Part shown: in pieces, positions 1 through 64,000 of the stretch
How positions within the stretch are numbered: position 1 is the stretch's first letter
How the letters are laid out: the number at the start of each line of letters is the position of its first letter
DNA from: Prochlorococcus marinus
GTDB lineage: Bacteria; Cyanobacteriota; Cyanobacteriia; PCC-6307; Cyanobiaceae
Length of the DNA: 64,000 nt
Direction: 5' to 3'
Assembly (NCBI RefSeq): GCF_001180265.1
Contig: NZ_CVSW01000006.1
Location: 1-64,000 of the forward strand
Notes under the pieces: model-generated
What the model saw: only the letters and a program-made list of their open reading frames with translations
Told to the model about the DNA's origin: nothing
Databases searched by the model: none
Translations under genes and position numbers: made by a program

Positions 1-65
1 TGTATAATTAAAATCCTAAAAAATGCTTTTTTTTAATTTATAATAGTTAATATATTTATTTTTTT

Positions 66-638
66 ATGGAAGAAAATTTAGAACCAAGTGGTGAAATTAA
101 TAATGAGATATCTGGCAAAACAAACAATTCAAACTCTGATGAAATAAATGAACCTAAATCAGAAAAAATTATTAATATGAGCAGAAATAATGCTAGTTCG
201 CATAACCCTCCTAAAATTGATACTCAAAAAGAAAGTGATATACCCACTAAATCAATTCCTAAACCAAAGAAAGAACTCCCTATAGAGAAAAAGCCATTCA
301 AAGAATTTGTTAATAATCACTTAATACCTACATTTATAGAAGAAATTAGTCAAAGAGGATTTGAAATAAACAATATAAATCTGAATTACACCGAAAGACC
401 TATTGCTGAAGATAAATGTTGGGTAATAAATTGTGAAATTAAAAATACTTGCAGCTTCTGGTTATCTTTTGAGAAAGAGGACATAGGGTCACTTAAAAGT
501 ATTTCCTTATCCAAACCTAATCAAAAACCTAGCATCATTGAATCATTCTTGATTGACGAAAAAAGAATAACTCTAAAATTAATCATTTCAAGAGTACTGC
601 AAAGATTAAACGGACAAAAGCTAATAGGAGTTAATTAA
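66..638 (+). CDS. DUF2996 family protein
   Basis: A 190-residue soluble protein. The first ~70 residues are Asn/Ser/Lys/Pro-rich and probably disordered. Residues ~75-190 form a compact domain with FVNNHLIPTF near its start and a Trp pair (CWVINCE, SFWLSFEKED), which matches my recollection of the cyanobacterial DUF2996 family, commonly found as a ~130-residue domain. The function is not established. It precedes acsF on the same strand by 83 bases, and the window's first 65 bases are AT-rich leader. Start chosen at the first in-frame ATG; no clear Shine-Dalgarno. Confidence 0.75.
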   Translation: MEENLEPSGEINNEISGKTNNSNSDEINEPKSEKIINMSRNNASSHNPPKIDTQKESDIPTKSIPKPKKELPIEKKPFKEFVNNHLIPTFIEEISQRGFEINNINLNYTERPIAEDKCWVINCEIKNTCSFWLSFEKEDIGSLKSISLSKPNQKPSIIESFLIDEKRITLKLIISRVLQRLNGQKLIGVN

Positions 639-721
639 TTAAAAAAGAATGACACCTAGTTAACTTTTCCCTCGAAAATACAATTCATAGTAAATAATAG
701 TATTAATAAATCTAAGTTAAG

Positions 722-1894
722 ATGTCTCAATCAACTATTGAATCTAAAAATAAAAAAGATGTAAATAATGGAAAGGTACCAGCTAAAGAAACAATTTTGT
801 CTCCAAGGTTCTACACAACAGACTTTGAGGCAATGGAAAATATGGATTTATCAATAAATGAAGAAGAACTAGAAGCTATATGTGAAGAATTTAGGAAAGA
901 CTACAATAGACATCATTTTGTAAGAAATAGCGAATTTGAAGGAGCTGCAGAAAAATTGGATCCTGAGACAAGAGAACTATTTGTTGATTTTCTTGAAGGA
1001 AGTTGCACTTCAGAATTTTCAGGTTTTTTACTTTACAAGGAACTTAGTAGAAGAATTAAAGAAAAAAACCCTCTTCTTGCTGAATGTTTTGCTCATATGG
1101 CTAGAGATGAGGCTAGACACGCAGGTTTCTTGAATAAATCAATGAGTGACTTTGGATTGCAGTTAGATTTAGGTTTTTTGACAGCTAATAAAGATTACAC
1201 TTATTTTCCACCAAGAAGTATTTTTTACGCTACTTATTTATCTGAGAAAATAGGTTATTGGAGATACATCGCAATTTATAGGCATCTTGAAAAGAATCCA
1301 GACAGTAAGATCTTCCCACTATTTAATTATTTTGAAAATTGGTGTCAGGATGAGAATAGACATGGGGATTTCTTTGATGCTCTGATGAAAGCACAGCCAC
1401 GTACTGTTAAATCTTTAAGTCAAAAAATTACCATTGGCGGCTCTACTTTTACACACCCACTATTTGACTACTTCCATAGATTTAGATATTTTTTGAACAA
1501 TCTTCCATTAACATCCAAATTATGGTCTAGGTTTTTTCTATTAGCTGTATTTGCAACTATGTATGCAAGGGATTTGGGAATTAAAAAAGATTTCTACAGT
1601 TCACTAGGTTTAGATGCAAAAGAGTACGACCAGTTTGTTATTAATAAAACAAATGAAACGGCTGCTAGAGTTTTCCCTGTAGTAATGGACGTTTATGATA
1701 AATCTTTTTATGGAAGATTAGATAAAATAGTAGAGAATAATAAGGTTCTTTCCGATATCGCAAGCAGTGATGGAAATAAAGTATCTAAAACTTTTAAAAA
1801 ATTACCTAAATATTTATCAAACGGTTACCAGTTATTAAGACTATACTTATTAAAACCTCTTGTTAGCAAAGATTTTCAACCTTCTATTAGATAA
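722..1894 (+). CDS. acsF: Mg-protoporphyrin IX monomethyl ester (oxidative) cyclase, aerobic AcsF/ChlE type
   Basis: This diiron enzyme closes the isocyclic E ring of chlorophyll using O2, converting Mg-protoporphyrin IX monomethyl ester to divinyl protochlorophyllide at the membrane. At 390 residues it is close to normal family length. The two iron-binding ExxH motifs are visible: DEARH at residues 129-133 and ENRH at 211-214, each in a helical context, with a conserved [10 protein letters not shown] helix before the first. The N-terminal ~25 residues are variable. tldD follows 31 bases downstream on the same strand. With chlH at 14.8 kb it is one of two chlorophyll genes in the window. Confidence 0.96.
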
Positions 1895-1925
1895 TCTTTT
1901 ATACAGAGAAGATTTATAAAGTCAT

Positions 1926-3350
1926 ATGCTTTCGTCACAAATCAAATCAAATGAAATCGTTTTTGGTAATTGCAATAAAGATTTATTAGAAGAAATTATT
2001 TTCTATGGGATGAGACTTGGAGCTGAATTCGTAGAAATATTTATAGAAAATACCGATAATGCAAGTGTACTTGCTGAAGAGGATTTCATTACAAGTGTAA
2101 GTCCATCATTTGGAAGGGGTGCTGGGATAAGAATTTTCAAAGACAAAAGAGACGGATTTGTAAGTACTAATGATTTATCAAAACATGGATTAATGAGATC
2201 AGTATCTCAAGCTATTGAGATGTTAGATATAACTGAAAAAAATAATACAGATGATTTTAACGGTTTAAAAAAACACAAGGACTATAGTTTATCCAAGAAA
2301 ACATGGGTTGATGAAGTTCCATCAATTCATGAGATAAGTGAAAAACTATTAGTCAGTACTAAGTCTCTTAAAAAGAATAATAAAATAATAACTAGAAAAG
2401 GAAGTTACTCAAGAAATCTGCAGGAGGTTATTATAGCTTCCAGCGATGGAACTTATGTCTCCGATATTAGGTTGCACCAAACCGTTGGACTTAACGTAAT
2501 TGCTAGTGATGCCCAATATAGATCTAATGGGAGTAGAAGATTTGGATCATCAGGAATGCCTAATGAATTCAGACTATGGGATCACGAAAAAGCAGCTAAT
2601 GATGTATTCGAAAGCTCAATGAACATGCTGTATGCAGATTATGTTGATGCGGGACAAATGCCTGTTGTATTAGCTAATAAATTTGGTGGTGTTATATTCC
2701 ACGAAGCCTGTGGGCATTTACTTGAAACTACTCAAATAGAAAGAGGAACAACACCATTTGTGAATAAATTGAATGAAAAAATTGCACATGAATCTGTAAC
2801 AGCAATAGATGAAGGAATTTCAGAGGGATCGTTTGGTTCATTATCAGTAGATGATGAAGGTATGGAACCCGAAAAATCAGTTCTTATAAAAGATGGAATT
2901 TTAAAAAAATTCATATCCGACAGGGCAGGTGAATTAAGAACTGGTCATAAAAGAACAGGAAGTGGAAGAAGACAAAATTATTCTTTTGCTGCAGCTTCAC
3001 GAATGAGAAATACTTATATAGCTAAAGGTGAGCACTCGAAAGAGGATTTAATCAATAGTATTAGTGATGGTCTTTACTGCAAATCAATGGGCGGTGGCAG
3101 TGTAGGTGCTACAGGACAATTTAATTTTGCAGTAGAAGAAGGATATCTTATTAAAAATGGAAAATTAACTAATCCAGTAAAGGGAGCAACTTTGATTGGT
3201 GAGGCTAAGGAAGTTATGCCAAAAATATCAATGTGCGGAAATGACCTCGAATTAGCTCCTGGATTCTGTGGATCCATCAGTGGAAGTGTTAACGTAACAG
3301 TAGGCCAACCTCATATTAAGGTTGATTCAATCACTGTTGGTGGGAGATAG
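1926..3350 (+). CDS. tldD: TldD metalloprotease subunit
   Basis: TldD is the catalytic half of the TldD/TldE heterodimer, a metalloprotease that digests unfolded peptides and in some bacteria matures modified peptides or removes antitoxins. The zinc motif HEACGH (HExxxH) is at residues ~259-264, within FHEACGHLLETT, and the Gly-rich C terminus (GGGSVGATGQFNFAV) fits the family. Length of 474 is normal. The partner gene starts 3 bases after the stop, so the two are almost certainly co-transcribed. The natural substrate in Prochlorococcus is unknown. Confidence 0.95.
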   Translation: MLSSQIKSNEIVFGNCNKDLLEEIIFYGMRLGAEFVEIFIENTDNASVLAEEDFITSVSPSFGRGAGIRIFKDKRDGFVSTNDLSKHGLMRSVSQAIEMLDITEKNNTDDFNGLKKHKDYSLSKKTWVDEVPSIHEISEKLLVSTKSLKKNNKIITRKGSYSRNLQEVIIASSDGTYVSDIRLHQTVGLNVIASDAQYRSNGSRRFGSSGMPNEFRLWDHEKAANDVFESSMNMLYADYVDAGQMPVVLANKFGGVIFHEACGHLLETTQIERGTTPFVNKLNEKIAHESVTAIDEGISEGSFGSLSVDDEGMEPEKSVLIKDGILKKFISDRAGELRTGHKRTGSGRRQNYSFAAASRMRNTYIAKGEHSKEDLINSISDGLYCKSMGGGSVGATGQFNFAVEEGYLIKNGKLTNPVKGATLIGEAKEVMPKISMCGNDLELAPGFCGSISGSVNVTVGQPHIKVDSITVGGR

Positions 3351-3353
3351 GAT

Positions 3354-4706
3354 ATGAATTCAAAGGAAATAACAACTCAAATCTCGGAAGCTGCAGATTC
3401 TCTAAATCTTAAAAAATGGGATTATGGTGCAAGCTTTTCTAATGATTACTCTGTGCAAGTAGATAAAGGTGAGGCTAAACAACTTAAGGCATCACAAAAG
3501 CAAATTTTAACTATAAGAGTTTGGAACGAATCTAATTTAGTTGGAATTACAACAACTAGTGATATAAGTGAATCTGGTATTAAAAAAGCTCTAAATCAAG
3601 CAAATATTGCATCTGATTTTGGCAACAAGAATGAAAGGACAGAATTCTCACCACTAGCCAAGGATCCTATTGAAGTTAAGGACTCAAAAAAAAGAAATCC
3701 TGTTGGTATAAAAAAATTACTTACTCTTTTAAGAGAAGCGGAAGTAAAACTATTAGAAAGCCATGAATCGATAAAATCTGTTCCTTATAATGGTCTATCT
3801 GAGAGTTTTTATGAGAGAGTTTATGCAAATAGTGATGGTGCCTTTAGGAGTTATACCAAAAGTCAAGCTGCACTTTATTTATATGCAAGAGCAGAAGAGA
3901 AAAATAAGAAACCTCGTAGCTCAGGTTCCGTAAAACTTGGATATGGAGTTGAAGATATAGATATAGAGTCGTGTATTAAAGACGCTTCTAATAAAACAAT
4001 TTCTCATTTAAATTATTCATCTATTAAAACTCATAAATATTTAATATGTTTTTCGCCTGAGTCTTTTTTAACGATCATTAATGCCTTTAGTTCAATGTTT
4101 AATGCTAGAAGCATTTTAGATGGAATTAGCTTATCTAATAAAAATTCTATTGGAGAGAAACTATCTACAGAAGCACTTAATATTTATGATGATGGTCTTC
4201 ACGAAAAGAATATTTCTTCATCACCATTTGATGGAGAGGGAACTCCTACCAAAAGATTATGTTTAATTAACAAAGGGAGACTTGAAAATTTTATACATTC
4301 TGAATCAACTGCAAGAATATTTAAAACAATGCCCACAGGCCACGCTGGACTAGGATCAAAAGTCTCAGTATCTCCTGATTGGATAGTAGTTGAGAAATCA
4401 GAGGAAAACGCAGATCTAAAAATATCATTAGATCACTCTTCTTATGATGGAGAATTTGTTTATATTGAGGAATTAAATGCAATCCATGCAGGTGTCAGAG
4501 CAAGTCAAGGTTCATTCTCTCTTCCATTTGATGGATGGCTCTATAAAAACGGTAAAAAAATCTCAATAGAATCAGCAACTGTAGCGGGGGATATCAAATA
4601 TCTTTTGAAGAATATAGTAAATATTGAATCAAACCAAGAAGTAACAACAAGTGGAATTTCTCCACATATATGGGTAGATGAATTATCAATAACTGGTGAC
4701 GCGTGA
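3354..4706 (+). CDS. pmbA: TldE/PmbA subunit
   Basis: This 450-residue protein is the non-catalytic partner (TldE, PmbA) of TldD. It shares the overall fold, with the N-terminal beta-rich part (VQVDKGEAKQLKASQKQ) and the C-terminal barrel (FDGEGTPTKRLCLINKG, AGVRASQGSFSLPFDGW), but has no HExxxH zinc motif, as expected for the non-catalytic subunit. It follows tldD by 3 bases and overlaps fmt by four bases (GTGA), so tldD-pmbA-fmt look translationally coupled. Confidence 0.94.
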   Translation: MNSKEITTQISEAADSLNLKKWDYGASFSNDYSVQVDKGEAKQLKASQKQILTIRVWNESNLVGITTTSDISESGIKKALNQANIASDFGNKNERTEFSPLAKDPIEVKDSKKRNPVGIKKLLTLLREAEVKLLESHESIKSVPYNGLSESFYERVYANSDGAFRSYTKSQAALYLYARAEEKNKKPRSSGSVKLGYGVEDIDIESCIKDASNKTISHLNYSSIKTHKYLICFSPESFLTIINAFSSMFNARSILDGISLSNKNSIGEKLSTEALNIYDDGLHEKNISSSPFDGEGTPTKRLCLINKGRLENFIHSESTARIFKTMPTGHAGLGSKVSVSPDWIVVEKSEENADLKISLDHSSYDGEFVYIEELNAIHAGVRASQGSFSLPFDGWLYKNGKKISIESATVAGDIKYLLKNIVNIESNQEVTTSGISPHIWVDELSITGDA

Positions 4707-5683
4707 GAATTGTATTCTGGGGAACACCTGAATATTCAATTGCGAGCCTTGATATTTTTATAAAATCTAAGCATGAGGTAATTGGAGTAGTTAGCCAACC
4801 CGATAAGAAAAGATCTAGGGGAAATAAATTAATATCCTCACCTGTTAAAAGCTTTGCCGAGCAAGAATCCATAAAAATTTATACTCCAGCAAAAATCAGG
4901 GAAAATATACATTTTATAAATGAACTTAAATCACTATCTTGTGATCTATTTATTGTTATAGCTTACGGGAAAATATTACCCAAAGAGATATTGGAAATCC
5001 CAAAATTTGGATGTTGGAACGCACATGCTTCATTACTTCCAAGATGGCGTGGTGCAGCCCCAATCCAATGGTCACTATTAAAAGGCGATAAATTTACTGG
5101 TGTAGGAATTATGAAAATGAATGAGGGACTAGATACTGGCGACTTATTGTTGGAAGAAAAAATTAAAATTTGTAATGACGATAATTTAAATACACTATCG
5201 GAAAAACTTAGTATTTTATCTGCAAAATTATTTTTAAATGCCACATCACTAATCGAAGAAAATATTTATAAAAATACTAATTCTCAATTAACAAAACAAA
5301 ATTCCCTTGGAAGAGAAATTACTTACGCAAGAATGATTGAAAAATCAGACTTTAGCGTTGATTGGTGTAATGAGGCAATTGAAATTTCTCAAAAAATAAA
5401 AGGATTATACCCAAGAGCATATACAACTTTTAGAGGTAAGAATCTAAAAATACTAAAAATCAAAGTTTTGAGTAGTGATGAAATTAAAAATCAAAAATAC
5501 CTTTTAATTAGCAATTATTCAAGACCAGGAATTATTCTTGCTGTAATAGAAAATGAAGGGATAATAATTTCAACTAAAACTGATCCGATTATTTTGTTAG
5601 AAGCAAAACTTGAAGGCAAAAACATTTCTAGCAAAAAGCAATTGATACAACAGTTAAAGCCATCAGTAGGTGAATATCTCTAA
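4703..5683 (+). CDS. fmt: Methionyl-tRNA formyltransferase
   Basis: Transfers a formyl group from 10-formyl-THF to initiator Met-tRNA. The N-terminal Rossmann-like catalytic domain (MRIVFWGTPEYSIASL) carries the folate/active-site stretch HASLLPRWRGAAPI at residues ~108-121 and MNEGLDTGD further on; the C-terminal OB-like domain covers ~210-326. At 326 residues it has typical length. The start is GTG, overlapping the pmbA stop as GTGA. The initiator tRNA it acts on is also in this window (28.5 kb). Confidence 0.95.
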   Translation: MRIVFWGTPEYSIASLDIFIKSKHEVIGVVSQPDKKRSRGNKLISSPVKSFAEQESIKIYTPAKIRENIHFINELKSLSCDLFIVIAYGKILPKEILEIPKFGCWNAHASLLPRWRGAAPIQWSLLKGDKFTGVGIMKMNEGLDTGDLLLEEKIKICNDDNLNTLSEKLSILSAKLFLNATSLIEENIYKNTNSQLTKQNSLGREITYARMIEKSDFSVDWCNEAIEISQKIKGLYPRAYTTFRGKNLKILKIKVLSSDEIKNQKYLLISNYSRPGIILAVIENEGIIISTKTDPIILLEAKLEGKNISSKKQLIQQLKPSVGEYL

Positions 5684-5685
5684 GA

Positions 5686-6399
5686 TTAAGTTTTAGATTC
5701 TTTTTTAGAAAATCCCCAAATGAAGGCAAAAAGAATCAGAAAATAAAAATAATAGTCTGGAAGAATAGATTCTTTAATTAACGTATTCAGTAAAAGTTTA
5801 ATCCCCACTATTAAAATTGCTACGTAACCCGCTGTTTCTAATCTAGAAAATATATCCAGAAGTTTTAGAAAAATCCCCGATGTAAATCTTAAGGCTAATA
5901 CTCCAATCACTGCTCCAAATATAATTAATATATATTGGTCACTGATAGCTACTGCAGTAGTGATACTATCTATGGAAAAAGCAAAATCAGTAATTGAAAG
6001 AAGCGCTACAACCCTTAAGAATCTAAAATTATTTTTATTAATATCTGTCCCATTTTCAGTGTTTTCTATATCTGAATTTAAAAAAACATTTGAGAAGAAT
6101 AAGTATATTAAATAAAAACCAGCAAAAACTCTAATAAGAATAAACTTTAGAAGAACATTAGATAATATGATCAGAATTATCCTAAATAATAAAGATATTG
6201 TTATGCCAATATTTAAGGCTCTTGACCTTAATTCTGAACTGTCGAGGGATTTAGTAAGAGAAGCTAGTGCGACAGCATTATCTGCCGATAATAATAATTC
6301 TAGAGCAATTAATATTGGTAAAAGTGTAAAAATTTCGTACCAACTATCTACCTGATCTAGTGTGGGTATAAAAGAATTTATTGCAGCTGAATCCATCAA
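5686..6399 (-). CDS. TerC family integral membrane protein
   Basis: A 237-residue polytopic protein with about seven hydrophobic helices. Conserved TerC features are LELLLSADNAVALA near residue 40 and a second acidic membrane motif, TDFAFSIDSITTAVAI, in the middle; the ELLLSADNA / FSIDS pair is the family hallmark. TerC proteins are implicated in metal (notably manganese) export or loading, and the plant homologue is needed for thylakoid protein insertion. It converges on fmt with only two bases between stops, and its start faces mfd across a 70-base divergent gap. Confidence 0.88.
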   Translation of the reverse strand: MMDSAAINSFIPTLDQVDSWYEIFTLLPILIALELLLSADNAVALASLTKSLDSSELRSRALNIGITISLLFRIILIILSNVLLKFILIRVFAGFYLIYLFFSNVFLNSDIENTENGTDINKNNFRFLRVVALLSITDFAFSIDSITTAVAISDQYILIIFGAVIGVLALRFTSGIFLKLLDIFSRLETAGYVAILIVGIKLLLNTLIKESILPDYYFYFLILFAFIWGFSKKESKT

Positions 6400-6469
6400 A
6401 TATTATTCACAACCAGTTAAAATTTAATATAATATACCGAATATTTGCAATCAAGATTGATACCTATAA

Positions 6470-9400
6470 ATGAGTTTAAATACTTTAGTTGATTATATTT
6501 CGAACTCACAAATTACTTCTGAATTAATAAAAAGAATTTCAAAAAATAATGAATTAAATATCGTAGGTTCAAGTAGATATGCAAAATCAATAATTTTAGA
6601 TAGCATCGCAAAAAAAGAGGGTAAAAATATATTATTAATTTGTCCTAATGTAGAAATTGCCTACAAATGGATTGGTTATTTTGAAAGTATAAATGATAAA
6701 GCAGTTTTATATTATCCTCCAACAGAACATCTACCATACTCATCAATTAATAAATCCAAAGAGATTGAATTTAGTCAGCTAACTGTTTTATCCAAATTAA
6801 TAAAAAAAGAGAAAAATGAACCTAATATTGTTATATCAACAGAGAGATCACTACAACCTCATCTAATAAATAAAAACTTATTAATTGAAAACAAGTTAGA
6901 TTTGCAAAAAGGGGTTCAAATCGAAATTCAAGAATTAGCAAATAAACTAACTTTGCTTGGTTATACGAAGGATAATGTAACTTCAACTGAGGGATTCTGG
7001 AGTAGGAGAGGGGAAATAATAGATATTTATCCTGTCAATAATGAGTTTCCTATAAGATTAGAATTTTTTGATAATGTAATTGAGAAGATAAGAGAATATG
7101 ATCCACATACACAGAAAACATTAGAAAGTATTAATAATATTGAAATAATACAGGCTGGATTTGATTTACTAATAAAAGATAAGTTAAATAATTTTTCTAA
7201 GAACGGTATTTTTAATTCAGAAGATATAAATAAAAATAATCTTGATCGTTATTTAGGAATAATTGAAAAACAACCCTCAAATATAATAGATTTTATTGAT
7301 AGGGAAACAATTCTCGTAATTGATGAATTAGAAGATTGTACGAAATTTGCAAATAATTGGTATCTAGATTCAGAAAGTAATTTTGATAATTGTGAGTATG
7401 AATTAAATAAGAATCTTAAAAATAATAATATTAATTTGGAGGCCAAACCTAATTTACATCAAAAGTTTGACGAAATATTAAATTCAATAGGAAATTTTAA
7501 TTTGATAAAATTTTATGAATTTGAATCTAAAGTCAATATTGATAATAGGTTTTTGTTAAATGATAAAAGAATAAATTCATACTCTAAAAATATAGGAAAA
7601 TTATCCAATGATATAAATAAAAATATAAAAAATAATGAAAAAGTATGGATTTTATCAGCACAGCCATTAAGAACTAGGACTTTACTTTTTGAGCACGAAT
7701 GTAATACAAACTTCTTAAACAATCCTAATGATATTGATGAAGCATTTAAGTCAATTAATAATTCAACTCCTTTAATTTTAAAAAATAAGAACAATTACGA
7801 AATCGAAGGTTTTTATCTTCCGATATGGAAAGTTGTCCTAATAACAGATAAAGAATTATTTTCACAACAATCTCTTTTTAATAATGTATTCATAAGAAGA
7901 AAAAAAAGAAGTGTAAATTCAAATATAAATGTAAATAAGATTAGTCCCGGTGATTTTATAGTTCATAAAAATCATGGAATAGGAAAATTTTTAAAAATAG
8001 AAAAAATAAATATAACTGGAGATTCAAGAGATTATTTAGTCATTCAGTATCAGGATGGGAAGATAAGTGTTGCCGCTGATCAACTTGGTAGTATTAACAG
8101 ATATAGATCAAGTGGAAAAATAAAGCCAAAAATAAATAAATTAGGAGGGACGGAATGGGAAAGAATAAAAGATAAAAATAAGAAACAAATCAAAAAAGTT
8201 GCCGTCGATATTTTAAAACTTTATGCAAAGAGAGAAAAATTAAAGGGGTACATTTACCCAGAAGATGGTCCTTGGCAAGATGAATTAGAGGAATCATTCC
8301 CTTATCAACCAACACCAGATCAAATTACTGCTGTTAAAGAAATAAAATCTGACATGGAAAGCGATAAGCCTATGGACAGGTTGGTTTGTGGAGATGTAGG
8401 ATTTGGTAAAACAGAAGTTGCTGTTCGGGCTATTTTTAAGGCCATTACATCAGGCAAGCAGGTAATATTACTAGCACCTACAACAATCCTAGCTCAGCAA
8501 CATTGGAGAACAATAAATAATAGATTTTCTCCTTACCCAATAAAAGTTTCATTACTTAATAGATTCAAAACCCTTAATGAGAGAAAGGAAATCTATACAG
8601 GATTAAAAAACAACAAAATTGATTTAGTAGTAGCAACGCACCAAATTTTAGGGAAAGAAATTGAAATAAAAAACTTAGGACTACTTGTTATTGATGAAGA
8701 ACAAAGATTTGGAGTAAAGCAAAAGGAGAAAATAAAAAAAATAAAAACTAACATCGATGTTTTAACTCTCTCGGCAACTCCAATTCCAAGAACTCTTTAT
8801 ATGAGCTTATCTGGACTGAGACAAATGAGTTTACTAAATACTCCTCCTCCCTCAAGAAGATCAATAAAAACATATTTATCAGAAATAGATATGGATGTTA
8901 TAAGAACTGCAATTAATCAAGAACTAGATAGGGGAGGTCAAATATTTTATGTCCTTCCAAGAATTTCCGATATTGATCAAGCTGTAAACAAATTAAAAAA
9001 TATGTTTCCTGAGTTAAAATTCATTGTTGCGCATGGACAAATGAATGAATCAGAGCTTGAAAATGCAATGATCGCTTTCAATAACGGAGAGGTCGACCTT
9101 ATGATATGTACAACAATTATTGAAAGTGGATTAGACATACCTAAAGTAAATACTATTATTATTGAAGATTCTCATAAATTTGGACTTTCACAACTTTATC
9201 AACTCAGAGGAAGAGTGGGTAGAAGTGGAGTACAAGCCTATGCCTGGTTATTTTATCCTAACATTAATAAAATAAATGAAGCAGCAAAACAAAGATTAAA
9301 GGCTATAAGAGACTTTACAGAACTTGGAAGTGGATACCAACTTGCTATGAAAGATATGGAAATAAGAGGAGTTGGAAGTTTACTAGGAGAAGAACAAAGT

Positions 9401-9982
9401 GGGAAAGTTAATGCTATTGGATATGATTTGTACATCGAAATGCTCCACGAGGCCATTTCAGAAATAACTGGACAAGAAATACCAGAAGTTAGTGACACGC
9501 AAATAGATCTTCCCATAAATGCATTTATACCAGCAAATTGGATTTTAAATAGGGAAGAAAAACTTGACGCTTACAAATCTGTTACTGAATGTTCTAATGA
9601 TAATGAATTAACTGAATTAGCTACAGATTGGGTTAATAGATATGGAACTATGCCCAAGGCTGTAGAGTCATTAATAATGTTGATGAAATTAAAACTTCTT
9701 GCTAAAAAATGTGGTTTTAGCAAAATAAAACTTAAAAAACCAAACATCGTTATAGAGACAAAATTAAAAAAATCTACTTTTAAAATATTTAGAAATTCAT
9801 TATCAAGTAGTGATCAAAATAAATTTAATTTTGATGAAGGGGAACAATGGTCTTTTATAACAATAAGAGGTTTAGGAGTTACAGAGGTTCAAAATCAAAT
9901 AGATCAATTAATGTACTGGTTTATGTTATTTGTAAACGAAATAAATAATTTTGAAAAGGATCTTTTAATTAAAAAAGAATAA
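6470..9982 (+). CDS. mfd: Transcription-repair coupling factor
   Basis: Mfd removes stalled RNA polymerase from lesions and recruits UvrA. The 1170 residues show the family order: a UvrB-like N-terminal module (EGFWSRRGEIIDIYPV near residue 180), the RNA polymerase-interacting domain (residues ~490-560, PGDFIVHKNHGIGKF), the translocase with Walker A GDVGFGKTE (~641-649) and motif II DEEQRFG (~742), motif VI (QLRGRVGRS), and a C-terminal TRCF domain. The gene is very Asn/Lys/Ile-rich, as expected from AT bias. Length is normal. Confidence 0.97.
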   Translation: MSLNTLVDYISNSQITSELIKRISKNNELNIVGSSRYAKSIILDSIAKKEGKNILLICPNVEIAYKWIGYFESINDKAVLYYPPTEHLPYSSINKSKEIEFSQLTVLSKLIKKEKNEPNIVISTERSLQPHLINKNLLIENKLDLQKGVQIEIQELANKLTLLGYTKDNVTSTEGFWSRRGEIIDIYPVNNEFPIRLEFFDNVIEKIREYDPHTQKTLESINNIEIIQAGFDLLIKDKLNNFSKNGIFNSEDINKNNLDRYLGIIEKQPSNIIDFIDRETILVIDELEDCTKFANNWYLDSESNFDNCEYELNKNLKNNNINLEAKPNLHQKFDEILNSIGNFNLIKFYEFESKVNIDNRFLLNDKRINSYSKNIGKLSNDINKNIKNNEKVWILSAQPLRTRTLLFEHECNTNFLNNPNDIDEAFKSINNSTPLILKNKNNYEIEGFYLPIWKVVLITDKELFSQQSLFNNVFIRRKKRSVNSNINVNKISPGDFIVHKNHGIGKFLKIEKINITGDSRDYLVIQYQDGKISVAADQLGSINRYRSSGKIKPKINKLGGTEWERIKDKNKKQIKKVAVDILKLYAKREKLKGYIYPEDGPWQDELEESFPYQPTPDQITAVKEIKSDMESDKPMDRLVCGDVGFGKTEVAVRAIFKAITSGKQVILLAPTTILAQQHWRTINNRFSPYPIKVSLLNRFKTLNERKEIYTGLKNNKIDLVVATHQILGKEIEIKNLGLLVIDEEQRFGVKQKEKIKKIKTNIDVLTLSATPIPRTLYMSLSGLRQMSLLNTPPPSRRSIKTYLSEIDMDVIRTAINQELDRGGQIFYVLPRISDIDQAVNKLKNMFPELKFIVAHGQMNESELENAMIAFNNGEVDLMICTTIIESGLDIPKVNTIIIEDSHKFGLSQLYQLRGRVGRSGVQAYAWLFYPNINKINEAAKQRLKAIRDFTELGSGYQLAMKDMEIRGVGSLLGEEQSGKVNAIGYDLYIEMLHEAISEITGQEIPEVSDTQIDLPINAFIPANWILNREEKLDAYKSVTECSNDNELTELATDWVNRYGTMPKAVESLIMLMKLKLLAKKCGFSKIKLKKPNIVIETKLKKSTFKIFRNSLSSSDQNKFNFDEGEQWSFITIRGLGVTEVQNQIDQLMYWFMLFVNEINNFEKDLLIKKE

Positions 9983-10054
9983 ATTATTAAATAATTATCT
10001 AATATTCGCGAAAGATATTAATTTCGGTTAGGTTGTTTTAAATCTATCCTAAAA

Positions 10055-10216
10055 ATGGGCGAATATATTGACGTTGGGATTCAAACTTCAATCCTACCTT
10101 TATCAATAATAATTTCATCTATTGTCATTGGAATATACGCTCTACTAGGTATTGAGACAGAAAACGATGATGATGATTCCGATTCGGGTAGTGGCGGCTT
10201 AATGCAACCTATTTAA
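10055..10216 (+). CDS. Small single-helix membrane protein with acidic tail
   Basis: Found by direct translation: 53 residues, ATG start. One hydrophobic helix (residues ~11-32, SILPLSIIISSIVIGIYALL) is followed by an acidic Asp/Ser/Gly stretch (NDDDDSDSGSGG) and the C terminus LMQPI. It sits 72 bases after mfd and ends one base before the convergent gene at 10218. I do not recognise a named family. The clean start, single helix and charged tail suggest a genuine small gene. Confidence 0.6.
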   Translation: MGEYIDVGIQTSILPLSIIISSIVIGIYALLGIETENDDDDSDSGSGGLMQPI

Positions 10217-10217
10217 A

Positions 10218-10586
10218 TTACTTATAACTAATTTGTCTAGTTTTTCTATTGGCAATCCTGAAAATTCGATAAAAAGATCCAATCAATAGAATTAAAGCTG
10301 CAATAGAACTAATAAAAATAAAAATAATCAAAAATATCTCAAATACATTTGAAAATAGTTCAATCATTAATTCAAAAGATTTATTAAAAGTGGCAGGTAC
10401 ATTTTGTAGAAGTAAATTTTTATTAGGTATTAAATAATTTACATAAACTAATAAAAGACTGAGAATAAACATCAAAGCAGATTCTGTAAATAATCTTCTT
10501 TTAGTTTTTCTTCTTAAACTTAATTTTTTTTTAAAAATATATTTATCAGAATTCATATTCAAACTGGGAATGTTTAAATCTGCCAT
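10218..10586 (-). CDS. Conserved-looking two-helix membrane protein
   Basis: A 122-residue protein with a basic N-terminal region (KKKLSLRRKTKRRLF at ~19-33), then two hydrophobic segments (ALMFILSLLLVYVNYLI, ~37-53; FEIFLIIFIFISSIAALILL, ~82-101) and a basic C terminus. The basic flanks predict cytoplasmic ends. No motif gives a function. It lies downstream of the dapB-DUF4335 string on the same strand, 85 bases beyond the DUF4335 stop, so it may be the last gene of that unit. Confidence 0.65.
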   Translation of the reverse strand: MADLNIPSLNMNSDKYIFKKKLSLRRKTKRRLFTESALMFILSLLLVYVNYLIPNKNLLLQNVPATFNKSFELMIELFSNVFEIFLIIFIFISSIAALILLIGSFYRIFRIANRKTRQISYK

Positions 10587-10671
10587 ATATCAAAGCTAAA
10601 ACAATTAATAATTATTCTTAAAAGAAATTATCCTATAGTATCGTTTTTATACTTAAGATGCTACAAAGTAT

Positions 10672-11262
10672 TTATTTTGGATTAATAAGTTCATTTTTCT
10701 CTTCATTTTCAAGGGGATAATAAAAATAAAAAAGAATAGAAGAAAAAAGAACTAAGGAACAAATTGAAATAAGCGGAGGTAGAATGAAATTATAAAATTT
10801 AACTCTATTATTTAATGTAAATCTCACTTTCTTAGGGATTTTATAAGTAAAGACAGATTTTTTTATTCTGACTTTTGATGATTCATTTAACTGGTCAAAA
10901 CAGTTTATGATGTCCGACAACAATGAATTACCAATCTTTATGATTAATGGTTCAACATCTGGCTTAGAGCTCTTAAGGACAATATTATGAATGTGGAGAT
11001 TATCAGCTTTTATATCGATCAAATTGGATTCATATAATGGAATATCACTAGTTATTAGAAGATTTGAATAAATATAAAATGCATCCATAATTGGTACTAA
11101 ATGTTCCATTTTGCCTTCGATAAGTGGTTTATCAATAATGTTTAATTTCCATTGTGAAATTATTGATATTTGATCTTTATCTTCATTATTTGAATAATCT
11201 GGTAATCCTATAATTTCCAAACTAACTGAAGATTGATTGAATAAAAAACTATTCTGCAACAT
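10672..11262 (-). CDS. DUF4335-like protein
   Basis: A 196-residue protein with an N-terminal beta-rich region (SVSLEIIGLPD, residues ~12-22, resembling the family's start), a central domain, and one hydrophobic segment near the C terminus (ILPPLISICSLVLFSSILFY, ~163-182). I assign it to cyanobacterial DUF4335 from this pattern and because its start lies one base after the stop of a DUF3038-like gene; the two families are habitually adjacent in cyanobacteria. Function unknown. Confidence 0.6.
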   Translation of the reverse strand: MLQNSFLFNQSSVSLEIIGLPDYSNNEDKDQISIISQWKLNIIDKPLIEGKMEHLVPIMDAFYIYSNLLITSDIPLYESNLIDIKADNLHIHNIVLKSSKPDVEPLIIKIGNSLLSDIINCFDQLNESSKVRIKKSVFTYKIPKKVRFTLNNRVKFYNFILPPLISICSLVLFSSILFYFYYPLENEEKNELINPK

Positions 11263-11263
11263 A

Positions 11264-11788
11264 TTAAAAACTATATAAAAAACTCTTTAACTTTTTATTA
11301 GCCTCATTAGATAAACAAAGAGACAAGGTTAGCAAAGATTTAATGATAATTTCATCATTTTCAGTTTGATTTAAAAGCTTTTTCACTCTAATACTATTTA
11401 TATTGAATCTCTCATTAATTAGCTCTAAAAATCTCTTATGAAAATCGTTCCAAATGGCTGAATAGTTTTTAGGATCTTCTTTAGATTTAAGGATCTCTCT
11501 GATATAAGGATATAAATATTTAGACATTTCAACAGTAATTTTTACCAGTGCATCAAATTCCTCTAATTTTATATTGTTTTTAGTGAAAGATTTTCTTAAT
11601 GGATTATTGTTCCTAATTTTCCAAATAGTAATTTTATTTGGCAAAACATCATTTAAATTAAGTTTATTTGATAAAGCATAAAAAGATTCAATACCATTTA
11701 AATCTATGGTCTCAAGTATTAATAATAAAAAATCAAGCTTCTCTATAGATTGTCTTGATACCTGATTTCCTTTAGTTAAAACAGTAAT
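11264..11788 (-). CDS. DUF3038-like protein, probable ATT (AUU) start
   Basis: A conventional start would be TTG at 11644 (126 residues). However the frame stays open upstream to a TAA at 11798-11800, and that extension encodes a convincing helical segment (SIEKLDFLLLILETIDLNG, then IESFYALSNKLNLNDVL) resembling the DUF3038 N terminus. The extension contains no ATG, GTG or TTG. The best initiation candidate is ATT at 11786-11788, giving 174 residues. A TATAAT box at 11812-11817 would place transcription start close to this point. Alternatives are a sequence error or truncated translation from TTG. Function unknown; the gene is paired with the DUF4335-like gene. Confidence 0.55.
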   Translation of the reverse strand: MTVLTKGNQVSRQSIEKLDFLLLILETIDLNGIESFYALSNKLNLNDVLPNKITIWKIRNNNPLRKSFTKNNIKLEEFDALVKITVEMSKYLYPYIREILKSKEDPKNYSAIWNDFHKRFLELINERFNINSIRVKKLLNQTENDEIIIKSLLTLSLCLSNEANKKLKSFLYSF

Positions 11789-11811
11789 TGTTCTTGATTA
11801 AATATGATTTA

Positions 11812-11817
11812 ATTATA
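11812..11817 (-). promoter_or_regulatory. Perfect -10 box (TATAAT) before the DUF3038-like gene
   Basis: On the minus strand TATAAT lies about 24 bases upstream of the ATT codon at 11788. If transcription begins 6-7 bases after the box, the leader would be only ~17 bases. This is an inference from a single hexamer; no convincing -35 was sought or needed for cyanobacterial type-2 promoters. Confidence 0.4.
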
Positions 11818-11826
11818 ACAGTATTA

Positions 11827-12024
11827 TTATTCCATTTTTTGAAATAAAAATGAATATAACTTATCCAGTTCTTCAATAGTTAGCATTCCATAACTCCATA
11901 ATAATATTGGTAATGGAGTGTTATTTTTTATAGATAATTTCAGACCAAGTCCAATAGAGGACTCATCTAAACCTATTTCATTTATTAAAAAAATTATCAT
12001 ATCTTTGGAAACATAATTTTTCAT
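11827..12024 (-). CDS. DUF2949 family small protein
   Basis: A 65-residue soluble protein with the DUF2949 pattern: an N-terminal helix (MIIFLINEIGLDESSIGLGL) followed by PLPILLWSYGMLTIEELDKLYSFL. The 'P.LLW.YG..T..QLD' core is characteristic of this cyanobacterial family, whose function is unknown. It starts 5 bases after the UbiH-like gene's stop, consistent with co-transcription. Confidence 0.75.
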   Translation of the reverse strand: MKNYVSKDMIIFLINEIGLDESSIGLGLKLSIKNNTPLPILLWSYGMLTIEELDKLYSFLFQKME

Positions 12025-12029
12025 TAGTG

Positions 12030-13184
12030 TTATTTAATTCTTGAGTAGATTAGAGATTTAGTCATTAGATTAAGAATTAATTTTCTTATAAAAAGAGAAT
12101 TATTTAATAATAAAAATGAAAATTTTCTCATTGGAAATAAAAAAAGGTTTCTATTCGCAAAAATTGAAATCAAAGAGTCAGTTATAAAAATAGTAAAAAT
12201 GATATCTAAAATTCTACTTGAAAAATACTTAAATTTAAATAACTTCAAATGAATTTTAGTTGTTGCATATTTTTTATTAAAAAGATCAAAAATAGTATTA
12301 ACATCTCTCCAACAACTATTTAGTCCTTGACCACCCACAGGATGAAATGTGTGAAACGAATCGCCTACAAAAACTAAGTTTTTAAAATTTAAAACTGGTA
12401 AATTCAAGGATAATGAAACAGGAAAAATATTAAGTTCGCCAATTATTTGATCAAGTTTAAATTTTTCTGGAAGGATAGTTAATAAATTATCCATCAAAAA
12501 ATTCTTATCAGAATTTAACCTTTCAATAGACTTTAATGTACTTGAAGTCCAAATTACTTGATATAAGTTTTTTTCTAAAGGCAATAAAGCTAATGGGCCT
12601 TCTTTTCTAAAAATTTCGTAAGCACGTTTTTTACAATTACCTCTAAGAGAAACTTTAAAGGTTAAACAAGACTGATTATATGATTTTTTTAAATCTATAA
12701 AATCTAGAAGTTTTTTATCAAGAGAATTGGCGCCGCAAGCAAAGAATTGATAATCGAACAATATTTTTTTATTTGACAATTTGTATGGTGTCATAAAAAA
12801 AATATTTTCGTAATTATCAATCTCCTGAAAAAAAACATTCATAAGATCTAAATGTTTAACCACCCAACCAATATTTTCGCTAGGACTGATATCATCATCT
12901 AAATCAGAAATAGTTAAATTAGTAAACGAAGATGTTACGCTATCTGTAATTGAAAGGGTATCAAAGCCAAATAAGTATGGTTTTAATTTTTCCCAAAGTC
13001 TGAATTTAGTTAAGATTTTTCTTGTTGAATGAGTAATTGCATAAGTCTTATCCTTATTAATTAAACTTTCTCTTGCTAATAAATCAGTTAAAAAAATATT
13101 GCAATCAAATTTTGAAAGTACAATTGAAAGTAATAAACCAGTTGGACCAGAACCAACAATTTTAAAATTTAAACTATTTTTCAT
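12030..13184 (-). CDS. UbiH/VisC-like FAD-dependent hydroxylase
   Basis: A 384-residue class A flavoprotein monooxygenase. The FAD dinucleotide motif GSGPTGLLLS is at residues ~11-20, and the second FAD motif FVGDSFHTFHPVGGQGLN is at ~270-287, both typical of the UbiH/UbiF/VisC branch. Cyanobacteria lack ubiquinone; homologues of Ubi enzymes act in plastoquinone synthesis, so a prenylquinone ring hydroxylation is plausible but not proven here. It sits inside the dapB-DUF2949 leftward string with 16 bases to the preceding gene. Confidence 0.82.
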   Translation of the reverse strand: MKNSLNFKIVGSGPTGLLLSIVLSKFDCNIFLTDLLARESLINKDKTYAITHSTRKILTKFRLWEKLKPYLFGFDTLSITDSVTSSFTNLTISDLDDDISPSENIGWVVKHLDLMNVFFQEIDNYENIFFMTPYKLSNKKILFDYQFFACGANSLDKKLLDFIDLKKSYNQSCLTFKVSLRGNCKKRAYEIFRKEGPLALLPLEKNLYQVIWTSSTLKSIERLNSDKNFLMDNLLTILPEKFKLDQIIGELNIFPVSLSLNLPVLNFKNLVFVGDSFHTFHPVGGQGLNSCWRDVNTIFDLFNKKYATTKIHLKLFKFKYFSSRILDIIFTIFITDSLISIFANRNLFLFPMRKFSFLLLNNSLFIRKLILNLMTKSLIYSRIK

Positions 13185-13200
13185 TCGATAATATAAGTAA

Positions 13201-13845
13201 CTACTGTCTATTCAAATAAATATAGCAAATTTCCTCAAATGCCGGTCTTAATAAATAAGGGTACTCACCAACCCATAGATTGATTTCTGGCAGCCATGCA
13301 TCGGTCAAATAAAAATCTCTATCAAAATTTCGGTTATCAGATGTTAATAAACATCTAATGGGAGAACCTACTCTAATTTGACTGTGCTTATTTTCCATGG
13401 GGAAACTTAAATTTTCCAAATAACCATCTTCATCTTCTAATTCAAGTACTAACCATGTCCTTTTGTTTTCGATAACTTCTAATCGACCTTTTCTATTGGA
13501 TTGTTCTCTTGAACTTTCAATCTTTTCTGTTTTATATATATTTGATACATAACCATCAAATATAGAAAAAAATTTATATTTCCTAATTTGCAAATTTTTT
13601 CTACTTGATTCAAGAATTGGACCCCATATGATGTATAAAAAGAAAGCTACACATAGCAATAACCAAAAATTATTTGTTTGATCTCCAGTCGAACTAATTA
13701 TTAATGAGATAAATCCACCAATTGAAGAAACTATAACTCTTTGGAGAATTTTTCTAGGATTACCCAAAGTGTATTTGAATTGACTTCCTGTACCCACAGC
13801 AGGAATAAGTTTTGAAATTTGATTTGAATTGATTGGAATTAGCAT
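13201..13845 (-). CDS. Conserved cyanobacterial membrane protein (sometimes mislabelled phosphate permease)
   Basis: A 214-residue protein with two adjacent hydrophobic helices (~38-52 IVSSIGGFISLIISS and ~59-77 FWLLLCVAFFLYIIWGPIL) and a C-terminal beta-rich soluble domain (~85-214, ending YLLRPAFEEICYIYLN). The N-terminal MLIPINSNQISKLIPAVGTGSQFKY and overall layout match a cyanobacterial family often annotated as 'phosphate ABC transporter permease'. I see no permease EAA motif and only two helices, so that name is probably wrong. Two-base gap to the dapB stop. Confidence 0.7.
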   Translation of the reverse strand: MLIPINSNQISKLIPAVGTGSQFKYTLGNPRKILQRVIVSSIGGFISLIISSTGDQTNNFWLLLCVAFFLYIIWGPILESSRKNLQIRKYKFFSIFDGYVSNIYKTEKIESSREQSNRKGRLEVIENKRTWLVLELEDEDGYLENLSFPMENKHSQIRVGSPIRCLLTSDNRNFDRDFYLTDAWLPEINLWVGEYPYLLRPAFEEICYIYLNRQ

Positions 13846-13846
13846 T

Positions 13847-14695
13847 TTAAAAAATCAATTTTTCAAGTCCGTAAACTAAAGTTTCATAATTACCTATTTT
13901 TTTAATAGCTTGTAAAACACCTGGCATATATGCTTTTCTATCAATAGTGTCATGCTTGATTGTGTAAGTTTCACCTGGAGATCCCATAATTACTAACTGA
14001 TGGGCTAATAATCCAGGTAATCGTACGGAATGTATATTAATTCCTGAATCTCTGACCCCTCCCCGTACACCTTTCAATGACTCAGATTCTTTTACTAAAT
14101 TCTGATTAAATTTCTTTGGATATTCTTCAATCATTTCTGCAGTTTTTATACATGTACCACTTGGAGAATCAGCTTTCTGATTATGATGCATTTCTATTAA
14201 TTCTATGTTGTCATAAAACCTTGCGGCGACAGACGCTGCCTGCTGAAGAAGAACCATACCAACTGAAAAATTAGGAATTATTGCACAACCCACGGATGCC
14301 TTCTGAGCAAAAACCGACAAATCTTGAATTTGCGAAGGGCTTAGACCTGTAGTTCCTACTACCGGTGAAATACCATATGCTATTGCTGATCTAGTATTTT
14401 CATATACAGAGTCAGGATGAGTAAAATCAACTAAGACTGGTTTGATTTTTTCATTTCTATAATTTTGACTAACAGAACATAAAGTTCCCTCAAAATCATT
14501 TGAGACAAAAACATGACATTTTTTTACCTTCAATAAATCAGAAATATTAGAGCCATTGTTCTTTTCATTTATGTCAATTGCTGCAACAAGTTCACAATCT
14601 GTAGAATTTAATACAGTATTCACAACTTCGCTACCCATTCTGCCTAAAGCTCCGGATACTAGTACTGGTATAGGTTTTTGAGAATTTTCAATCAT
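13847..14695 (-). CDS. dapB: 4-hydroxy-tetrahydrodipicolinate reductase
   Basis: DapB catalyses the NAD(P)H-dependent reduction step to tetrahydrodipicolinate in lysine and diaminopimelate synthesis. Its nucleotide-binding motif [13 protein letters not shown] is at residues ~13-25. The dipicolinate-binding region [14 protein letters not shown] (~168-181) carries the conserved His pair and the Lys, and GTTGLS is at ~115. At 282 residues it is slightly longer than the enterobacterial enzyme, normal for cyanobacteria. It is divergent from chlH across ~100 bases and heads the leftward string of genes down to ~10.2 kb. Confidence 0.96.
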
Positions 14696-14797
14696 TTTTT
14701 GTAAAAAATTTTTTTTAAAGGTTGTTACACGCTATTTATATTGCACACAATAACGTCTTTTCATTCGTAGGCTGGTAGAAATACTTAAAGAAAATCA

Positions 14798-17700
14798 ATG
14801 TTTACGCAGGTCCGCTCAGCAAATCGCAGAGTATCTCCTGTTGAGGATAACAAACACAAAGTTGTAATTAAAGCAGTTTATGTTGTCCTTGAGCCACAAT
14901 ATCAAAATTCCTTAACGGAAGCCGCAAAGTCAATAAATCAGATGAATGGGCCAATAGGTATAGACCTTAGTGGCTATCTTATCGAAGAACTTAGGAATGA
15001 AAGTAATTTTGAGGATTTTAAAGAAGATATAGCTAATGCTGATATATTTGTTGCTTCCCTAATTTTCATTGAAGATCTCGCTCAAAAAGTAGTTGATGCA
15101 GTTTCTCCATACAAAGATAAGCTTAAAGCTTCAATTATTTTTCCCTCTATGCCAGAGGTAATGAGATTAAATAAGTTAGGTTCATTTAGTATGGCCCAAC
15201 TTGGTCAATCTAAAAGTATTATTGGAGATTTAATAAAAAAGAAAAAAGAATCTGATGGAGCAAGTTTTCAAGATTCAATGTTGAAATTATTAAATACTTT
15301 ACCTTCAATACTTAAATATCTACCTGTTGAAAAAGCTCAAGATGCTAGAACTTTCATTCTGAGTTTTCAGTATTGGTTAGGTGGCACTACTGAGAATTTA
15401 AAAAATTTCTTGTTAATGATTTCTGAAAAGTATGCAGTTTCAGAGAACATAAAAGATCAAATAGAAGAATTTAAAATTCAAGACCCTGAAACATTTCCAG
15501 ATTTAGGAATTTGGCACCCTCTTGCGCCTTGCATGTTTGAAAGTCTTAAAGAATATCAAAATTGGGAAAATAACAGGAAAGATATAAATCCTAAAGATGA
15601 AAAAACTCCAATAATAGGATTAGTGCTTCAAAGAAGTCATATAGTTACAGGAGATGATGCTCATTATGTTGCAGTTATTCAAGAATTGGAATACAGAGGT
15701 GCAAGAGTTCTTCCAATTTTCTGCGGGGGTCTGGATTTTTCTAAACCAGTTAATGAATTCTATTATGATTCCATAAATAAAGATCAACCTATAGTTGATG
15801 GAGTTGTATCTCTAACTGGATTTGCACTCGTTGGAGGTCCAGCAAGACAAGATCACCCTAAAGCTATTGAAGCCCTAAAAAGACTAAACAGACCTTATAT
15901 GGTCGCACTTCCCCTAGTCTTTCAGACTACACAAGAATGGGAAGATAGTGATTTAGGATTACACCCTGTTCAGGTAGCACTTCAGATTGCGATCCCAGAG
16001 CTTGATGGAGCAATTGAACCTATCATTCTCTCAGGTCGTGATGATGCTACAGGCAAGGCGCATACATTACAGGATAGAGTTGATGTAATCGCAGAAAGAG
16101 CAATAAAATGGTCAACTCTAAGGGTAAAGCAAAGAAAAGACAAAAAATTAGCTATTACAGTATTTAGTTTTCCTCCAGACAAAGGAAATGTTGGAACAGC
16201 TGCTTACTTGAACGTTTTTGGTTCAATATACAGAGTACTTCTTGAAATGAAATCAAAAGGTTATCAAATAGATGATCTTCCAAGTAATTCAAAAGAATTA
16301 ATGGAAAAAGTAATTAACAACCCTGAAGCAATGGAGGGCTCTCCAGAGTTAAATATTGCTCATAAGATGTCTGTAAAAGAATACGAAGAGTTCACACCAT
16401 ATTCACAAAGACTGGAAGAAAATTGGGGCAAACCTCCAGGGAACCTAAATAGTGACGGACAAAATCTCCTTATCTATGGAAAACACTTTGGAAATGTTTT
16501 TATAGGTGTTCAACCTACATTTGGTTATGAAGGTGATCCCATGAGATTACTTTATTCAAGAAGTGCTAGTCCTCACCATGGTTTTGCGGCCTATTACACC
16601 TATTTAGAAAAAATCTGGGGGGCTGATGCAGTTCTTCATTTTGGTACTCACGGCTCACTAGAATTTATGCCTGGGAAACAGATGGGTATGAGTGAAACTT
16701 GCTATCCGGATTCTCTCATTGGATCTTTGCCTAATTTGTATTACTATGCTGCAAATAATCCATCTGAAGCAACAATTGCGAAGAGAAGAGGGTATGCTTC
16801 AACCATAAGCTATTTAACTCCTCCAGCAGAAAATGCAGGACTTTATAAAGGACTTAAAGAACTAAGTGAACTAGTTGGTTCTTATCAACAATTAAGAGAA
16901 AATAGTAGGGGTATTCAAATTGTTAATGCAATAGTTGAGACTTCTAAACAATGTAACCTTGACAAAGATGTAGAGCTTCCTTCAAAAGACGTAGAAGAAC
17001 TTTCAATAGATGAAAGAGATTTATTTGTTGGTAATGTCTATAAACAGTTGATGGAAATTGAAAGTAGGTTGTTACCTTGCGGTCTTCATACCATTGGAGA
17101 AGCTCCAACAGCAGAAGAAGCTGTTGCAACACTTGTAAATATTGCATCTTTAGAGAGAGAACAAGAAGGATTAAGATCACTTCCTGGATTACTCGCAGAA
17201 TCCATCGGTCTAACTATTGAACAAATTTATGATGGTAATAACAAAGGTGAACTTAAATTTGTAGAGTTAAATGAAAAAATCATTAAGACAGCAAGAAATT
17301 CGATTTTTGCGATGGTTAACTCTTTAAAAATTGTTGATGGCAGAGTTTATTTAGAAAAATCACTTCTATCCAAACTTTTCGATTTACTAAAAGTTTTTGG
17401 TTTAAATCTACCTACCCCTTGGCTAAGAGTTTGCAGATTAAATGGATTTAATGAAGTTAATCAAAAGGAATTAAATAAATTATTTGATTACTTACTTTTC
17501 TGTCTGGAACAGGTTTGTGCTGACAAAGAAATGGATAGCCTCATTAAAGCACTAGATGGAAATTATGTTTTACCAGGACCAGGTGGAGATCCCATAAGAA
17601 ATCCAGGTGTTTTGCCCAGTGGTAAAAATATCCATGCACTTGATCCTCAATCAATCCCAACTACAGCAGCAGTAGCAGCAGCTAAGTCTGTCGTTGACAA

Positions 17701-18808
17701 ATTAATTGAAAGGCAAAAGGAAGAGCAAGGAACTTGGCCTGAAACAATAGCTTGTGTTTTATGGGGTACAGATAACATCAAAACTTATGGAGAATCACTG
17801 GCACAAATCTTATGGTTTGTTGGGGTAAAACCAAAACCAGATTCTGTTGGAAGAATTAACAAACTTGAATTAATCCCTCTAAAAGAATTAGGTAGGCCAA
17901 GAATAGACGTAGTAGTTAACTGTTCAGGAGTATTTAGAGATCTATTTATCAATCAAATGGCATTAATAGATCAGGCAGTCAAATTAGCAGCTGAAGCTGA
18001 TGAACCATTGGAATCTAATTTTGTAAGGAAACATTCACTAGAACAGGCAGAAAAAGAGGGCACTTCTATCAGAGAAGCTTCAGCGAGAGTATTCTCTAAT
18101 GCAAGTGGAAGTTATAGTTCAAATGTTAATTTAGCTGTAGAAAATTCAACATGGGAGGAAGAAAATGAATTACAAGAAATGTATTTATCACGCAAAACAT
18201 ATGCTTTTAATGCCGATAATCCAGGTGAGATGAATCAAAAACGAGAGGTATTTGAGTCAGTAATGAAAACAGCTGATGTTACATTTCAAAACCTTGATTC
18301 TTCAGAGATTTCATTAACAGATGTAAGTCATTATTTTGATTCGGATCCAACAAAATTGATAAAGACATTAAGAGATGACGGGAAAGAACCAAGTAGCTAT
18401 ATAGCGGACACTACCACTTCTAATGCTCAAGTTAGAACACTTGGAGAAACTATCAGATTAGACTCAAGAACAAAACTTTTAAATCCTAAGTGGTATGAAG
18501 GTATGCTCAAATCTGGCTACGAAGGAGTTAGAGAACTTTCTAACAGACTTAATTACACTCTTGGTTGGAGTGCGACAAGTGGTCAGGTAGATAATTTTGT
18601 ATATGAAGAAACGAATGAAACATTTATAAATGACGAAGAGATGAGGAAAAGATTAATGGATCTTAATCCTAATAGTTTCAGAAGAATTGTTGGAACATTG
18701 CTAGAAGTCAATGGTAGGGGGTATTGGGAAACTTCTGATGAGAATATAGAACAGTTAAAAGAACTATACCAAGAGGTAGAGGATAAAATCGAAGGGGTTA
18801 AAGAATAA
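14798..18808 (+). CDS. chlH: Magnesium chelatase subunit H
   Basis: ChlH is the large porphyrin-binding catalytic subunit of Mg-chelatase, the first committed step of chlorophyll synthesis, working with ChlI and ChlD. At 1336 residues it matches the family. The conserved core includes [49 protein letters not shown] and the C-terminal segment [19 protein letters not shown], all diagnostic for ChlH/BchH/CobN. The start ATG is followed by [11 protein letters not shown]. The 102-base divergent region with dapB must hold both promoters, but I see no unambiguous box. Confidence 0.97.
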
Positions 18809-18813
18809 TAAAT

Positions 18814-19668
18814 TTATTTTCTGTAAATCCTATCAGCTACTTTTAGGATTTGATAATTTAGTTTTACGTTGTGAACTCTCACAATGTCAATATTAAATTG
18901 AGAACAAAGACAACTTATTGCAAGTGTTCCTATATCTCTTTCTTTTGGATTTTTCTCATTCAAAATTTCTCCTATAAATCTCTTCCTAGATGCACCTATC
19001 AAAATTGGCAAATTCCATTTTTTAAATACATCTAAGTTTCTCAAGATTTCCAAATTATGAATGATATCCTTTGAAAAACCAATTCCAGGATCCACTATTA
19101 TATTTCTTTCAGATATATTTTTTTCTAAAGCATTCTTTATTAAATTATCAAGCGAGTACGTAATATCGCTCAATACATTCTGGTAATTGGAGAGTTGATT
19201 CATATTTTGACTATTACCACGACTATGAGTTATGACGAAAGGACAGTTGAATTTTGATACAACATCCAAAATTTTTATATCTCTTCTTCCTCCCGTTACA
19301 TCATTTATCCAATTAGCACCATTTAAAAGAGCTTCGTAAGCCACTTCAGAATTAAAAGTATCAATAGAAATTAAAACATCTGGAAATTCAGATTTTATTA
19401 ATTTTAGATATGGGATCAATCTTTTAATTTCTATACTAGATCCAACTTCTTCAGCCCCAGGTCTCGTACTTTGAGCACCAAGATCAATAACATCAACTCC
19501 ATTGCTCAAGAAATGATTTACTTGATCTAAAACTTTTTTTGAAGAGTTTAATTCCCCACCATCACTAAATGAATCAGGAGTTAAATTAACAACTCCCATA
19601 ATTGAAGTTTTTTGGCCCCAGCATTTTGGCCATGGATTTTTCTTATTGATAATTTGCAATTCTCGCAA
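18814..19668 (-). CDS. folP: Dihydropteroate synthase
   Basis: FolP condenses 4-aminobenzoate with hydroxymethyl-dihydropterin pyrophosphate in folate synthesis. The 284-residue TIM barrel shows the pterin-site motif [14 protein letters not shown] (residues ~25-38), [10 protein letters not shown] (~62-71), and the C-terminal [12 protein letters not shown] (~222-233). Its start overlaps the end of tpiA by 26 bases, so the two are co-transcribed; an internal start (MGVVNLTP) would be too short to be right. It converges on chlH with 5 bases between stops. Confidence 0.95.
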
Positions 19669-20368
19669 AACTATTCGGATCTAATGAAGCCCCTCCAACT
19701 AATACCCCATCTATATCACTCATTGACATGATTTCGTCAATATTACTAGGTTTAACAGATCCTCCATATTGAATAATTACATCATCAAAACCTATTAATT
19801 TCCGAATCAAAGAACATATCTTATTGGCGTCTACGGCCTCACATGTTTTACCAGTGCCAATAGCCCATATTGGTTCATAGGCAACAATTAAATTAGATGG
19901 ATCTGTATTTTCTAATCCTTGTTCAACCTGTCTAGTAATAACTCTATCAGCTTCTCCTCTCTCTCTTTGTTCTAATGTTTCTCCTACACAAACTATTGGA
20001 GTAAGTCCACTAGATTGAGCAAAAACTGCTCTTTTATTAATTTGTTCATCACTTTCACTAAAATATTTCCTTGGTTCACTATGTCCAACGATTGCATATG
20101 AGACACCATGTTCAAGAAGCATTTTTGGAGATATTTCTGCAGTAAATGCTCCTTGATCTTCCCAGTGAATATTTTGACTAGAAATATCTAAATAATCAAA
20201 ATCAGAATGATCAGAAAAGGTTGAAATAGCTGTAAAAGGTGGAGCAATAACAACTTTACGATCGTGTTTTATGTTTTTTATTAAAGGAATAAACTCTTCT
20301 AAATAGGATTTAGCTTCAGCACAAGTCATGTGCATTTTCCAATTACCAGCAATTACAGATTTTCTCAA
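19643..20368 (-). CDS. tpiA: Triosephosphate isomerase
   Basis: TpiA interconverts dihydroxyacetone phosphate and glyceraldehyde 3-phosphate in the Calvin cycle and glycolysis. Catalytic features are visible: NWKMH near the N terminus (Lys), [10 protein letters not shown] (His) and [12 protein letters not shown] (Glu and loop 6), and the phosphate-binding GGSVKPSN. I place the start at TTG 20366-20368, preceded by GGAG about nine bases upstream, giving 241 residues beginning [14 protein letters not shown] longer frame from ATG 20401 adds 11 residues without homology. folP overlaps its 3' end. Confidence 0.95.
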
Positions 20369-20420
20369 AATACTATCTCCAAGAAAAATATAATAATACA
20401 AAGTGAGTTGAATAAGCTAA

Positions 20421-20597
20421 CTATTCAAAAATTAATTCATTTTTTAGAAATATTACTTTATCTCCCTTGTTTAACTTCCTTCCTCTTCTAGTCTCAATTA
20501 CACCATTAACCTTAACAGAACCTGATTTAATAAAAATTTTTGCTTCGCCACCTGAAGATACCAAATTTTTCCATTTTAAGAATTGATCCAATTTCAT
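20421..20597 (-). CDS. Small S4-domain RNA-binding protein (YbcJ/RqcP-like fold)
   Basis: A stand-alone S4 domain: KLDQFLKWKNLVSSGGEAK, then IKSGSVKVNGVIETRRGRKL and DKVIFL. This is the classic S4 alpha-L motif plus basic groove seen in RNA-binding mini-proteins. I take the second ATG (MKLDQ, 20597, 58 residues) as start because homologues begin there; ATG at 20612 adds five residues (MGIKT). It is divergent from the ABC protein gene and upstream of tpiA on the same strand by 52 bases. Confidence 0.8.
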   Translation of the reverse strand: MKLDQFLKWKNLVSSGGEAKIFIKSGSVKVNGVIETRRGRKLNKGDKVIFLKNELIFE

Positions 20598-20654
20598 TGT
20601 TTTTATACCCAAAGATATTGATAAAGTAGGATAAATAATTAAATATATAATATC

Positions 20655-22361
20655 TTGAGACTAATACCGCCATTCAGACCATATTCAAATAGGTTTATCA
20701 AGGGTTTTATATGCATGCTTATATACGTAACTTGTTGGCCTTTATTAGCTTATTTAGCTGGAAACTTAATCCCAGCAATTGGATCAGGTGATCTCTCGAA
20801 AGTTTCTAGCATAATAATTAAGTCTTTATTTGTATTTTTAGTTCAGAAAACAGCACAATTTGGACAGGATGTATTCATAGCAAAACCATCTTTAGAAATT
20901 AGTGAAGTGATGAGAAAAAATTTATTTAGCAGAATTCAAAAAATAAAAATGAATTCTGTTGAAAATATTTCAGCTGGGGACATCACATATAGGCTTACAG
21001 AAGATGCAGACAGGGTAAGCGAAGTTATTTATAAAACAGCTCAAGACACTATTCCATGCACTTTACAGTTGTTAGCGGTAATAATCTATATGTTTTACTT
21101 AGACTGGTCATTAACAGTATCAACACTCGTTTTAGCACCATTGATTATTCTTTCAGTCAACAGTTTTGGAAGAAGAGTTTTAATAGCATCCGAAAAAAGT
21201 CAAGAATCAACAAGTAATTTAGCAGGGTTAATAGGTGAATCTATAAATGGAATGTCCACGATAAGAGCTTTTGCTGCAGAAAATTGGATTGAGAAAAGAT
21301 TTTATAAAAGATTAAGTACAAATAAAAAAGCAAAATATAAAACATTAAAATTACTTGCATTTCAACATCCAGTTGTAGGATTTGTTGAAGCATTTGGAAT
21401 ATTAGCAATATTAGGTTTAGGAGCCGCAAGAATCAATCTAGGCCTTCTAACAAGCGAAGAATTTAGTAGTTTTTTTGCAGCAATATTAATGCTTATTGAT
21501 CCAATAAGCCATGTAAGTACAAATTTTAATGACTATAAACAGACAGAAGCCTCAATAAAAAGATTGAAAAACATAAACCAAGAACCTGTTGAAGATCATA
21601 AAGAAAATTTACAAAGGATATCCAATTTCGAAGGCAAGATAAGTTTCAAGAAAGTAAATTTCGCTTACAAAAAAGATAATCAGGTACTTAAAAATATCAA
21701 TTTAGAAATTAAAAAAGGGGAAGTTACAGCATTTGTTGGAGCTTCTGGAGCTGGTAAAAGTACAATGTTGGCTTTAATATTAAAGTTTATAACTCCAAGT
21801 AGTGGAGACATTTTTGTAGATGATAAAAATCTCAAAATATCAAATACAAAAGATATTAGAAAAAACATTGCATTAGTACAACAACAGCCTTTTTTGTTTT
21901 CAGGGACAATCATTGATGTAATAAGAATGGGCAGAAATTTCACCAAAGAAGAAGTTATAGAATCAGCAAGAAAAGCAAACGCTCACAACTTCATTCAAAA
22001 ACTTCCTGAGAAATATGAAACTGAGATAACTGAAAGAGGATCAAATTTCTCAGGTGGTCAGATCCAGAGGATAGCAATTGCAAGAGCAATACTTGGGAAC
22101 CCCTCAATTCTTCTTTTAGATGAGGCCACAAGTGCATTAGATGCAGAATCAGAATCTGAAGTGCAAAAAGGACTTAATAGAGCGATGAAAGATAGAACAG
22201 TTATTGTAATTGCTCATAGATTAGCCACTACTCAAGAGGCCAATAAAATAGTTGTTTTCGATAAAGGTGAAATTATTGAAGTTGGGAAACACATAGATTT
22301 AATAAATAAACCTGGAATTTATAAAGAATTATGTGAAAAACAATTGATTAAAAAATTATAG
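20655..22361 (+). CDS. ABC exporter half-transporter (fused membrane and ATPase domains)
   Basis: A 568-residue type-IV ABC exporter half-molecule. Six hydrophobic helices occupy residues ~1-290. The ATPase domain (~315-568) has Walker A GASGAGKST, the Q-loop QQQPFLF, the signature FSGGQIQRIAIARAI, Walker B ILLLDEATSALD and the switch His in IAHRLATT. Such proteins export lipids, peptides or drugs; the substrate cannot be read here. The start is TTG at 20655 with no clear Shine-Dalgarno. A DUF6447 gene follows 30 bases downstream. Confidence 0.9.
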   Translation: MRLIPPFRPYSNRFIKGFICMLIYVTCWPLLAYLAGNLIPAIGSGDLSKVSSIIIKSLFVFLVQKTAQFGQDVFIAKPSLEISEVMRKNLFSRIQKIKMNSVENISAGDITYRLTEDADRVSEVIYKTAQDTIPCTLQLLAVIIYMFYLDWSLTVSTLVLAPLIILSVNSFGRRVLIASEKSQESTSNLAGLIGESINGMSTIRAFAAENWIEKRFYKRLSTNKKAKYKTLKLLAFQHPVVGFVEAFGILAILGLGAARINLGLLTSEEFSSFFAAILMLIDPISHVSTNFNDYKQTEASIKRLKNINQEPVEDHKENLQRISNFEGKISFKKVNFAYKKDNQVLKNINLEIKKGEVTAFVGASGAGKSTMLALILKFITPSSGDIFVDDKNLKISNTKDIRKNIALVQQQPFLFSGTIIDVIRMGRNFTKEEVIESARKANAHNFIQKLPEKYETEITERGSNFSGGQIQRIAIARAILGNPSILLLDEATSALDAESESEVQKGLNRAMKDRTVIVIAHRLATTQEANKIVVFDKGEIIEVGKHIDLINKPGIYKELCEKQLIKKL

Positions 22362-22391
22362 TTCTATTTTATTTATTAAAAAGGAAAATCC

Positions 22392-22610
22392 ATGAGTGAA
22401 AACACAAATGATTCTGCAAATCCAGTTTTAACCTTTGAAGGCAAAAGATACTTTATAAATGAACTTTCTAATGAAATAAAAGAATCTATAAAAGTACTAC
22501 AAATAGCAGAGACACAACTTAAGATGCATCAAGATACTCTCAAATTACTTTCAATTAGTAGAAACTCATTAGTTAATCAATTAAGAGAAAAACTAAAAAA
22601 CTTAGAATAA
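22392..22610 (+). CDS. DUF6447 family protein
   Basis: A 72-residue soluble protein: a short beta hairpin (PVLTFEGKRYFINELS) followed by one long amphipathic helix (residues ~25-72, SNEIKESIKVLQIAETQL onward), likely a coiled coil. This layout matches the cyanobacterial DUF6447 family. An AAAAGGA ribosome site precedes the ATG. The function is unknown; it follows the ABC exporter and converges on carB with four bases between stops. Confidence 0.7.
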   Translation: MSENTNDSANPVLTFEGKRYFINELSNEIKESIKVLQIAETQLKMHQDTLKLLSISRNSLVNQLREKLKNLE

Positions 22611-22614
22611 AATT

Positions 22615-25600
22615 TTAATAATTATGGATTTCTTGTAGAGAGTAAGTATTAATTTTATTGCATTGCAAAGATTTGATCGCCTTAATTGCTGCCTTTGCTC
22701 CAGGAATAGTTGTAAAAGTTGGAATATTATATTCTAAAGCGGCACGTCTTAAATAAGCATCATCGTGAAGAGCCTGCGAGCCAATTGGAGTATTAATTAT
22801 TAATTGAACAAGTCCTGAACGAATTAGGTCCTCAATATTTGGTCTTCCTTCATGAACTTTTAGCACTTCTTCAACTTGAATTCCGAAATTCACCAAATAT
22901 GAAGCTGTACCTTTTGTTGCGATTAACTTAAATCCTAAATTCAAAAGTTCTCTAGCAACTTCCTCAAGATTTTTTTTATCTAAATCATTTGTAGATAAAA
23001 AAGCAACTCCTTCTAAAGGAACACCATTACCTGCTGCCAATTCCGACTTAGCATAAGCAATTCCAAAATCTTTAGCTAATCCCATTACTTCTCCAGTAGA
23101 TCTCATTTCAGGACCGAGTAATGTATCAGATCCAGGAAATCTTTTAAAAGGTAAAACGGCCTCTTTTACTGCCTGATATTTTGGAGTAAATTCTTCTGTA
23201 AAATTAAGATCTTCTAATGTAAAGCCTTGCATTAACTGAGTAGCTAATTTTGCAACTGGTTTACCTATGGCTTTTGAAACAAATGGAACTGTCCTGGATG
23301 CTCTTGGATTTGCTTCGAGAATAAATAGTTCATTTTCTTTGTTATTTGTATTTATTACTGCAAATTGCAAATTAATTAGACCAACAACATTTAATCTTTG
23401 TGCGATTAATTTAGTCCAGTTCTTTACATTTTCTATTGTGGATGTTGAAAGAGAAATGGATGGTAAGCAACAAGCTGAATCTCCTGAATGAATTCCTGCA
23501 GGTTCCACATGTTCCATTAGGCCTGCAATTACAACTGAACCCTCTGAATCGCATAAAGCATCAACATCTATCTCAATTGCATTATTCAAATATTGATCAA
23601 GAAGGATTGGATGATCAGGTGATACTTTTACTGCTTCAGAAATGTATCTCGATAATTCATTCTCATCTTTAACAATTTCCATTGCCCTTCCACCTAAAAC
23701 ATAAGAAGGTCTTACAACCAAGGGGAATCCTATATTTTGTGCTACTATTTCTGCTTCATTTTGATTACGTGCAATTCCATTTAAAGGTTGTCTAATATTT
23801 AATTCTTCAAGAATTTTTGTAAATTCCTCTCTATCTTCTGCTAAGTCGATAGATATTGGAGATGTCCCAAGAATTTTTGTTCCAGTTCTAATCCCATCAT
23901 TAGATTTAAGCCATTCAAATAAAGGTAATGATAATTTTAGTGGAGTTTGACCTCCAAATTGAACAATCAAACCAAAAGGATTTTCAGCTTCTATTATGTT
24001 AAGCACATCCTCCAAAGTTACAGGTTCAAAATATAAAATATCACTAGTATCATAATCTGTTGATACAGTTTCAGGATTACTATTAACCATTATTGTTTTA
24101 TAGCCATTTGTAGAGGCTTGATATGATGCATGACAACAACAGTAATCAAATTCTATTCCCTGACCAATTCTGTTTGGACCTCCTCCTAAAATCATAATTT
24201 TTTTTGATTTACTATTTTCTGAAATCTCGCTATCAAAAATTTGAGAATTAAAATTAATGAAAGATTCTTCGTAAGTTGAATAATGATAGGGAGTTGATGA
24301 TGAGAATTCTGCTGAACAAGTATCAACAGTTTTATAAATTGGAATTATATTAAGTTTTTTTCGATATTTTCTTACTTCAAAAAACTCAGAATTAGTTAAC
24401 TTTGCTATTTGTTGATCTGAAAAGCCTAATTGTTTAGAATGTAACATCAAATCCCTATCAAGAGTATAAAGTTCTTTATCTTTCAAAAAATCATTTTCAA
24501 AATTAAAGATATTACGTAATTTTTCGATAAACCATAAATCTATATTTGTAACTTCTTGAATATATTTATTAGTTTTCCCAAGCTCCATAGCCTTTTTAAT
24601 TAGGAGAATTCTTTCAGATGTGGGGTTTCTTAAACTATTTTTAATTTGACTCTCATCTTTAAATTCATCTTGTAAATCACATTCCCATCCAAAAACACCT
24701 ACTTCTAATGATCTTAAAGCTTTCTGAAATGATTCTTCAAAAGAACGACCTATTGCCATTGACTCACCAACAGATTTCATAGCAGTGCTTAAAGTATTGG
24801 ATGAACCTTTAAACTTTTCAAAAGCAAATCTTGGGATCTTAGTAACAACATAATCAATTGATGGCTCAAAACATGCAGGTGTTTTTTTTGTAATGTCATT
24901 AATAATCTCATCAAGTGTATAACCAACAGATAATAAAGCTGCGATTTTAGCTATGGGGAATCCAGTTGCTTTACTTGCCAAAGCAGAGGATCTACTTACA
25001 CGAGGATTCATTTCTATAACAATTACTTCTCCATTAGATGGATTTATTGCAAATTGAATATTACTCCCTCCTGTTTCAACTCCCACCTCTCTAATAATCT
25101 TCAACGACAAATCCCGCAACCTCTGATACTCTTTATCTGTTAAGGTCTGTGCAGGAGCTACAGTAATTGAATCTCCAGTATGTACACCCATTGGGTCTAA
25201 ATTTTCAATACTGCAAACTATTACCACATTGTCAGCAGTATCTCTCATTACCTCTAGTTCAAACTCCTTCCATCCAATGAGTGATTTTTCAATTAATATT
25301 TGATTACTTGGACTTTCCTCTAAACCTGATTTACACATATCGATAAATTCTTCAAGGTTAAAAGCAATTCCGCCCCCTACTCCACCTAAAGTAAAAGCAG
25401 GCCTTATTATAAGTGGATAGGAACTAATTTTTTTTGATACCTCTAAAGCTTCATCTAGGTTAGATGCAATACCAGATGGACAAACATTTACATTTATTTT
25501 CTCCATTGATTCTTTAAATAATTTCCTATCTTCAGCTTTATTAATAGCTCTTAAATTAGCTCCAATTAATTCAATATTATTTTGTTTTAAAAAATCTGAC

Positions 25601-25911
25601 TCAGATAATTTAACCGCAAGATTCAAAGCGGTTTGACCTCCCATAGTTGGAAGAATCGCATCAGGTTTTTCTCTTAGAATGATCTGAGAAACTATTTCAG
25701 GAGTCAATGGTTCAATATATGTTTTGCTTGCGATATCAGGATCAGTCATTATTGATGCTGGATTTGAATTTACTAAAACAATTTCATAACCAGCATTTCT
25801 TAATGCTTTGCAAGCTTGAGTACCAGAGTAATCAAATTCGCATGCTTGCCCTATAACAATCGGTCCCGAACCTAGAATAAGAATTTTTTTAAGATCACCT
25901 CTTTGAGGCAT
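22615..25911 (-). CDS. carB: Carbamoyl-phosphate synthase large subunit
   Basis: CarB makes carbamoyl phosphate for arginine and pyrimidine synthesis, with CarA supplying ammonia. The 1098 residues contain the two homologous ATP-grasp halves: [20 protein letters not shown] at the N terminus and its counterpart [18 protein letters not shown] at ~571, with the paired [12 protein letters not shown] and [12 protein letters not shown]. The C-terminal MGS-like allosteric domain starts at ~955 ([11 protein letters not shown]). Length is slightly over the E. coli enzyme. No carA is in this window. Confidence 0.97.
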
Positions 25912-26018
25912 AATTTAAAAGTTGATTTATCTCATGCTACTTATAAATCATCAGATGTTAATCAAGTTACTTGAAAAGCAACATTTGTTTCTATAGTATT
26001 GAAAGAAATTAATTTTTT

Positions 26019-26657
26019 ATGAGCGAACTTCAGCGACTTAAAAGTTTGTTGCCTCCAGAGAATGAAAGTTGGGTATTTATTGAAGCTACTGCGGCTATAG
26101 ATCCACCTTTAATAACACTTGAGGAAATCGGTCGTGACGAAGTAGAAATTCAAATAGATTTAGATGCATGGGATAACTTTGCTATTGACCATAGAAATTT
26201 ATTATTTTGGCACGAGGTTGGGAAAATCCAAAATGATACCATTCCCAGAGATGGATGGGAAATGGCAGCTCTTGCCATAGGACTTGGAGGGGCGATAGGA
26301 GAGTTATGGGTACAAGATGGGTTACTTCTATTACTTGCTCTTGGTTTATCAAGTTTTGCAGGATATAGATTATATTTAAAAAATAATTCTGAAAAAAAGC
26401 TTCAAGATGCTATTTATGCTGATGAAAGAGCTATAGATCTTGCTTGTAGATTTGGATACAGCATTCCAAATGCTTATAAAAGTCTTGGAGGAGCATTAAA
26501 AGAGTTAATAGAAATGACACGAAAAAAGAAAAAAAGAAGTTTCTTTGAAGATAGATTAGATGCTTTAAGAAAGAGTGCAGAAAAAGCAAGATCAGAATTA
26601 TCTCAGCAAGAAGGTTCAGAAAAATCAGTTTCAAGTGAAAATGTTTATGGACAATAA
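26019..26657 (+). CDS. DUF3318 family membrane protein
   Basis: A 212-residue cyanobacterial protein. The N-terminal soluble part (residues ~1-85) has FWHEVGKIQNDTIPRDGWEM. Two hydrophobic helices (~86-97 and ~104-120) follow, then a cytoplasmic region with IDLACRFGYSIPNAYKSLGGAL and a Lys/Arg-rich coiled tail. This order matches DUF3318. The function is unknown. Its 3' end overlaps rsfS by 17 bases, so the two are translationally coupled. Confidence 0.75.
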   Translation: MSELQRLKSLLPPENESWVFIEATAAIDPPLITLEEIGRDEVEIQIDLDAWDNFAIDHRNLLFWHEVGKIQNDTIPRDGWEMAALAIGLGGAIGELWVQDGLLLLLALGLSSFAGYRLYLKNNSEKKLQDAIYADERAIDLACRFGYSIPNAYKSLGGALKELIEMTRKKKKRSFFEDRLDALRKSAEKARSELSQQEGSEKSVSSENVYGQ

Positions 26658-26991
26658 AAGTTTGGTTTTAATGGCAGCTAAAGCATGTGATGAAAAAAAG
26701 GCAAAAGATATTAAACTTATCAAAATTGACAAAGTATCTTTTATAAGTGAATGGATTTTAATTGCGGAAGGGTTATCTGATGTACAAGTCAGATCTATAA
26801 CTAACTCTGTAGAGGGAGAACTTAGAGATAAGGCTAATATTGAACCGATACGAAAAGAAGGTGTTAACGAAGCTAAATGGGCTTTACTTGATTATGGAGA
26901 TTTGATTGTGAATATTTTCCAACCAGAGATAAGAAAATATTATGATCTTGAATCATTTTGGAGTAATGGAGATAATCTTTCATTTCCATAA
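26641..26991 (+). CDS. rsfS: Ribosome silencing factor RsfS (Iojap family)
   Basis: RsfS binds ribosomal protein uL14 and blocks subunit joining under nutrient limitation. The domain is complete: SLVLMAAKACDEKKAKDIKL, FISEWILIAEGLSDVQVRSI, then WALLDYGDLIVNIFQPEIRKYYDLESFW, the family's C-terminal signature. I use ATG 26641 (MFMDNKS, 116 residues) rather than the longer frame from 26575, which lies wholly inside the DUF3318 gene; ATG 26647 is also possible. It overlaps the upstream gene by 17 bases; the CGLD27 gene starts 9 bases later. Confidence 0.92.
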   Translation: MFMDNKSLVLMAAKACDEKKAKDIKLIKIDKVSFISEWILIAEGLSDVQVRSITNSVEGELRDKANIEPIRKEGVNEAKWALLDYGDLIVNIFQPEIRKYYDLESFWSNGDNLSFP

Positions 26992-27000
26992 TAAATTTTT

Positions 27001-27495
27001 ATGAACGAATATAAATGTCCTGTCCCTAGAGATCAACAACCTACAAATGAATTCATTGAACTCTCAAAATCTAAATTTTTTTCTTGGCCAAAATCAAAGA
27101 AATCACTAATTCTAGTGTTAATAAAATTCTGGGTTGGAACTTTTCTTTTATTTCTTTTTATTTGCTCTGGGAGTATATATTTTAAAACATCCACATTAAA
27201 ATATATCCTTCTAAGTTTTTTTAGTAGTTTATCGATACCTCTATTAATTACTATTAAGTTATACCTTGGATGGAATCATGTATTTAAGAGATTAACTTCT
27301 GAAAGAGTCGAGTATGAAGAATCCGGTTGGTATGACGGTCAAGTATGGATAAAGCCATTAGTTTTAAAAGAAAAAGAATCACTTATTGCTTCAATTGAGA
27401 TTAAGCCTATTTTGAAAAACTTAATCCAAATATTCTCTATTGTTTCAATATTAGTTTTATCAGGAATTTTACTTTTTCAATATAACAATTTCTAA
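27001..27495 (+). CDS. CGLD27-like (DUF1230) membrane protein
   Basis: A 164-residue protein of the family conserved in the green lineage and diatoms (CGLD27, DUF1230). It starts with CPVPRDQQPTNEF, the family's N-terminal signature, then has two hydrophobic helices (~41-61 and ~69-86), and the conserved GWNHVFKRLTSERVEYEESG plus WYDGQVWIKPLVLKEKE, and a C-terminal helix (~145-158). In algae the homologue has been linked to iron-dependent photosynthesis, but its biochemistry is unknown. It directly abuts the asparaginase gene. Confidence 0.8.
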   Translation: MNEYKCPVPRDQQPTNEFIELSKSKFFSWPKSKKSLILVLIKFWVGTFLLFLFICSGSIYFKTSTLKYILLSFFSSLSIPLLITIKLYLGWNHVFKRLTSERVEYEESGWYDGQVWIKPLVLKEKESLIASIEIKPILKNLIQIFSIVSILVLSGILLFQYNNF

Positions 27496-28461
27496 ATGAG
27501 TTCAAACTTCAAAAATCTTTATACATCTAATAATCCTCCTTTACAAGCAACCTTAATGAGAGGTTCGAATATTGAGTCCTTCCATAAAATTCATGCTGTT
27601 ATTACCGACAAAAAAGGAAGAGTTTTAATGTGTGCAGGTAATCCAGAATATAAAAGTTTCATAAGGTCAGCATTAAAACCTTTTCAAGCAATACCATTTG
27701 TTAGCAGCGGAGCTTCATCAAAAATCAATAATGATTCGAAATCAATTGCAATAGCATGTGGTTCACATAGTGGATCAAAAGTTCATTCAAGGGAAGCATT
27801 TAAAATTTTATGGGAATATGACATCGACATTAATAACCTTAAATGTCCAAAAATAAGAACAAGTCCCCTAGAACATAATTGCTCAGGTAAACATGCTGCT
27901 TTTCTAGCTGCGTGCAAAAAAATGAATTGGCCATTAGATAGTTATTTAAAGGGAGATCATCCACTTCAAATTGAAATATTCAGAATTATTTCTGAATTAC
28001 TTGAAATCCCAATATCTGAAATAAACGCTGAACGTGATGATTGTGGAGCCCCAACTCTTTATTTGAAACTTCTGGAAATGTCCAAGTTGTATTCTCTTCT
28101 TAGCAGTTCTGAAAATGCTGAATTAGAACAAATCAGTAGAGCTATGACAACTAACCCAATTATGATTAGTGACAACAATAATTTTGATACTGAAATAATT
28201 AAAGCCTCTCATGGACAAGTTATAGGCAAAGGTGGTGCCGAAGGTATACAGTGCCTATGTAAGGTAAATGAAGGGATTGGACTTGCCTTAAAAGTAGAAG
28301 ATGGTTCAAAAAGAGCTAAGCATGCTGTAAGTCTTCACTTACTAAAACAGTTAGAGTGGATATCTGACTTAAGAATTCAAGACATTGAAGATAAGGTGTT
28401 TAATTTTTCTGAAGGGGTGAGAATAGAAGTTAAAGGTCAATTAAAATTCCAAGAATGCTAA
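27496..28461 (+). CDS. Asparaginase (Asparaginase_II family)
   Basis: A 321-residue protein of the Asparaginase_II family (the Rhizobium etli type, distinct from E. coli AnsA/AnsB). Diagnostic segments are MRGSNIESFHKIHAVI near the N terminus, SALKPFQAIPF, IACGSHSGS, HNCSGKHAAFLAACKKM (~129-145) and RDDCGAPTLYLKL (~179-191), containing the conserved Cys/Lys/Asp residues of this family. It would release ammonium from L-asparagine, of interest in an N-limited oligotroph. It abuts the CGLD27 gene and is followed by the initiator tRNA. Confidence 0.87.
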   Translation: MSSNFKNLYTSNNPPLQATLMRGSNIESFHKIHAVITDKKGRVLMCAGNPEYKSFIRSALKPFQAIPFVSSGASSKINNDSKSIAIACGSHSGSKVHSREAFKILWEYDIDINNLKCPKIRTSPLEHNCSGKHAAFLAACKKMNWPLDSYLKGDHPLQIEIFRIISELLEIPISEINAERDDCGAPTLYLKLLEMSKLYSLLSSSENAELEQISRAMTTNPIMISDNNNFDTEIIKASHGQVIGKGGAEGIQCLCKVNEGIGLALKVEDGSKRAKHAVSLHLLKQLEWISDLRIQDIEDKVFNFSEGVRIEVKGQLKFQEC

Positions 28462-28506
28462 ATAAATACAAAAAATTACCCTTTCAGATGTATGCTATAT
28501 ATATGA

Positions 28507-28583
<77 letters not shown>

Positions 28584-28588
28584 TTTAT

Positions 28589-28612
28589 AAGCAGCTGTAA
28601 AGCTGCTTTTTT
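28589..28612 (+). terminator. Intrinsic terminator after tRNA-fMet
   Basis: A 7-bp stem AAGCAGC/GCTGCTT with a six-base loop is followed directly by TTTTTT. It lies five bases beyond the encoded CCA of the tRNA. Confidence 0.85.
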
Positions 28613-28700
28613 AGTGTTTGCAATTAGTTTTAGCAATCAATAAAGAAATTTATAAACAGAAGGAATTTATTTCGTACAAATAGGATCTTATTAGCACCTA

Positions 28701-28799
28701 CTAGAGATCCTTTTGCATGGAGAATTTAAAATCAAATCTCACTACTAGACCAATAATGATAAACAATATTCCAATGTAAGAATTTAAAGATAGCTCCAA
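28701..28799 (-). CDS. Possible 32-residue membrane mini-protein
   Basis: Direct translation from TTG gives a short helix (NSYIGILFIIIGLVVRFDF) followed by a basic end. The hydrophobic segment is coherent, but there is no ATG and no Shine-Dalgarno; in-frame TAA lies two codons upstream. It could be chance in AT-rich DNA. Confidence 0.3.
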   Translation of the reverse strand: MELSLNSYIGILFIIIGLVVRFDFKFSMQKDL

Positions 28800-28958
28800 A
28801 ATTTAATTAATATTCTCAATAAATAATAGCTCATAAATCAATTATCTTAAATAATCTAATTACAAAGAATTTAAAAAAATCTGAATGTTGGCCATTTTTA
28901 TCTTAAGTAAGTAATTTAATAAAGTAGAATTACCTTTATATAATTTGGAAGTGATTAT

Positions 28959-29105
28959 ATGCAGAATTTGCTACAGCGTGACTTAGGTTCAACCTTGTTA
29001 TCAATAGCTGTTATCTTAGGGTGGTTAGGATTGTTTTTTGTCTTCTTGAGAGTATTAACAATTTCAATAAAAAGAATCCTTGAAGTTATTTTCAAAAAAT
29101 CATAA
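28959..29105 (+). CDS. Small single-helix membrane protein
   Basis: Found by direct translation: 48 residues, ATG start, beginning MQNLLQRDLGSTLLS. One strong hydrophobic helix (~13-34, SIAVILGWLGLFFVFLRVL) is followed by a basic C terminus (IKRILEVIFKKS), predicting an N-out/C-in single-pass protein. I do not recognise the family. It lies alone between the tRNA and the DUF2862 gene. Confidence 0.6.
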   Translation: MQNLLQRDLGSTLLSIAVILGWLGLFFVFLRVLTISIKRILEVIFKKS

Positions 29106-29179
29106 ATAAGTATTTAAATTAATCAAAAATTCTGTATTAATCGCAAAAATCGTATATCACTAAGTATAATAACCTAAAA

Positions 29180-29569
29180 ATGTCAATTTTAGACAAGACA
29201 AAAATAGGTAATTTTGTTCAAATAAACTTAGAACTATCAAAGGATAGGCTTACTAAAGAAATTGTTGATGCTATAAATGTTTCTTCGGTGGCTAAGATAA
29301 GTGATTTCAGAATAACTGACGGGAAAGGTATAGGAGTTATATTGAAATTATCTAATGGAAAAGAACAATGGTTTTTTGAAGAAGAAATTGACCTCCTAGA
29401 TGAAAATGGTAATTTAATTAAAAAAAATAATGATAAAAAAGAGAATAGTAATTTTATATTTGATTTTTTAAGAGAATTAAATTATGAAAATAAAAACAAG
29501 GTAAGCGAGTTACTTAATCCGATAAACTTTTTTATCTGGCTGGTTGTATCCTTTAAAGATATTTTTTAA
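29180..29569 (+). CDS. DUF2862 / PetP-like protein with C-terminal extension
   Basis: Residues ~8-75 match the DUF2862 fold of PetP, a small SH3-like peripheral subunit of the cyanobacterial cytochrome b6f complex: IGNFVQINLELSKDRLTKEI, then ISDFRITDGKGIGVILKL and GKEQWFFEEEIDLLD. PetP itself is about 65-70 residues. This protein has 129, with an Asn/Lys-rich linker and a C-terminal hydrophobic stretch (NFFIWLVVSFKDIF). Whether it is the b6f subunit or a paralogue of other function cannot be told from sequence. It is 66 bases upstream of the ABC-2 cassette. Confidence 0.6.
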   Translation: MSILDKTKIGNFVQINLELSKDRLTKEIVDAINVSSVAKISDFRITDGKGIGVILKLSNGKEQWFFEEEIDLLDENGNLIKKNNDKKENSNFIFDFLRELNYENKNKVSELLNPINFFIWLVVSFKDIF

Positions 29570-29635
29570 AAAATGAAATAATTAATTAAGATAGAAAAGA
29601 TTTATAAATAATTAAAATAAAGATTAAAAATTGAA

Positions 29636-30631
29636 ATGGTACAAAATATAATCAACGTAAGGAATTTATCTAAGTCATTTGATATCTCTTCCAAAGAACC
29701 AGGCTTAAATGGAACAATTAAACATTTTTTTAGAAGACAAACAAAAAGTTTAAAAGTTATAAAGGATATAAGTTTTGAAATTAAAGAGGGAGAAATAGTA
29801 GGTTTTCTTGGTGCTAATGGAGCTGGGAAAACTACAATTTTAAAAATGCTTTGTGGCTTAATTTATCCAAGTGAAGGTTCAATAATAGTTTCAGACCACT
29901 CGCCCTTCAGAAGAAAAGAAAAATTCCTTAAGCAAATTACCTTAATAATGGGCCAAAAACAGCAACTTATTTGGGATCTTCCACCAATTGAATCATTTTA
30001 TTTGAATGCATCAATATATGACGTAGATAAGTTCGAAGCAAAAAGAAGAATTAAAAAACTATCAGAAATGCTTGAAATTGATGATGAGCTTTTCATACCT
30101 GTCAGAAAACTTTCACTAGGTCAGCGTATGAAGTCAGAATTATTAGCTGCATTGATTCATGAACCAAATATTCTTTTTTTAGACGAGCCAACACTTGGCT
30201 TAGATATTAATGCACAGAGAAATTTAAGAAAATTCCTTCAAAAATATAATAAGGAAACTAATGCAACGATATGCTTAACTAGTCATTACATGAAAGATAT
30301 TACATCGCTATGCAAGAGAGTTATATGTGTTCAAGAAGGGTCAATATCATATGATGGAGAACTTGACATATTATTAAAAAAACTATCTCCTGTTAAAGAA
30401 ATATTAATAGTTTGTCGATCAGAAGATGATGCAAAAAAATTAGAAAATTCCGGTTTTGCTGTTAAAAATAAAATAAAAAATGAAATAACTTTAAAGATTG
30501 AAAACAATTCTATTACCTCATCACTAAAAACTATCCTAAATAATTTTGATATTGAAGACCTTTTTATAAATGAACCCCCAGTAGATGAAATTATCGGAAG
30601 AGTATTAATTAAAAAAGATTATGATATCTAA
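29636..30631 (+). CDS. ABC-2 type exporter, ATP-binding subunit
   Basis: A 331-residue NatA/CcmA-type ATPase. Walker A GANGAGKTT is at ~60-68, the Q-loop in LIMGQKQQLIWD, the signature KLSLGQRMKSELLAAL (~159-174), Walker B ILFLDEPTLGLD and the switch His in LTSHYMKD. The C-terminal ~80 residues are the accessory domain typical of ABC-2 exporters with DUF990-like permeases. It overlaps the first permease gene by 11 bases and forms a three-gene cassette. Confidence 0.9.
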   Translation: MVQNIINVRNLSKSFDISSKEPGLNGTIKHFFRRQTKSLKVIKDISFEIKEGEIVGFLGANGAGKTTILKMLCGLIYPSEGSIIVSDHSPFRRKEKFLKQITLIMGQKQQLIWDLPPIESFYLNASIYDVDKFEAKRRIKKLSEMLEIDDELFIPVRKLSLGQRMKSELLAALIHEPNILFLDEPTLGLDINAQRNLRKFLQKYNKETNATICLTSHYMKDITSLCKRVICVQEGSISYDGELDILLKKLSPVKEILIVCRSEDDAKKLENSGFAVKNKIKNEITLKIENNSITSSLKTILNNFDIEDLFINEPPVDEIIGRVLIKKDYDI

Positions 30632-31415
30632 TTTGTTTAACCGTAAAATATTCACCTTATTAAAAGTCCAATATTCAAACATGTTGGAATACAGGGTAGA
30701 AATTGCATTATGGGCCATTTCAGGGATTATTCCTTTTTTCATGTTAAACATTTGGACAAATAACAATCTAAATGAATCCATAAACATTAGTGATGTTATG
30801 CTTTCTAGGTATTTCTTATGTGCTTTTTTTGTAAGACAGTTTTCTGTAGTTTGGGTTGTATTTAGTTTTGAAGAAGACTCTCTTATGGGAAAAGTATCTC
30901 CGTATCTGATCCAACCTTTAAATCCCTTTTTTAGATATTTTGCACAACATCTTGCTGAACAAATAACAAGGTTTCCTTTCGCACTAATAATTGCATTTTT
31001 CTTTTTTATTTTTAATCCAGAAAGTATATGGATTCCAAATTTAGGAATTTTATTCTTAGCATTAGTTTCTACTTTCTTATCTTTCCTAATTCAATTTTTA
31101 ATTCAGTCAATAGTGGCATGTCTGTGTTTCTGGACAGAGAGAGCATCATCGATAGAAAGATTGTTATTTATTCCAACTTTATTTCTCTCAGGCCTTTTGG
31201 CTCCAGTAGTTTCATTTCCTGCATATATTAAATCTTGGATTTATTTAACTCCTTTTCCATATCTAATTGATTTCCCTGCGAACTTATTATCAGGTAATGA
31301 AACAAATATTAGTGGAGGCTTAAGTATGCAAATTCTATGGATATTTTTACTTTTCCCATTGTTTAAAAAAATCTGGTCAGAGGGAACGAAAAAGTACACA
31401 GCTATGGGATCATGA
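30621..31415 (+). CDS. ABC-2 type exporter permease (first)
   Basis: A 264-residue integral membrane protein with about six helices, of the DUF990-like ABC-2 permease group. Recognisable features are YRVEIALWAISGIIPFFML near the N terminus, then SPYLIQPLNPFFRYFAQHL ('LI.PL.P' permease motif) at ~93-111, and the late ISGLLAPV/YLTPFPYLIDFPANLL region. It overlaps both neighbours (ATPase by 11 bases, second permease by 4), so the cassette is translationally coupled. Substrate unknown. Confidence 0.85.
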   Translation: MISNLFNRKIFTLLKVQYSNMLEYRVEIALWAISGIIPFFMLNIWTNNNLNESINISDVMLSRYFLCAFFVRQFSVVWVVFSFEEDSLMGKVSPYLIQPLNPFFRYFAQHLAEQITRFPFALIIAFFFFIFNPESIWIPNLGILFLALVSTFLSFLIQFLIQSIVACLCFWTERASSIERLLFIPTLFLSGLLAPVVSFPAYIKSWIYLTPFPYLIDFPANLLSGNETNISGGLSMQILWIFLLFPLFKKIWSEGTKKYTAMGS

Positions 31416-32206
31416 ATTTAAGAAAATATCTAAAAGTTTATAAAAAATTCTTACATACTTCTTTGGCTTGTGAATTGGAATATAAAACAAATATATTGGT
31501 TGATTTAATTACTGCAATATTAAGTTTAATAGGGAGCATTTTTTTATTATCAATATTCTTTCAAAACAATAGAAGTATTGGAGGCTGGGAATTTGAAGAG
31601 GCTCTAATAATTCAAGGTATTTATACAATTTTGAATGGGATAACTAATACATGGTTCAATCCAAACCTTACGGAAATAGTTAAACACATTAGAGAGGGAA
31701 CCTTAGATTTCGTACTTTTAAAACCTATTGATAGTCAATTTTTTATCTCACTAAAAAAAATAAACCCATCTGGCTTTTTAGAAATCATTCTTGGATTTTT
31801 CTTATTGTTATTCTGCATCAGAATAAATGAAATAAATTTAAATATGAGTTTTCTGACTCTAACTTTAATGACGATAACTTGCTCAATTTCTATTTTATAT
31901 AGCTTATGGTTCTTTATTTCTACAACTACTATTTGGTTTGTTAAGACATGGAATGCAACAGAAGTACTTAGATCATTCCTTTACATTGGAAGATTTCCTT
32001 TGAATTCATTTTCATTTTCCTTAAGAATTTTTTTTAGTGTTTTCATTCCTATTGCTTTTATAACTACAATTCCCTCTGAAGTTTTTCTAGGACTTTCTCA
32101 ATTGTGGAAAATATTGCTTGAAGTTGTTGTTGCTAGTGTATTTCTTATAACTTCAAGAAAGTTCTGGTTGTTTGCATTAAAATTCTATTCATCAGCATCT
32201 AGCTAA
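31412..32206 (+). CDS. ABC-2 type exporter permease (second)
   Basis: A second 264-residue, roughly six-helix permease, paralogous in layout to the preceding gene. It shows ELEYKTNILVDLITAILSLI at the N terminus, the matching IREGTLDFVLLKPIDSQFFI motif (~92-111), and a C-terminal FITTIPSEVFLG segment that corresponds to the ABC-2 'P..V' region. ATGA overlap with the first permease. Together the three genes encode a complete heteromeric exporter; the substrate cannot be read from sequence. Confidence 0.85.
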   Translation: MNLRKYLKVYKKFLHTSLACELEYKTNILVDLITAILSLIGSIFLLSIFFQNNRSIGGWEFEEALIIQGIYTILNGITNTWFNPNLTEIVKHIREGTLDFVLLKPIDSQFFISLKKINPSGFLEIILGFFLLLFCIRINEINLNMSFLTLTLMTITCSISILYSLWFFISTTTIWFVKTWNATEVLRSFLYIGRFPLNSFSFSLRIFFSVFIPIAFITTIPSEVFLGLSQLWKILLEVVVASVFLITSRKFWLFALKFYSSASS

Positions 32207-32209
32207 CAT

Positions 32210-32476
32210 TTATTTAATAACCTCCCTGCAAAATTCCCAAATTTGTTGTTTACTTTTCAGATTTGAAAGCCTAGATAATTTCTTAAACTGAGGTTTAGAT
32301 TTTTCAATAGATAAAAGCCTACAATTGTGTTCAATTTGATGATTTCTAGATATTATTCCTAATTTGAGTGCAACATCACAAAGGATAATTATTAAAGTAA
32401 GAAAAAAAACTATAACGAAAAATTTTGAAAATGATTTTGAATAATTTTCATTTTCAGTTTTTAATTCAAACTTCAT
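32210..32476 (-). CDS. Hypothetical single-helix membrane protein
   Basis: An 88-residue protein with one hydrophobic helix (~21-45, FFVIVFFLTLIIILCDVALK) and a charged C-terminal region containing two Cys (HNCRLL, EFCREVIK). I recognise no family. It starts at TAATG overlapping the stop of the 75-residue gene upstream, so the two are coupled, and it converges on the ABC permease with three bases between stops. Confidence 0.6.
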   Translation of the reverse strand: MKFELKTENENYSKSFSKFFVIVFFLTLIIILCDVALKLGIISRNHQIEHNCRLLSIEKSKPQFKKLSRLSNLKSKQQIWEFCREVIK

Positions 32477-32703
32477 TACTTAACTATATGCTGAGGGCAC
32501 TTAATTGCAGCAATTGCGACGGCAGTAACTTTGAAATTTTCTGACTTCTCAATAACCTTTTTAACCTCTAATGGTCCAAATTTATTACTTGCATCACTGT
32601 AGGAAAGAAGTAAAGATTTATAGTTATCATGACCTAGATTTCTATATTCACAGAAATTATCTCCAACATAGTTCAAAAGCGTAAGTAAAGTTAATTCAAT
32701 CAT
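32476..32703 (-). CDS. Hypothetical small protein
   Basis: A 75-residue soluble, helix-rich protein beginning MIELTLLTLLNYVGDNFCEY and ending AIAAIKCPQHIVK. The C-terminal half (SENFKVTAVAIAAIKCP) alternates hydrophobic residues. No domain is recognised. It is the first gene of a two-gene unit with the downstream membrane protein (one-base TAATG overlap). Confidence 0.6.
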   Translation of the reverse strand: MIELTLLTLLNYVGDNFCEYRNLGHDNYKSLLLSYSDASNKFGPLEVKKVIEKSENFKVTAVAIAAIKCPQHIVK

Positions 32704-32887
32704 TAAAGGCTATCTACTAGATAAGTCCTTACGAATGATACTGTGCAAGACATTTTTAACAAGTAAAATTACAAAAAACACTTGAAATCAAAAAATAAGA
32801 TTTTACACATAAGCTTGAAAATTACAAAATTATTTCAGAATTGATAAATTCACATATTAGAAAATCATTAAAGCACTATCTGTAGTG

Positions 32888-32893
32888 TATAAA
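32888..32893 (+). promoter_or_regulatory. -10-like box TATAAA for the sRNA candidate
   Basis: TATAAA lies about 7-12 bases upstream of the predicted RNA 5' end (around 32900). It is supported only by position relative to the structured element and terminator. Confidence 0.4.
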
Positions 32894-32899
32894 GTGACT

Positions 32900-32997
32900 G
32901 CTAATTGCGCTATGGATAGGGGGTTGCATTTTTAAAGAAATTGGTTTAAAAATAAGATTCCCCATCACCCGGCCCCACATATGTGAGGCCTTTTTTT
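32900..32997 (+). ncRNA. Candidate structured small RNA
   Basis: About 98 bases of unusually structured, relatively GC-rich sequence in an AT-rich gap. An outer stem GAT-(A)-GGGG at 32915-32922 pairs with CCCCATC at 32960-32966. Inside it, a perfect 9-bp hairpin ATTTTTAAA/TTTAAAAAT (32928-32936 with 32945-32953) has an eight-base loop GAAATTGG. A GC-rich terminator follows at once. It also contains an 8-codon frame ATG...TAA (MDRGLHF) at 32912-32935. I do not recognise it as tmRNA, 6S, SRP RNA or Yfr1. The 5' end is inferred from the -10 box. Confidence 0.55.
32971..32997 (+). terminator. Strong intrinsic terminator of the sRNA candidate
   Basis: GGCC at 32971-32974 pairs with GGCC at 32987-32990, then one C-A mismatch and CAC/GTG around an ATAT loop. 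Seven T residues follow (32991-32997). Confidence 0.85.
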
Positions 32998-33151
32998 ATG
33001 GTTTTTAAACAAAGTCCAAAAGTATTATTAAATAAAACAAGTAATTCATTAACCCCTTTGATAACAAATAAAGATAATAAATAATTTATTTTTTAATTTA
33101 TAATCCTGCTTTAGAATTTTTACCAAAATATACTACTATCCTCCAATAATT

Positions 33152-33964
33152 TTATAAAAGGCTTTTTATGGATTTAATTAATAAGCTAATACCAACCAAA
33201 ATACAGACTGTTGTAAAAGTTTTCTTAATAAGTATATTCCCAATTAATTTTGACAGATGAGCTCCGAAAAATCCTCCAGTAAAGGAACCAATTATTAAAA
33301 CTATCAAAAAATTTATTGGAACCGATCCTATTCTTGCTAAAAATACAGCACCGACAAAATTCCAAAAAATCCCAACAGTAAAAAATGTCATACTTATGGC
33401 TCGAAGAAAATCCATTTCAAAAGTTTTTATTAATAGTATTGTTACAAGCAATCCAGTTCCGGAAGAAATAGAACCATTTAATATACCTATAAGAAAAATA
33501 AAAATTAAAAATCTAAATTTATGAACAAAATTAAGCTCTTTATTACCAGACGAAAACCCTAAATTTGGTTTAATGAATGAGTAAAAAGCTAATAATATAG
33601 ATATTATTCCTAAAATTAAGTACAAATACTTTTCCGATACATATTCAACCACAGATGCTCCCAAAATTACTCCTGGTAATCCAAAAATTAAAATTTGCCA
33701 AGCAACACTTATATCATTACCTAAAGATTTGTAATTTCTTAAGGAACCCCCTATTCCTAGTGCTACTGTTGCTAATTTATGACTAGCCAGAGCCTGATAA
33801 TAAGGTACTCCAGATAAAATCAATGCAGGCAATTGTAATAATCCTGCTCCTCCTCCAGAAATCGCAGAGAAAGTATTAGAAAAAAACGATATCCAAAAGA
33901 TATAAATACTTTTAAATAAAGAATGATCAAAATTTCCTAATAATACTGTTAATAAATAAAACAT
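33152..33964 (-). CDS. TauE/SafE family anion permease
   Basis: A 270-residue protein with about eight hydrophobic helices in two repeats. The repeat signatures are visible: SAISGGGAGLLQLPALILSG (~34-53) in the first half and GILNGSISSGTGLLVTILLI (~159-178) in the second, each with the Gly-rich loop characteristic of TauE/SafE (sulfite exporter-like) transporters. The transported ion is not known here. It is divergent from the HNH gene across ~140 bases. Confidence 0.87.
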   Translation of the reverse strand: MFYLLTVLLGNFDHSLFKSIYIFWISFFSNTFSAISGGGAGLLQLPALILSGVPYYQALASHKLATVALGIGGSLRNYKSLGNDISVAWQILIFGLPGVILGASVVEYVSEKYLYLILGIISILLAFYSFIKPNLGFSSGNKELNFVHKFRFLIFIFLIGILNGSISSGTGLLVTILLIKTFEMDFLRAISMTFFTVGIFWNFVGAVFLARIGSVPINFLIVLIIGSFTGGFFGAHLSKLIGNILIKKTFTTVCILVGISLLIKSIKSLL

Positions 33965-34104
33965 TAACTATAAATTGCCCTTTTTATTAATAAGTGAAAA
34001 TTTTTCTTTTCATAAGAAACATTTGCTTTAAGAAGTCTTATCTTATCTTTTGCATTCATACTTTAAAAAAAACTGTTATTATCATAAAAATTATCAAGAA
34101 TTTC

Positions 34105-34446
34105 ATGCATAGAAAAGATGCAATTTACCTTGATCAGTTTTGTCCCAAGATAAGTAATAAAAATTGGAGAGAGTCACTTAATAAACTTACAAATTTTACA
34201 TGTATTTATTGCGGTAAACCCTCAGAATCACTCGACCACCTTCATCCTATGTCAAAAGGGGGGATTAGCAGCTCAAGTAATTGCGTACCATGTTGTTTGT
34301 CATGTAATGGGAAGAAATCAGATTCAGAAGTTCTTAGTTGGTACAGAAAACAAAATTTTTATGATCCTAGAAGAGCTATGGCGATACGAGCATGGTTTAA
34401 TGATGATTTAAAACTAGCGTCAGTTCTTTTGAACTACTTAAATTAA
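34105..34446 (+). CDS. HNH endonuclease domain protein
   Basis: A 113-residue protein whose middle is an HNH/zinc module: CIYCGKPSESLDHLHPMSKG followed by NCVPCCLSCNGKKSD. The CxxC...DHLHP...N...CxxCN pattern contains the two zinc Cys pairs and the catalytic DH. Start placed at ATG 34105 (MHRKDAIYLDQ); the longer frame from 33994 adds a non-conserved Ile/Lys-rich leader. Free-standing HNH proteins of this size are common in cyanobacteria and can be host genes or remnants of mobile elements; no intron or repeat is visible around it. Confidence 0.82.
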   Translation: MHRKDAIYLDQFCPKISNKNWRESLNKLTNFTCIYCGKPSESLDHLHPMSKGGISSSSNCVPCCLSCNGKKSDSEVLSWYRKQNFYDPRRAMAIRAWFNDDLKLASVLLNYLN

Positions 34447-34534
34447 ACAATGAATAATAAATTGATTGAGATTCGAAAAAATATTTTTGTATATCCTTGA
34501 ATTGGATCCTTTATTTGAGTAAGCACTATTTTTA

Positions 34535-34729
34535 TTAAATTATTCTTATTTTTTCTGAATTTATATTATTGCTTTTGAAAATAGAGATATTAGAATAATC
34601 CTCTTTCCAAATTATTGGTGAATCTATAACCTTTCTTTCTGGTGACTTTACTGAAAAAATCAATCCAAATACAAAAAGAACAGTAATCAAAATTATAGTT
34701 AATACTAATTTGTCTGAAATATTATTCAT
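34535..34729 (-). CDS. Hypothetical single-helix membrane protein
   Basis: A 64-residue protein: short N-terminal tail, one helix (~8-27, LVLTIILITVLFVFGLIFSV), and a ~37-residue hydrophilic C-terminal region. I recognise no family. It lies 9 bases after the secreted-protein gene at 34739 on the same strand, so they probably share a transcript. Confidence 0.55.
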   Translation of the reverse strand: MNNISDKLVLTIILITVLFVFGLIFSVKSPERKVIDSPIIWKEDYSNISIFKSNNINSEKIRII

Positions 34730-34738
34730 TAACCTAAT

Positions 34739-35140
34739 CTATCTTGAAAATTTTTTGTCAGGAGTAGTTTTTTCGTAAATTTCTAGAAAATATGATTTAA
34801 AATAATCAACTCCCTCCTTTCCAATTAATCCAAACGACCATCCACAATCATTTACTACTTGCAATGAAATTTGATTTGCCAAGTCACTTTTCTCAATCCA
34901 TTTTTTCTGAGGATTATAAGAGAAAGATATAATGTTTTCAGTTTTTACAATAGCTGATTTCATTGCTTCATCTTTAGAAAAACCATTTTGGATAGCATTA
35001 CAATATTTTTTAGAGAAATTATTAGAGATCCTATTTTGTAACAAGCTAACACTAGGATCGGAAGTATCAAAAGCTAAACCAATTGCAGGTTTTAATTGAA
35101 AAATTATAAATAAAAGTAATACAAAAAATAATTTTAACAA
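34739..35140 (-). CDS. Secreted protein with two conserved cysteines (paralogue of the gene at 53.7 kb)
   Basis: A 133-residue protein with an N-terminal signal peptide (~1-22, cleavage likely near GLA). The mature part has FSKKYCNAIQNGFSKDEAM (~41-59) and VVNDCGWSFGLIG (~95-107). The spacing of FxKxYC, G...D.A and the later DCG/NCG is repeated in the protein encoded at 53707-54095, so they form a small family. A disulfide between the two Cys is an inference. Probably periplasmic or thylakoid-lumenal; function unknown. Confidence 0.65.
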   Translation of the reverse strand: MLKLFFVLLLFIIFQLKPAIGLAFDTSDPSVSLLQNRISNNFSKKYCNAIQNGFSKDEAMKSAIVKTENIISFSYNPQKKWIEKSDLANQISLQVVNDCGWSFGLIGKEGVDYFKSYFLEIYEKTTPDKKFSR

Positions 35141-35304
35141 CAGCTATTAATCAAGAGTTTATAAGTAATATAATAGTATTTAAAAATTATCTTTTCAATT
35201 AAATCTGTTAATTATTAAAAGCAAATTAAATTTCAATTTATTAATAATTAAGAGTATTGCGATAAGTTCAGTAATAATAGTCAGAGGTTTATTTGACTAC
35301 AAAT

Positions 35305-35526
35305 ATGTACGAATCATTGATGACATTGCTATTTTTTCCTGATTGGACAAATGGATTACCTTCAGATTTCTTAATTCTTCATTTTTTTGTAGGAGCTGTG
35401 ATTTTCCCATTCAACATGATTCATGCTAAAGCAAGAAAAATTGACAGTCAAAACCCACAGGAAGCTGCTAATGGGTATAAAAATTCAGACAATGCAACAT
35501 TTTTTGGATACGAGGAAATCAATTAG
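35305..35526 (+). CDS. Hypothetical membrane-associated protein
   Basis: A 73-residue protein beginning MYESLMTLLFFPDWTNG (start at ATG 35305; TTG 35293 would add four residues). One hydrophobic segment (LILHFFVGAVIFPFNMI, ~24-40) is followed by a charged, Asn/Ala/Gly-rich C terminus ending FFGYEEIN. No family recognised. It is 33 bases upstream of another one-helix gene on the same strand. Confidence 0.6.
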   Translation: MYESLMTLLFFPDWTNGLPSDFLILHFFVGAVIFPFNMIHAKARKIDSQNPQEAANGYKNSDNATFFGYEEIN

Positions 35527-35559
35527 ATTTCCATAAACCTTTTTTAAGGAATTAGTTTA

Positions 35560-35787
35560 TTGATGATAATTTCCCTAAATACATCTTTAGATCTTAAAAT
35601 ATTCAGTCCTAGTCAGCCTTTAGGAATATTCATAATTTTGGTAGGATTAATATTTACTGGCATGATTTTCTATATTATTTATGCTGTAAGTACTAATAAA
35701 GAATCCCTAGAAGACAAAAAAATAAGAAATAAAAAGGAGTACTTGCAAAAGGAGAGAATAGGGAAATTATTTCCTAAGAAAAAATAA
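35560..35787 (+). CDS. Small single-helix membrane protein with basic tail
   Basis: A 75-residue protein: a short N-terminal region, one helix (~21-44, GIFIILVGLIFTGMIFYIIY), then a highly charged Lys/Glu/Arg tail (~49-75) ending FPKKK. The tail should be cytoplasmic or stromal-side. It is close behind the 73-residue gene, so probably co-transcribed. Family not recognised. Confidence 0.6.
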   Translation: MMIISLNTSLDLKIFSPSQPLGIFIILVGLIFTGMIFYIIYAVSTNKESLEDKKIRNKKEYLQKERIGKLFPKKK

Positions 35788-35887
35788 ATTTAATTGCTTT
35801 ATTACTATAAAGATATTTATTTATATTATTAATTATTAAATCAGTAGGATCTAAAAACATTAATTTTAATTCTCTTAAATCAAACAT
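35774..35887 (-). CDS. Possible 37-residue mini-protein
   Basis: Direct translation gives MFDLRELKLMFLDPTDLIIN and then a Tyr/Asn/Lys-rich end. An AAGGAG motif abuts the first ATG too closely to act on it but is well placed for no other start, and the 3' end overlaps the convergent gene by 14 bases. Weakly supported. Confidence 0.3.
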   Translation of the reverse strand: MFDLRELKLMFLDPTDLIINNINKYLYSNKAIKFIFS

Positions 35888-36012
35888 CTCCTTAAAAATT
35901 TAACTATAACAACAAAATTTTCTTTACGAGGACTTCATATTGTTAATAGCACCGCAAAATTATTTTCATATCAAGCAAAAAATGTTAAAAATGGAAAAAA
36001 TAATTTGAAATC

Positions 36013-36516
36013 TTGGAGAATTCATCTCAATATCTATTTCTTGCTAGTGGAGTGAATAATGGAGAAGGGTTTTGGATTGTGGGAATAAAAAATTGCGATG
36101 AAAATATCCTTGATGATGAAAATCTTTTAGATTGCCATAGAAAAGAATTAATAGGTAATGAATCAGCAAAAGATATTGTTTTAGCTATTAATTTAAACGT
36201 AAATAATTTATTAAATGAACTAAGAAACAAAAATTATTTAATTGCAAGACCTTCCATGGGGATTCCATTTGATATCCCTTTAGAAATCTTGGAAAATATT
36301 TTTGATTTTTGGTTAGATATTTATAAAAATCATGAAGCCTGGGTAGCTTGTATAGGACTTCTTAAGGTTAGAAAGAGGATTCCCCTAACAAACCTAATTG
36401 AAAGCGAAAGTTTAAAAGGAAACTCTAAAAAATGGGCTATCAAAATTGAAACTTTACATACTTATAATCCCCCTTCAACTAAAAATGAAAAATTAAATGA
36501 TCCCATGTGGGAATAA
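36013..36516 (+). CDS. Hypothetical soluble protein
   Basis: A 167-residue protein without a signal peptide or membrane segment; TTG start at 36013 (M-ENSSQYLFLASGV). The middle contains ARPSMGIPFDIPLEILENIF, and the C terminus ends LNDPMWE. Mixed alpha/beta composition suggests a folded cytoplasmic protein. I recognise no family. It begins a plus-strand run leading to the phosphoribosyltransferase and deoxyribosyltransferase genes, 74 bases before the next gene. Confidence 0.6.
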   Translation: MENSSQYLFLASGVNNGEGFWIVGIKNCDENILDDENLLDCHRKELIGNESAKDIVLAINLNVNNLLNELRNKNYLIARPSMGIPFDIPLEILENIFDFWLDIYKNHEAWVACIGLLKVRKRIPLTNLIESESLKGNSKKWAIKIETLHTYNPPSTKNEKLNDPMWE

Positions 36517-36590
36517 TTTTATCTTTAAATACTTAAAATATTTACTTAGTTGGATATTTAAGTAAAAATAAAATAACTAATAATTTAAAA

Positions 36591-36776
36591 ATGAATAAAC
36601 CATATTCTTTTAGTATCGATCAAATGAACGGGGTAGTTGAGGATACATACGCCAATATTATAAATGAATGTGAAAATTTGAAAAAAAATACTAATTGTCC
36701 AAATGAGCAAATAGTAGCACTTTTAAGTGTAATTGCTTCAAATTACGCTACCACAACAGAAAACAACGAAAATTAA
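36591..36776 (+). CDS. Hypothetical small helical protein
   Basis: A 61-residue acidic, helical protein (MNKPYSFSIDQMNGVVEDTY at the start, CPNEQIVALLSVIASNYA in the second half, NNEN at the end). No family is recognised. Its stop is one base before the ATG of the phosphoribosyltransferase gene, so it is very likely co-translated with it. Confidence 0.6.
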   Translation: MNKPYSFSIDQMNGVVEDTYANIINECENLKKNTNCPNEQIVALLSVIASNYATTTENNEN

Positions 36777-36777
36777 A

Positions 36778-37173
36778 ATGATAAGTTACTTTACTTGGAG
36801 CGAATTTGATAAGAGCGTAGAAGTAATAGCTGATAAATGCAGGTTTAAGAAGTTTTCTGGAATATATGGAGTTCCTCGGGGTGGATTATGTCTTGCTGTA
36901 GCACTAAGCCACAAATTAAAAATTGAATTAATTTCAAAACCAATAAATAATTCACTAATAGTAGATGATGTTTATGAAACTGGTCTTACATTAACGACCT
37001 TCAAGGATATTGAAGGAGCAGTGTTTTTTGTATTATTTAGCAAGATTGAACCCACATGGTGGAATACTGTATTTATATCAAAAAAAAGCCAATGGATAGT
37101 TTTCCCATGGGAAAATACTTTTAATTCAAAAAATGACCGCGAAGAGTACATCAAAAAAAGAGGTTTAAGTTGA
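36778..37173 (+). CDS. Phosphoribosyltransferase (type I PRTase, Gpt-like)
   Basis: A compact 131-residue type I PRTase. The PRPP-binding loop is LIVDDVYETGLTL (~60-72, DD followed by ETG), preceded by YGVPRGGLCLA (~28-38) and ending with WIVFPWE, as in xanthine/hypoxanthine PRTases of the Gpt group. It probably salvages a purine base with PRPP, but the base cannot be fixed from sequence. ATG 36778 chosen; the frame from 36733 lies inside the upstream gene. The next gene starts at TTG overlapping its stop. Confidence 0.8.
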   Translation: MISYFTWSEFDKSVEVIADKCRFKKFSGIYGVPRGGLCLAVALSHKLKIELISKPINNSLIVDDVYETGLTLTTFKDIEGAVFFVLFSKIEPTWWNTVFISKKSQWIVFPWENTFNSKNDREEYIKKRGLS

Positions 37174-37628
37174 GAAAGAAATTATATTTGGCAAATCCAT
37201 ATGGATTTTCAAAACAAACTAAAACTCTCTTACGAGAATTTATTGAAATCTTCAATGATTTAAATGTAGAAGTATTTGAACCTTTTGAGAGAGCAAAACC
37301 ACTAACACAAGAAGAAAGTGAATGGGCATATGACGTTGCAAGAAGTAATTTCCATGATTTAAAAGAATGCGATTGTATTTTTGCGATTGTTAATGGAAAT
37401 CCACCAGATGAAGGTGTAATGATTGAATTAGGTATCGCAATTGCTCTAAATAAGGAAATCTTTTTATTCAGAGATGATTTTAGAAATTGTTCCGATAGCG
37501 ATCAATACCCATTAAATCTAATGTTATTTCTCGGACTGCCTAAAGATGATTGGGAAAAATATTATTTTGAATCATTACAAGATATAAAAAGTAATAAAAA
37601 AAGATTTGTTAAGTGGGCAAAAAATTAA
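37170..37628 (+). CDS. Nucleoside 2-deoxyribosyltransferase
   Basis: A 152-residue protein matching the NDT family, which swaps bases on 2'-deoxyribonucleosides. It has YLANPYGFS near the N terminus, VFEPFERAK, ARSNFHDLKECDCIFAIVNG, and DEGVMIELGIAIALNK (~89-104) carrying the candidate nucleophilic Glu. It starts at TTG (37170) overlapping the PRTase stop by four bases, so the two salvage-type enzymes are coupled. A nucleoside/base salvage role is inferred from both families. Confidence 0.82.
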   Translation: MRKKLYLANPYGFSKQTKTLLREFIEIFNDLNVEVFEPFERAKPLTQEESEWAYDVARSNFHDLKECDCIFAIVNGNPPDEGVMIELGIAIALNKEIFLFRDDFRNCSDSDQYPLNLMLFLGLPKDDWEKYYFESLQDIKSNKKRFVKWAKN

Positions 37629-37713
37629 GATACATAAACCATCAATTCTTGATTAGAAGTTTGAATTTAAATTTATCTGTTGAGGTGCTAGAATATTATT
37701 TATTTAGAAAATT

Positions 37714-37890
37714 TTGACACAGGTAACAGTTGGAGAGAACGAGGGAATTGAATCAGCCCTTAGAAGATTTAAAAGACAAGTATCTAAATCTGGAATCTTT
37801 GCAGATTTAAAAAGACTTAGGCATCACGAAACTCCTATTGAAAAATACAAGAGAAAATTACAACAGAGAAGAAAAGCAAGAAGAAGATAA
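37714..37890 (+). CDS. rpsU: 30S ribosomal protein bS21
   Basis: Found by direct translation: 58 residues from TTG 37714. It contains the bS21 signatures [20 protein letters not shown], then [15 protein letters not shown], and ends in a basic tail ([14 protein letters not shown]). bS21 sits near the anti-Shine-Dalgarno end of 16S rRNA and assists initiation. It lies alone, 85 bases after the deoxyribosyltransferase gene, and no Shine-Dalgarno is obvious before the TTG. Confidence 0.95.
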
Positions 37891-37960
37891 TCTTCTATAA
37901 CTTATAAAGGTTTTGTTAATTTTTAATGTTAATAAATTTATAGAGGTTAAGAAAATTTGA

Positions 37961-38284
37961 CTATTTAAGCTTTTTAAGCTTCTTAACAAGATTTATTCCA
38001 ACTCCTGACACAGCAAGTAGATCTTTTTCATCGGCGGCTATAACTGCCTTAGTTGTTTTAAATCCAGCCTCATACAAAGCTTTTGCGCTTTTTGCTCCAA
38101 CTCCTGGGAGTGTTGTCAAAGTTTCAATATTTTTCTTAGAATTGACTGTTTTGGTTTTTGTTTTTGTTTTTGTTTTTGTTTTTGCAGACTTTGCTGCTTT
38201 TTTTTCTTTCTTTAAAGGAGTTTCAGGAGTTACTGCACTTTTAAATAGAATTGATTTTATTTTGCTGAGAAATTTAGAAATCAT
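37961..38284 (-). CDS. Helix-hairpin-helix protein with lysine/threonine repeat linker
   Basis: A 107-residue basic protein. Residues ~22-51 are Lys/Ala/Thr-rich and include six KT dipeptides in a row. Residues ~55-107 form a double HhH module: LTTLPGVGAKSAKALYEAGF and LLAVSGVGINLVKKLKKLK, of the non-specific DNA-binding type seen in helicases and nucleases. No catalytic domain is attached, so it may be a DNA-compacting or architectural protein. The KT run is encoded by a hexanucleotide repeat (38154-38184). Confidence 0.72.
   Translation of the reverse strand: MISKFLSKIKSILFKSAVTPETPLKKEKKAAKSAKTKTKTKTKTKTVNSKKNIETLTTLPGVGAKSAKALYEAGFKTTKAVIAADEKDLLAVSGVGINLVKKLKKLK
38154..38184. repeat. 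Hexanucleotide (TTTTTG) repeat
   Basis: Five tandem GTTTTT units on the plus strand, encoding the Lys-Thr run of the HhH protein on the minus strand. Slippage here would change the linker length in steps of two residues without breaking the frame. Confidence 0.8.
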
Positions 38285-38549
38285 TGAAATACATAAGTAA
38301 TAAAATTAGCTCTTCAATTTAATATTATCAAATTCCAGAGGAATTAATAACTATAAAATAACTAATTGAATAGAAATAATTTATTTACAATTATATAAAG
38401 ACACACATTTAATATTTATGCAAGCTTAGGAGCCATATCAAGGTATTATACATTAATTTAAAACTAAAAAAAGATAAAATATATTTTCAAAATTTAAAGG
38501 TATCTATTAATAATAAAGTTAAAATCTAATTAAAGAAAAGATTATTAAA

Positions 38550-39146
38550 ATGAAGCTTATTTTTATAAGTGGACCTTCTGGAAGCGGGAAAACAACTTTA
38601 TCAAATCAAATAATAAAAAAAAATAAAAATGGTATTGTGTTAAGTACCGACAATTACTATAAGACAGGCTTAATAAGTAAATTATTACCAAAATTTGTAG
38701 AAGGTTTTTTTGATAGAAGTATTAGTTTTAATAACAAACTATTCAAAAAAGATTTTGATTTTATTTATAAGAATGGAATTTCAATCTGTGATCGTTATTA
38801 TAATTTCGAAAAGAAAACAATTCAAAATTTCTTAAACGAAACAGATAATATTAGTTTTTTAATTGTTGAGGGTATATTTGCTAAAGAATTCTCAAACACT
38901 TTAAAGAATAAGGATTATATTTTTTTAGAATTAAAAACTAAAAAAAATGAGTGCATGAAAAGAGTTGTCCAAAGAGATATAAAAGAAAGGGGGAAGGATA
39001 AAAAACAAGCTGAGAATGATTTCTTAAAATCATGGAGCATTTATTACGAAAAATTCAAACCTAATAGCTTAAAAAATAATACAAATAAATTCATTATTAA
39101 AAAAAACACTGATATAGATCACATTCTGAAAAAATTATTTAATTAA
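38550..39146 (+). CDS. Uridine kinase-like P-loop kinase
   Basis: A 198-residue protein with Walker A GPSGSGKTTL (~7-16), VLSTDNYYKTG (~30-40, like the uridine kinase 'D.FY' motif), FLIVEGIFA (~105-113) and a CMKRVVQRDIKERGK lid region (~132-146). These are the features of uridine kinase/phosphoribulokinase-like NTPases, although the N-terminal half is short and very Asn/Lys-rich. The substrate could be a nucleoside or another small molecule. It converges on the renalase-like gene with a four-base overlap of stops. Confidence 0.72.
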   Translation: MKLIFISGPSGSGKTTLSNQIIKKNKNGIVLSTDNYYKTGLISKLLPKFVEGFFDRSISFNNKLFKKDFDFIYKNGISICDRYYNFEKKTIQNFLNETDNISFLIVEGIFAKEFSNTLKNKDYIFLELKTKKNECMKRVVQRDIKERGKDKKQAENDFLKSWSIYYEKFKPNSLKNNTNKFIIKKNTDIDHILKKLFN

Positions 39147-40300
39147 GTCTTTAATTTTTTCTCTAATATTAAAGCACTTAAAATTGAGCCTTCAATTCTG
39201 CCAAATCCTTCTCCTTCAAACCAGTCTCCGCAAAATCCAATCCTATATTTTCTACTAAATTGTAAAGATAATGGTACTGCAAGGCCAGAAGGCTGTGAAG
39301 CTCTCCATTTCATAATAGATATTTTTTCATCAAAAGTTAATTTATGTACTACAGAATTCTCTTCAAACAGTTTATTGAAATTTGTAATTATTTTTTGTTT
39401 AAAAAATTCTTCATCTTTTGCACTTAGATAAGAATTAATTAACTCTGCATTTTTTGAATGTACTACAATTCCTAATTTATTATTATCTTGCAGCTGAAAA
39501 ATAATTCTTTCGAATCTATATATTTTTTCTAAATTATTTTTTAAATAAAAATACCTTTGTTTTTTAGAATAAAAATCTTTATAACTATAATTTTCATTTG
39601 TATAAATTAAAAAAGTTAACCTGGGAATAAATGTTTGTTCTTCTAAGAAATTTAATAGTAAATCTATTTTTTTATCATTATTAATAGGAATAGCTTTTCT
39701 TAATGGTATTTGATTTACGTTTAATATTTTTAAAGATCTCTTATGTAACAACAAATTAGTTGAACAAATTAGATATTTAGACTTGAATGTTTCGCCATTT
39801 TTTGATGTTAGTAACCATTCCTTATCATTAAACTTCATATCAACTATTAAAGTTTCAAAGAAAAAATCAATTTTCTCTTTTAAATTATTTGACTCAATTA
39901 TCTTTTTCGATAATTCACTCATGGAATCTAAAGATAGATAATTTACTCCGCAAGAAAATTCAGATTTTTTTATGGTTTTTAAATTAGAATCTTCAGTTAG
40001 AAATAATATTTCTGAGTCATCAATTTTTATATATTTATCTTCCAATAATTCATCAATATATCTTTTTAATAGAAGATTATTTTTACTATTTAATATATTA
40101 AAATTTGGAGAACCATGGTTTAGTTTCCATCCTTTATATTTTTTGCTTATTCTTGTACTTGATCTCCCTCCAAGTCCACGACCAATTTCAATTAATCCAA
40201 TTTTTTTTGTAATATTATTTTTAAGATACCTCGAAGCGAAAACACACGCAGATATACCTCCACCTATTATTAATAAGTCATATTTAACATCACTTTTCAT
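39143..40300 (-). CDS. Renalase-like FAD-dependent oxidoreductase
   Basis: A 385-residue flavoprotein. The N-terminal dinucleotide fold is LLIIGGGISACVFASRYL (~9-26) followed by GRGLGGRSSTR (~40-50, the GG doublet of amine oxidase-type flavoproteins). The C terminus has KWRASQPSGLA and RIGFCGDWFEGEGFGRIEGSILSA, the second FAD contact. This pattern matches bacterial renalase-like NAD(P)/FAD proteins. Substrate unknown. It starts 20 bases after the stop of the barrel gene at 40321 on the same strand, so the pair is probably one unit. Confidence 0.75.
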   Translation of the reverse strand: MKSDVKYDLLIIGGGISACVFASRYLKNNITKKIGLIEIGRGLGGRSSTRISKKYKGWKLNHGSPNFNILNSKNNLLLKRYIDELLEDKYIKIDDSEILFLTEDSNLKTIKKSEFSCGVNYLSLDSMSELSKKIIESNNLKEKIDFFFETLIVDMKFNDKEWLLTSKNGETFKSKYLICSTNLLLHKRSLKILNVNQIPLRKAIPINNDKKIDLLLNFLEEQTFIPRLTFLIYTNENYSYKDFYSKKQRYFYLKNNLEKIYRFERIIFQLQDNNKLGIVVHSKNAELINSYLSAKDEEFFKQKIITNFNKLFEENSVVHKLTFDEKISIMKWRASQPSGLAVPLSLQFSRKYRIGFCGDWFEGEGFGRIEGSILSALILEKKLKT

Positions 40301-40320
40301 AGGTTTAATATTGACAGAAA

Positions 40321-41127
40321 TTATCTTTCATTTTGTAAGAAGCTATAAACAGAATCAAGTTTCTCTAATGATGAAAAATCAGATTCAATTACAGGAGTAA
40401 TATTATTATTTTCATAAAAACTAACTAAATCTCTTGTAAAATCAAAAAAATTATCTAAATCAAATAAATACTTTTCTGATATGTATACCTCTTTCCAAGG
40501 ACGAAATTTAAACCGCGCTATAAATTGTTTAGAAGGAATAAATAAACTTCCAAAAAGATTTAATTTTTCATCTTTTACTATTTTCTTGAGATAACTCAAC
40601 TCATTCTGAAGAACTTTAATATCTGTGCCATATTGAAACCAAATTGAATTTATTAATCCAGTCGAAATTTTTCTTTCAAACCTTTCTCTTTCTGAAGAAA
40701 TATTATAATATTTTTGCAAGTATGGATTGTAAGCTATACCTAATTTAACTTTTAAATTTTTTTCTTTTTTTAAATAAGCTAATACATCAACTGAGTCAAA
40801 GTTTTTTTTCTTATTTGATCCCGACACAAGCAAAATTTCATAATTTCTATTAATGTGAGAATTTCTAACAAAATCTAAAAAATCCTGATATGATTCGGCT
40901 TTATTTTTTGAATATTGATGATAAAGACTATAGTGATAGGTCACATTAAATTCATTGAAGTTTTTTGATATGTATTTAATAGTTGAATTAAATAACTCCT
41001 TCTTAATAAGTCCTTTACATGGAATATTGATATTATTGATATTATTTAATTTGCAGAAATTAAGTTTACTTTCTAACTGAGAAATATTTTTAAAAGACAA
41101 TTCAAACCTTATATAGTTGTTCATCAT
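40321..41127 (-). CDS. TIM-barrel protein resembling methylenetetrahydrofolate reductase
   Basis: A 268-residue protein. Several segments line up by eye with MTHFR: YEILLVSGSNKKK (like 'LLALRGD'), KVKLGIAYNPYLQ (like 'GVAAYPE'), RFERKISTGLINSIWFQYG (like 'LKRKVDAGA..ITQFFFD') and LFGSLFIPSK (like 'I.PGILP'). The match is distant and the key Asp/Gln residues differ in places, so the activity may differ. It lies immediately upstream of a flavoprotein gene on the same strand. Confidence 0.5.
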   Translation of the reverse strand: MMNNYIRFELSFKNISQLESKLNFCKLNNINNINIPCKGLIKKELFNSTIKYISKNFNEFNVTYHYSLYHQYSKNKAESYQDFLDFVRNSHINRNYEILLVSGSNKKKNFDSVDVLAYLKKEKNLKVKLGIAYNPYLQKYYNISSERERFERKISTGLINSIWFQYGTDIKVLQNELSYLKKIVKDEKLNLFGSLFIPSKQFIARFKFRPWKEVYISEKYLFDLDNFFDFTRDLVSFYENNNITPVIESDFSSLEKLDSVYSFLQNER

Positions 41128-41156
41128 TTAATATGCAAATTTCATCCTGTAACATA

Positions 41157-41390
41157 TTAACGAAAACACGCATCTGCTACGATTCTTATTTTGGAAGTCG
41201 TCTTTTTATTCTTAGCCTTTAGAAAATAATTAGGAGAAATTTCTAATGCAGCTTTTAAAGAAATTTTATCTTCTGCAGATTTTGCAATAATTTGATTAAA
41301 ACATTTCCAATTTTCTGGTATTAATAAACCTGGCCATGATAAATAAAGGCCTAAAAAAATCCCGAAGGATAGAAACAAAAAAAACTTCAT
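41157..41390 (-). CDS. Hypothetical protein with N-terminal signal/anchor
   Basis: A 77-residue protein with an N-terminal hydrophobic segment (FLFLSFGIFLGLYLSWPGLL, ~3-22) and a charged mature part that ends TSKIRIVADACFR. Two Cys flank the mature region (WKCFNQ and DACFR). Probably anchored or secreted. It resembles nothing I can name. It lies 29 bases upstream of the MTHFR-like gene on the same strand, so possibly in the same unit. Confidence 0.6.
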   Translation of the reverse strand: MKFFLFLSFGIFLGLYLSWPGLLIPENWKCFNQIIAKSAEDKISLKAALEISPNYFLKAKNKKTTSKIRIVADACFR

Positions 41391-41559
41391 AACAAATAAA
41401 ATTTTTCATTTTGCTAATTAAAATAAATAAAAAGGGGAGATTCAACTTTATAAAAAAATAATTAACAAATTTTTCCTTTCTTCTTTTGGCAAATATTTAA
41501 TCCATAAAAGATTTTCATGAACTCGAGAGGTTAGAATACCAAAAAGTATTATTTTGAAT

Positions 41560-41964
41560 ATGGCTAGCCAAGATTATCTAATTGCAATAGCTTTAATAGA
41601 ACAAAACCATGTTAGGGCATTGCCTCTTGGAGGAAAAGAAATCAAAGATAATTTAGAAGATCCAGATAATTTTAAGAAACTTGGAGAAGAAGTTATTTTA
41701 AATCTTCTACTTAGAGTTTTTCAAAGAAGTGATGAAGGCGCATTGAAAAGAGCCTCTGAAGATAATGGATTACTTCTGGTACATATGCATCCTAAAAGGA
41801 TGCAGAAAGAGCTTCCATTTATTAAGTCTGAATGGATAAGAGACGGAGATACAAAACAATTCTTAAAATATCTTGGAAATCTTTCTAAAGAAGTATGGAC
41901 AACATCATTTGTAAAGTATAAGGGTATTGAATTTACTTCTATCTCAAAAAATGAAGAAATATAA
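41560..41964 (+). CDS. Hypothetical soluble protein
   Basis: A 134-residue protein from ATG 41560 (MASQDYLIAIALIEQNHVRA). It is rich in charged helices and contains LGEEVILNLLLRVFQRSDEG and KYLGNLSKEVWTTSFVKYKG. There is no signal peptide or membrane segment. It has the look of a conserved picocyanobacterial protein, but I cannot assign a family. A TTG two codons upstream is an alternative start. Convergent with the peptidase gene. Confidence 0.6.
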   Translation: MASQDYLIAIALIEQNHVRALPLGGKEIKDNLEDPDNFKKLGEEVILNLLLRVFQRSDEGALKRASEDNGLLLVHMHPKRMQKELPFIKSEWIRDGDTKQFLKYLGNLSKEVWTTSFVKYKGIEFTSISKNEEI

Positions 41965-41988
41965 GGTATATTTTGAAATATTTTCTTT

Positions 41989-42669
41989 TCAAAGGATTTC
42001 TTTCTTTAAATTATTATTTTCCTTAGTGACTCTAAAACACTTTTTACCATTACCAAAATCTATTGAGTAATATTCAAAATCATTTTTGATATGCAAGGCA
42101 CAATTTCCCTCAATACATATACAAGATTCAATAATTTCTCTCTGAATAACATCATTAACGTAAGGTTCCCTCTCTTTCTCTTCATCGAAATGCGGGCAGG
42201 CAATACCTTCAACTATACCTAAGCAATCAATTATTGCTAATTCTTTAGCATAAGAATCAGTTATACCTTTATCAAACCAACAAATAGCTCCAGCACTAAC
42301 ACCACTAATTACAATTCCTTTTTCATAAGCATTTCGCAAAATTTTATGTAAATTCCATTCTTTCCAAACAGCTAACATACTTTTTGTATTTCCTCCGCCA
42401 ACATAAATGATGTCTTGAGTTAAAACTTTCTTTTCTAAGTTTTCTGTTCTAGAGAAGAAATCAATATGGCTTGTTATACAATCAAGCTTAGAAAATGCTC
42501 TATAAAAATTTAGTTTGTACAAACTACTATCGCCAGATGCTGTTGGAATAAAGCAAATTTTAGGTCTTTTTTTATTACTTAAAGAAACAATATATTTTTC
42601 AATTTCAAGAGAGCCTAATGAACGTCCAAACCCTCCTCCCCCAATTGCAACTATATTTTTACTAGGCAT
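41989..42669 (-). CDS. Peptidase S51 family protein (dipeptidase E-like)
   Basis: A 226-residue protein of the dipeptidase E/cyanophycinase group. The nucleophile elbow GVSAGAICWF (~126-135) contains the catalytic Ser, IYVGGGNTKSML (~89-100) and CPHFDEEKERE (~166-176) complete the family pattern. Prochlorococcus does not accumulate cyanophycin as far as known, so a dipeptidase or Asp-peptide hydrolase role is more likely. It is divergent from the acetyltransferase gene, with 20 bases between starts. Confidence 0.84.
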   Translation of the reverse strand: MPSKNIVAIGGGGFGRSLGSLEIEKYIVSLSNKKRPKICFIPTASGDSSLYKLNFYRAFSKLDCITSHIDFFSRTENLEKKVLTQDIIYVGGGNTKSMLAVWKEWNLHKILRNAYEKGIVISGVSAGAICWFDKGITDSYAKELAIIDCLGIVEGIACPHFDEEKEREPYVNDVIQREIIESCICIEGNCALHIKNDFEYYSIDFGNGKKCFRVTKENNNLKKEIL

Positions 42670-42689
42670 ATTAATTAAAAGATTTGTAT

Positions 42690-43163
42690 ATGAATTTAAG
42701 ACAAATTACCATTAAAGATCAACTGGAATTAAAAAAGGTTTATTTTGATTCAATTCAATCATTAGATGAAAAAATTTATAGTGAAGAACAAAAAAGAGCA
42801 TGGTCAAGCCAAGCTTGGGATAACCCAAATTTTGATAAGTCAATAATTAAAGGAAAAGGATGGCTTTTAAGTAAACAAGGAATTATTATTGCTTTTGCCA
42901 CAAGATATCCCAACGATAGAATTGCGCTATTTTACTGTAAAGGTAAATCCCAAAGAAAAGGTTACGGCTCTAAGTTACTTCATAAATTAGAAGATGAAGC
43001 AAAGAAAGAAGGTTTAGATTCTCTTTATACTGAAGCGAGCTTAATAAGTTACGAATTATTTCTTAAAAATAAATGGAAAATTATACGTAAAGAAAAAGTT
43101 ATTATAAATAACATTTTTTTTGAAAGATATAAAATGACTAAAATTATAAAATTAATTAATTAA
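42690..43163 (+). CDS. GNAT family N-acetyltransferase
   Basis: A 157-residue GNAT protein from ATG 42690 (MNLRQITIKDQLELKKVYFD). The acetyl-CoA binding motif A is visible as ALFYCKGKSQRKGYGSKLLHKLE (Q/R-x-x-G-x-G at ~95-100), and SYELFLKNKWK near the C terminus corresponds to the 'FY...GF' motif B. The substrate is unknown. It is followed two bases later by a membrane protein gene. Confidence 0.82.
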   Translation: MNLRQITIKDQLELKKVYFDSIQSLDEKIYSEEQKRAWSSQAWDNPNFDKSIIKGKGWLLSKQGIIIAFATRYPNDRIALFYCKGKSQRKGYGSKLLHKLEDEAKKEGLDSLYTEASLISYELFLKNKWKIIRKEKVIINNIFFERYKMTKIIKLIN

Positions 43164-43165
43164 TA

Positions 43166-43489
43166 ATGTCTGGCAAAAGCAAGGGATTAATTCTGATTCA
43201 AAGGGTTCTAATTTGGGCATTATACTTTTTTTCAGGATTTATACTTTATTCAAATCAGGGTATTTTACCTTCTTTTTTAATTACGTTTTCAAGGATTATT
43301 TATCCATTATCTATATTTTGGTTACAAATAAGAATTAAAAAAAGAACCAATTTTCTGCCTATTGATTCAAAAATGACAACTTCGCAATTATGGTTCAATT
43401 TATTACCCGTTATTGCATCCCTATTAACAATAATTTTTTCTTTAACTAATTCTTTCTTATATATCTTAGGAAAATTAGTTAACTTTTAA
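43166..43489 (+). CDS. Hypothetical three-helix membrane protein
   Basis: A 107-residue protein with three hydrophobic segments (~10-28 IQRVLIWALYFFSGFILY; ~33-53 LPSFLITFSRIIYPLSIFWL; ~78-104) joined by a basic loop (IRIKKRTNF). No recognised domain. It starts 3 bases after the acetyltransferase stop, so the two are likely co-transcribed. Confidence 0.6.
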   Translation: MSGKSKGLILIQRVLIWALYFFSGFILYSNQGILPSFLITFSRIIYPLSIFWLQIRIKKRTNFLPIDSKMTTSQLWFNLLPVIASLLTIIFSLTNSFLYILGKLVNF

Positions 43490-43845
43490 ATAAATTAATT
43501 ATTATTTAATAGCCTTGGAATTTCCTCTCATAAAATACATAATGTAAAGAAATTTGTCTTTTACTTATATTTGTTTAAATTTTAGATAGTGATAAATAAA
43601 ATCATGAAAAATATTTCATTAAAGGGAAATATTAATTTTGGAAAAAAAAAAAGATATAAATGATTATGAATTATTCTCTTTAAAAATCACAGATAGTTTA
43701 TATAAAAAAGATATTGGAAAATTCCTTGAGACTCTCTCTTCGCACTTTATTTAGGAAAATATTTTTTTCTGATCTTCAAATTCAAACAGTCCCATTAATA
43801 AATAAGTATTTGAGGGATAATGAGTAAAACCTTAAAAATACTCCA
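43490..43845. other. 356-base gap with one short frame
   Basis: AT-rich sequence in which I see no RNA structure or terminator of note. The only frame worth mentioning is the 38-codon one at 43638-43754, listed separately. Confidence 0.5.
43638..43754 (+). CDS. Possible 38-residue protein
   Basis: TTG-initiated frame with a charged N terminus (M-EKKKDINDYELFSLKI) and ending FLETLSSHFI. It alternates charged and hydrophobic residues as a short helix would, but has no Shine-Dalgarno and no recognised relatives. Confidence 0.3.
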   Translation: MEKKKDINDYELFSLKITDSLYKKDIGKFLETLSSHFI

Positions 43846-44163
43846 ATGCAATTATTTCTTGCTGACTGCCAATTCCCTGATATTGAGAATCAAGTAAAAG
43901 CTTATCAATTATTCGTAGAAGCTTGGGAAAACGGTGAAATTGCAAAATCAGATAAAACAGATAAATTTGAAATGTTATTTAGAGTTCATGCTCCTGGAGA
44001 GGGTAGAGTAGTTTGTTTATGTAAAGCAGAGAGTGATAAAGAAATTTTCGAGCATTTTGCTCCATGGAGAGCCAAATTTGGAATTCATATGGAATTTACA
44101 CCTGTAATAAGTTGTCAAAATGTTGTTGATTACCATAAAGATTTGTTCAAAACTTTAGGATAA
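43846..44163 (+). CDS. DUF3303 family protein
   Basis: A 105-residue soluble protein matching DUF3303: MQLFLADCQFPDIENQVKAY, then FEMLFRVHAPGEGRVVCLCK, then FAPWRAKFGIHMEFTPVISC. The family forms a ferredoxin-like dimer fold resembling DUF1330/EthD proteins and has no known function. Two Cys near VVCLC and ISC are noted. A GAGGGATAATG context lies upstream but is not well spaced. Confidence 0.75.
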   Translation: MQLFLADCQFPDIENQVKAYQLFVEAWENGEIAKSDKTDKFEMLFRVHAPGEGRVVCLCKAESDKEIFEHFAPWRAKFGIHMEFTPVISCQNVVDYHKDLFKTLG

Positions 44164-44186
44164 TTAGCTTAAATCTAAAAATTATC

Positions 44187-44363
44187 GTGATTAAACCTTT
44201 TTCCAATCTTATTTATAAAAAAAAAGATAAAAATTTTCCACCTTCAAAAAAAAAGCTTAAGAAAGAAGACGTCAAATCTACTCCATTAATAATATTTGGT
44301 TTTATCATCTCATTAACTTCCATCTTTTTACTTTTATTCACCATTAATAATAAATTTGGATGA
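44187..44363 (+). CDS. Small basic single-helix membrane protein
   Basis: Found by direct translation: 58 residues from GTG 44187. The N-terminal 35 residues are strongly basic (KKKDKNFPPSKKKLKKEDVK) and precede one helix (~36-53, IFGFIISLTSIFLLLF). Positive-inside rule predicts an N-in, C-out single-pass protein. It is 23 bases after the DUF3303 gene. Family not recognised. Confidence 0.5.
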   Translation: MIKPFSNLIYKKKDKNFPPSKKKLKKEDVKSTPLIIFGFIISLTSIFLLLFTINNKFG

Positions 44364-44433
44364 TATATGAGTAATTAGAACTATTACTTGGGAACAAATA
44401 TGTTCTATTATTAATTTAAAAATAACTGACTAA

Positions 44434-44550
44434 ATGGCGTTTAATGAAGGGGGGATGGCATCAGGCCTTCTCATCATTGCAGTATCTATAGTTTTTGCTG
44501 CCGGTTTTGGATTTTTAGTGTTGCATTTTGTCCCTGGAACTCCATTTTAA
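44434..44550 (+). CDS. 38-residue single-helix membrane protein
   Basis: Found by direct translation: MAFNEGGMASGLLIIAVSIV, with one helix (~10-32) and the C terminus VLHFVPGTPF. The size and Gly/Pro-containing ends are like low-molecular-weight photosystem or NDH-1 subunits, but it does not match any of PsbX, PsbM, PsbN, PsaM, PetL, PetM or PetN as I know them, so I leave it unnamed. Confidence 0.6.
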   Translation: MAFNEGGMASGLLIIAVSIVFAAGFGFLVLHFVPGTPF

Positions 44551-44582
44551 GATCTCCAAATGACTCTAATTCTCAAAATATC

Positions 44583-44852
44583 TTAAACATTAACAGTTTC
44601 TAAATCCTGCATTTGATTATCATCAAGTTTAGATTTCTTCTTTAATCGGTAGGCATAAACTAAAGATCCTAAAGCTATAGTACTAGAGGCAAAAATTCCT
44701 GATATGAGTATCAAGGCAAAAAGACCTCCTATTAGTCCCCCTTTTAACCTAAGCAAATTAGATTTAATTAAAAGTATTGATAGAAAAACAATAGTAGCTT
44801 TTAGAGAAGAGATTTTCAAAAAATTAAATGGATAAAAAGGGTTTAACAACAT
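44583..44852 (-). CDS. Hypothetical two-helix membrane protein
   Basis: An 89-residue protein with two hydrophobic helices (~17-33 LKATIVFLSILLIKSNL and ~40-65 GGLFALILISGIFASSTIAL), joined by a basic turn (LLRLKGG), and a charged C-terminal tail (RLKKKSKLDDNQMQDLE). No motif beyond that. It converges with the 38-residue gene. Confidence 0.55.
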   Translation of the reverse strand: MLLNPFYPFNFLKISSLKATIVFLSILLIKSNLLRLKGGLIGGLFALILISGIFASSTIALGSLVYAYRLKKKSKLDDNQMQDLETVNV

Positions 44853-44910
44853 TTCTTTGGCGGAATATATAAACTAGGTAGATTCTAAAAATAAATTTAA
44901 AAAACCGCAT

Positions 44911-44936
44911 AAAAAAAAGACTCAAATGAGTCTTTT
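44911..44936 (-). terminator. Intrinsic terminator for the 45-residue membrane protein gene
   Basis: A 9-bp perfect inverted repeat AAAAGACTC/GAGTCTTTT (44915-44936) around AAAT. On the minus strand it ends in a run of eight T residues, so it terminates transcription coming from 45097 leftward. Confidence 0.8.
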
Positions 44937-44959
44937 AAATCTATATTAAATATGATGAT

Positions 44960-45097
44960 TTATGCATCAGGGTCAAAATTCTTTAGGTTTGGACCCGCCA
45001 CAAGACCAACAAGACCAAAAAGGACTAAAGAACCAATTCCAAAGCCTGCTGCCCATGGATTGAAACCACCTAAAGCAAAAGAAGCTAATAAATTCAT
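44960..45097 (-). CDS. 45-residue single-helix membrane protein
   Basis: From ATG 45097 (MNLLASFALGGFNPWAAGFG) the product has one helix (~17-37, GFGIGSLVLFGLVGLVAG) and the acidic end PNLKNFDPDA. A frame from 45166 adds 23 unlike residues and is not preferred. Its own terminator lies directly downstream. The NPWAAG and PDA features suggest a conserved picocyanobacterial mini-protein; function unknown. Confidence 0.65.
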   Translation of the reverse strand: MNLLASFALGGFNPWAAGFGIGSLVLFGLVGLVAGPNLKNFDPDA

Positions 45098-45299
45098 GAT
45101 TTTAAAACATAATATCTCCGAGTTAGCATACAGATTTTTATGAAAAATATACCTATATTGAGACATTTCTTCGTAATTATTTGAATCGCATAACTATCCC
45201 TTTATAAAAAATCCACAAAATTTTTATTATTTATTTTATGATCTATGCAATACTATTTTTTGTTAGGGCACTTTAAGACCATAAAAACTTTTTTTACTA

Positions 45300-45680
45300 A
45301 TGACTTCTAACTATACCTTTATTTATGATGGAGAATGCCCATTCTGCAATCATTTTGCTGAGCTCCTTGAGATCAAAAGCAAGTTAAATAATATTAAAAT
45401 ACTTGATGGTCGTAAAAATTTAACTCTAATTAAATCCCTCCTAGATAAAGGTTATGACCTAGATAAAGGAGCTATTCTCCTTAAAGATGAAGAGATCTTT
45501 CATGGGTCAGATGCAATTAATACTATTTGCAAACAAATAAATAATCCCTCAAGTAGTTTACTTTTGATACTATCTAGAGTATTTAAATCAACTAAACGAA
45601 CAAATTTGATATTTCCCTTACTAATCAGAGCCAGAAGATTTGCATTGATTTCAAAAGGTATATCAATATCTCTAGTTTAA
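45300..45680 (+). CDS. DUF393 / DCC-family thiol-disulfide oxidoreductase
   Basis: A 126-residue protein with the DCC-family start FIYDGECPFCNHFAELLEIK; the CPFC pair is the redox-active CxxC that names the family. The middle has ILLKDEEIFHGSDAINTICK. DCC proteins are predicted thiol oxidoreductases, but little is known experimentally. Stands alone between minus-strand mini-genes and a 61-residue hypothetical. Confidence 0.82.
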   Translation: MTSNYTFIYDGECPFCNHFAELLEIKSKLNNIKILDGRKNLTLIKSLLDKGYDLDKGAILLKDEEIFHGSDAINTICKQINNPSSSLLLILSRVFKSTKRTNLIFPLLIRARRFALISKGISISLV

Positions 45681-45787
45681 AAATAAAAACTTTCTAAATA
45701 TTAAATAACATATTTATAAGCTTCTGTATCAATAAATGATAATTGATTTTTTCTTAGCTAGAACTAGGTGGTAACAACAAGTATTAA

Positions 45788-45973
45788 ATGATAGAAAACT
45801 TCAATCCCTTTATTTCATTGGGCGGTGATAACCAAAAAGTTAATCATATGGCTGAAGCGGCACTTGAAATGAATTTAACCTGCAATGATTTAAAGAAGGA
45901 TTTAAATTTAACTGATGGTGATGTAGTGGATATGTTGCAACTAGTAATGGATAGGTTTAAAAATAGTAATTAA
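45788..45973 (+). CDS. Hypothetical small acidic protein
   Basis: A 61-residue acidic protein (MIENFNPFISLGGDNQKVNH at the start, LTDGDVVDMLQLVMDRFKNS at the end), with no membrane segment. An AGGTGG ribosome site lies ~15 bases upstream. No family recognised. The next gene begins 45 bases later. Confidence 0.6.
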   Translation: MIENFNPFISLGGDNQKVNHMAEAALEMNLTCNDLKKDLNLTDGDVVDMLQLVMDRFKNSN

Positions 45974-46018
45974 GTTTATATTTTTATCTTTTAATCGCTA
46001 TATATCTATTATTTTTTA

Positions 46019-46321
46019 ATGAAAACAGTACAAATTGAGTTTTCGAAATATGAATTAGTTAACTTTTTATGGCCTGAATTAATAGAAGACTACGGATTTG
46101 ATAAAGCCAGAAAAATAGTTTCTCAAGCTATTGACTTACAAAAAATGAATGGGACAAAAAATAGCACTATGCCAATCATATTTTCAGGAACAGGAGGATT
46201 AGCTCTAATACCAATACAAATGCTAGAAAAAGAAAACTTTGAGATCAATTATAAAGATAATCAAGTTTTAATATTTAATCTAAAAAGAAAGTCATTTCAA
46301 ATCTTAAATGAAGCAAACTAA
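46019..46321 (+). CDS. Hypothetical soluble protein
   Basis: A 100-residue alpha/beta protein beginning MKTVQIEFSKYELVNFLWPE. It has a central IFSGTGGLALIPIQMLEKEN segment and a beta-rich end. No membrane segment or signal peptide. No family is recognised. It is 59 bases before the MBL-fold gene on the same strand. Confidence 0.58.
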   Translation: MKTVQIEFSKYELVNFLWPELIEDYGFDKARKIVSQAIDLQKMNGTKNSTMPIIFSGTGGLALIPIQMLEKENFEINYKDNQVLIFNLKRKSFQILNEAN

Positions 46322-46380
46322 TCTAAATTAGTAATTTCTCGATAAAGCCAAAAGTACCTTATAGTCTAATAAACAATTAT

Positions 46381-47103
46381 TTGATGATGACTTTTGAAGC
46401 GACCTACCTTGGTTCAAATGGTTGGCTTATAAAATTTAAAAAAACAAATTTAATTATTGATCCTTGGCTCAAAGGAGATTTAATATTTCCTCCAGGTGAG
46501 TGGTTTTTTAAAGGATCATTAGAAGAAGAAATTTCTATAGATAAAAATATAGATATTATTTTGTTAACCCAAGGATTACCTGACCACTGTCATGTTCCAA
46601 CATTAGAGATGTTCAGAATAGATATTCCTATAATTTGCCCTAAAAGTGCTGTTGAAAAATTAAAAAAAATTGGTTTTAGTTCAATTAAAGTGCTTAAGCC
46701 AACTGAAAAGACAAATCTTCTTAATTTAAGTTTTGAAGCAACTGCTGGGGCTCCAGTGCCACAAATAGAAAACGGATATATTGTTAAAGACGATCTAGAT
46801 AATGGGTTTTATATAGAACCCCATGGATATCTTGATGAAAATTTAAACAAGCAAAGTCTTGATGCAGTTATTACTCCTACAAAAAATTTAGAATTACCCT
46901 TAGTTGGTTCCTTTGTTAAAGGTGCTGATGTAGTCCCTAAATTGATTAACAAATTCAATCCAAAATATATACTTTCAAGCACCATAGGCGGAGATGCAAA
47001 ATATTCAGGTTTTTTAAATAATTTTATTTCAGTTCAGGATTATGAAGAGGAATTAGATTGTAATCTTGTAGATCTAAAGAGTATGCAATCTATTATGATT
47101 TAA
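46381..47103 (+). CDS. Metallo-beta-lactamase-fold hydrolase
   Basis: A 240-residue protein of the MBL fold: FEATYLGSNGWLIKFKKTNL and IIDPWL at the N terminus (the NG-W-LI beta start and D-P loop), and ILLTQGLPDHCHVPTLEMF (~58-76) in place of the classic HxHxDH metal motif. Only DH.H remains of the latter, so metal binding is probably altered. The C-terminal half keeps YIEPHGYL. It resembles the UlaG/RomA-like branch. Substrate unknown; ATG 46384 or 46387 could also be the true start. Confidence 0.75.
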   Translation: MMMTFEATYLGSNGWLIKFKKTNLIIDPWLKGDLIFPPGEWFFKGSLEEEISIDKNIDIILLTQGLPDHCHVPTLEMFRIDIPIICPKSAVEKLKKIGFSSIKVLKPTEKTNLLNLSFEATAGAPVPQIENGYIVKDDLDNGFYIEPHGYLDENLNKQSLDAVITPTKNLELPLVGSFVKGADVVPKLINKFNPKYILSSTIGGDAKYSGFLNNFISVQDYEEELDCNLVDLKSMQSIMI

Positions 47104-47157
47104 ATCGACCCTAAAAGATCTTTAATTAAGTCATTTAGCTTGAAAGTAAATCTTTTT

Positions 47158-47165
47158 AAAAGGAG
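47158..47165 (+). promoter_or_regulatory. Perfect Shine-Dalgarno (AAAAGGAG) before an ATT codon
   Basis: AAAAGGAG ends eight bases before ATT 47174-47176. Strong ribosome sites are rare in this window, and no ATG, GTG or TTG follows within working distance, so it decides the unusual start of the next gene. Confidence 0.65.
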
Positions 47166-47173
47166 CTCAAAAA

Positions 47174-47539
47174 ATTCATTCATTTTTTATTACCGCAATA
47201 CTTTTATTTGCTTTAAATAGTAGCTATATATGCGAAAATTCAAAGCTTGATCTTGTTATGAGAAATAATATTAATGGTGACTTTTCCATAGTAAAAAAGA
47301 TATCTGAGTTAAAGCCAGGAGCATTTATAAATATTAATTGGAATAAAAAAAAGCTTATGCTTCCATATTCTCTTAGAAATGATTATATTTCCTTTACAGA
47401 TAAAAAATGGGACTGGAGGTATCAACTTAATAAAGACGGATCGCCTGATATTAATAATCCTTCTTTATACGAACTAATACCTTCTGGGAAAATTAAAACA
47501 CATTTCTGTGAAACAGAAGATAATAAGCCAAACTTATAA
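47174..47539 (+). CDS. Secreted hypothetical protein, probable ATT (AUU) start
   Basis: A conventional start would be ATG 47258 (93 residues). The frame, however, is open upstream to TAA at 47147, and the added 28 codons from ATT 47174 encode a perfect signal peptide: M-HSFFITAILLFALNSSYIC, hydrophobic from ~3 to 14, with likely cleavage before the charged CENSKLDL. A perfect Shine-Dalgarno sits eight bases before the ATT. The mature protein (KKISELKPGAFININWNKKK, WDWRYQL) has Cys in the ENSK and THFCE regions. No family recognised. It precedes pepN by 49 bases. Confidence 0.6.
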   Translation: MHSFFITAILLFALNSSYICENSKLDLVMRNNINGDFSIVKKISELKPGAFININWNKKKLMLPYSLRNDYISFTDKKWDWRYQLNKDGSPDINNPSLYELIPSGKIKTHFCETEDNKPNL

Positions 47540-47588
47540 TTTGATAATAAGTATTCTAGATTTTTAACTTCTGAACTTCTTTGTAAAG

Positions 47589-50195
47589 ATGAACAATCCA
47601 AAAAGCCAAAATAATATTTCAAGATATATAAAACTTGAAGATTACAAAGTTTTTGATTATGAAATTCCAGAAATCTTTTTGAACTTCGTAATTAAGAAAA
47701 ATGCTGTAAATGTTACGACCAAACTAAAATTGGTTAAAAAAAATAAGAATACCAGAAATCTTATTCTTGATGGTACAGATATATTTATAAAAAAAATATT
47801 TATAGATGACTCACTACTGGGAAAGGAACACTATAAACAGCAAAAAAATAACTTAAAAATTGAAAATATAAACAAAGATAATTTTTTATTAAAAATAGAA
47901 GGAATAATTAAACCGAAGGAAAATACATCCCTTTTAGGAATGTATGAGAGCAATGGAATTATAACTACGCAATGTGAGGCGGAGGGATTTAGAAGGATAA
48001 GTTTTCACTCTGATAGGCCTGATATTCTAAGCAAATACACCGTGAGAATTGAGGCAGACAAGAATGATTACCCTGTCTTACTTTCAAATGGTAACGTCGT
48101 AGAAGAAAATAATCTTGCAAATAATCGACATGAAATAATTTGGGAAGACCCATATCCGAAACCCTCATATCTATTTGCATTGGTAGCAGGAAAACTCAAT
48201 TGTGTTAAAGACAATTTCATAACAAAATCGAATAAAAAAATAAAAATAAATATTTATGTTGAGTATGGCGATGAAAAATATGTTCAACATGCAATAAGTT
48301 CATTACAGAAATCTATGAAGTGGGACGAGGATAAATATAACCTTGAATACGATTTGTCATTGTTCAATATTGTTGCAGTCAGGCACTTTAATATGGGAGC
48401 AATGGAAAATAAAAGTCTCAATATTTTCAACTCAAAACTAATACTCGCTAATTCTGAAACGTCAACTGATGAAGAATTAGAAAGAATAGAGGGCGTGATC
48501 GCCCATGAATACTTCCATAATTGGACGGGGAATAGAGTGACTTGTAGGGATTGGTTTCAACTATCTCTAAAAGAGGGCTTAACAGTATTCAGAGATCAAC
48601 AATTCACTGCAGACGTTCATAATCGTGAAATCAAGAGACTTGATGATGCGAAATTTCTTAGGAGAAATCAATTTAGAGAGGATTCTGGTCCAACATCACA
48701 TCCTGTAATGCCAGATAGATACCAAGAAATAGACAATTTCTATACGACAACGATTTACGAGAAAGGAGCAGAAATAATTAGAATGCTTAATAAGCTTGTA
48801 AAAGATGAAAATTTCTATAGAGGATTTAGTAATTACATCTCAACATATGATGGAAAGGCAGCAACAATAGACCAATTTGTCGATAAAATTTTAGAGCACA
48901 ATAAGGAAATCGATCCTGAAAAGTTTAAAATCTGGTACAAGCAAAATGGGACCCCAAAAATTAAATTCAAGAGAATCTGGGATCAAAAAGGCGAAAAACT
49001 TACAATTGAAGCCTCACAAAGTAATCCAATAAAGAAGAACCCATATAATGATTTACCATTAATAATTCCTATAAATATGGCTATATTTTGCGGTGATAAT
49101 AAAATGGTAGAAAAAACAGTTGTTTTAAAAACAAAAAAACAAGAATTCATTTTTAGGAATGTAAGATCTAACATCCAAATTCCTTTAGTAACTTATTTTC
49201 GCGAATTCTCTTCACCTGTTGACTGGGAATCAGACACTACCTTGGATGAAAAATTTTTAATCTTAAATTATGAAAAAGATTTTTTTACACTCTCTAATAC
49301 TATAAAAGTATTTTATAAAAAAATTATTTTATGCAGATTAGATGAAAAACCAGATCATAAAATTGAAAATAAATTAATAAGCACTTTAATATCATTTATA
49401 AAAAATAAAAATATTCATTTATCCCTTTTAGCAGAATTACTAAGTATTCCGACATTTGCTGAAATTGAATCGGAGATAGAAAATATAGACCCTTTAAAGA
49501 TATATAAAACTATTGACGAATTAAATCATTTATTCGGTACCAAATTAAAAGAAGAATTATATTTTAAGCTCCAAGAAATAGAGAAAAATCTAGATAATGT
49601 TTGGCCAGAAGGTAAAAATGAAAGAAAACTAATCGAAACTATTTGGAAACTACTCTTAAGCAGTGATGATAGGGAAATTAAAGGGAAAATAATTAATTAT
49701 GTCGATAGTAATTCAATGACGCTAGCAAAAGCTGCAATGAATTCTTTCAGCAGAATTAATTGTCCTGAAAGAAAAATTATTTCAAATATATTCTTCAATA
49801 AATGGAAAAATAATAGTGTAGTTTTGGATAGTTGGTTCTCATTTAATGCATCTATAGAAATTGATGAAAAAACGAGCAGTATTGAAAAATTATTTGAAAA
49901 TAAGTTTTTTGATTCAAAATCACCAAACACTTTAAGAGCTATATTAAATACATTCGTAACAAGAAATAGTACTTTTCATGCGATTAATGGTTCTGGTTAT
50001 AAATATATTGCAAAAAAGATAATTGAATTTGATAAATTAAATCCAATAGTAATTTCCCGTTTTATAAAAGTATTTAGTAGATATAATTATTATTCAGAAC
50101 CTTACAAAAGTAATATGATAGAAACAATAAAACAGATTAAAAAAAATAAACTATCAAAAAATACTCAAGAAGTTTTAGATGCAATTATAGAGTGA
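47589..50195 (+). CDS. pepN: Aminopeptidase N (M1 family)
   Basis: An 868-residue zinc aminopeptidase of the E. coli PepN type. The exopeptidase motif GAMENKSLN (residues ~266-274) and zinc site HEYFHNWTGNR (~304-314), with the third ligand in SLKEGLTVFRDQ, are intact. The N-terminal saddle domain and a helical C-terminal domain (from ~540) complete the usual architecture. It recovers free amino acids from peptides in the cytoplasm. Length is normal. Confidence 0.95.
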   Translation: MNNPKSQNNISRYIKLEDYKVFDYEIPEIFLNFVIKKNAVNVTTKLKLVKKNKNTRNLILDGTDIFIKKIFIDDSLLGKEHYKQQKNNLKIENINKDNFLLKIEGIIKPKENTSLLGMYESNGIITTQCEAEGFRRISFHSDRPDILSKYTVRIEADKNDYPVLLSNGNVVEENNLANNRHEIIWEDPYPKPSYLFALVAGKLNCVKDNFITKSNKKIKINIYVEYGDEKYVQHAISSLQKSMKWDEDKYNLEYDLSLFNIVAVRHFNMGAMENKSLNIFNSKLILANSETSTDEELERIEGVIAHEYFHNWTGNRVTCRDWFQLSLKEGLTVFRDQQFTADVHNREIKRLDDAKFLRRNQFREDSGPTSHPVMPDRYQEIDNFYTTTIYEKGAEIIRMLNKLVKDENFYRGFSNYISTYDGKAATIDQFVDKILEHNKEIDPEKFKIWYKQNGTPKIKFKRIWDQKGEKLTIEASQSNPIKKNPYNDLPLIIPINMAIFCGDNKMVEKTVVLKTKKQEFIFRNVRSNIQIPLVTYFREFSSPVDWESDTTLDEKFLILNYEKDFFTLSNTIKVFYKKIILCRLDEKPDHKIENKLISTLISFIKNKNIHLSLLAELLSIPTFAEIESEIENIDPLKIYKTIDELNHLFGTKLKEELYFKLQEIEKNLDNVWPEGKNERKLIETIWKLLLSSDDREIKGKIINYVDSNSMTLAKAAMNSFSRINCPERKIISNIFFNKWKNNSVVLDSWFSFNASIEIDEKTSSIEKLFENKFFDSKSPNTLRAILNTFVTRNSTFHAINGSGYKYIAKKIIEFDKLNPIVISRFIKVFSRYNYYSEPYKSNMIETIKQIKKNKLSKNTQEVLDAIIE

Positions 50196-50209
50196 TTTCT
50201 TGATGATAT

Positions 50210-50431
50210 TTAACTAAATTTAATAATAACGATTGTAAATATTAATAATAAAATAAATACAATATACTTATTAATAAAAATATAATCAAATACATTTTTA
50301 TTATTATCTTTGTTCCACTTTTTATCCACGTATTCCTTAGTTATAAATTTATTAGGTCTACCACAATATAAACATGTTGGAGAAGTTTTTAAAATTAAAT
50401 TTTTACATTGGGGGCACTTTTTTTTTTCCAT
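50210..50431 (-). CDS. Zinc-ribbon membrane-anchored small protein
   Basis: A 73-residue protein with an N-terminal zinc ribbon (CPQCKNLI...PTCLYCGRP, two CxxC pairs, residues ~6-24), a charged linker and a C-terminal helix (~54-72, YIVFILLLIFTIVIIKFS). The layout is that of a tail-anchored zinc-ribbon protein; function unknown. It converges on pepN with 14 bases between stops. Confidence 0.7.
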   Translation of the reverse strand: MEKKKCPQCKNLILKTSPTCLYCGRPNKFITKEYVDKKWNKDNNKNVFDYIFINKYIVFILLLIFTIVIIKFS

Positions 50432-50595
50432 AATTTAATCTTACTGAATAAAATTGAAATCAGAAACAATAAATAAAATAAGTAATTTAAATTTTATTTA
50501 TTATATTTTATTAATTAAATATCATTGCAAAAAAAAATTTGTTTCTAACTATTTAAAAAAATTCAATATAATAAAAAATTAGTATTTGGTTTGAA

Positions 50596-50757
50596 ATGTT
50601 TGCTATTGCACTTGGAATGTCCCCTGTCGAAAAAATCACTGTTGCAATATCTGCTTCAATTTTTATAATTGCCTTCACATGGGTCTCGATCAAGGGAGAT
50701 TTAAGAAAACTTGCTAATGAACTAATTGAAGATAATGAAAATAATCAAGATAATTAA
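50596..50757 (+). CDS. Small single-helix membrane protein
   Basis: Found by direct translation: 53 residues, ATG 50596, beginning MFAIALGMSPVEKITVAISA. One helix (~13-32, ITVAISASIFIIAFTWVSIK) is followed by an acidic tail (NELIEDNENNQDN). It has the look of a conserved cyanobacterial mini-protein, but I cannot name it. Convergent with the gene at 50772. Confidence 0.6.
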   Translation: MFAIALGMSPVEKITVAISASIFIIAFTWVSIKGDLRKLANELIEDNENNQDN

Positions 50758-50771
50758 AAAAATCTTTTAAC

Positions 50772-50972
50772 CTACTTTTCATGCAAACTGGGATAATCAA
50801 TAATATGCCTGATTTCTTTAAGAGAAGAGCCATAGATTTTTTCGCCATTTAAGTGAACCCCCATCCATTTTTCCTTTTGATTAAAAAAATAATTTTTAGT
50901 AGTATCCCTCTCGAGATAATCTTTATTATCCCAATTTAAAGTTATATCCCAACCTTTATAATTTTCTATCAT
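50772..50972 (-). CDS. Hypothetical small soluble protein
   Basis: A 66-residue hydrophilic protein rich in Trp and Lys: MIENYKGWDITLNWDNKDYL, then KEKWMGVHLNGEKIYGSSLK. Four Trp residues in 66 are unusual for this AT-rich genome and suggest a conserved fold. No family recognised. Confidence 0.58.
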   Translation of the reverse strand: MIENYKGWDITLNWDNKDYLERDTTKNYFFNQKEKWMGVHLNGEKIYGSSLKEIRHIIDYPSLHEK

Positions 50973-51065
50973 TTAGAAAAATAGAACATACTCAAATAAT
51001 ACTCAGAGAGACACTTAACAAAAACAAAGGAAATAAGTATTTTTTTCGTTATTTTTACTTAATAT

Positions 51066-52241
51066 TTATGTAGTACTGACTTTTATTTTAAGAGCAGCTT
51101 CATCTGCATTTTTTCTAGCCAATTTAATGTCAGAATTTGATGAGAGAACAACACCCATTCTTCTGCCTTTTCTGGAAACTGGTTTGCCAAATATGAGCAC
51201 TTTGGTCTTTTCAAATTCTAATGCTTTATTAAGACCCTCATAAATAGGATTAGGATACTCTTGGTTAGAGAGTATAACTCTGGTTGCAGACGGCTCTATT
51301 AGATCTATACGCGGTATTGGTAAATTTAAAAAAGCCCTTAAATGTAATTCAAATTCATTAATATTTTGACTAACTAATGTAACCATACCAGTGTCGTGTG
51401 GTCTTGGAGCTAATTCTGAAAATATAACCTCACTTCCTTTTATAAAAAATTCTACTCCGTATAATCCAGCTCCATTAAGGTTATTTAATATTCTACTTGT
51501 CATTCTCTTTGCTTCAATAATTAAGGACTCCTTGATCTCTAAAGGTTGCCAACTACATTGATAGTCTCCATTAGATTGAAGATGTCCAATTGGTAAACAA
51601 AAAATATTTTCACCACTTTCTTTTCTTACAGTTAAAAGAGTGAACTCAAGATCAAAATTAATAAATTCTTCAATAATTACACCTTTAACCTTTCCTCTTG
51701 AATTTGCTTGTGCCTGTTTCCATGCATTTTGTAAATCATTTTTTGTTTCAACCAAACTCTGTCCTTTTCCTGAAGAGCTCATTAAAGGCTTAAGTAAAAG
51801 TGGGAATCCAATTTCATCTGCTTTTTTTTCTAAATCATCAAATTCAAAAATATAATCAAACTTTGCAGTTTTAATTTTTAAATCTTTAGAAGCTAAGTCT
51901 CTAATTTTATCTCTATTCATTGTAATTTCTACAGTTCTAGCGTTGGGAACAATATTGAATCCTTCATCCTCGAGTTCTTTTAGGGCTTCAATTGAAAGTG
52001 CCTCTATTTCTGGGACAACATAATCAGGCTTAAATTCTTTTATAACATTTTTTAAAATATTTTTATCTCCCATATCAATTACTCTTGAATAATCAGCAAC
52101 TTGCATTGCAGGAGCTTTCTCATATCGATCAATTGCAATAACTTCTAATCCTAATCTTTTAGATTCTATTACTAATTCTTTTCCAAGCTCGCCACTACCA
52201 AGTAATAAAATTCTCTTTTTAGAAAAAATTGTTTCTTTCAT
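51066..52241 (-). CDS. purT: Formate-dependent phosphoribosylglycinamide formyltransferase
   Basis: PurT makes N-formyl-GAR from formate and ATP in purine synthesis. The 391-residue ATP-grasp protein shows ILLLGSGELGKELVIESKRL at the N terminus, MQVADYSRVIDMGD, PLMSSSGKGQSLVE (~151-164, the glycine-rich ATP loop) and APRPHDTGMVTL (~283-294), the classic PurT signature. Length is normal. A small membrane protein gene lies 11 bases upstream on the same strand. Confidence 0.96.
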   Translation of the reverse strand: MKETIFSKKRILLLGSGELGKELVIESKRLGLEVIAIDRYEKAPAMQVADYSRVIDMGDKNILKNVIKEFKPDYVVPEIEALSIEALKELEDEGFNIVPNARTVEITMNRDKIRDLASKDLKIKTAKFDYIFEFDDLEKKADEIGFPLLLKPLMSSSGKGQSLVETKNDLQNAWKQAQANSRGKVKGVIIEEFINFDLEFTLLTVRKESGENIFCLPIGHLQSNGDYQCSWQPLEIKESLIIEAKRMTSRILNNLNGAGLYGVEFFIKGSEVIFSELAPRPHDTGMVTLVSQNINEFELHLRAFLNLPIPRIDLIEPSATRVILSNQEYPNPIYEGLNKALEFEKTKVLIFGKPVSRKGRRMGVVLSSNSDIKLARKNADEAALKIKVSTT

Positions 52242-52252
52242 ATATATAATAC

Positions 52253-52492
52253 TTATTCCTCATCAACAGAAGGTTGTGAAGATGTATCATCTATTTTTTT
52301 ATCTTTCGAATAACTAAATAAAAAATTTCTACCAAACCAATTTTGACTTCGCATGCTATTAGTTATTGATCTTGAAATTGCTCCTAAAAAAAAGATTCCA
52401 ATCATTACCCAAATAATTCTTTCTAAAGCAATTGCAGGTGAAAAACCTTGACCGGAATATATAATTTCAGTAAGTGGGTCTAAAGGGTCCAA
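52253..52492 (-). CDS. Hypothetical single-helix membrane protein
   Basis: A 79-residue protein with a short N terminus (MDPLDPLTEIIYSGQGFSPA), one helix (~24-44, RIIWVMIGIFFLGAISRSI), a basic segment and a Ser/Asp-rich tail. It lies upstream of purT with 11 bases between, so the two are probably co-transcribed. No family recognised. Confidence 0.58.
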   Translation of the reverse strand: MDPLDPLTEIIYSGQGFSPAIALERIIWVMIGIFFLGAISRSITNSMRSQNWFGRNFLFSYSKDKKIDDTSSQPSVDEE

Positions 52493-52637
52493 ATTTAAAC
52501 TGATTAATAATATTAATTATAAATGGTTTAATAGATGAAAAATTAAAACTTAAAAAAGAAATAAACAAAACCTCTATATAAATTAAACACAATAAAGTCT
52601 ATACAATGCTATCTTCAAAGGGTGATTTTTTTTAGAC

Positions 52638-53117
52638 ATGCAAGTTGACGTACAAAATACTACTGTTCTTTCCGCAGACGGATCATCCATAAAACTAGGT
52701 GAATATTCAGGGGAAGTAATTTTAGTTGTTAATGTAGCTAGTTATTGCGGAAATACTGCTCAGTATGAGGATCTTCAAAAGCTACATGATTTATATTCAA
52801 GCAAAGGGCTAAGAATACTTGCATTCCCTTGTAATGATTTTGGAAAACAAGAACCCGACTCTCTTTCAGAAATAAAAGATTTTTGTACAACAAAATATGG
52901 AGTTAAGTTCGAAATCTATGAAAAAGTTCATGCCAAAGGCAACACCACAGAACCATACACAACCCTTAACAAAGTTGAACCTGAAGGAGATGTTGAATGG
53001 AATTTCGAGAAGTTTCTGATAGGGAAAGATAGTAAAGTAATTGCAAGATTCAAGCCAGGTGTTAAACCGTTTGATGAAAACCTAATCGCAGCTATAGAAG
53101 TAGCTTTAGATTCATAA
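52638..53117 (+). CDS. Glutathione peroxidase (cysteine type)
   Basis: A 159-residue GPx-fold peroxidase. The catalytic segment is VVNVASYCGNTAQYEDLQKL (~30-49) with Cys instead of selenocysteine, followed by LAFPCNDFGKQEPDS (the resolving-Cys/Gln block) and the Trp block VEWNFEKFLIGKD. The usual 'KCG.T' has become YCGNT. It probably reduces lipid or organic peroxides, with thioredoxin more likely than glutathione as donor in such non-seleno enzymes. Intergenic regions on both sides indicate a separate transcript. Confidence 0.92.
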   Translation: MQVDVQNTTVLSADGSSIKLGEYSGEVILVVNVASYCGNTAQYEDLQKLHDLYSSKGLRILAFPCNDFGKQEPDSLSEIKDFCTTKYGVKFEIYEKVHAKGNTTEPYTTLNKVEPEGDVEWNFEKFLIGKDSKVIARFKPGVKPFDENLIAAIEVALDS

Positions 53118-53248
53118 AAAACTTCTTGTAGTTCAAATAAAAATTTTAAAAATAAAGACTTTTTATATTTAATTAAAAAATAAGCAAATTACCTTAATTT
53201 TTTTTTTGGGATTTAAGGTTGTCTAGGATTTTTTATTTATTTTAAATT

Positions 53249-53659
53249 TTATTTATTATCAGAATCAACTTCTACGTCTATTATTTCATCTTTAACAGTT
53301 CTTTTTTTAGGTTTAATTGGTTTTATCTCTGACTCTATTGTTTCTTCTTTAACTTCACTTTCTTCTAGTTCCTCTGGTTTTACTTCTAGCTCTATTGTTT
53401 CTTCTTTAACTTCACTTTCTTCTAGTTCCTCTGGTTTTACTTCTAGCTCTATTGTTTCTTCTTTAACTTCACTTTCTTCTGGTTCCTCTGGTTTTACTTT
53501 TGAATTTGCTGAGCTTTGATCTTCATCTTTACTTAAGAGGAACTTTAATAGTTTTTTGAATAATAAGAAACCTTTTTCAACTCTTTTTGGACCTAAAATT
53601 GAAAGCAAAATTACTAAAATTATGAATAATTCAGGTGAATTTAAACCTAATAGTTTCAT
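53249..53659 (-). CDS. TatA/B-like membrane protein with three 19-residue acidic repeats
   Basis: A 136-residue protein. Residues 1-40 resemble a TatA/TatB N terminus: a short helix (ELFIILVILLSIL), the GPK hinge (GPKRVEKG) and an amphipathic basic segment. Residues 55-111 are three near-identical 19-residue units (VKPEELEESEVKEETIELE), followed by a mixed tail. The repeat makes the protein unusually acidic. True TatA/B lacks such repeats, so this could be a Tat component or an unrelated membrane-anchored acidic protein. One gene, monocistronic. Confidence 0.6.
   Translation of the reverse strand: MKLLGLNSPELFIILVILLSILGPKRVEKGFLLFKKLLKFLLSKDEDQSSANSKVKPEEPEESEVKEETIELEVKPEELEESEVKEETIELEVKPEELEESEVKEETIESEIKPIKPKKRTVKDEIIDVEVDSDNK
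53327..53497. repeat. Three tandem 57-bp repeats inside the TatA-like gene
   Basis: Three head-to-tail 57-bp copies, nearly identical at DNA level (a few substitutions in the first and last copies), all in frame. Copy number can therefore change without frameshift. Confidence 0.9.
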
Positions 53660-53706
53660 AAAATTTTATATTCTAGTTATATTTTAGTACATGCTAAAAA
53701 TTTAAT

Positions 53707-54099
53707 CTAATTATTCTCAAAAGTTGGTAGATAGAGTTCCCTATTTGATGCAATTAAACCTTCTTCTTTAAAAAAAATCTCTAGGTCTTTTAGATCTTTT
53801 TTATCTACAAATTCACCACAATTATCTAATATATTATTATGGGTGAAGTTCCATAAATCAGCCAAATATTCGTCATCATCTGGAAATGCTACAAATTTCA
53901 AATATGTATTATTCAAAGCATATTCACTAGCAAAATCAGAATCTAAACCTTCCCTCTTAGCATCACAAAAAACTTTAGCAAATCTTTTACCTACAGAAGT
54001 TTGAGCACTTGATAAATCTAAATTACCTTGCAAAGCATTTACATTTATTGGTGCAATAAAAATAATTATTGGAAGAAAAATAGATATTAATATAAACAA
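53707..54099 (-). CDS. Secreted protein with two conserved cysteines (paralogue of the gene at 34.7 kb)
   Basis: A 130-residue protein from a TTG start (54097-54099) preceded by AAGGAAA. Signal peptide ~1-22 (IFLPIIIFIAPINVNA). The mature part has KRFAKVFCDAKREGLDSDFA (~38-57) and ILDNCGEFVDKKDLKDLEIF (~90-109), matching the FxKxYC...G..D.A...NCG pattern of the protein at 34739-35140. Probably exported; function unknown. Confidence 0.65.
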   Translation of the reverse strand: MFILISIFLPIIIFIAPINVNALQGNLDLSSAQTSVGKRFAKVFCDAKREGLDSDFASEYALNNTYLKFVAFPDDDEYLADLWNFTHNNILDNCGEFVDKKDLKDLEIFFKEEGLIASNRELYLPTFENN

Positions 54100-54269
54100 G
54101 AAAAAATTTCCTTTTTAAATTTCAACTCAACATAAACTAGCAAAAAAAGTAATCAATTAGGCCTATTTAAGTAAAAGCACTTATTATAAATTAAGAAATA
54201 AATAAAAAACATAAAATCAGCTCCATATCTCAATTTATAATAAACAAAGATTAAATAAATTTAAATTAT

Positions 54270-55268
54270 ATGTCTTCAAATATAAGGCTTAAAGGAAGGG
54301 GAGTTAACAGGATAATTACGAGTAAGGTAATGCTATCGCCATTAGCAGGAGTTACAGATAACATTTTTAGACGACTGGTACGTAAATGGGCTCCAAACTC
54401 TTTACTTTTTACAGAAATGATAAATGCCACAAGTCTTAAAAAAGGATATGGCACACAAAAAATCAATCAAATAGATTTAGAAGAAGGTCCAATTGGAGTA
54501 CAAATATTTGATAATAGGCCATATGCAGTTTCTGAAGCTGCGAAACAAGCTGAGGACTCTGGAGCTTTCTTAATTGATATAAATATGGGATGTCCAGTAA
54601 AAAAAATTGCAAAGAAAGGTGGAGGCAGTGCTTTAATTAAAGACCGAAAACTTGCTATAGAATTAGTCAAAAATGTTGTAAAAGCTGTTAGGGTTCCAGT
54701 AACAGTAAAAACACGACTCGGATGGGATAGTAAAGAAGAAAATATAGAGGATTTCTTATTTAAACTTCAAGATGCGGGAGCAACGATGATCACACTTCAT
54801 GGAAGAACTAGAAAACAGGGTTTTTCAGGCAAGTCAGATTGGGAAATGATCGGGAGACTTAAAAAGTTGTTGGAAATTCCAGTAATTGCTAATGGAGATA
54901 TCAAAAATCCAGATGATGCTCTTAATTGTTTAAAAAAAACAAATGCTGATGGTGTAATGATTGGACGAGGAATTTTAGGATCCCCATGGAAAATAGGAGA
55001 AATAGATTATGCCCTTAGAGAAAATAAGAATTTTAAAGAACCAAAAACAGAAGAAAAACTATATTTAATTATTGAGCATCTTGATGAATTAATAAAAGAA
55101 AAAGGAGATCACGGATTGCTAATTGCAAGGAAACATATCTCATGGACATGCAAAGACTTTAAAGGAGCATCAAATTTGAGAAATAACTTGGTTAGAGCTG
55201 TTGATAAAAATGAAGTTAAAAATTTAATAATTAAAATGATTAAAACTTTGAATAATGAAAAAAAATAG
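54270..55268 (+). CDS. tRNA-dihydrouridine synthase
   Basis: A 332-residue FMN-dependent enzyme that reduces uridines in tRNA D-loops. Visible family blocks are VMLSPLAGVTDNIFRRLVRK at the start of the barrel, LIDINMGCPVKKIAKKGGGS with the catalytic Cys (~111), VTVKTRLGWDS, ITLHGRTRKQGFSG and VIANGDIKN...GVMIGRGILGSPW. The helical C-terminal domain follows from ~250. Which subtype (A, B or C) cannot be told by eye. A DUF2470 gene follows 28 bases later. Confidence 0.93.
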   Translation: MSSNIRLKGRGVNRIITSKVMLSPLAGVTDNIFRRLVRKWAPNSLLFTEMINATSLKKGYGTQKINQIDLEEGPIGVQIFDNRPYAVSEAAKQAEDSGAFLIDINMGCPVKKIAKKGGGSALIKDRKLAIELVKNVVKAVRVPVTVKTRLGWDSKEENIEDFLFKLQDAGATMITLHGRTRKQGFSGKSDWEMIGRLKKLLEIPVIANGDIKNPDDALNCLKKTNADGVMIGRGILGSPWKIGEIDYALRENKNFKEPKTEEKLYLIIEHLDELIKEKGDHGLLIARKHISWTCKDFKGASNLRNNLVRAVDKNEVKNLIIKMIKTLNNEKK

Positions 55269-55296
55269 TTTAGCTTAAAACAAATTTATTTTTTAA

Positions 55297-55554
55297 ATGA
55301 AAATTATTAGTAAAGAAACAAGTAAAAGAGTTTGTGATCATATGAACAATGATCACATAGATTCAGTGCACAAATATCTTATTCATTATGGGAAGATATC
55401 AAGCTTTGAGAATGCTTATATGGAAGAAATTAATAATAGTTATATAAAAATCAATTACGATGGCCAATCAGCAATTATCAATTTTAAAAATGAAATATCT
55501 GAAGAAGAAATTCATTCAACTTTAGTATCAATGATTAAAGACATTAAAAAATAA
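55297..55554 (+). CDS. DUF2470 domain protein
   Basis: An 85-residue soluble protein matching DUF2470, the C-terminal domain of pyridoxamine-oxidase-like heme-degradation proteins: VCDHMNNDHIDSVHKYLIHY near the N terminus (H and D/H pattern) and YIKINYDGQSAIINFKNEIS. Here the domain stands alone. Such free domains in cyanobacteria have no proven function. It follows the dus gene on the same strand. Confidence 0.78.
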   Translation: MKIISKETSKRVCDHMNNDHIDSVHKYLIHYGKISSFENAYMEEINNSYIKINYDGQSAIINFKNEISEEEIHSTLVSMIKDIKK

Positions 55555-55573
55555 ATTAATTTATAAAATAATT

Positions 55574-55738
55574 CTAATTTTTATTTTCATAGTAATCAGT
55601 TATCTTTTTACATTCTTCAAATGAAAGCATGCTTAATCTAGATGTGGCTTTTATTTTTAGAATTGCACAAACAGCTAATAAATCTGCGCTATCAACATTA
55701 AGTGCTTCAGAAAGTTCTAAGACCCTAAGACCTTTCAT
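55574..55738 (-). CDS. 54-residue IF2_N-like protein
   Basis: Found by direct translation from ATG 55738. The product LRVLELSEALNVDSADLLAV followed by LKIKATSRLSMLSFEECKKI closely resembles the IF2 N-terminal repeat ('RV.ELAKEL...SKELL..L...G...KS..S.L...'), an alpha-beta-alpha module normally found at the start of translation initiation factor 2. It is complete by itself and not attached to a GTPase. It may bind the ribosome, RNA or another factor; this is inference. Confidence 0.62.
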   Translation of the reverse strand: MKGLRVLELSEALNVDSADLLAVCAILKIKATSRLSMLSFEECKKITDYYENKN

Positions 55739-55780
55739 TAGTATTAAAAAATCTTTTCTACATTATCAAGAACCTTGAAA

Positions 55781-56017
55781 TCAATGGGCTGCATTTTTCC
55801 CTAAACCTGCAACGAATGGAAAAGTTTGTTCATCACCAAATATATCTTCTACCGAAGAATTAGAAATATTAGTTTTTTTATTATCAGGCTTAATTTCTTC
55901 AATTTCATTAGAAATATTATCTTTAATGTTATTTTCAATTTCTTTTGCTAATAAATTGTTTGTATTAGAAAATATTGAAAAAACTAATACACATAAAAAC
56001 AAAATAATTCTTTTCAT
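55781..56017 (-). CDS. Secreted hypothetical protein
   Basis: A 78-residue protein with a signal peptide (~1-24, FLCVLVFSIFSNTNNLLA), an acidic Asn/Glu/Ile-rich middle and the C terminus DEQTFPFVAGLGKNAAH. The FPFVAGLGKN end looks conserved. No family recognised. Probably lumenal or periplasmic. Confidence 0.62.
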   Translation of the reverse strand: MKRIILFLCVLVFSIFSNTNNLLAKEIENNIKDNISNEIEEIKPDNKKTNISNSSVEDIFGDEQTFPFVAGLGKNAAH

Positions 56018-56118
56018 AAATAAAATTTATCTAATACTATTGTTATACGCCAATAAAGTTATTTAGAAAAAATAAATAATTTTAAAACAAATCTAAATAA
56101 ATCAAAATAAAAAAATAT

Positions 56119-56355
56119 TCATCTTCCCAACTTATTTCTATTTTTAAATCTAATTAAAAAATAAAGACCTATTAACAAAAGAATTGCCAAGGAGTTCTGA
56201 TTAAGAAAAACATAAACCATATAGACGAGAAAGGGGAATAAGCACGCCCTCTTGAAATTTAATTTCTGTTCCTTTGACATATTTTTCCAATTTAAGTATT
56301 CTTCCCATTGAAAAATCTTCTTCATTTTTCTACTTTTATTTTTACGATTAAACAT
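56119..56355 (-). CDS. Hypothetical basic membrane protein
   Basis: A 78-residue protein with a basic N-terminal half (MFNRKNKSRKMKKIFQWEEY), WKNMSKEQKLNFKRA, then two short hydrophobic segments (~41-51 and ~55-69) and a basic end (KNRNKLGR). No family recognised. Confidence 0.58.
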   Translation of the reverse strand: MFNRKNKSRKMKKIFQWEEYLNWKNMSKEQKLNFKRACLFPFLVYMVYVFLNQNSLAILLLIGLYFLIRFKNRNKLGR

Positions 56356-56458
56356 AACTTTATAAATATAGTTTTGATGATTCTTATGTTAATAAATAAA
56401 ATTAATCTACAATATCAAAATATGTTTTTTCATTGAATTAAAATTTTCTAAATAAAAG

Positions 56459-56878
56459 ATGAACTCAAAACCAGTTTGGAAAATAGAAAAAATTGTTTTA
56501 CCTCAACATGCAGATCATGCAGGGGTAATGTGGCACGGTAAATATTTTAATTGGCTTGAAGAAAGCCGAATAAATGCACTTTCAGAAGTAGGTATAAGTT
56601 ATTTCGAACTAACTAAAAATGGCTTAGATTTACCTTTAATAAATACTTCTATAAAATATAAATCTCCTTTATTTCTTGGTGAAAAAATAACAATCGAGAG
56701 CGAATTCAATATTGATAAAAGTCCTAGGATTAATGTAATTTCAAAGTTTCATAACAAGAAAAATGAAATCTTAACTATTGCTGAAGTCAATTTAGTCTTA
56801 ATAAATAAACTGAATTTTTCTATAATAAGAAAAAGACCAGATTTCTTATCGGAGGCCTTTAGTAAATTAAATGGTTGA
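56459..56878 (+). CDS. Hotdog-fold acyl-CoA thioesterase
   Basis: A 139-residue 4HBT-type thioesterase. The active-site block HADHAGVMWHGKYFNWLEES (~17-36) contains the Asp-His-x-G-x-x-(Y/W)(H/N) motif of the 4-hydroxybenzoyl-CoA thioesterase group, and LINTSIKYKSPLFLGE is the central strand. In cyanobacteria, one such protein hydrolyses 1,4-dihydroxy-2-naphthoyl-CoA for phylloquinone; this is a candidate but not distinguishable from other thioesterases by eye. Overlaps the next gene by eight bases. Confidence 0.78.
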   Translation: MNSKPVWKIEKIVLPQHADHAGVMWHGKYFNWLEESRINALSEVGISYFELTKNGLDLPLINTSIKYKSPLFLGEKITIESEFNIDKSPRINVISKFHNKKNEILTIAEVNLVLINKLNFSIIRKRPDFLSEAFSKLNG

Positions 56879-57110
56879 AATTATTATCCGCCAATTCAAC
56901 GATTTATTAATTATGAATATATTTCAAGTTATTGATTCTTATCAATATGAAATGGAATCAAGATATCAAGAAAAATCAATGCTCACAAATCTTTTTACGG
57001 AGCACAAATTTATAGGATGGTTAGGATTGTTTATAGTATTTTTCTCTATCTTTGCAATTTTTGTTTTTCAATTTCTTGAGTGGGAAAGTAATGACAATAA
57101 TAAAAGTTAA
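56871..57110 (+). CDS. Hypothetical single-helix membrane protein
   Basis: A 79-residue frame starting inside the thioesterase gene's last codons (ATG 56871); ATG 56913 would give 65 residues (MNIFQVIDSYQYEMESRYQE) and could equally be the true start. One helix (~50-67 in the longer form, GWLGLFIVFFSIFAIFVF) and an acidic tail. Overlap suggests coupling to the thioesterase gene. Family unknown. Confidence 0.55.
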   Translation: MVEIIIRQFNDLLIMNIFQVIDSYQYEMESRYQEKSMLTNLFTEHKFIGWLGLFIVFFSIFAIFVFQFLEWESNDNNKS

Positions 57111-57150
57111 GAAGATTTAATGTTTATAATTCAACTGAATGACCTAAAAA

Positions 57151-57402
57151 ATGGCTATCTACTTAAAAATAACTAACCCTACAGAGGTTGTAAAAAAAAA
57201 GACCTCAAAATGGCTTACAGATATGACACCTGAAAGAATTGATAGAAAATTGGTCGAGGATGAAGTAATAAAAGGCATTATCGAGCAATTAACATTAGAA
57301 GGCATAAAAGGAGAAATATCAGCAATTAATGGGTTTGAAGTAAATGAATCTTCAGTAATAACAAAAAATAATTTTGTTATTAGAAAAACAAAAACTTTTT
57401 AG
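57151..57402 (+). CDS. Hypothetical soluble protein
   Basis: An 83-residue basic protein (MAIYLKITNPTEVVKKKTSK, then MTPERIDRKLVEDEVIKGII and GFEVNESSVITKNNFVIRKT). No membrane segment. It has an alpha/beta periodicity suggesting a real fold. No family recognised. It precedes the Mrr-like nuclease gene by 20 bases on the same strand. Confidence 0.58.
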   Translation: MAIYLKITNPTEVVKKKTSKWLTDMTPERIDRKLVEDEVIKGIIEQLTLEGIKGEISAINGFEVNESSVITKNNFVIRKTKTF

Positions 57403-57422
57403 ATAAAAAATAAAAATCTTTA

Positions 57423-58292
57423 ATGAAAAATTTTTTTATTTTAATTATTTTTATCATTTTTTTAATTTTTATAATTGTAAGAGATTATCAAATTAAGAAG
57501 AAAAAGTTAAAATTAAACAATGCCTTAAATTCCAATTTCTTTATTCAAACAATTAATAAATTAATTGACGAGAACAAATACAACTTGTTAGAGGAGAGGA
57601 ATAGATTAAGGGAAATAGATGCTTACGGTAACGAGGATTATAAAAAATGGATTGGCAATCCACCTCTTGATGAAAAAGCCATTGAGAAAAATATATTTAA
57701 TGGATCTAAGGGATTTAAAGAGGGTATACCATACTTCTATGAAAAAGTAATTTTAAAAGAATTTGGAAGTACGGAATTATTTTTCGAAAAGTGGAGATCC
57801 TATTGTAAAGAAAATCCTACTATTGATGATGAGATAATTGGATCTATTAGAAAGCTCGAAATTGAAGATTGGTTTGTTTTCATAGCAAGTCAAATTGAGA
57901 AATCATGCTTAAACCTAATAGAAAAAAACTACTCAAGTAAAAAAAAGGGAAACTACAAAAAAGGTATTAGATTTGAAAATCATTGTATGGAAATTCTCAA
58001 ACAAAATGGCTGGGAAGTAAAAGAAACCCCTATTACAGGAGATCAAGGGGTTGACTTAATTGCGTCAATAAATGATTTAAGAATATGTATACAATGCAAA
58101 GATCATGAAAAAGCCATTGGAAATAAAGCAGTTCAGGAAATTTCAGCTGGTAAATTATTTTGGAAAGGTACACATGCAATAATAGTCTCAAAATCTGGCT
58201 TTACAAAGTCTGCTCATCAACTAGCAAAATCAAATAAAGTGGAACTAATCAATGAATATCAATTAAAAGATTTAGAAAAGTTTATTGTTTAA
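57423..58292 (+). CDS. Membrane-anchored Mrr-type restriction endonuclease-like protein
   Basis: A 289-residue protein with an N-terminal helix (~3-20, FFILIIFIIFLIFIIVRD), a helical middle (~30-170) and a C-terminal Mrr_cat domain (~180-289). Catalytic motifs are intact: GIRFENHCMEIL, then ITGDQGVDLIASI (Asp), LRICIQCKDHEKAIG (Q-x-K) and VQEISAGKLFWKGTHAIIVS. The Mrr fold usually cuts methylated or foreign DNA, but the membrane anchor and absence of a methylase nearby make the role uncertain. Preceded by the 83-residue gene. Confidence 0.75.
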   Translation: MKNFFILIIFIIFLIFIIVRDYQIKKKKLKLNNALNSNFFIQTINKLIDENKYNLLEERNRLREIDAYGNEDYKKWIGNPPLDEKAIEKNIFNGSKGFKEGIPYFYEKVILKEFGSTELFFEKWRSYCKENPTIDDEIIGSIRKLEIEDWFVFIASQIEKSCLNLIEKNYSSKKKGNYKKGIRFENHCMEILKQNGWEVKETPITGDQGVDLIASINDLRICIQCKDHEKAIGNKAVQEISAGKLFWKGTHAIIVSKSGFTKSAHQLAKSNKVELINEYQLKDLEKFIV

Positions 58293-58297
58293 AAAGT

Positions 58298-58702
58298 TTA
58301 TATCAATTGAGTTAAGCCCTCTTTGTAAAGCAAAAGTGTTGTAAAAATTCCTGAGGCCCACATTAAACCTCTAGCTGTGGGGATATTAAAAATATATGCA
58401 CCAATATATAAAAAACGAAAAATAGGATGAATCAATGCTGCAATTATTGCAATATTAGAGTCAGTTAAACTAATCAAACAAAGAAGACATGCGGGTGCAT
58501 GTAGGGAAATACTTTCCCAACAATTTTGATGACACCAAACTGCTCTTTTTCCAAAAGAAGGTAATTCATCGAATAAAGCCCTTGGAGCAGACATATTTTC
58601 AACAGAATATCCCGCTTTAACTCTCCCTATAGTTAATGGAATAATTGATAATAAAACAACACCAACTGATAGACAAAGGCTCCAGGCAAAAGCTACTTGC
58701 AT
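58298..58702 (-). CDS. MAPEG family membrane protein
   Basis: A 134-residue protein with four hydrophobic helices and the MAPEG hallmark: a central KRAVWCHQNCWESISLHAPAC (~52-72, E-x-x-x-x-H at the active-site equivalent) and NIAIIAALIHPIFRFLYIGAY. The family includes glutathione-dependent membrane transferases and cyanobacterial homologues of unknown role. Convergent with the Mrr-like gene, with 5 bases between stops. Confidence 0.83.
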   Translation of the reverse strand: MQVAFAWSLCLSVGVVLLSIIPLTIGRVKAGYSVENMSAPRALFDELPSFGKRAVWCHQNCWESISLHAPACLLCLISLTDSNIAIIAALIHPIFRFLYIGAYIFNIPTARGLMWASGIFTTLLLYKEGLTQLI

Positions 58703-58819
58703 ATGATTTAAATAATATTATTAGCTTAATAATTGAAGCTCATTATCGTGATAAATGAAAAATCATTACCATAGATAAAACTTTGCAAAAAATGCTGTAA
58801 TTTAAAAAAAAAATCACTT

Positions 58820-58945
58820 ATGGATATTTCAAAGATAGTTTTAATTTTTGGCATAAGTTTACTAATATATACTGCTTTTCTGTTTTTAGGATTTTTTCTT
58901 AAGAATAAAAATCTAAAGGCACAGAATCTAAAAAAAGAAGAATAG
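58820..58945 (+). CDS. 41-residue single-helix membrane protein
   Basis: Found by direct translation from ATG 58820: MDISKIVLIFGISLLIYTAF, one helix (~5-26) and a strongly basic C-terminal tail (KNKNLKAQNLKKEE). Not recognised. It stands divergent from the MAPEG gene. Confidence 0.58.
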   Translation: MDISKIVLIFGISLLIYTAFLFLGFFLKNKNLKAQNLKKEE

Positions 58946-59008
58946 ATTATTAATGCCACGAAAATTTACTATTTTCTCAATATTTTTATATCTTTTTGAA
59001 TATATTTA

Positions 59009-59080
59009 ATGGAAATAAAATTTGATCCAAATAATAATAAGGGATATTTGAAATTAAATAAGACAGTTGCTGGTATATGA
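59009..59080 (+). CDS. Possible 23-residue leader frame
   Basis: A short frame (MEIKFDPNNNKGYLKLNKTV...) whose TGA overlaps the next gene's ATG as ATGA. That arrangement is often seen in translational coupling, but a frame this short may be chance in AT-rich DNA. Confidence 0.3.
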   Translation: MEIKFDPNNNKGYLKLNKTVAGI

Positions 59081-59370
59081 AAAAATTTTATAAATTTCTT
59101 AAAAGTTTTCTATTTATATCACTATGGCTTATTTTATCCTCATTTTTAACCCAATATTGGAATACCTTTCATTGGGAATATGTTTACTTAAACTTCAGAA
59201 TTATATTTGATAAAGAATTTTGGTTTGTTTTAGAAAAAATTCTTTTAGGATTTGATATTGGTTACTGGTTAGAAGAAGCACTAAAATTCTTAAGTTATGA
59301 AATACCTAAAGAATCATTTAAATATTTACCAATTTATTTCGTATTAAAGTCTATTTGGATAAAGAATTAA
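59077..59370 (+). CDS. Hypothetical membrane protein
   Basis: A 97-residue protein with one clear hydrophobic helix (~11-26, FLFISLWLILSSFL) and many aromatics (Trp/Tyr/Phe, e.g. QYWNTFHWEYVYLNF and WFVLEKILLGFDIGYWLEEA). The aromatic, amphipathic second half suggests membrane association. No family recognised. Convergent with a PAP/fibrillin gene. Confidence 0.58.
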   Translation: MKKFYKFLKSFLFISLWLILSSFLTQYWNTFHWEYVYLNFRIIFDKEFWFVLEKILLGFDIGYWLEEALKFLSYEIPKESFKYLPIYFVLKSIWIKN

Positions 59371-59379
59371 TTTCTATTT

Positions 59380-59922
59380 TTAAAACATTTTAATAAATTC
59401 CTTGAAATTCTTAAATAAAGTCGGTGAATTTATTTTTCTTAAAACAAATAAAGTTCCTTTATCACCTCTACATATTCTAAGCTTATTGCTTAAATAAGTT
59501 ATCTCTAACCACCCTAATTGTTCATTATTTATTTCTTTTATAGCTTTTATATTTTTTTTTCCAAATTTAGGACCAATAACACCAGCATGTGTAAATTTGA
59601 CCCCAATTTTTTTTTCATTTATGTAATTAAGTCTTATTAAAATGCCAGTACCAATAATTGATTTTATTCCTCTAGGTTTAAGTAAATTAAGACCATCTAA
59701 ATTTAAGGGATCAAGAATTTGAAGGTTATCAATAAAAGGAGAATATTTTAAAAAAGGACTATTAGAACTACTCCACCTAAGCTCCCAAACACCCTGCAAA
59801 GCATTTCTATCTTTGCTGAAGGAAAAATTATGATCAATTTCAAGTTGTTCGGCAAAATAACGTATACTCTCTGAATTTGGAGATTTAAGAAGTAAATTTA
59901 ATAAATCATTTTCGGTTTCCAT
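59380..59922 (-). CDS. PAP/fibrillin family protein
   Basis: A 180-residue protein of the plastid-lipid-associated (PAP/fibrillin) family. It has the characteristic LQGVWELRWSSSNSPFLKYS block (~42-61) at the start of the lipocalin-like barrel, and LEITYLSNKLRICRGDKGTLFVLRK near the C terminus, the family's end motif. Cyanobacterial members associate with thylakoid membranes or plastoglobule-like lipids and are linked to photoprotection. A second member lies at 62.3 kb. Confidence 0.82.
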   Translation of the reverse strand: METENDLLNLLLKSPNSESIRYFAEQLEIDHNFSFSKDRNALQGVWELRWSSSNSPFLKYSPFIDNLQILDPLNLDGLNLLKPRGIKSIIGTGILIRLNYINEKKIGVKFTHAGVIGPKFGKKNIKAIKEINNEQLGWLEITYLSNKLRICRGDKGTLFVLRKINSPTLFKNFKEFIKMF

Positions 59923-60001
59923 TTAATAAACGCTGGAGTATATAGCTGAGGATAAATACTTACCTCCATGTGCTATATTCTACCCAGAATATGTTGATTT
60001 G

Positions 60002-60286
60002 ATGACAAAGAGCTATTGGCTTAAAAAAATTTCAATTCCAAATGCTGATTTATTTCTGGAATATATAAGAACAGTATTGCCTTGGATTAAATCTGTGGGA
60101 GGAGTAATAATAAAAAGAGATTTAATACAAGAATCAACCTCAAACGAATGGGATGGAGGGCAGCTTGGATTAGTAATTGAATTCGAATCAAAATTTGCTG
60201 CTAAAAAAGCATTTTATTCTGAAGTATTTCAAAAATATCTGCAGTCCAGAGATTTAATGGAACTAGTTACTATAAGTACTCTTTAA
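60002..60286 (+). CDS. DUF1330-like protein
   Basis: A 94-residue protein from ATG 60002 (MTKSYWLKKISIPNADLFLE). The ferredoxin-like pattern DLFLEYIRTVLPWIKSVGGV, then LGLVIEFESKFAAKKAFYSE, fits the DUF1330 dimeric alpha/beta barrel family. No catalytic residues can be read. TTG 59999 adds one codon. Divergent from the PAP/fibrillin gene. Confidence 0.68.
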   Translation: MTKSYWLKKISIPNADLFLEYIRTVLPWIKSVGGVIIKRDLIQESTSNEWDGGQLGLVIEFESKFAAKKAFYSEVFQKYLQSRDLMELVTISTL

Positions 60287-60423
60287 AAAAATCAACAAAT
60301 ATCGACCTCACACAAACAACTTATAAGTATTTATTACTATTAAATTATTTATGTAATATTTATAACTTCACTAGGAATAGCATATTTTGCAAAATTTAAA
60401 TGTAAAAGTAATCCGTTAATCAA

Positions 60424-60603
60424 ATGAACTATTCAACAGAAAAAGATGATTATTTGATGACAACTCCATATACAAAGAAAATTCAGCAAAAATTTGAAAA
60501 GGTTAAATCTTTTTTAGAGCAAAATGGATTTAATCCTTCATCAGAGAGTTTAATGCAAGATATAGTTAGCTCAGAAGAATATATTGCTAAAAATGGCTTA
60601 TAA
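60424..60603 (+). CDS. Hypothetical small helical protein
   Basis: Found by direct translation: 59 residues from ATG 60424, MNYSTEKDDYLMTTPYTKKI, then a helix (QQKFEKVKSFLEQNGFNPSS) and an acidic end. Convergent with the Psb34-like gene; stops are four bases apart. Not recognised. Confidence 0.55.
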   Translation: MNYSTEKDDYLMTTPYTKKIQQKFEKVKSFLEQNGFNPSSESLMQDIVSSEEYIAKNGL

Positions 60604-60607
60604 AATA

Positions 60608-60787
60608 TCAGAATATATTCAGAGTCCTTAAATAATAAAAACCGCCTATTAGAAAAGGTAATAATATTCCAATAAATAAAAATAAGGATTTCTTTGATTC
60701 GCCTTCTGATATGGGGTTAATTTCTGGTTCAATTGCAAAACCATTTTGTCTACCACCGCTTTCGGTTGTATAACCTTTTTTATTCAT
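60608..60787 (-). CDS. Psb34-like photosystem II assembly protein
   Basis: Found by direct translation: 59 residues from ATG 60787. The N terminus GYTTESGGRQNGFAIEPEIN carries the motif shared by Psb34 and high-light-inducible proteins ('T..GGRLN.FA.EP'), followed by one helix (~34-53, LFLFIGILLPFLIGGFYYL) that lacks the chlorophyll-binding ExxNxR of HLIPs. That combination is what Psb34 looks like. Psb34 attaches to the CP47 module during photosystem II assembly. The symbol is withheld because the resemblance is by eye only. Confidence 0.65.
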   Translation of the reverse strand: MNKKGYTTESGGRQNGFAIEPEINPISEGESKKSLFLFIGILLPFLIGGFYYLRTLNIF

Positions 60788-60872
60788 GAGAAAAATAATC
60801 TATGGAGATTATCTCATGTAAAAACATATTTAAAAAAATTTTTTACAATTAGAATTAAACTAATTTTAAGAT

Positions 60873-61007
60873 CTAATAATTGACTTCAATCTGAGATTTC
60901 AACTTGGCAGCTTTTTTTAAAAGACCTACAACTTCCTTACGGCCAGTAGCAAACTCAGCCTTGTTAAGTAACTCGCTATATTTTTTTGTGATTTCTCTGT
61001 GATTCAT
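60873..61007 (-). CDS. 44-residue basic helical protein
   Basis: Found by direct translation from ATG 61007: MNHREITKKYSELLNKAEFA, then TGRKEVVGLLKKAAKLKSQI. Almost wholly helical and basic, with no hydrophobic span. The pattern is well ordered for a chance frame. Not recognised. Confidence 0.55.
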   Translation of the reverse strand: MNHREITKKYSELLNKAEFATGRKEVVGLLKKAAKLKSQIEVNY

Positions 61008-61092
61008 TTTGAATATTATTTCTATAAATTATAAAGTTACTAAAAAAAATTTTTGTATAAAAGATATCAAAAAAGAGTTTAAGTACCTTTAG

Positions 61093-61395
61093 CTATTTAA
61101 ACCAACCTTTTTTCTTTGGTTTAATCTCTTCTTTAATAACTTCTTTTTTTCTCCCAAATAATCCCTTTTTTTGGACTGTTAAATTCTGTTCAACAGGTTT
61201 AGATTTTCTGTTAAACAAGCCTTTTTTAGGTTCTTTTTTAATTGATTCTTTTTTGTCGGAAATCTTTGTTTTTTTAGGATTTGATTCTGAATTTTTGGGT
61301 TTGCTATCTGCAAATAAAGTTTGATATACAAAAAAACCAAAAACAGCAAAGAAGCCTAATGCCTGTACTAGAGCAGTTCCAAGATTATCAAACAT
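61093..61395 (-). CDS. Membrane-anchored basic protein with repeated KKGLFxRK motif
   Basis: A 100-residue protein: one N-terminal helix (~8-28, LVQALGFFAVFGFFVYQTLF) and a Lys-rich tail. The tail contains KKGLFNRK (57-64), KKGLFGRK (76-83) and KKGWFK (95-100), spaced exactly 19 residues apart. The motif may bind membrane lipids, nucleic acid or a partner; I do not recognise a family. One base separates it from the stop of the upstream small secreted gene, so they are co-transcribed. Confidence 0.62.
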   Translation of the reverse strand: MFDNLGTALVQALGFFAVFGFFVYQTLFADSKPKNSESNPKKTKISDKKESIKKEPKKGLFNRKSKPVEQNLTVQKKGLFGRKKEVIKEEIKPKKKGWFK

Positions 61396-61581
61396 TTAGG
61401 CCTCAACTTTGTATAGTGATTCTTTTTCTTTCGCTTTTATACATTTTTTATCATCAGACAAGCATTCAATTTCTGCCTTCTTCTCAGTATGAGAACTGCA
61501 GCCACCTGCCTTTACATTAGATATTGAAAACAATGTTATTACTCCTAAAATGAAGGCGAATGTTGTGTTAATCGGTTTCAT
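61396..61581 (-). CDS. Small secreted cysteine-containing protein
   Basis: A 61-residue precursor from ATG 61581 (MKPINTTFAFILGVITLFSI). The signal peptide probably ends at VKA; the mature peptide (~37 residues) is charged with three Cys (GGCSSHTEKKAEIECLSDDK and KKCIKAKE). The frame from 61644 adds an unlikely basic leader. Immediately upstream of the KKGLF-motif gene. Confidence 0.62.
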   Translation of the reverse strand: MKPINTTFAFILGVITLFSISNVKAGGCSSHTEKKAEIECLSDDKKCIKAKEKESLYKVEA

Positions 61582-61665
61582 AAGTTTTATATTTATTATG
61601 GAAAAATAATTTCGCAATTGCGAAGATAATCTTTTCTTCTGCAAAAAATATCCCTTTTTATATAT

Positions 61666-61845
61666 CTATTTGTAGTAATTAACTAAGTCGATAATTAATA
61701 TTGCTAGTAATGAAAGACCTAAAATGAAGGGTAAATAAGGATATTTATTTAAAATTTTGTTTAGTTGATTTTTCGATGTTTGTTTTTCCTTCTTCTTTTC
61801 TCTAGGTGGTAAGCCTAGCTCTTCCCTTCTCTTAGCTTCTCCCAT
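61666..61845 (-). CDS. DUF2839 family protein
   Basis: Found by direct translation: 59 residues from ATG 61845. It begins MGEAKRREELGLPPREKKKE, the typical start of the cyanobacterial DUF2839 family, and ends with one hydrophobic helix (~39-56, YLPFILGLSLLAILIID). Function unknown. Same strand as the two genes that follow it at 61.4 and 61.1 kb. Confidence 0.75.
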   Translation of the reverse strand: MGEAKRREELGLPPREKKKEKQTSKNQLNKILNKYPYLPFILGLSLLAILIIDLVNYYK

Positions 61846-61971
61846 AATTTTTTAATTTATTTAAGACTATTTTATACACTTATCAAAAGTAATGTATTGT
61901 TCTAGATTTAAATTATTAACGGTTAATTTATCGTAAATTTTGGATATATTAAAAATATATAAAAAAATTAC

Positions 61972-62079
61972 ATGATAGAAGTAGTTTGGTCTGTAAATAT
62001 AATGATTGCCATTCTGATTATTGGTGTTGCCTGGGTTCTTTACTACATATTTACTTATGATCAAAAATTTAGTTCCTAG
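61972..62079 (+). CDS. 35-residue single-helix membrane protein
   Basis: Found by direct translation from ATG 61972: MIEVVWSVNIMIAILIIGVA, helix ~5-28, end YDQKFSS. The stop lies four bases before the Nif11-like gene, so the two are probably one transcript. Size and topology are like photosynthetic low-molecular-weight subunits, but I cannot name it. Confidence 0.52.
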   Translation: MIEVVWSVNIMIAILIIGVAWVLYYIFTYDQKFSS

Positions 62080-62083
62080 ATAA

Positions 62084-62266
62084 ATGTCAGATAAAGATCT
62101 AATTAATTTTCTAAAAAAAATAGAGCAACTTAATCAAATTGCTGAGCTAATAAAAAATAATCCTAGTAAAAAAATGTACCTTTCAAAATGTAAAAATCAT
62201 GATGAAGTAATTAAATTAACCACTGAATGGGGTTTTGATATTGGTAAAAGGTGGGGCGAATATTAA
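62084..62266 (+). CDS. Nif11-like leader-family protein without core peptide
   Basis: A 60-residue protein resembling the Nif11 domain: MSDKDLINFLKKIEQLNQIA (helix 1 with D-x-x-x-F-L), KMYLSKCKNHDEVIKLTTEW (helix 2) and GFDIGKRWGEY (the 'G(F/Y).(I/F)' end). Nif11 domains are leaders of lanthipeptides such as prochlorosins. Here nothing follows that could serve as a core peptide (no GG plus Cys/Ser/Thr tail), and no LanM gene is nearby, so this is a stand-alone Nif11-type protein. The match is by eye. Confidence 0.55.
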   Translation: MSDKDLINFLKKIEQLNQIAELIKNNPSKKMYLSKCKNHDEVIKLTTEWGFDIGKRWGEY

Positions 62267-62351
62267 TTGATTTTATTACCAGCATTATTAAAATTGCCAT
62301 CAACTTCAAATTAAATTCCTAAGATTAATTAGTATTTTTTATATTGGAGTT

Positions 62352-63122
62352 ATGAAAGAAATTAGTGAGATAAAGTCAAATATATATAAAATAGCTGCTG
62401 TTACAGATAGAGGGCAAAGATTAAATAAATTAATTTCTCCTATGTATGAGGAAAAAGCTAATGAAATGAATGAATTGATTGAAGTTCTAAAAGACTTTAG
62501 TTTTGAAATATCTGAAAAATCATTGTCTGGAGAGTGGGAATTGATTTTTTCTAGTGTTGAATTATTTCGTAGTTCTCCTTTCTTCCTTGCTATTGAAAAG
62601 GCATTAAATGATGAATTTAAAAGTAATCTTTTTTTTAAATTACATCAATTACAAGTAGGATCCTTTGGTATATCAACTATTGGGAGAATTGCTCAAAAGA
62701 TTGATTTTGACAAAAAAGAATTTATATCTACTTTTGACACTACAATATTTGGGCTGACAACAATTCCCATCTTAGGATGGTTCAAACTATTGCCTACTTT
62801 TGGTGGAAGAGTAATAACCCTAGCAAGTGATTTAGTTTTAAGAAATAATTTACTTGATATGAAATTACAAAAGACAAAAGTCTCCAAAGTTGATGGACTT
62901 AATAAGATCCCATTATTTAGTGAATTACTTATGGATAGATGGTATCCAGTTAAAGAGGTATGGAATAAGTTACCTTGGAATAAAGAATCGCCTAATAGCC
63001 AGGTTTCAATTGTATATTTAGACGAAGAAATGAGAATTATGCAGGATATGTATGGGTCTATTTTTATTTATATAAGGCCTTCAATTTCCTTGTTGAATTC
63101 AAATACAATCTCTAATGATTAA
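62352..63122 (+). CDS. PAP/fibrillin family protein (larger paralogue)
   Basis: A 256-residue member of the same family as the gene at 59380. It has the barrel start SLSGEWELIFSSVELFRSSP (~58-77), LHQLQVGSFGISTIGRIAQK, and the end motif VYLDEEMRIMQDMYGSIFIY plus IRP (~226-248). The N-terminal ~55 residues form a helical extension (EISEIKSNIYKIAAVTDRGQ). Probably thylakoid-associated. The gene stands alone on the plus strand. Confidence 0.82.
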   Translation: MKEISEIKSNIYKIAAVTDRGQRLNKLISPMYEEKANEMNELIEVLKDFSFEISEKSLSGEWELIFSSVELFRSSPFFLAIEKALNDEFKSNLFFKLHQLQVGSFGISTIGRIAQKIDFDKKEFISTFDTTIFGLTTIPILGWFKLLPTFGGRVITLASDLVLRNNLLDMKLQKTKVSKVDGLNKIPLFSELLMDRWYPVKEVWNKLPWNKESPNSQVSIVYLDEEMRIMQDMYGSIFIYIRPSISLLNSNTISND

Positions 63123-63254
63123 TTAAAAGACTGACTAATATTTTTAGTAATTTATGGAATAAATCCATTAAAAATTTAATTTCAAGATTAATTAATAAAA
63201 ACTTCTCGCATCTTAAATACAAATAGGTTAAGTTCGTAGTGAACATTTTTTATT

Positions 63255-63569
63255 ATGCTTAGAAATCAAGAAAAAAATTCAGTTGTTAGAGGAATATTCC
63301 TAATAGGAGGATGGGGCTTAGGTCTAGACAGATTCTACGAAGGAGATAAAAAAGGTGGTTTTTTGTCAATCATTGGTTGGAGTATCACATTTTTTAGCTT
63401 TATCTTTCTTAAATGTTCAGGGTATGAATATGTTGAGGGTGTGAAAAATTATTCAGATTATTCCCCTAACCCATTAATAGTTTTGCCTTTACTTGCAGGG
63501 GCGTATGGTGGCTTTCTAATAATTAAGAAGGCATTTAGATTAGCAAAGCAATTTGAGAATGCTGAATAA
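63255..63569 (+). CDS. TM2 domain membrane protein
   Basis: A 104-residue protein with two or three hydrophobic segments. The TM2 pattern is visible in IFLIGGWGLGLDRFYEGDKK ('GG.G.DRFY.G', ~15-34) followed by GGFLSIIGWSITFFSFIFL. TM2 proteins are widespread with no settled function. It converges on a TTG-initiated mini-gene. Confidence 0.75.
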   Translation: MLRNQEKNSVVRGIFLIGGWGLGLDRFYEGDKKGGFLSIIGWSITFFSFIFLKCSGYEYVEGVKNYSDYSPNPLIVLPLLAGAYGGFLIIKKAFRLAKQFENAE

Positions 63570-63587
63570 TACTACAAGCAGCCAAAT

Positions 63588-63749
63588 TCAAGATAATAAT
63601 CCAGATCCTTTCAAATAAAATTTAAATAAAAGAATCACTAAAAGGTTTACTATTGCTAAGGCTACTAAACCATTTCTATTTTTTACATCTAATTTCTTGA
63701 CTAAATTAGAAAGATAAACGACTGGATTTTCTGGTTCTTTATTATCCAA
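63588..63749 (-). CDS. Small single-helix membrane protein
   Basis: Found by direct translation from TTG 63747-63749: 53 residues, M-DNKEPENPVVYLSNLVKKL, one helix (~27-43, LVALAIVNLLVILLFKF), end GSGLLS. No Shine-Dalgarno is obvious. Not recognised. Confidence 0.5.
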   Translation of the reverse strand: MDNKEPENPVVYLSNLVKKLDVKNRNGLVALAIVNLLVILLFKFYLKGSGLLS

Positions 63750-63845
63750 ATTTTATTTAAATATTAATTTGAGAAGAAAATATCACAGTTTCATTTGAAG
63801 AATCAAAATTGTAAAGATGATTATCCAAAAAGAAATAAATAATAT

Positions 63846-64000
63846 CTAACCCATAATTCCTGCATTTCTTAAAAACGCTTTACCCATATTGCCAATTACA
63901 AAAAATAGAGACAAATTAATTAAAAGGATTATTAATAATGCCAACATTTTATAGTTTGGATTAGTTGAAATGCCATCAAATCCATTATTAAGAAATCTTT
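63846..64000 (-). CDS. Partial hypothetical membrane protein, 5' end beyond the window
   Basis: Open frame entering from the right edge; the visible part begins RFLNNGFDGISTNPNYKMLA and contains one helix (LALLIILLINLSLFFVIGNM) with the end KAFLRNAGIMG. The true start may lie outside. An internal ATG exists, but the upstream residues look coding. Not recognised. Confidence 0.5.
   Translation of the reverse strand, partial: RFLNNGFDGISTNPNYKMLALLIILLINLSLFFVIGNMGKAFLRNAGIMG

Follow-up and report, generated by a model that had tools for sequence, protein, structure and literature searches.

To our knowledge, translation from non-standard start codons in bacteria has few worked cases, namely infC, pcnB and sigR. 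The prediction of start sites relies heavily on ATG, GTG and TTG, and non-standard starts are described as repressed by IF3 in E. coli and Streptomyces (excerpts of PMC5472188). The examples given there are ATT in E. coli infC, ATC in Streptomyces infC and GTC in Streptomyces sigR, the IF3 effect on the GTC start of sigR having been shown by experiment (excerpts of PMC5472188). In E. coli pcnB the AUU start limits expression, and the AUU starts of lepA from Borrelia burgdorferi and Bacillus licheniformis were deduced from sequence as single cases (excerpts of PMC1780047).

The gene described here resembles each of these systems in part. Like E. coli infC, it keeps an AUU start served by standard machinery, and its AUU would in principle be open to IF3 proofreading; unlike infC, it does not encode IF3, so that no feedback loop is possible. 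With pcnB, whose AUU keeps expression low, it shares a place outside translation, but the present case was made by sequence comparison, yet it is genus-wide and comes with further genes. The gene sigR, which likewise has no role in translation, also carries a non-standard start that is conserved, but the codon there is GTC instead of AUU. As for lepA, the AUU is deduced from the failure of any standard start to give the full protein, here from 133 sequences instead of single cases.

Prochlorococcus are the ocean's most abundant photosynthetic cells. The window, i.e. the whole stretch of DNA analysed (64,000 nucleotides from Prochlorococcus marinus), carries the gene between a metallo-beta-lactamase-fold (MBL-fold) gene and pepN, all three on the same strand:

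46381 to 47103, forward strand: upstream gene for a metallo-beta-lactamase-fold protein (Lactamase_B_3), ending 70 nt 5' of the ATT
47158 to 47165, forward strand: Shine-Dalgarno (SD) sequence AAAAGGAG, ending 8 nt 5' of the start codon
47174 to 47176, forward strand: predicted AUU start codon (ATT in 129 of 133 sequences, ATC 1, GTT 2, broken frame 1, ATG 0)
47174 to 47539, forward strand: predicted coding sequence, 121 aa plus stop, for a small beta protein with two cysteines, probably exported, that belongs to no named family
47174 to 47233, forward strand: codons 1-20, putative hydrophobic export segment up to the invariant Cys20 (homologues have AxA-type signal peptides, by eye)
47258 to 47260, forward strand: first standard start, ATG at codon 29, probably not the start (ATG in only 99 of 132 sequences)
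47507 to 47509, forward strand: second invariant cysteine, Cys112
47589 to 50195, forward strand: downstream gene pepN, aminopeptidase N

As the first-pass annotation had claimed, the frame of the open reading frame (ORF) at 47258-47539 stays open in the 5' direction to a TAA at 47147-47149, the codons at 47150-47257 contain no ATG, GTG or TTG, and AAAAGGAG is followed, after eight bases, by the ATT. The combination of ATT and SD had been offered as the argument for an AUU start. In a single genome, it is not rare by itself: AAGGAG precedes 17 of the 6,249 ATT triplets in the window by 5-10 nt (both strands, all frames), and it is conservation that lifts it above chance. The case for the AUU start therefore rests on conservation and not on one genome.

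Orthologues were searched in panels of 99 and 399 genomes. They were present in most of the genus (45 of 61 genus genomes in one search), and weaker orthologues were found in other genera of the family. We read 172 loci at the DNA level, 92 genus loci from the panels and 80 from a named collection (nearly all of the relatives in it being Prochlorococcus, either single cells or strains, for example MIT 9314, 9401 and 9201), and the removal of exact duplicates left 133 distinct sequences. The start codon was ATT in 129, ATC in one (L010) and GTT in two, with a broken frame in one more; ATG, GTG or TTG stood at this codon in none of the 133. The genuine AUU start proposed earlier was borne out by this comparison, and a sequencing error at the ATT is excluded by the 129 distinct sequences that carry it. 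The two sequences with GTT (L058 and L064) belong to related genomes and each have a TTG two codons downstream, an apparent return to a standard start. In the broken frame (L067, genome G161), SD and ATT are present, and a one-base difference beside a nine-T run splits the ATT from the gene frame, which could be an error, a pseudogene or slippage.

In 117 of the 133 sequences, AAGGAG precedes the start codon by 6-9 nt; a shorter SD-like match was found in 14, and two (L065 and L066) had none; the SD is weak in the group of G015, the genus genome used for several analyses below. The distance from SD to codon differs by single bases, and the upstream frame is not kept. Furthermore, six codons or fewer separate the in-frame stop from the start codon in 36 of 133 sequences, and in five of these AAA alone stands between stop and ATT, leaving only AAA and ATT as possible starts. 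In 4/133, a standard codon occurs somewhere after the upstream stop and before the ATT. The single-base shifts of the spacing, together with the close upstream in-frame stops, thus indicate that coding begins at the ATT.

Downstream of the ATT, the third position changes fastest in codons 2-27, as expected for coding sequence (132 in-frame sequences). In the same sequences, codon 1 required 2 parsimony changes versus a mean of 19.5 per codon over codons 2-27, and changes as few were found at only 6 of 121 codons, codon 1 included. Codon 1 thus stands out as conserved against the variable codons around it. The lack of ATG by itself is not significant within a subtree of 91 sequences, because neutral evolution would predict only about 1.1 changes from T to G at the third base. 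Total change at the third base in this subtree was 1 observed versus about 5.5 expected, and at most one third-base change was also seen in 7 of 29 conserved Ile codons.

The proposal also withstood the refuting condition set in the first-pass annotation: orthologues with ATG were found, but only in other genera, where the ATG lies in almost the same place before a similar hydrophobic N-terminus: it stands two codons upstream of the AUU position in 19 of 20 loci, and the 20th has TTG. Alignment among Prochlorococcus genomes, the check suggested by the first-pass annotation, returned an ATT conserved within the genus and an N-terminal segment that behaves as coding sequence. The other genera still carry the upstream AUG, which suggests that AUG is ancestral and AUU derived; most likely, the AUU start would have replaced an AUG two codons upstream on the line to this genus. 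The locus combines an in-frame AUU, a properly spaced SD and a full-length protein that no standard start gives. As judged from the sequences, the conserved ATT and SD, the nearby upstream stops, the coding conservation downstream and the ATG of other genera strongly support a genuine AUU start.

Strong ribosome sites had been described as rare in this DNA, and this holds. Taking the first ATG as a proxy for the true start, AAGGAG or AGGAG precedes it in 0 of 31 long ORFs of the window and in 9 of 891 long ORFs in stretches of G015. Prochlorococcus marinus has been classed as 'SD-Scarce' (excerpt of PMC10783764). A strong conserved SD before a weak codon is notable because strong SDs are rare in this SD-poor genus. 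The translation machinery looks standard: GGATCACCTCCT, the usual 16S 3' end with the anti-SD tail, was found once in the genome, the initiator tRNA in G015 has three G-C pairs in its anticodon stem (GGG/CCC), and IF3 is present in the genus. The C-terminal arginines of G015 IF3 presumably match those of E. coli IF3. A promoter and terminator scan at the locus gave nothing above chance.

Read from the ATT, the protein has 121 residues, with a hydrophobic stretch and then Cys20. The signal peptide had been called textbook; the hydrophobic segment stands, but 'textbook' was generous, as the first 20 residues, (M)HSFFITAILLFALNSSYIC, contain no Lys or Arg. Wider homologues (L311, L314 and L319) have clear signal peptides by eye, with AxA shortly before the same cysteine. 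About 100 residues follow the N-terminus, and Cys20 and Cys112 are invariant. The structure model (pLDDT 73, pTM 0.62) is a small beta fold with eight strands, and a helix at residues 5-14 was modelled with low confidence. The window protein matched no Pfam or NCBIfam family at E 0.001, and scanning the alignments against the families turned up nothing beyond stray hits (one or two members, best E 0.002). With the alignment as the query, 19 of 20 chosen genomes matched, 18 from other genera of the family and one (G070) from another family. No relative was found in the viral contigs searched, the PDB profile search returned nothing below E 0.28, and Foldseek gave no match at E 0.001.

The periplasmic lysozyme inhibitors MliC/PliC (PF09864) are likewise small exported beta proteins with an N- and a C-terminal cysteine, the two framing a small beta fold as the invariant C20 and C112 do in the model here, but they differ in that the spacing between the cysteines is longer in our case and the fold matches at a Z of about 4. 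Fold comparison returned 3oe3 (Z 4.0), 7dsg/7dpy (Z 3.9) and 5my7 (Z 3.6), with unrelated structures scoring about as high (top Z 4.8), and hhalign against MliC gave 56% over 49 columns. PF09864 matched 0 of 35 (E up to 0.5) and 0 of 20 (E up to 1) alignment members with HMMER's filters on, and the 26 genomes with a PF09864 match include none of this genus. We regard this resemblance in fold and profile as weak, a lead only.

Within the genus, the gene and pepN are present together or absent together throughout the 399-genome panel, two contig edges (G025 and G351) being the exceptions; all 10 near-complete genus genomes that were tested lack both. We drew no functional link to pepN from this pattern; the MBL-fold gene is missing from the same 10 genomes, so the region is absent or unassembled as a whole. 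Outside the genus, the gene is not next to pepN in G147, and G100, G106 and G143 have the gene but no pepN match. Many fragmented assemblies have a contig end about 5.7 kb past the gene on the pepN side (near 53300 in the window); together with the joint absence, this points to either a shared assembly break or a deletable segment. No tRNA was found at 46000-56000 of the window.

The first-pass annotation had drawn a parallel to infC and suggested autoregulation through IF3. This parallel fails: infC of the genus starts with ATG in all 13 loci with a start region (L123-L136), directly after a TGA in each, and two more loci are cut off. IF3 is encoded elsewhere. Since the AUU gene does not encode IF3, an autoregulatory loop is absent, and IF3 could at most repress the gene one way. 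IF3 control of the AUU gene is plausible.

Stretches of G015 were also scanned for other ORFs with a coding part well upstream of any standard codon. Of the 80 ORFs that it gave, 60 were inspected; most of these looked like shadows or stretch edges, and besides the gene itself nine could be assigned to conserved genes. Profile matches bear out the assignment for recF, a STAS anti-sigma antagonist, CP12, ScpA, 2-phosphosulfolactate phosphatase (ComB), 3-methyladenine glycosylase (Mpg) and a SpoU-type methylase. An S26 protease was closest to the nickel-SOD maturation protease (60.2 bits at a cut-off of 63.25, with a fragment as the query), and CrtR was recognised by eye, its fragment giving a weak desaturase match (E 0.003) that falls short of the cut-off. 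We then examined orthologues from another seven genomes of the genus, six of which gave nine matches apiece and one (G000) six, and from three sister-genus genomes. We treat the cases as individual finds and claim no genome-wide rate.

The STAS anti-anti-sigma factor has ATA in all ten (7/7 genus, 3/3 sisters), with GGAGG 8-9 nt upstream in 7/7 genus and 1/3 sister copies; two sisters also have a TTG six codons downstream. For comB, ATT was found in 6/7 genus genomes, the seventh having TTT and a TTG two codons upstream; all three sisters have ATG at exactly the same codon, where the NCBIfam model NF002053 begins. The S26 (sodX-like) protease has ATT in 8/8 genus genomes. Of the sisters, one carries an ATG 12 codons further upstream. 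The remaining two lack both ATG and GTG up to the active-site region (one of them with a TTG nine codons on), and each has an ATT close to the aligned codon but not at it. In crtR, ATT occurs in 7/8 and ATC in 1/8, and 3/3 sisters have ATG one or two codons upstream. In scpA, ATA occurs in 6/8 genus genomes, the other two having GTA there and ATT or TTG nearby; all three sisters have TTG at that codon (by ungapped extension), and a TTG 11-15 codons past the AUA is a possible start. The genes mpg and SpoU methylase likely start at AUA/AUC, the exact start being ambiguous from the sequences. The best further cases in the genus are thus recF, the anti-anti-sigma factor, comB, crtR and the sodX-like protease, with scpA, mpg and SpoU less certain.

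CP12 was dropped from the set, as all seven other genus genomes have ATG there; only the G015 copy (L152) has AAG in place of the ATG, with a CTG two codons upstream. In the frame of a DUF3038 gene (PF11237) at 11267-11797 of the window, reverse strand, none of the first 51 codons is a standard start. The gene shares ATT ACT with G015, where a TTG lies two codons upstream; a further AUU start is possible.

Broader scans were less informative. A naive search of the window and the G015 stretches for an ATT preceded by an SD showed no enrichment of ATT over other codons (26 candidates with 1 passing, against 37 with 3 for AAA and 20 with 4 for TCT), and it missed the gene's own G015 copy with its weak SD. 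A conserved-frame scan gave 278 candidates and was rejected, being swamped by antisense shadow frames. After filtering for overlap, 416 conserved frames yielded 37 candidates, among them crtR and scpA, judged real by eye, and a 743-aa ORF with 15 conserved codons before its GTG; this filter lost mpg. Among the matches listed in open-licence PMC, none dealt with AUU or AUA starts in Prochlorococcus or with a recF starting at AUU.

The start of recF, a DNA-repair gene, was followed furthest across the family. In 35 Cyanobiaceae genomes it was ATT in 23, ATC in nine and ATG in three, including ATT in 8/8 genus genomes (the eighth being G427) and 3/3 sister-genus genomes; a further family genome (G276) had no recF match. 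Four genomes of other families have ATG (one) or GTG (three) in the aligned position. Of the 32 AUU/AUC copies, 27 are free of standard codons from the upstream stop to the start and five are not. The GC content of the recF locus spans 29 to 71%, so AT bias does not explain the AUU/AUC starts. As predicted from sequence, recF and the anti-anti-sigma factor would keep their non-standard start in other genera of the family.

With considerable confidence, we propose the following reading as a whole. The gene would be translated from the AUU at 47174, placed by the strong SD, to give a product of 121 residues that is probably exported via its hydrophobic N-terminus. The AUU would be a weak start proofread by IF3, as established for E. 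coli infC; most likely it holds output low, and output may depend on free IF3, with the strong SD presumably offsetting the weak codon in part. The gene would then be one of a small Cyanobiaceae set whose AUU/AUC/AUA starts have been kept in evolution.

An alternative that we consider quite possible, if short of probable, accepts the AUU as real and takes it as a weak start that is merely tolerated in a gene for a low-dose protein, with no sensing of IF3. It would fit the neutral expectation of about one ATG event in the close subtree and the lack of AUU in infC of this genus, and recF, scpA, comB, mpg and others appear to be low-dose genes. Mere tolerance is hard to reconcile with recF, where AUU/AUC was kept in 32 of 35 genomes over that range of GC content and ATG is found in three. 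Conversely, one may extend the proposed reading to an IF3-gated Cyanobiaceae set, in which AUU/AUC/AUA starts would make output track initiation stringency, that is IF3 per ribosome and hence growth or stress, infC with its ATG staying outside. The set would hold recF, the anti-sigma-factor antagonist, comB, crtR, the sodX-like protease and the exported protein, and probably scpA, mpg and the SpoU-type methylase; we put this extension forward only tentatively.

Translational coupling or reinitiation from the upstream gene could relax the choice of start codon, and the MBL-fold gene does lie on the same strand. We find this improbable: its end, 70 nt before the ATT, is far for coupling, a strong SD is at hand, and the anti-anti-sigma gene has its own GGAGG before the AUA in all seven genus copies read and in one of three sister copies. 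Finally, a standard start, either GTG/ATG at codons 28-29 or one upstream after a frameshift, can hardly be right. In its favour, most loci have a standard codon at 28-29 (of 92 loci, 79, the broken frame included, have their next standard codon no earlier than codon 28, and the other 13 at codons 3-19), and a short ORF from the TTG at 47140 overlaps the site in a different frame. Against it, codons 2-27 show the substitution pattern of coding sequence, and initiation at 28-29 would cost the protein its putative export segment together with C20 and L25, which do not vary among the 35 members aligned. In 10 of the 92 loci the first standard codon is codon 62, where a start would also drop the equally invariant R30, N31, G35, G49, F51 and W56. 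The TTG frame stops before the SD in orthologues with ttgaaagtaaatctactttaa.

The proposed AUU start, conserved across the genus, leads on to several conserved AUU/AUC/AUA starts, that of recF being kept across genera. If these starts are real, the annotations of this group probably contain errors or gaps at N-termini or for entire genes. Moreover, selection for weak starts as a dosage or IF3-sensing device would become testable.
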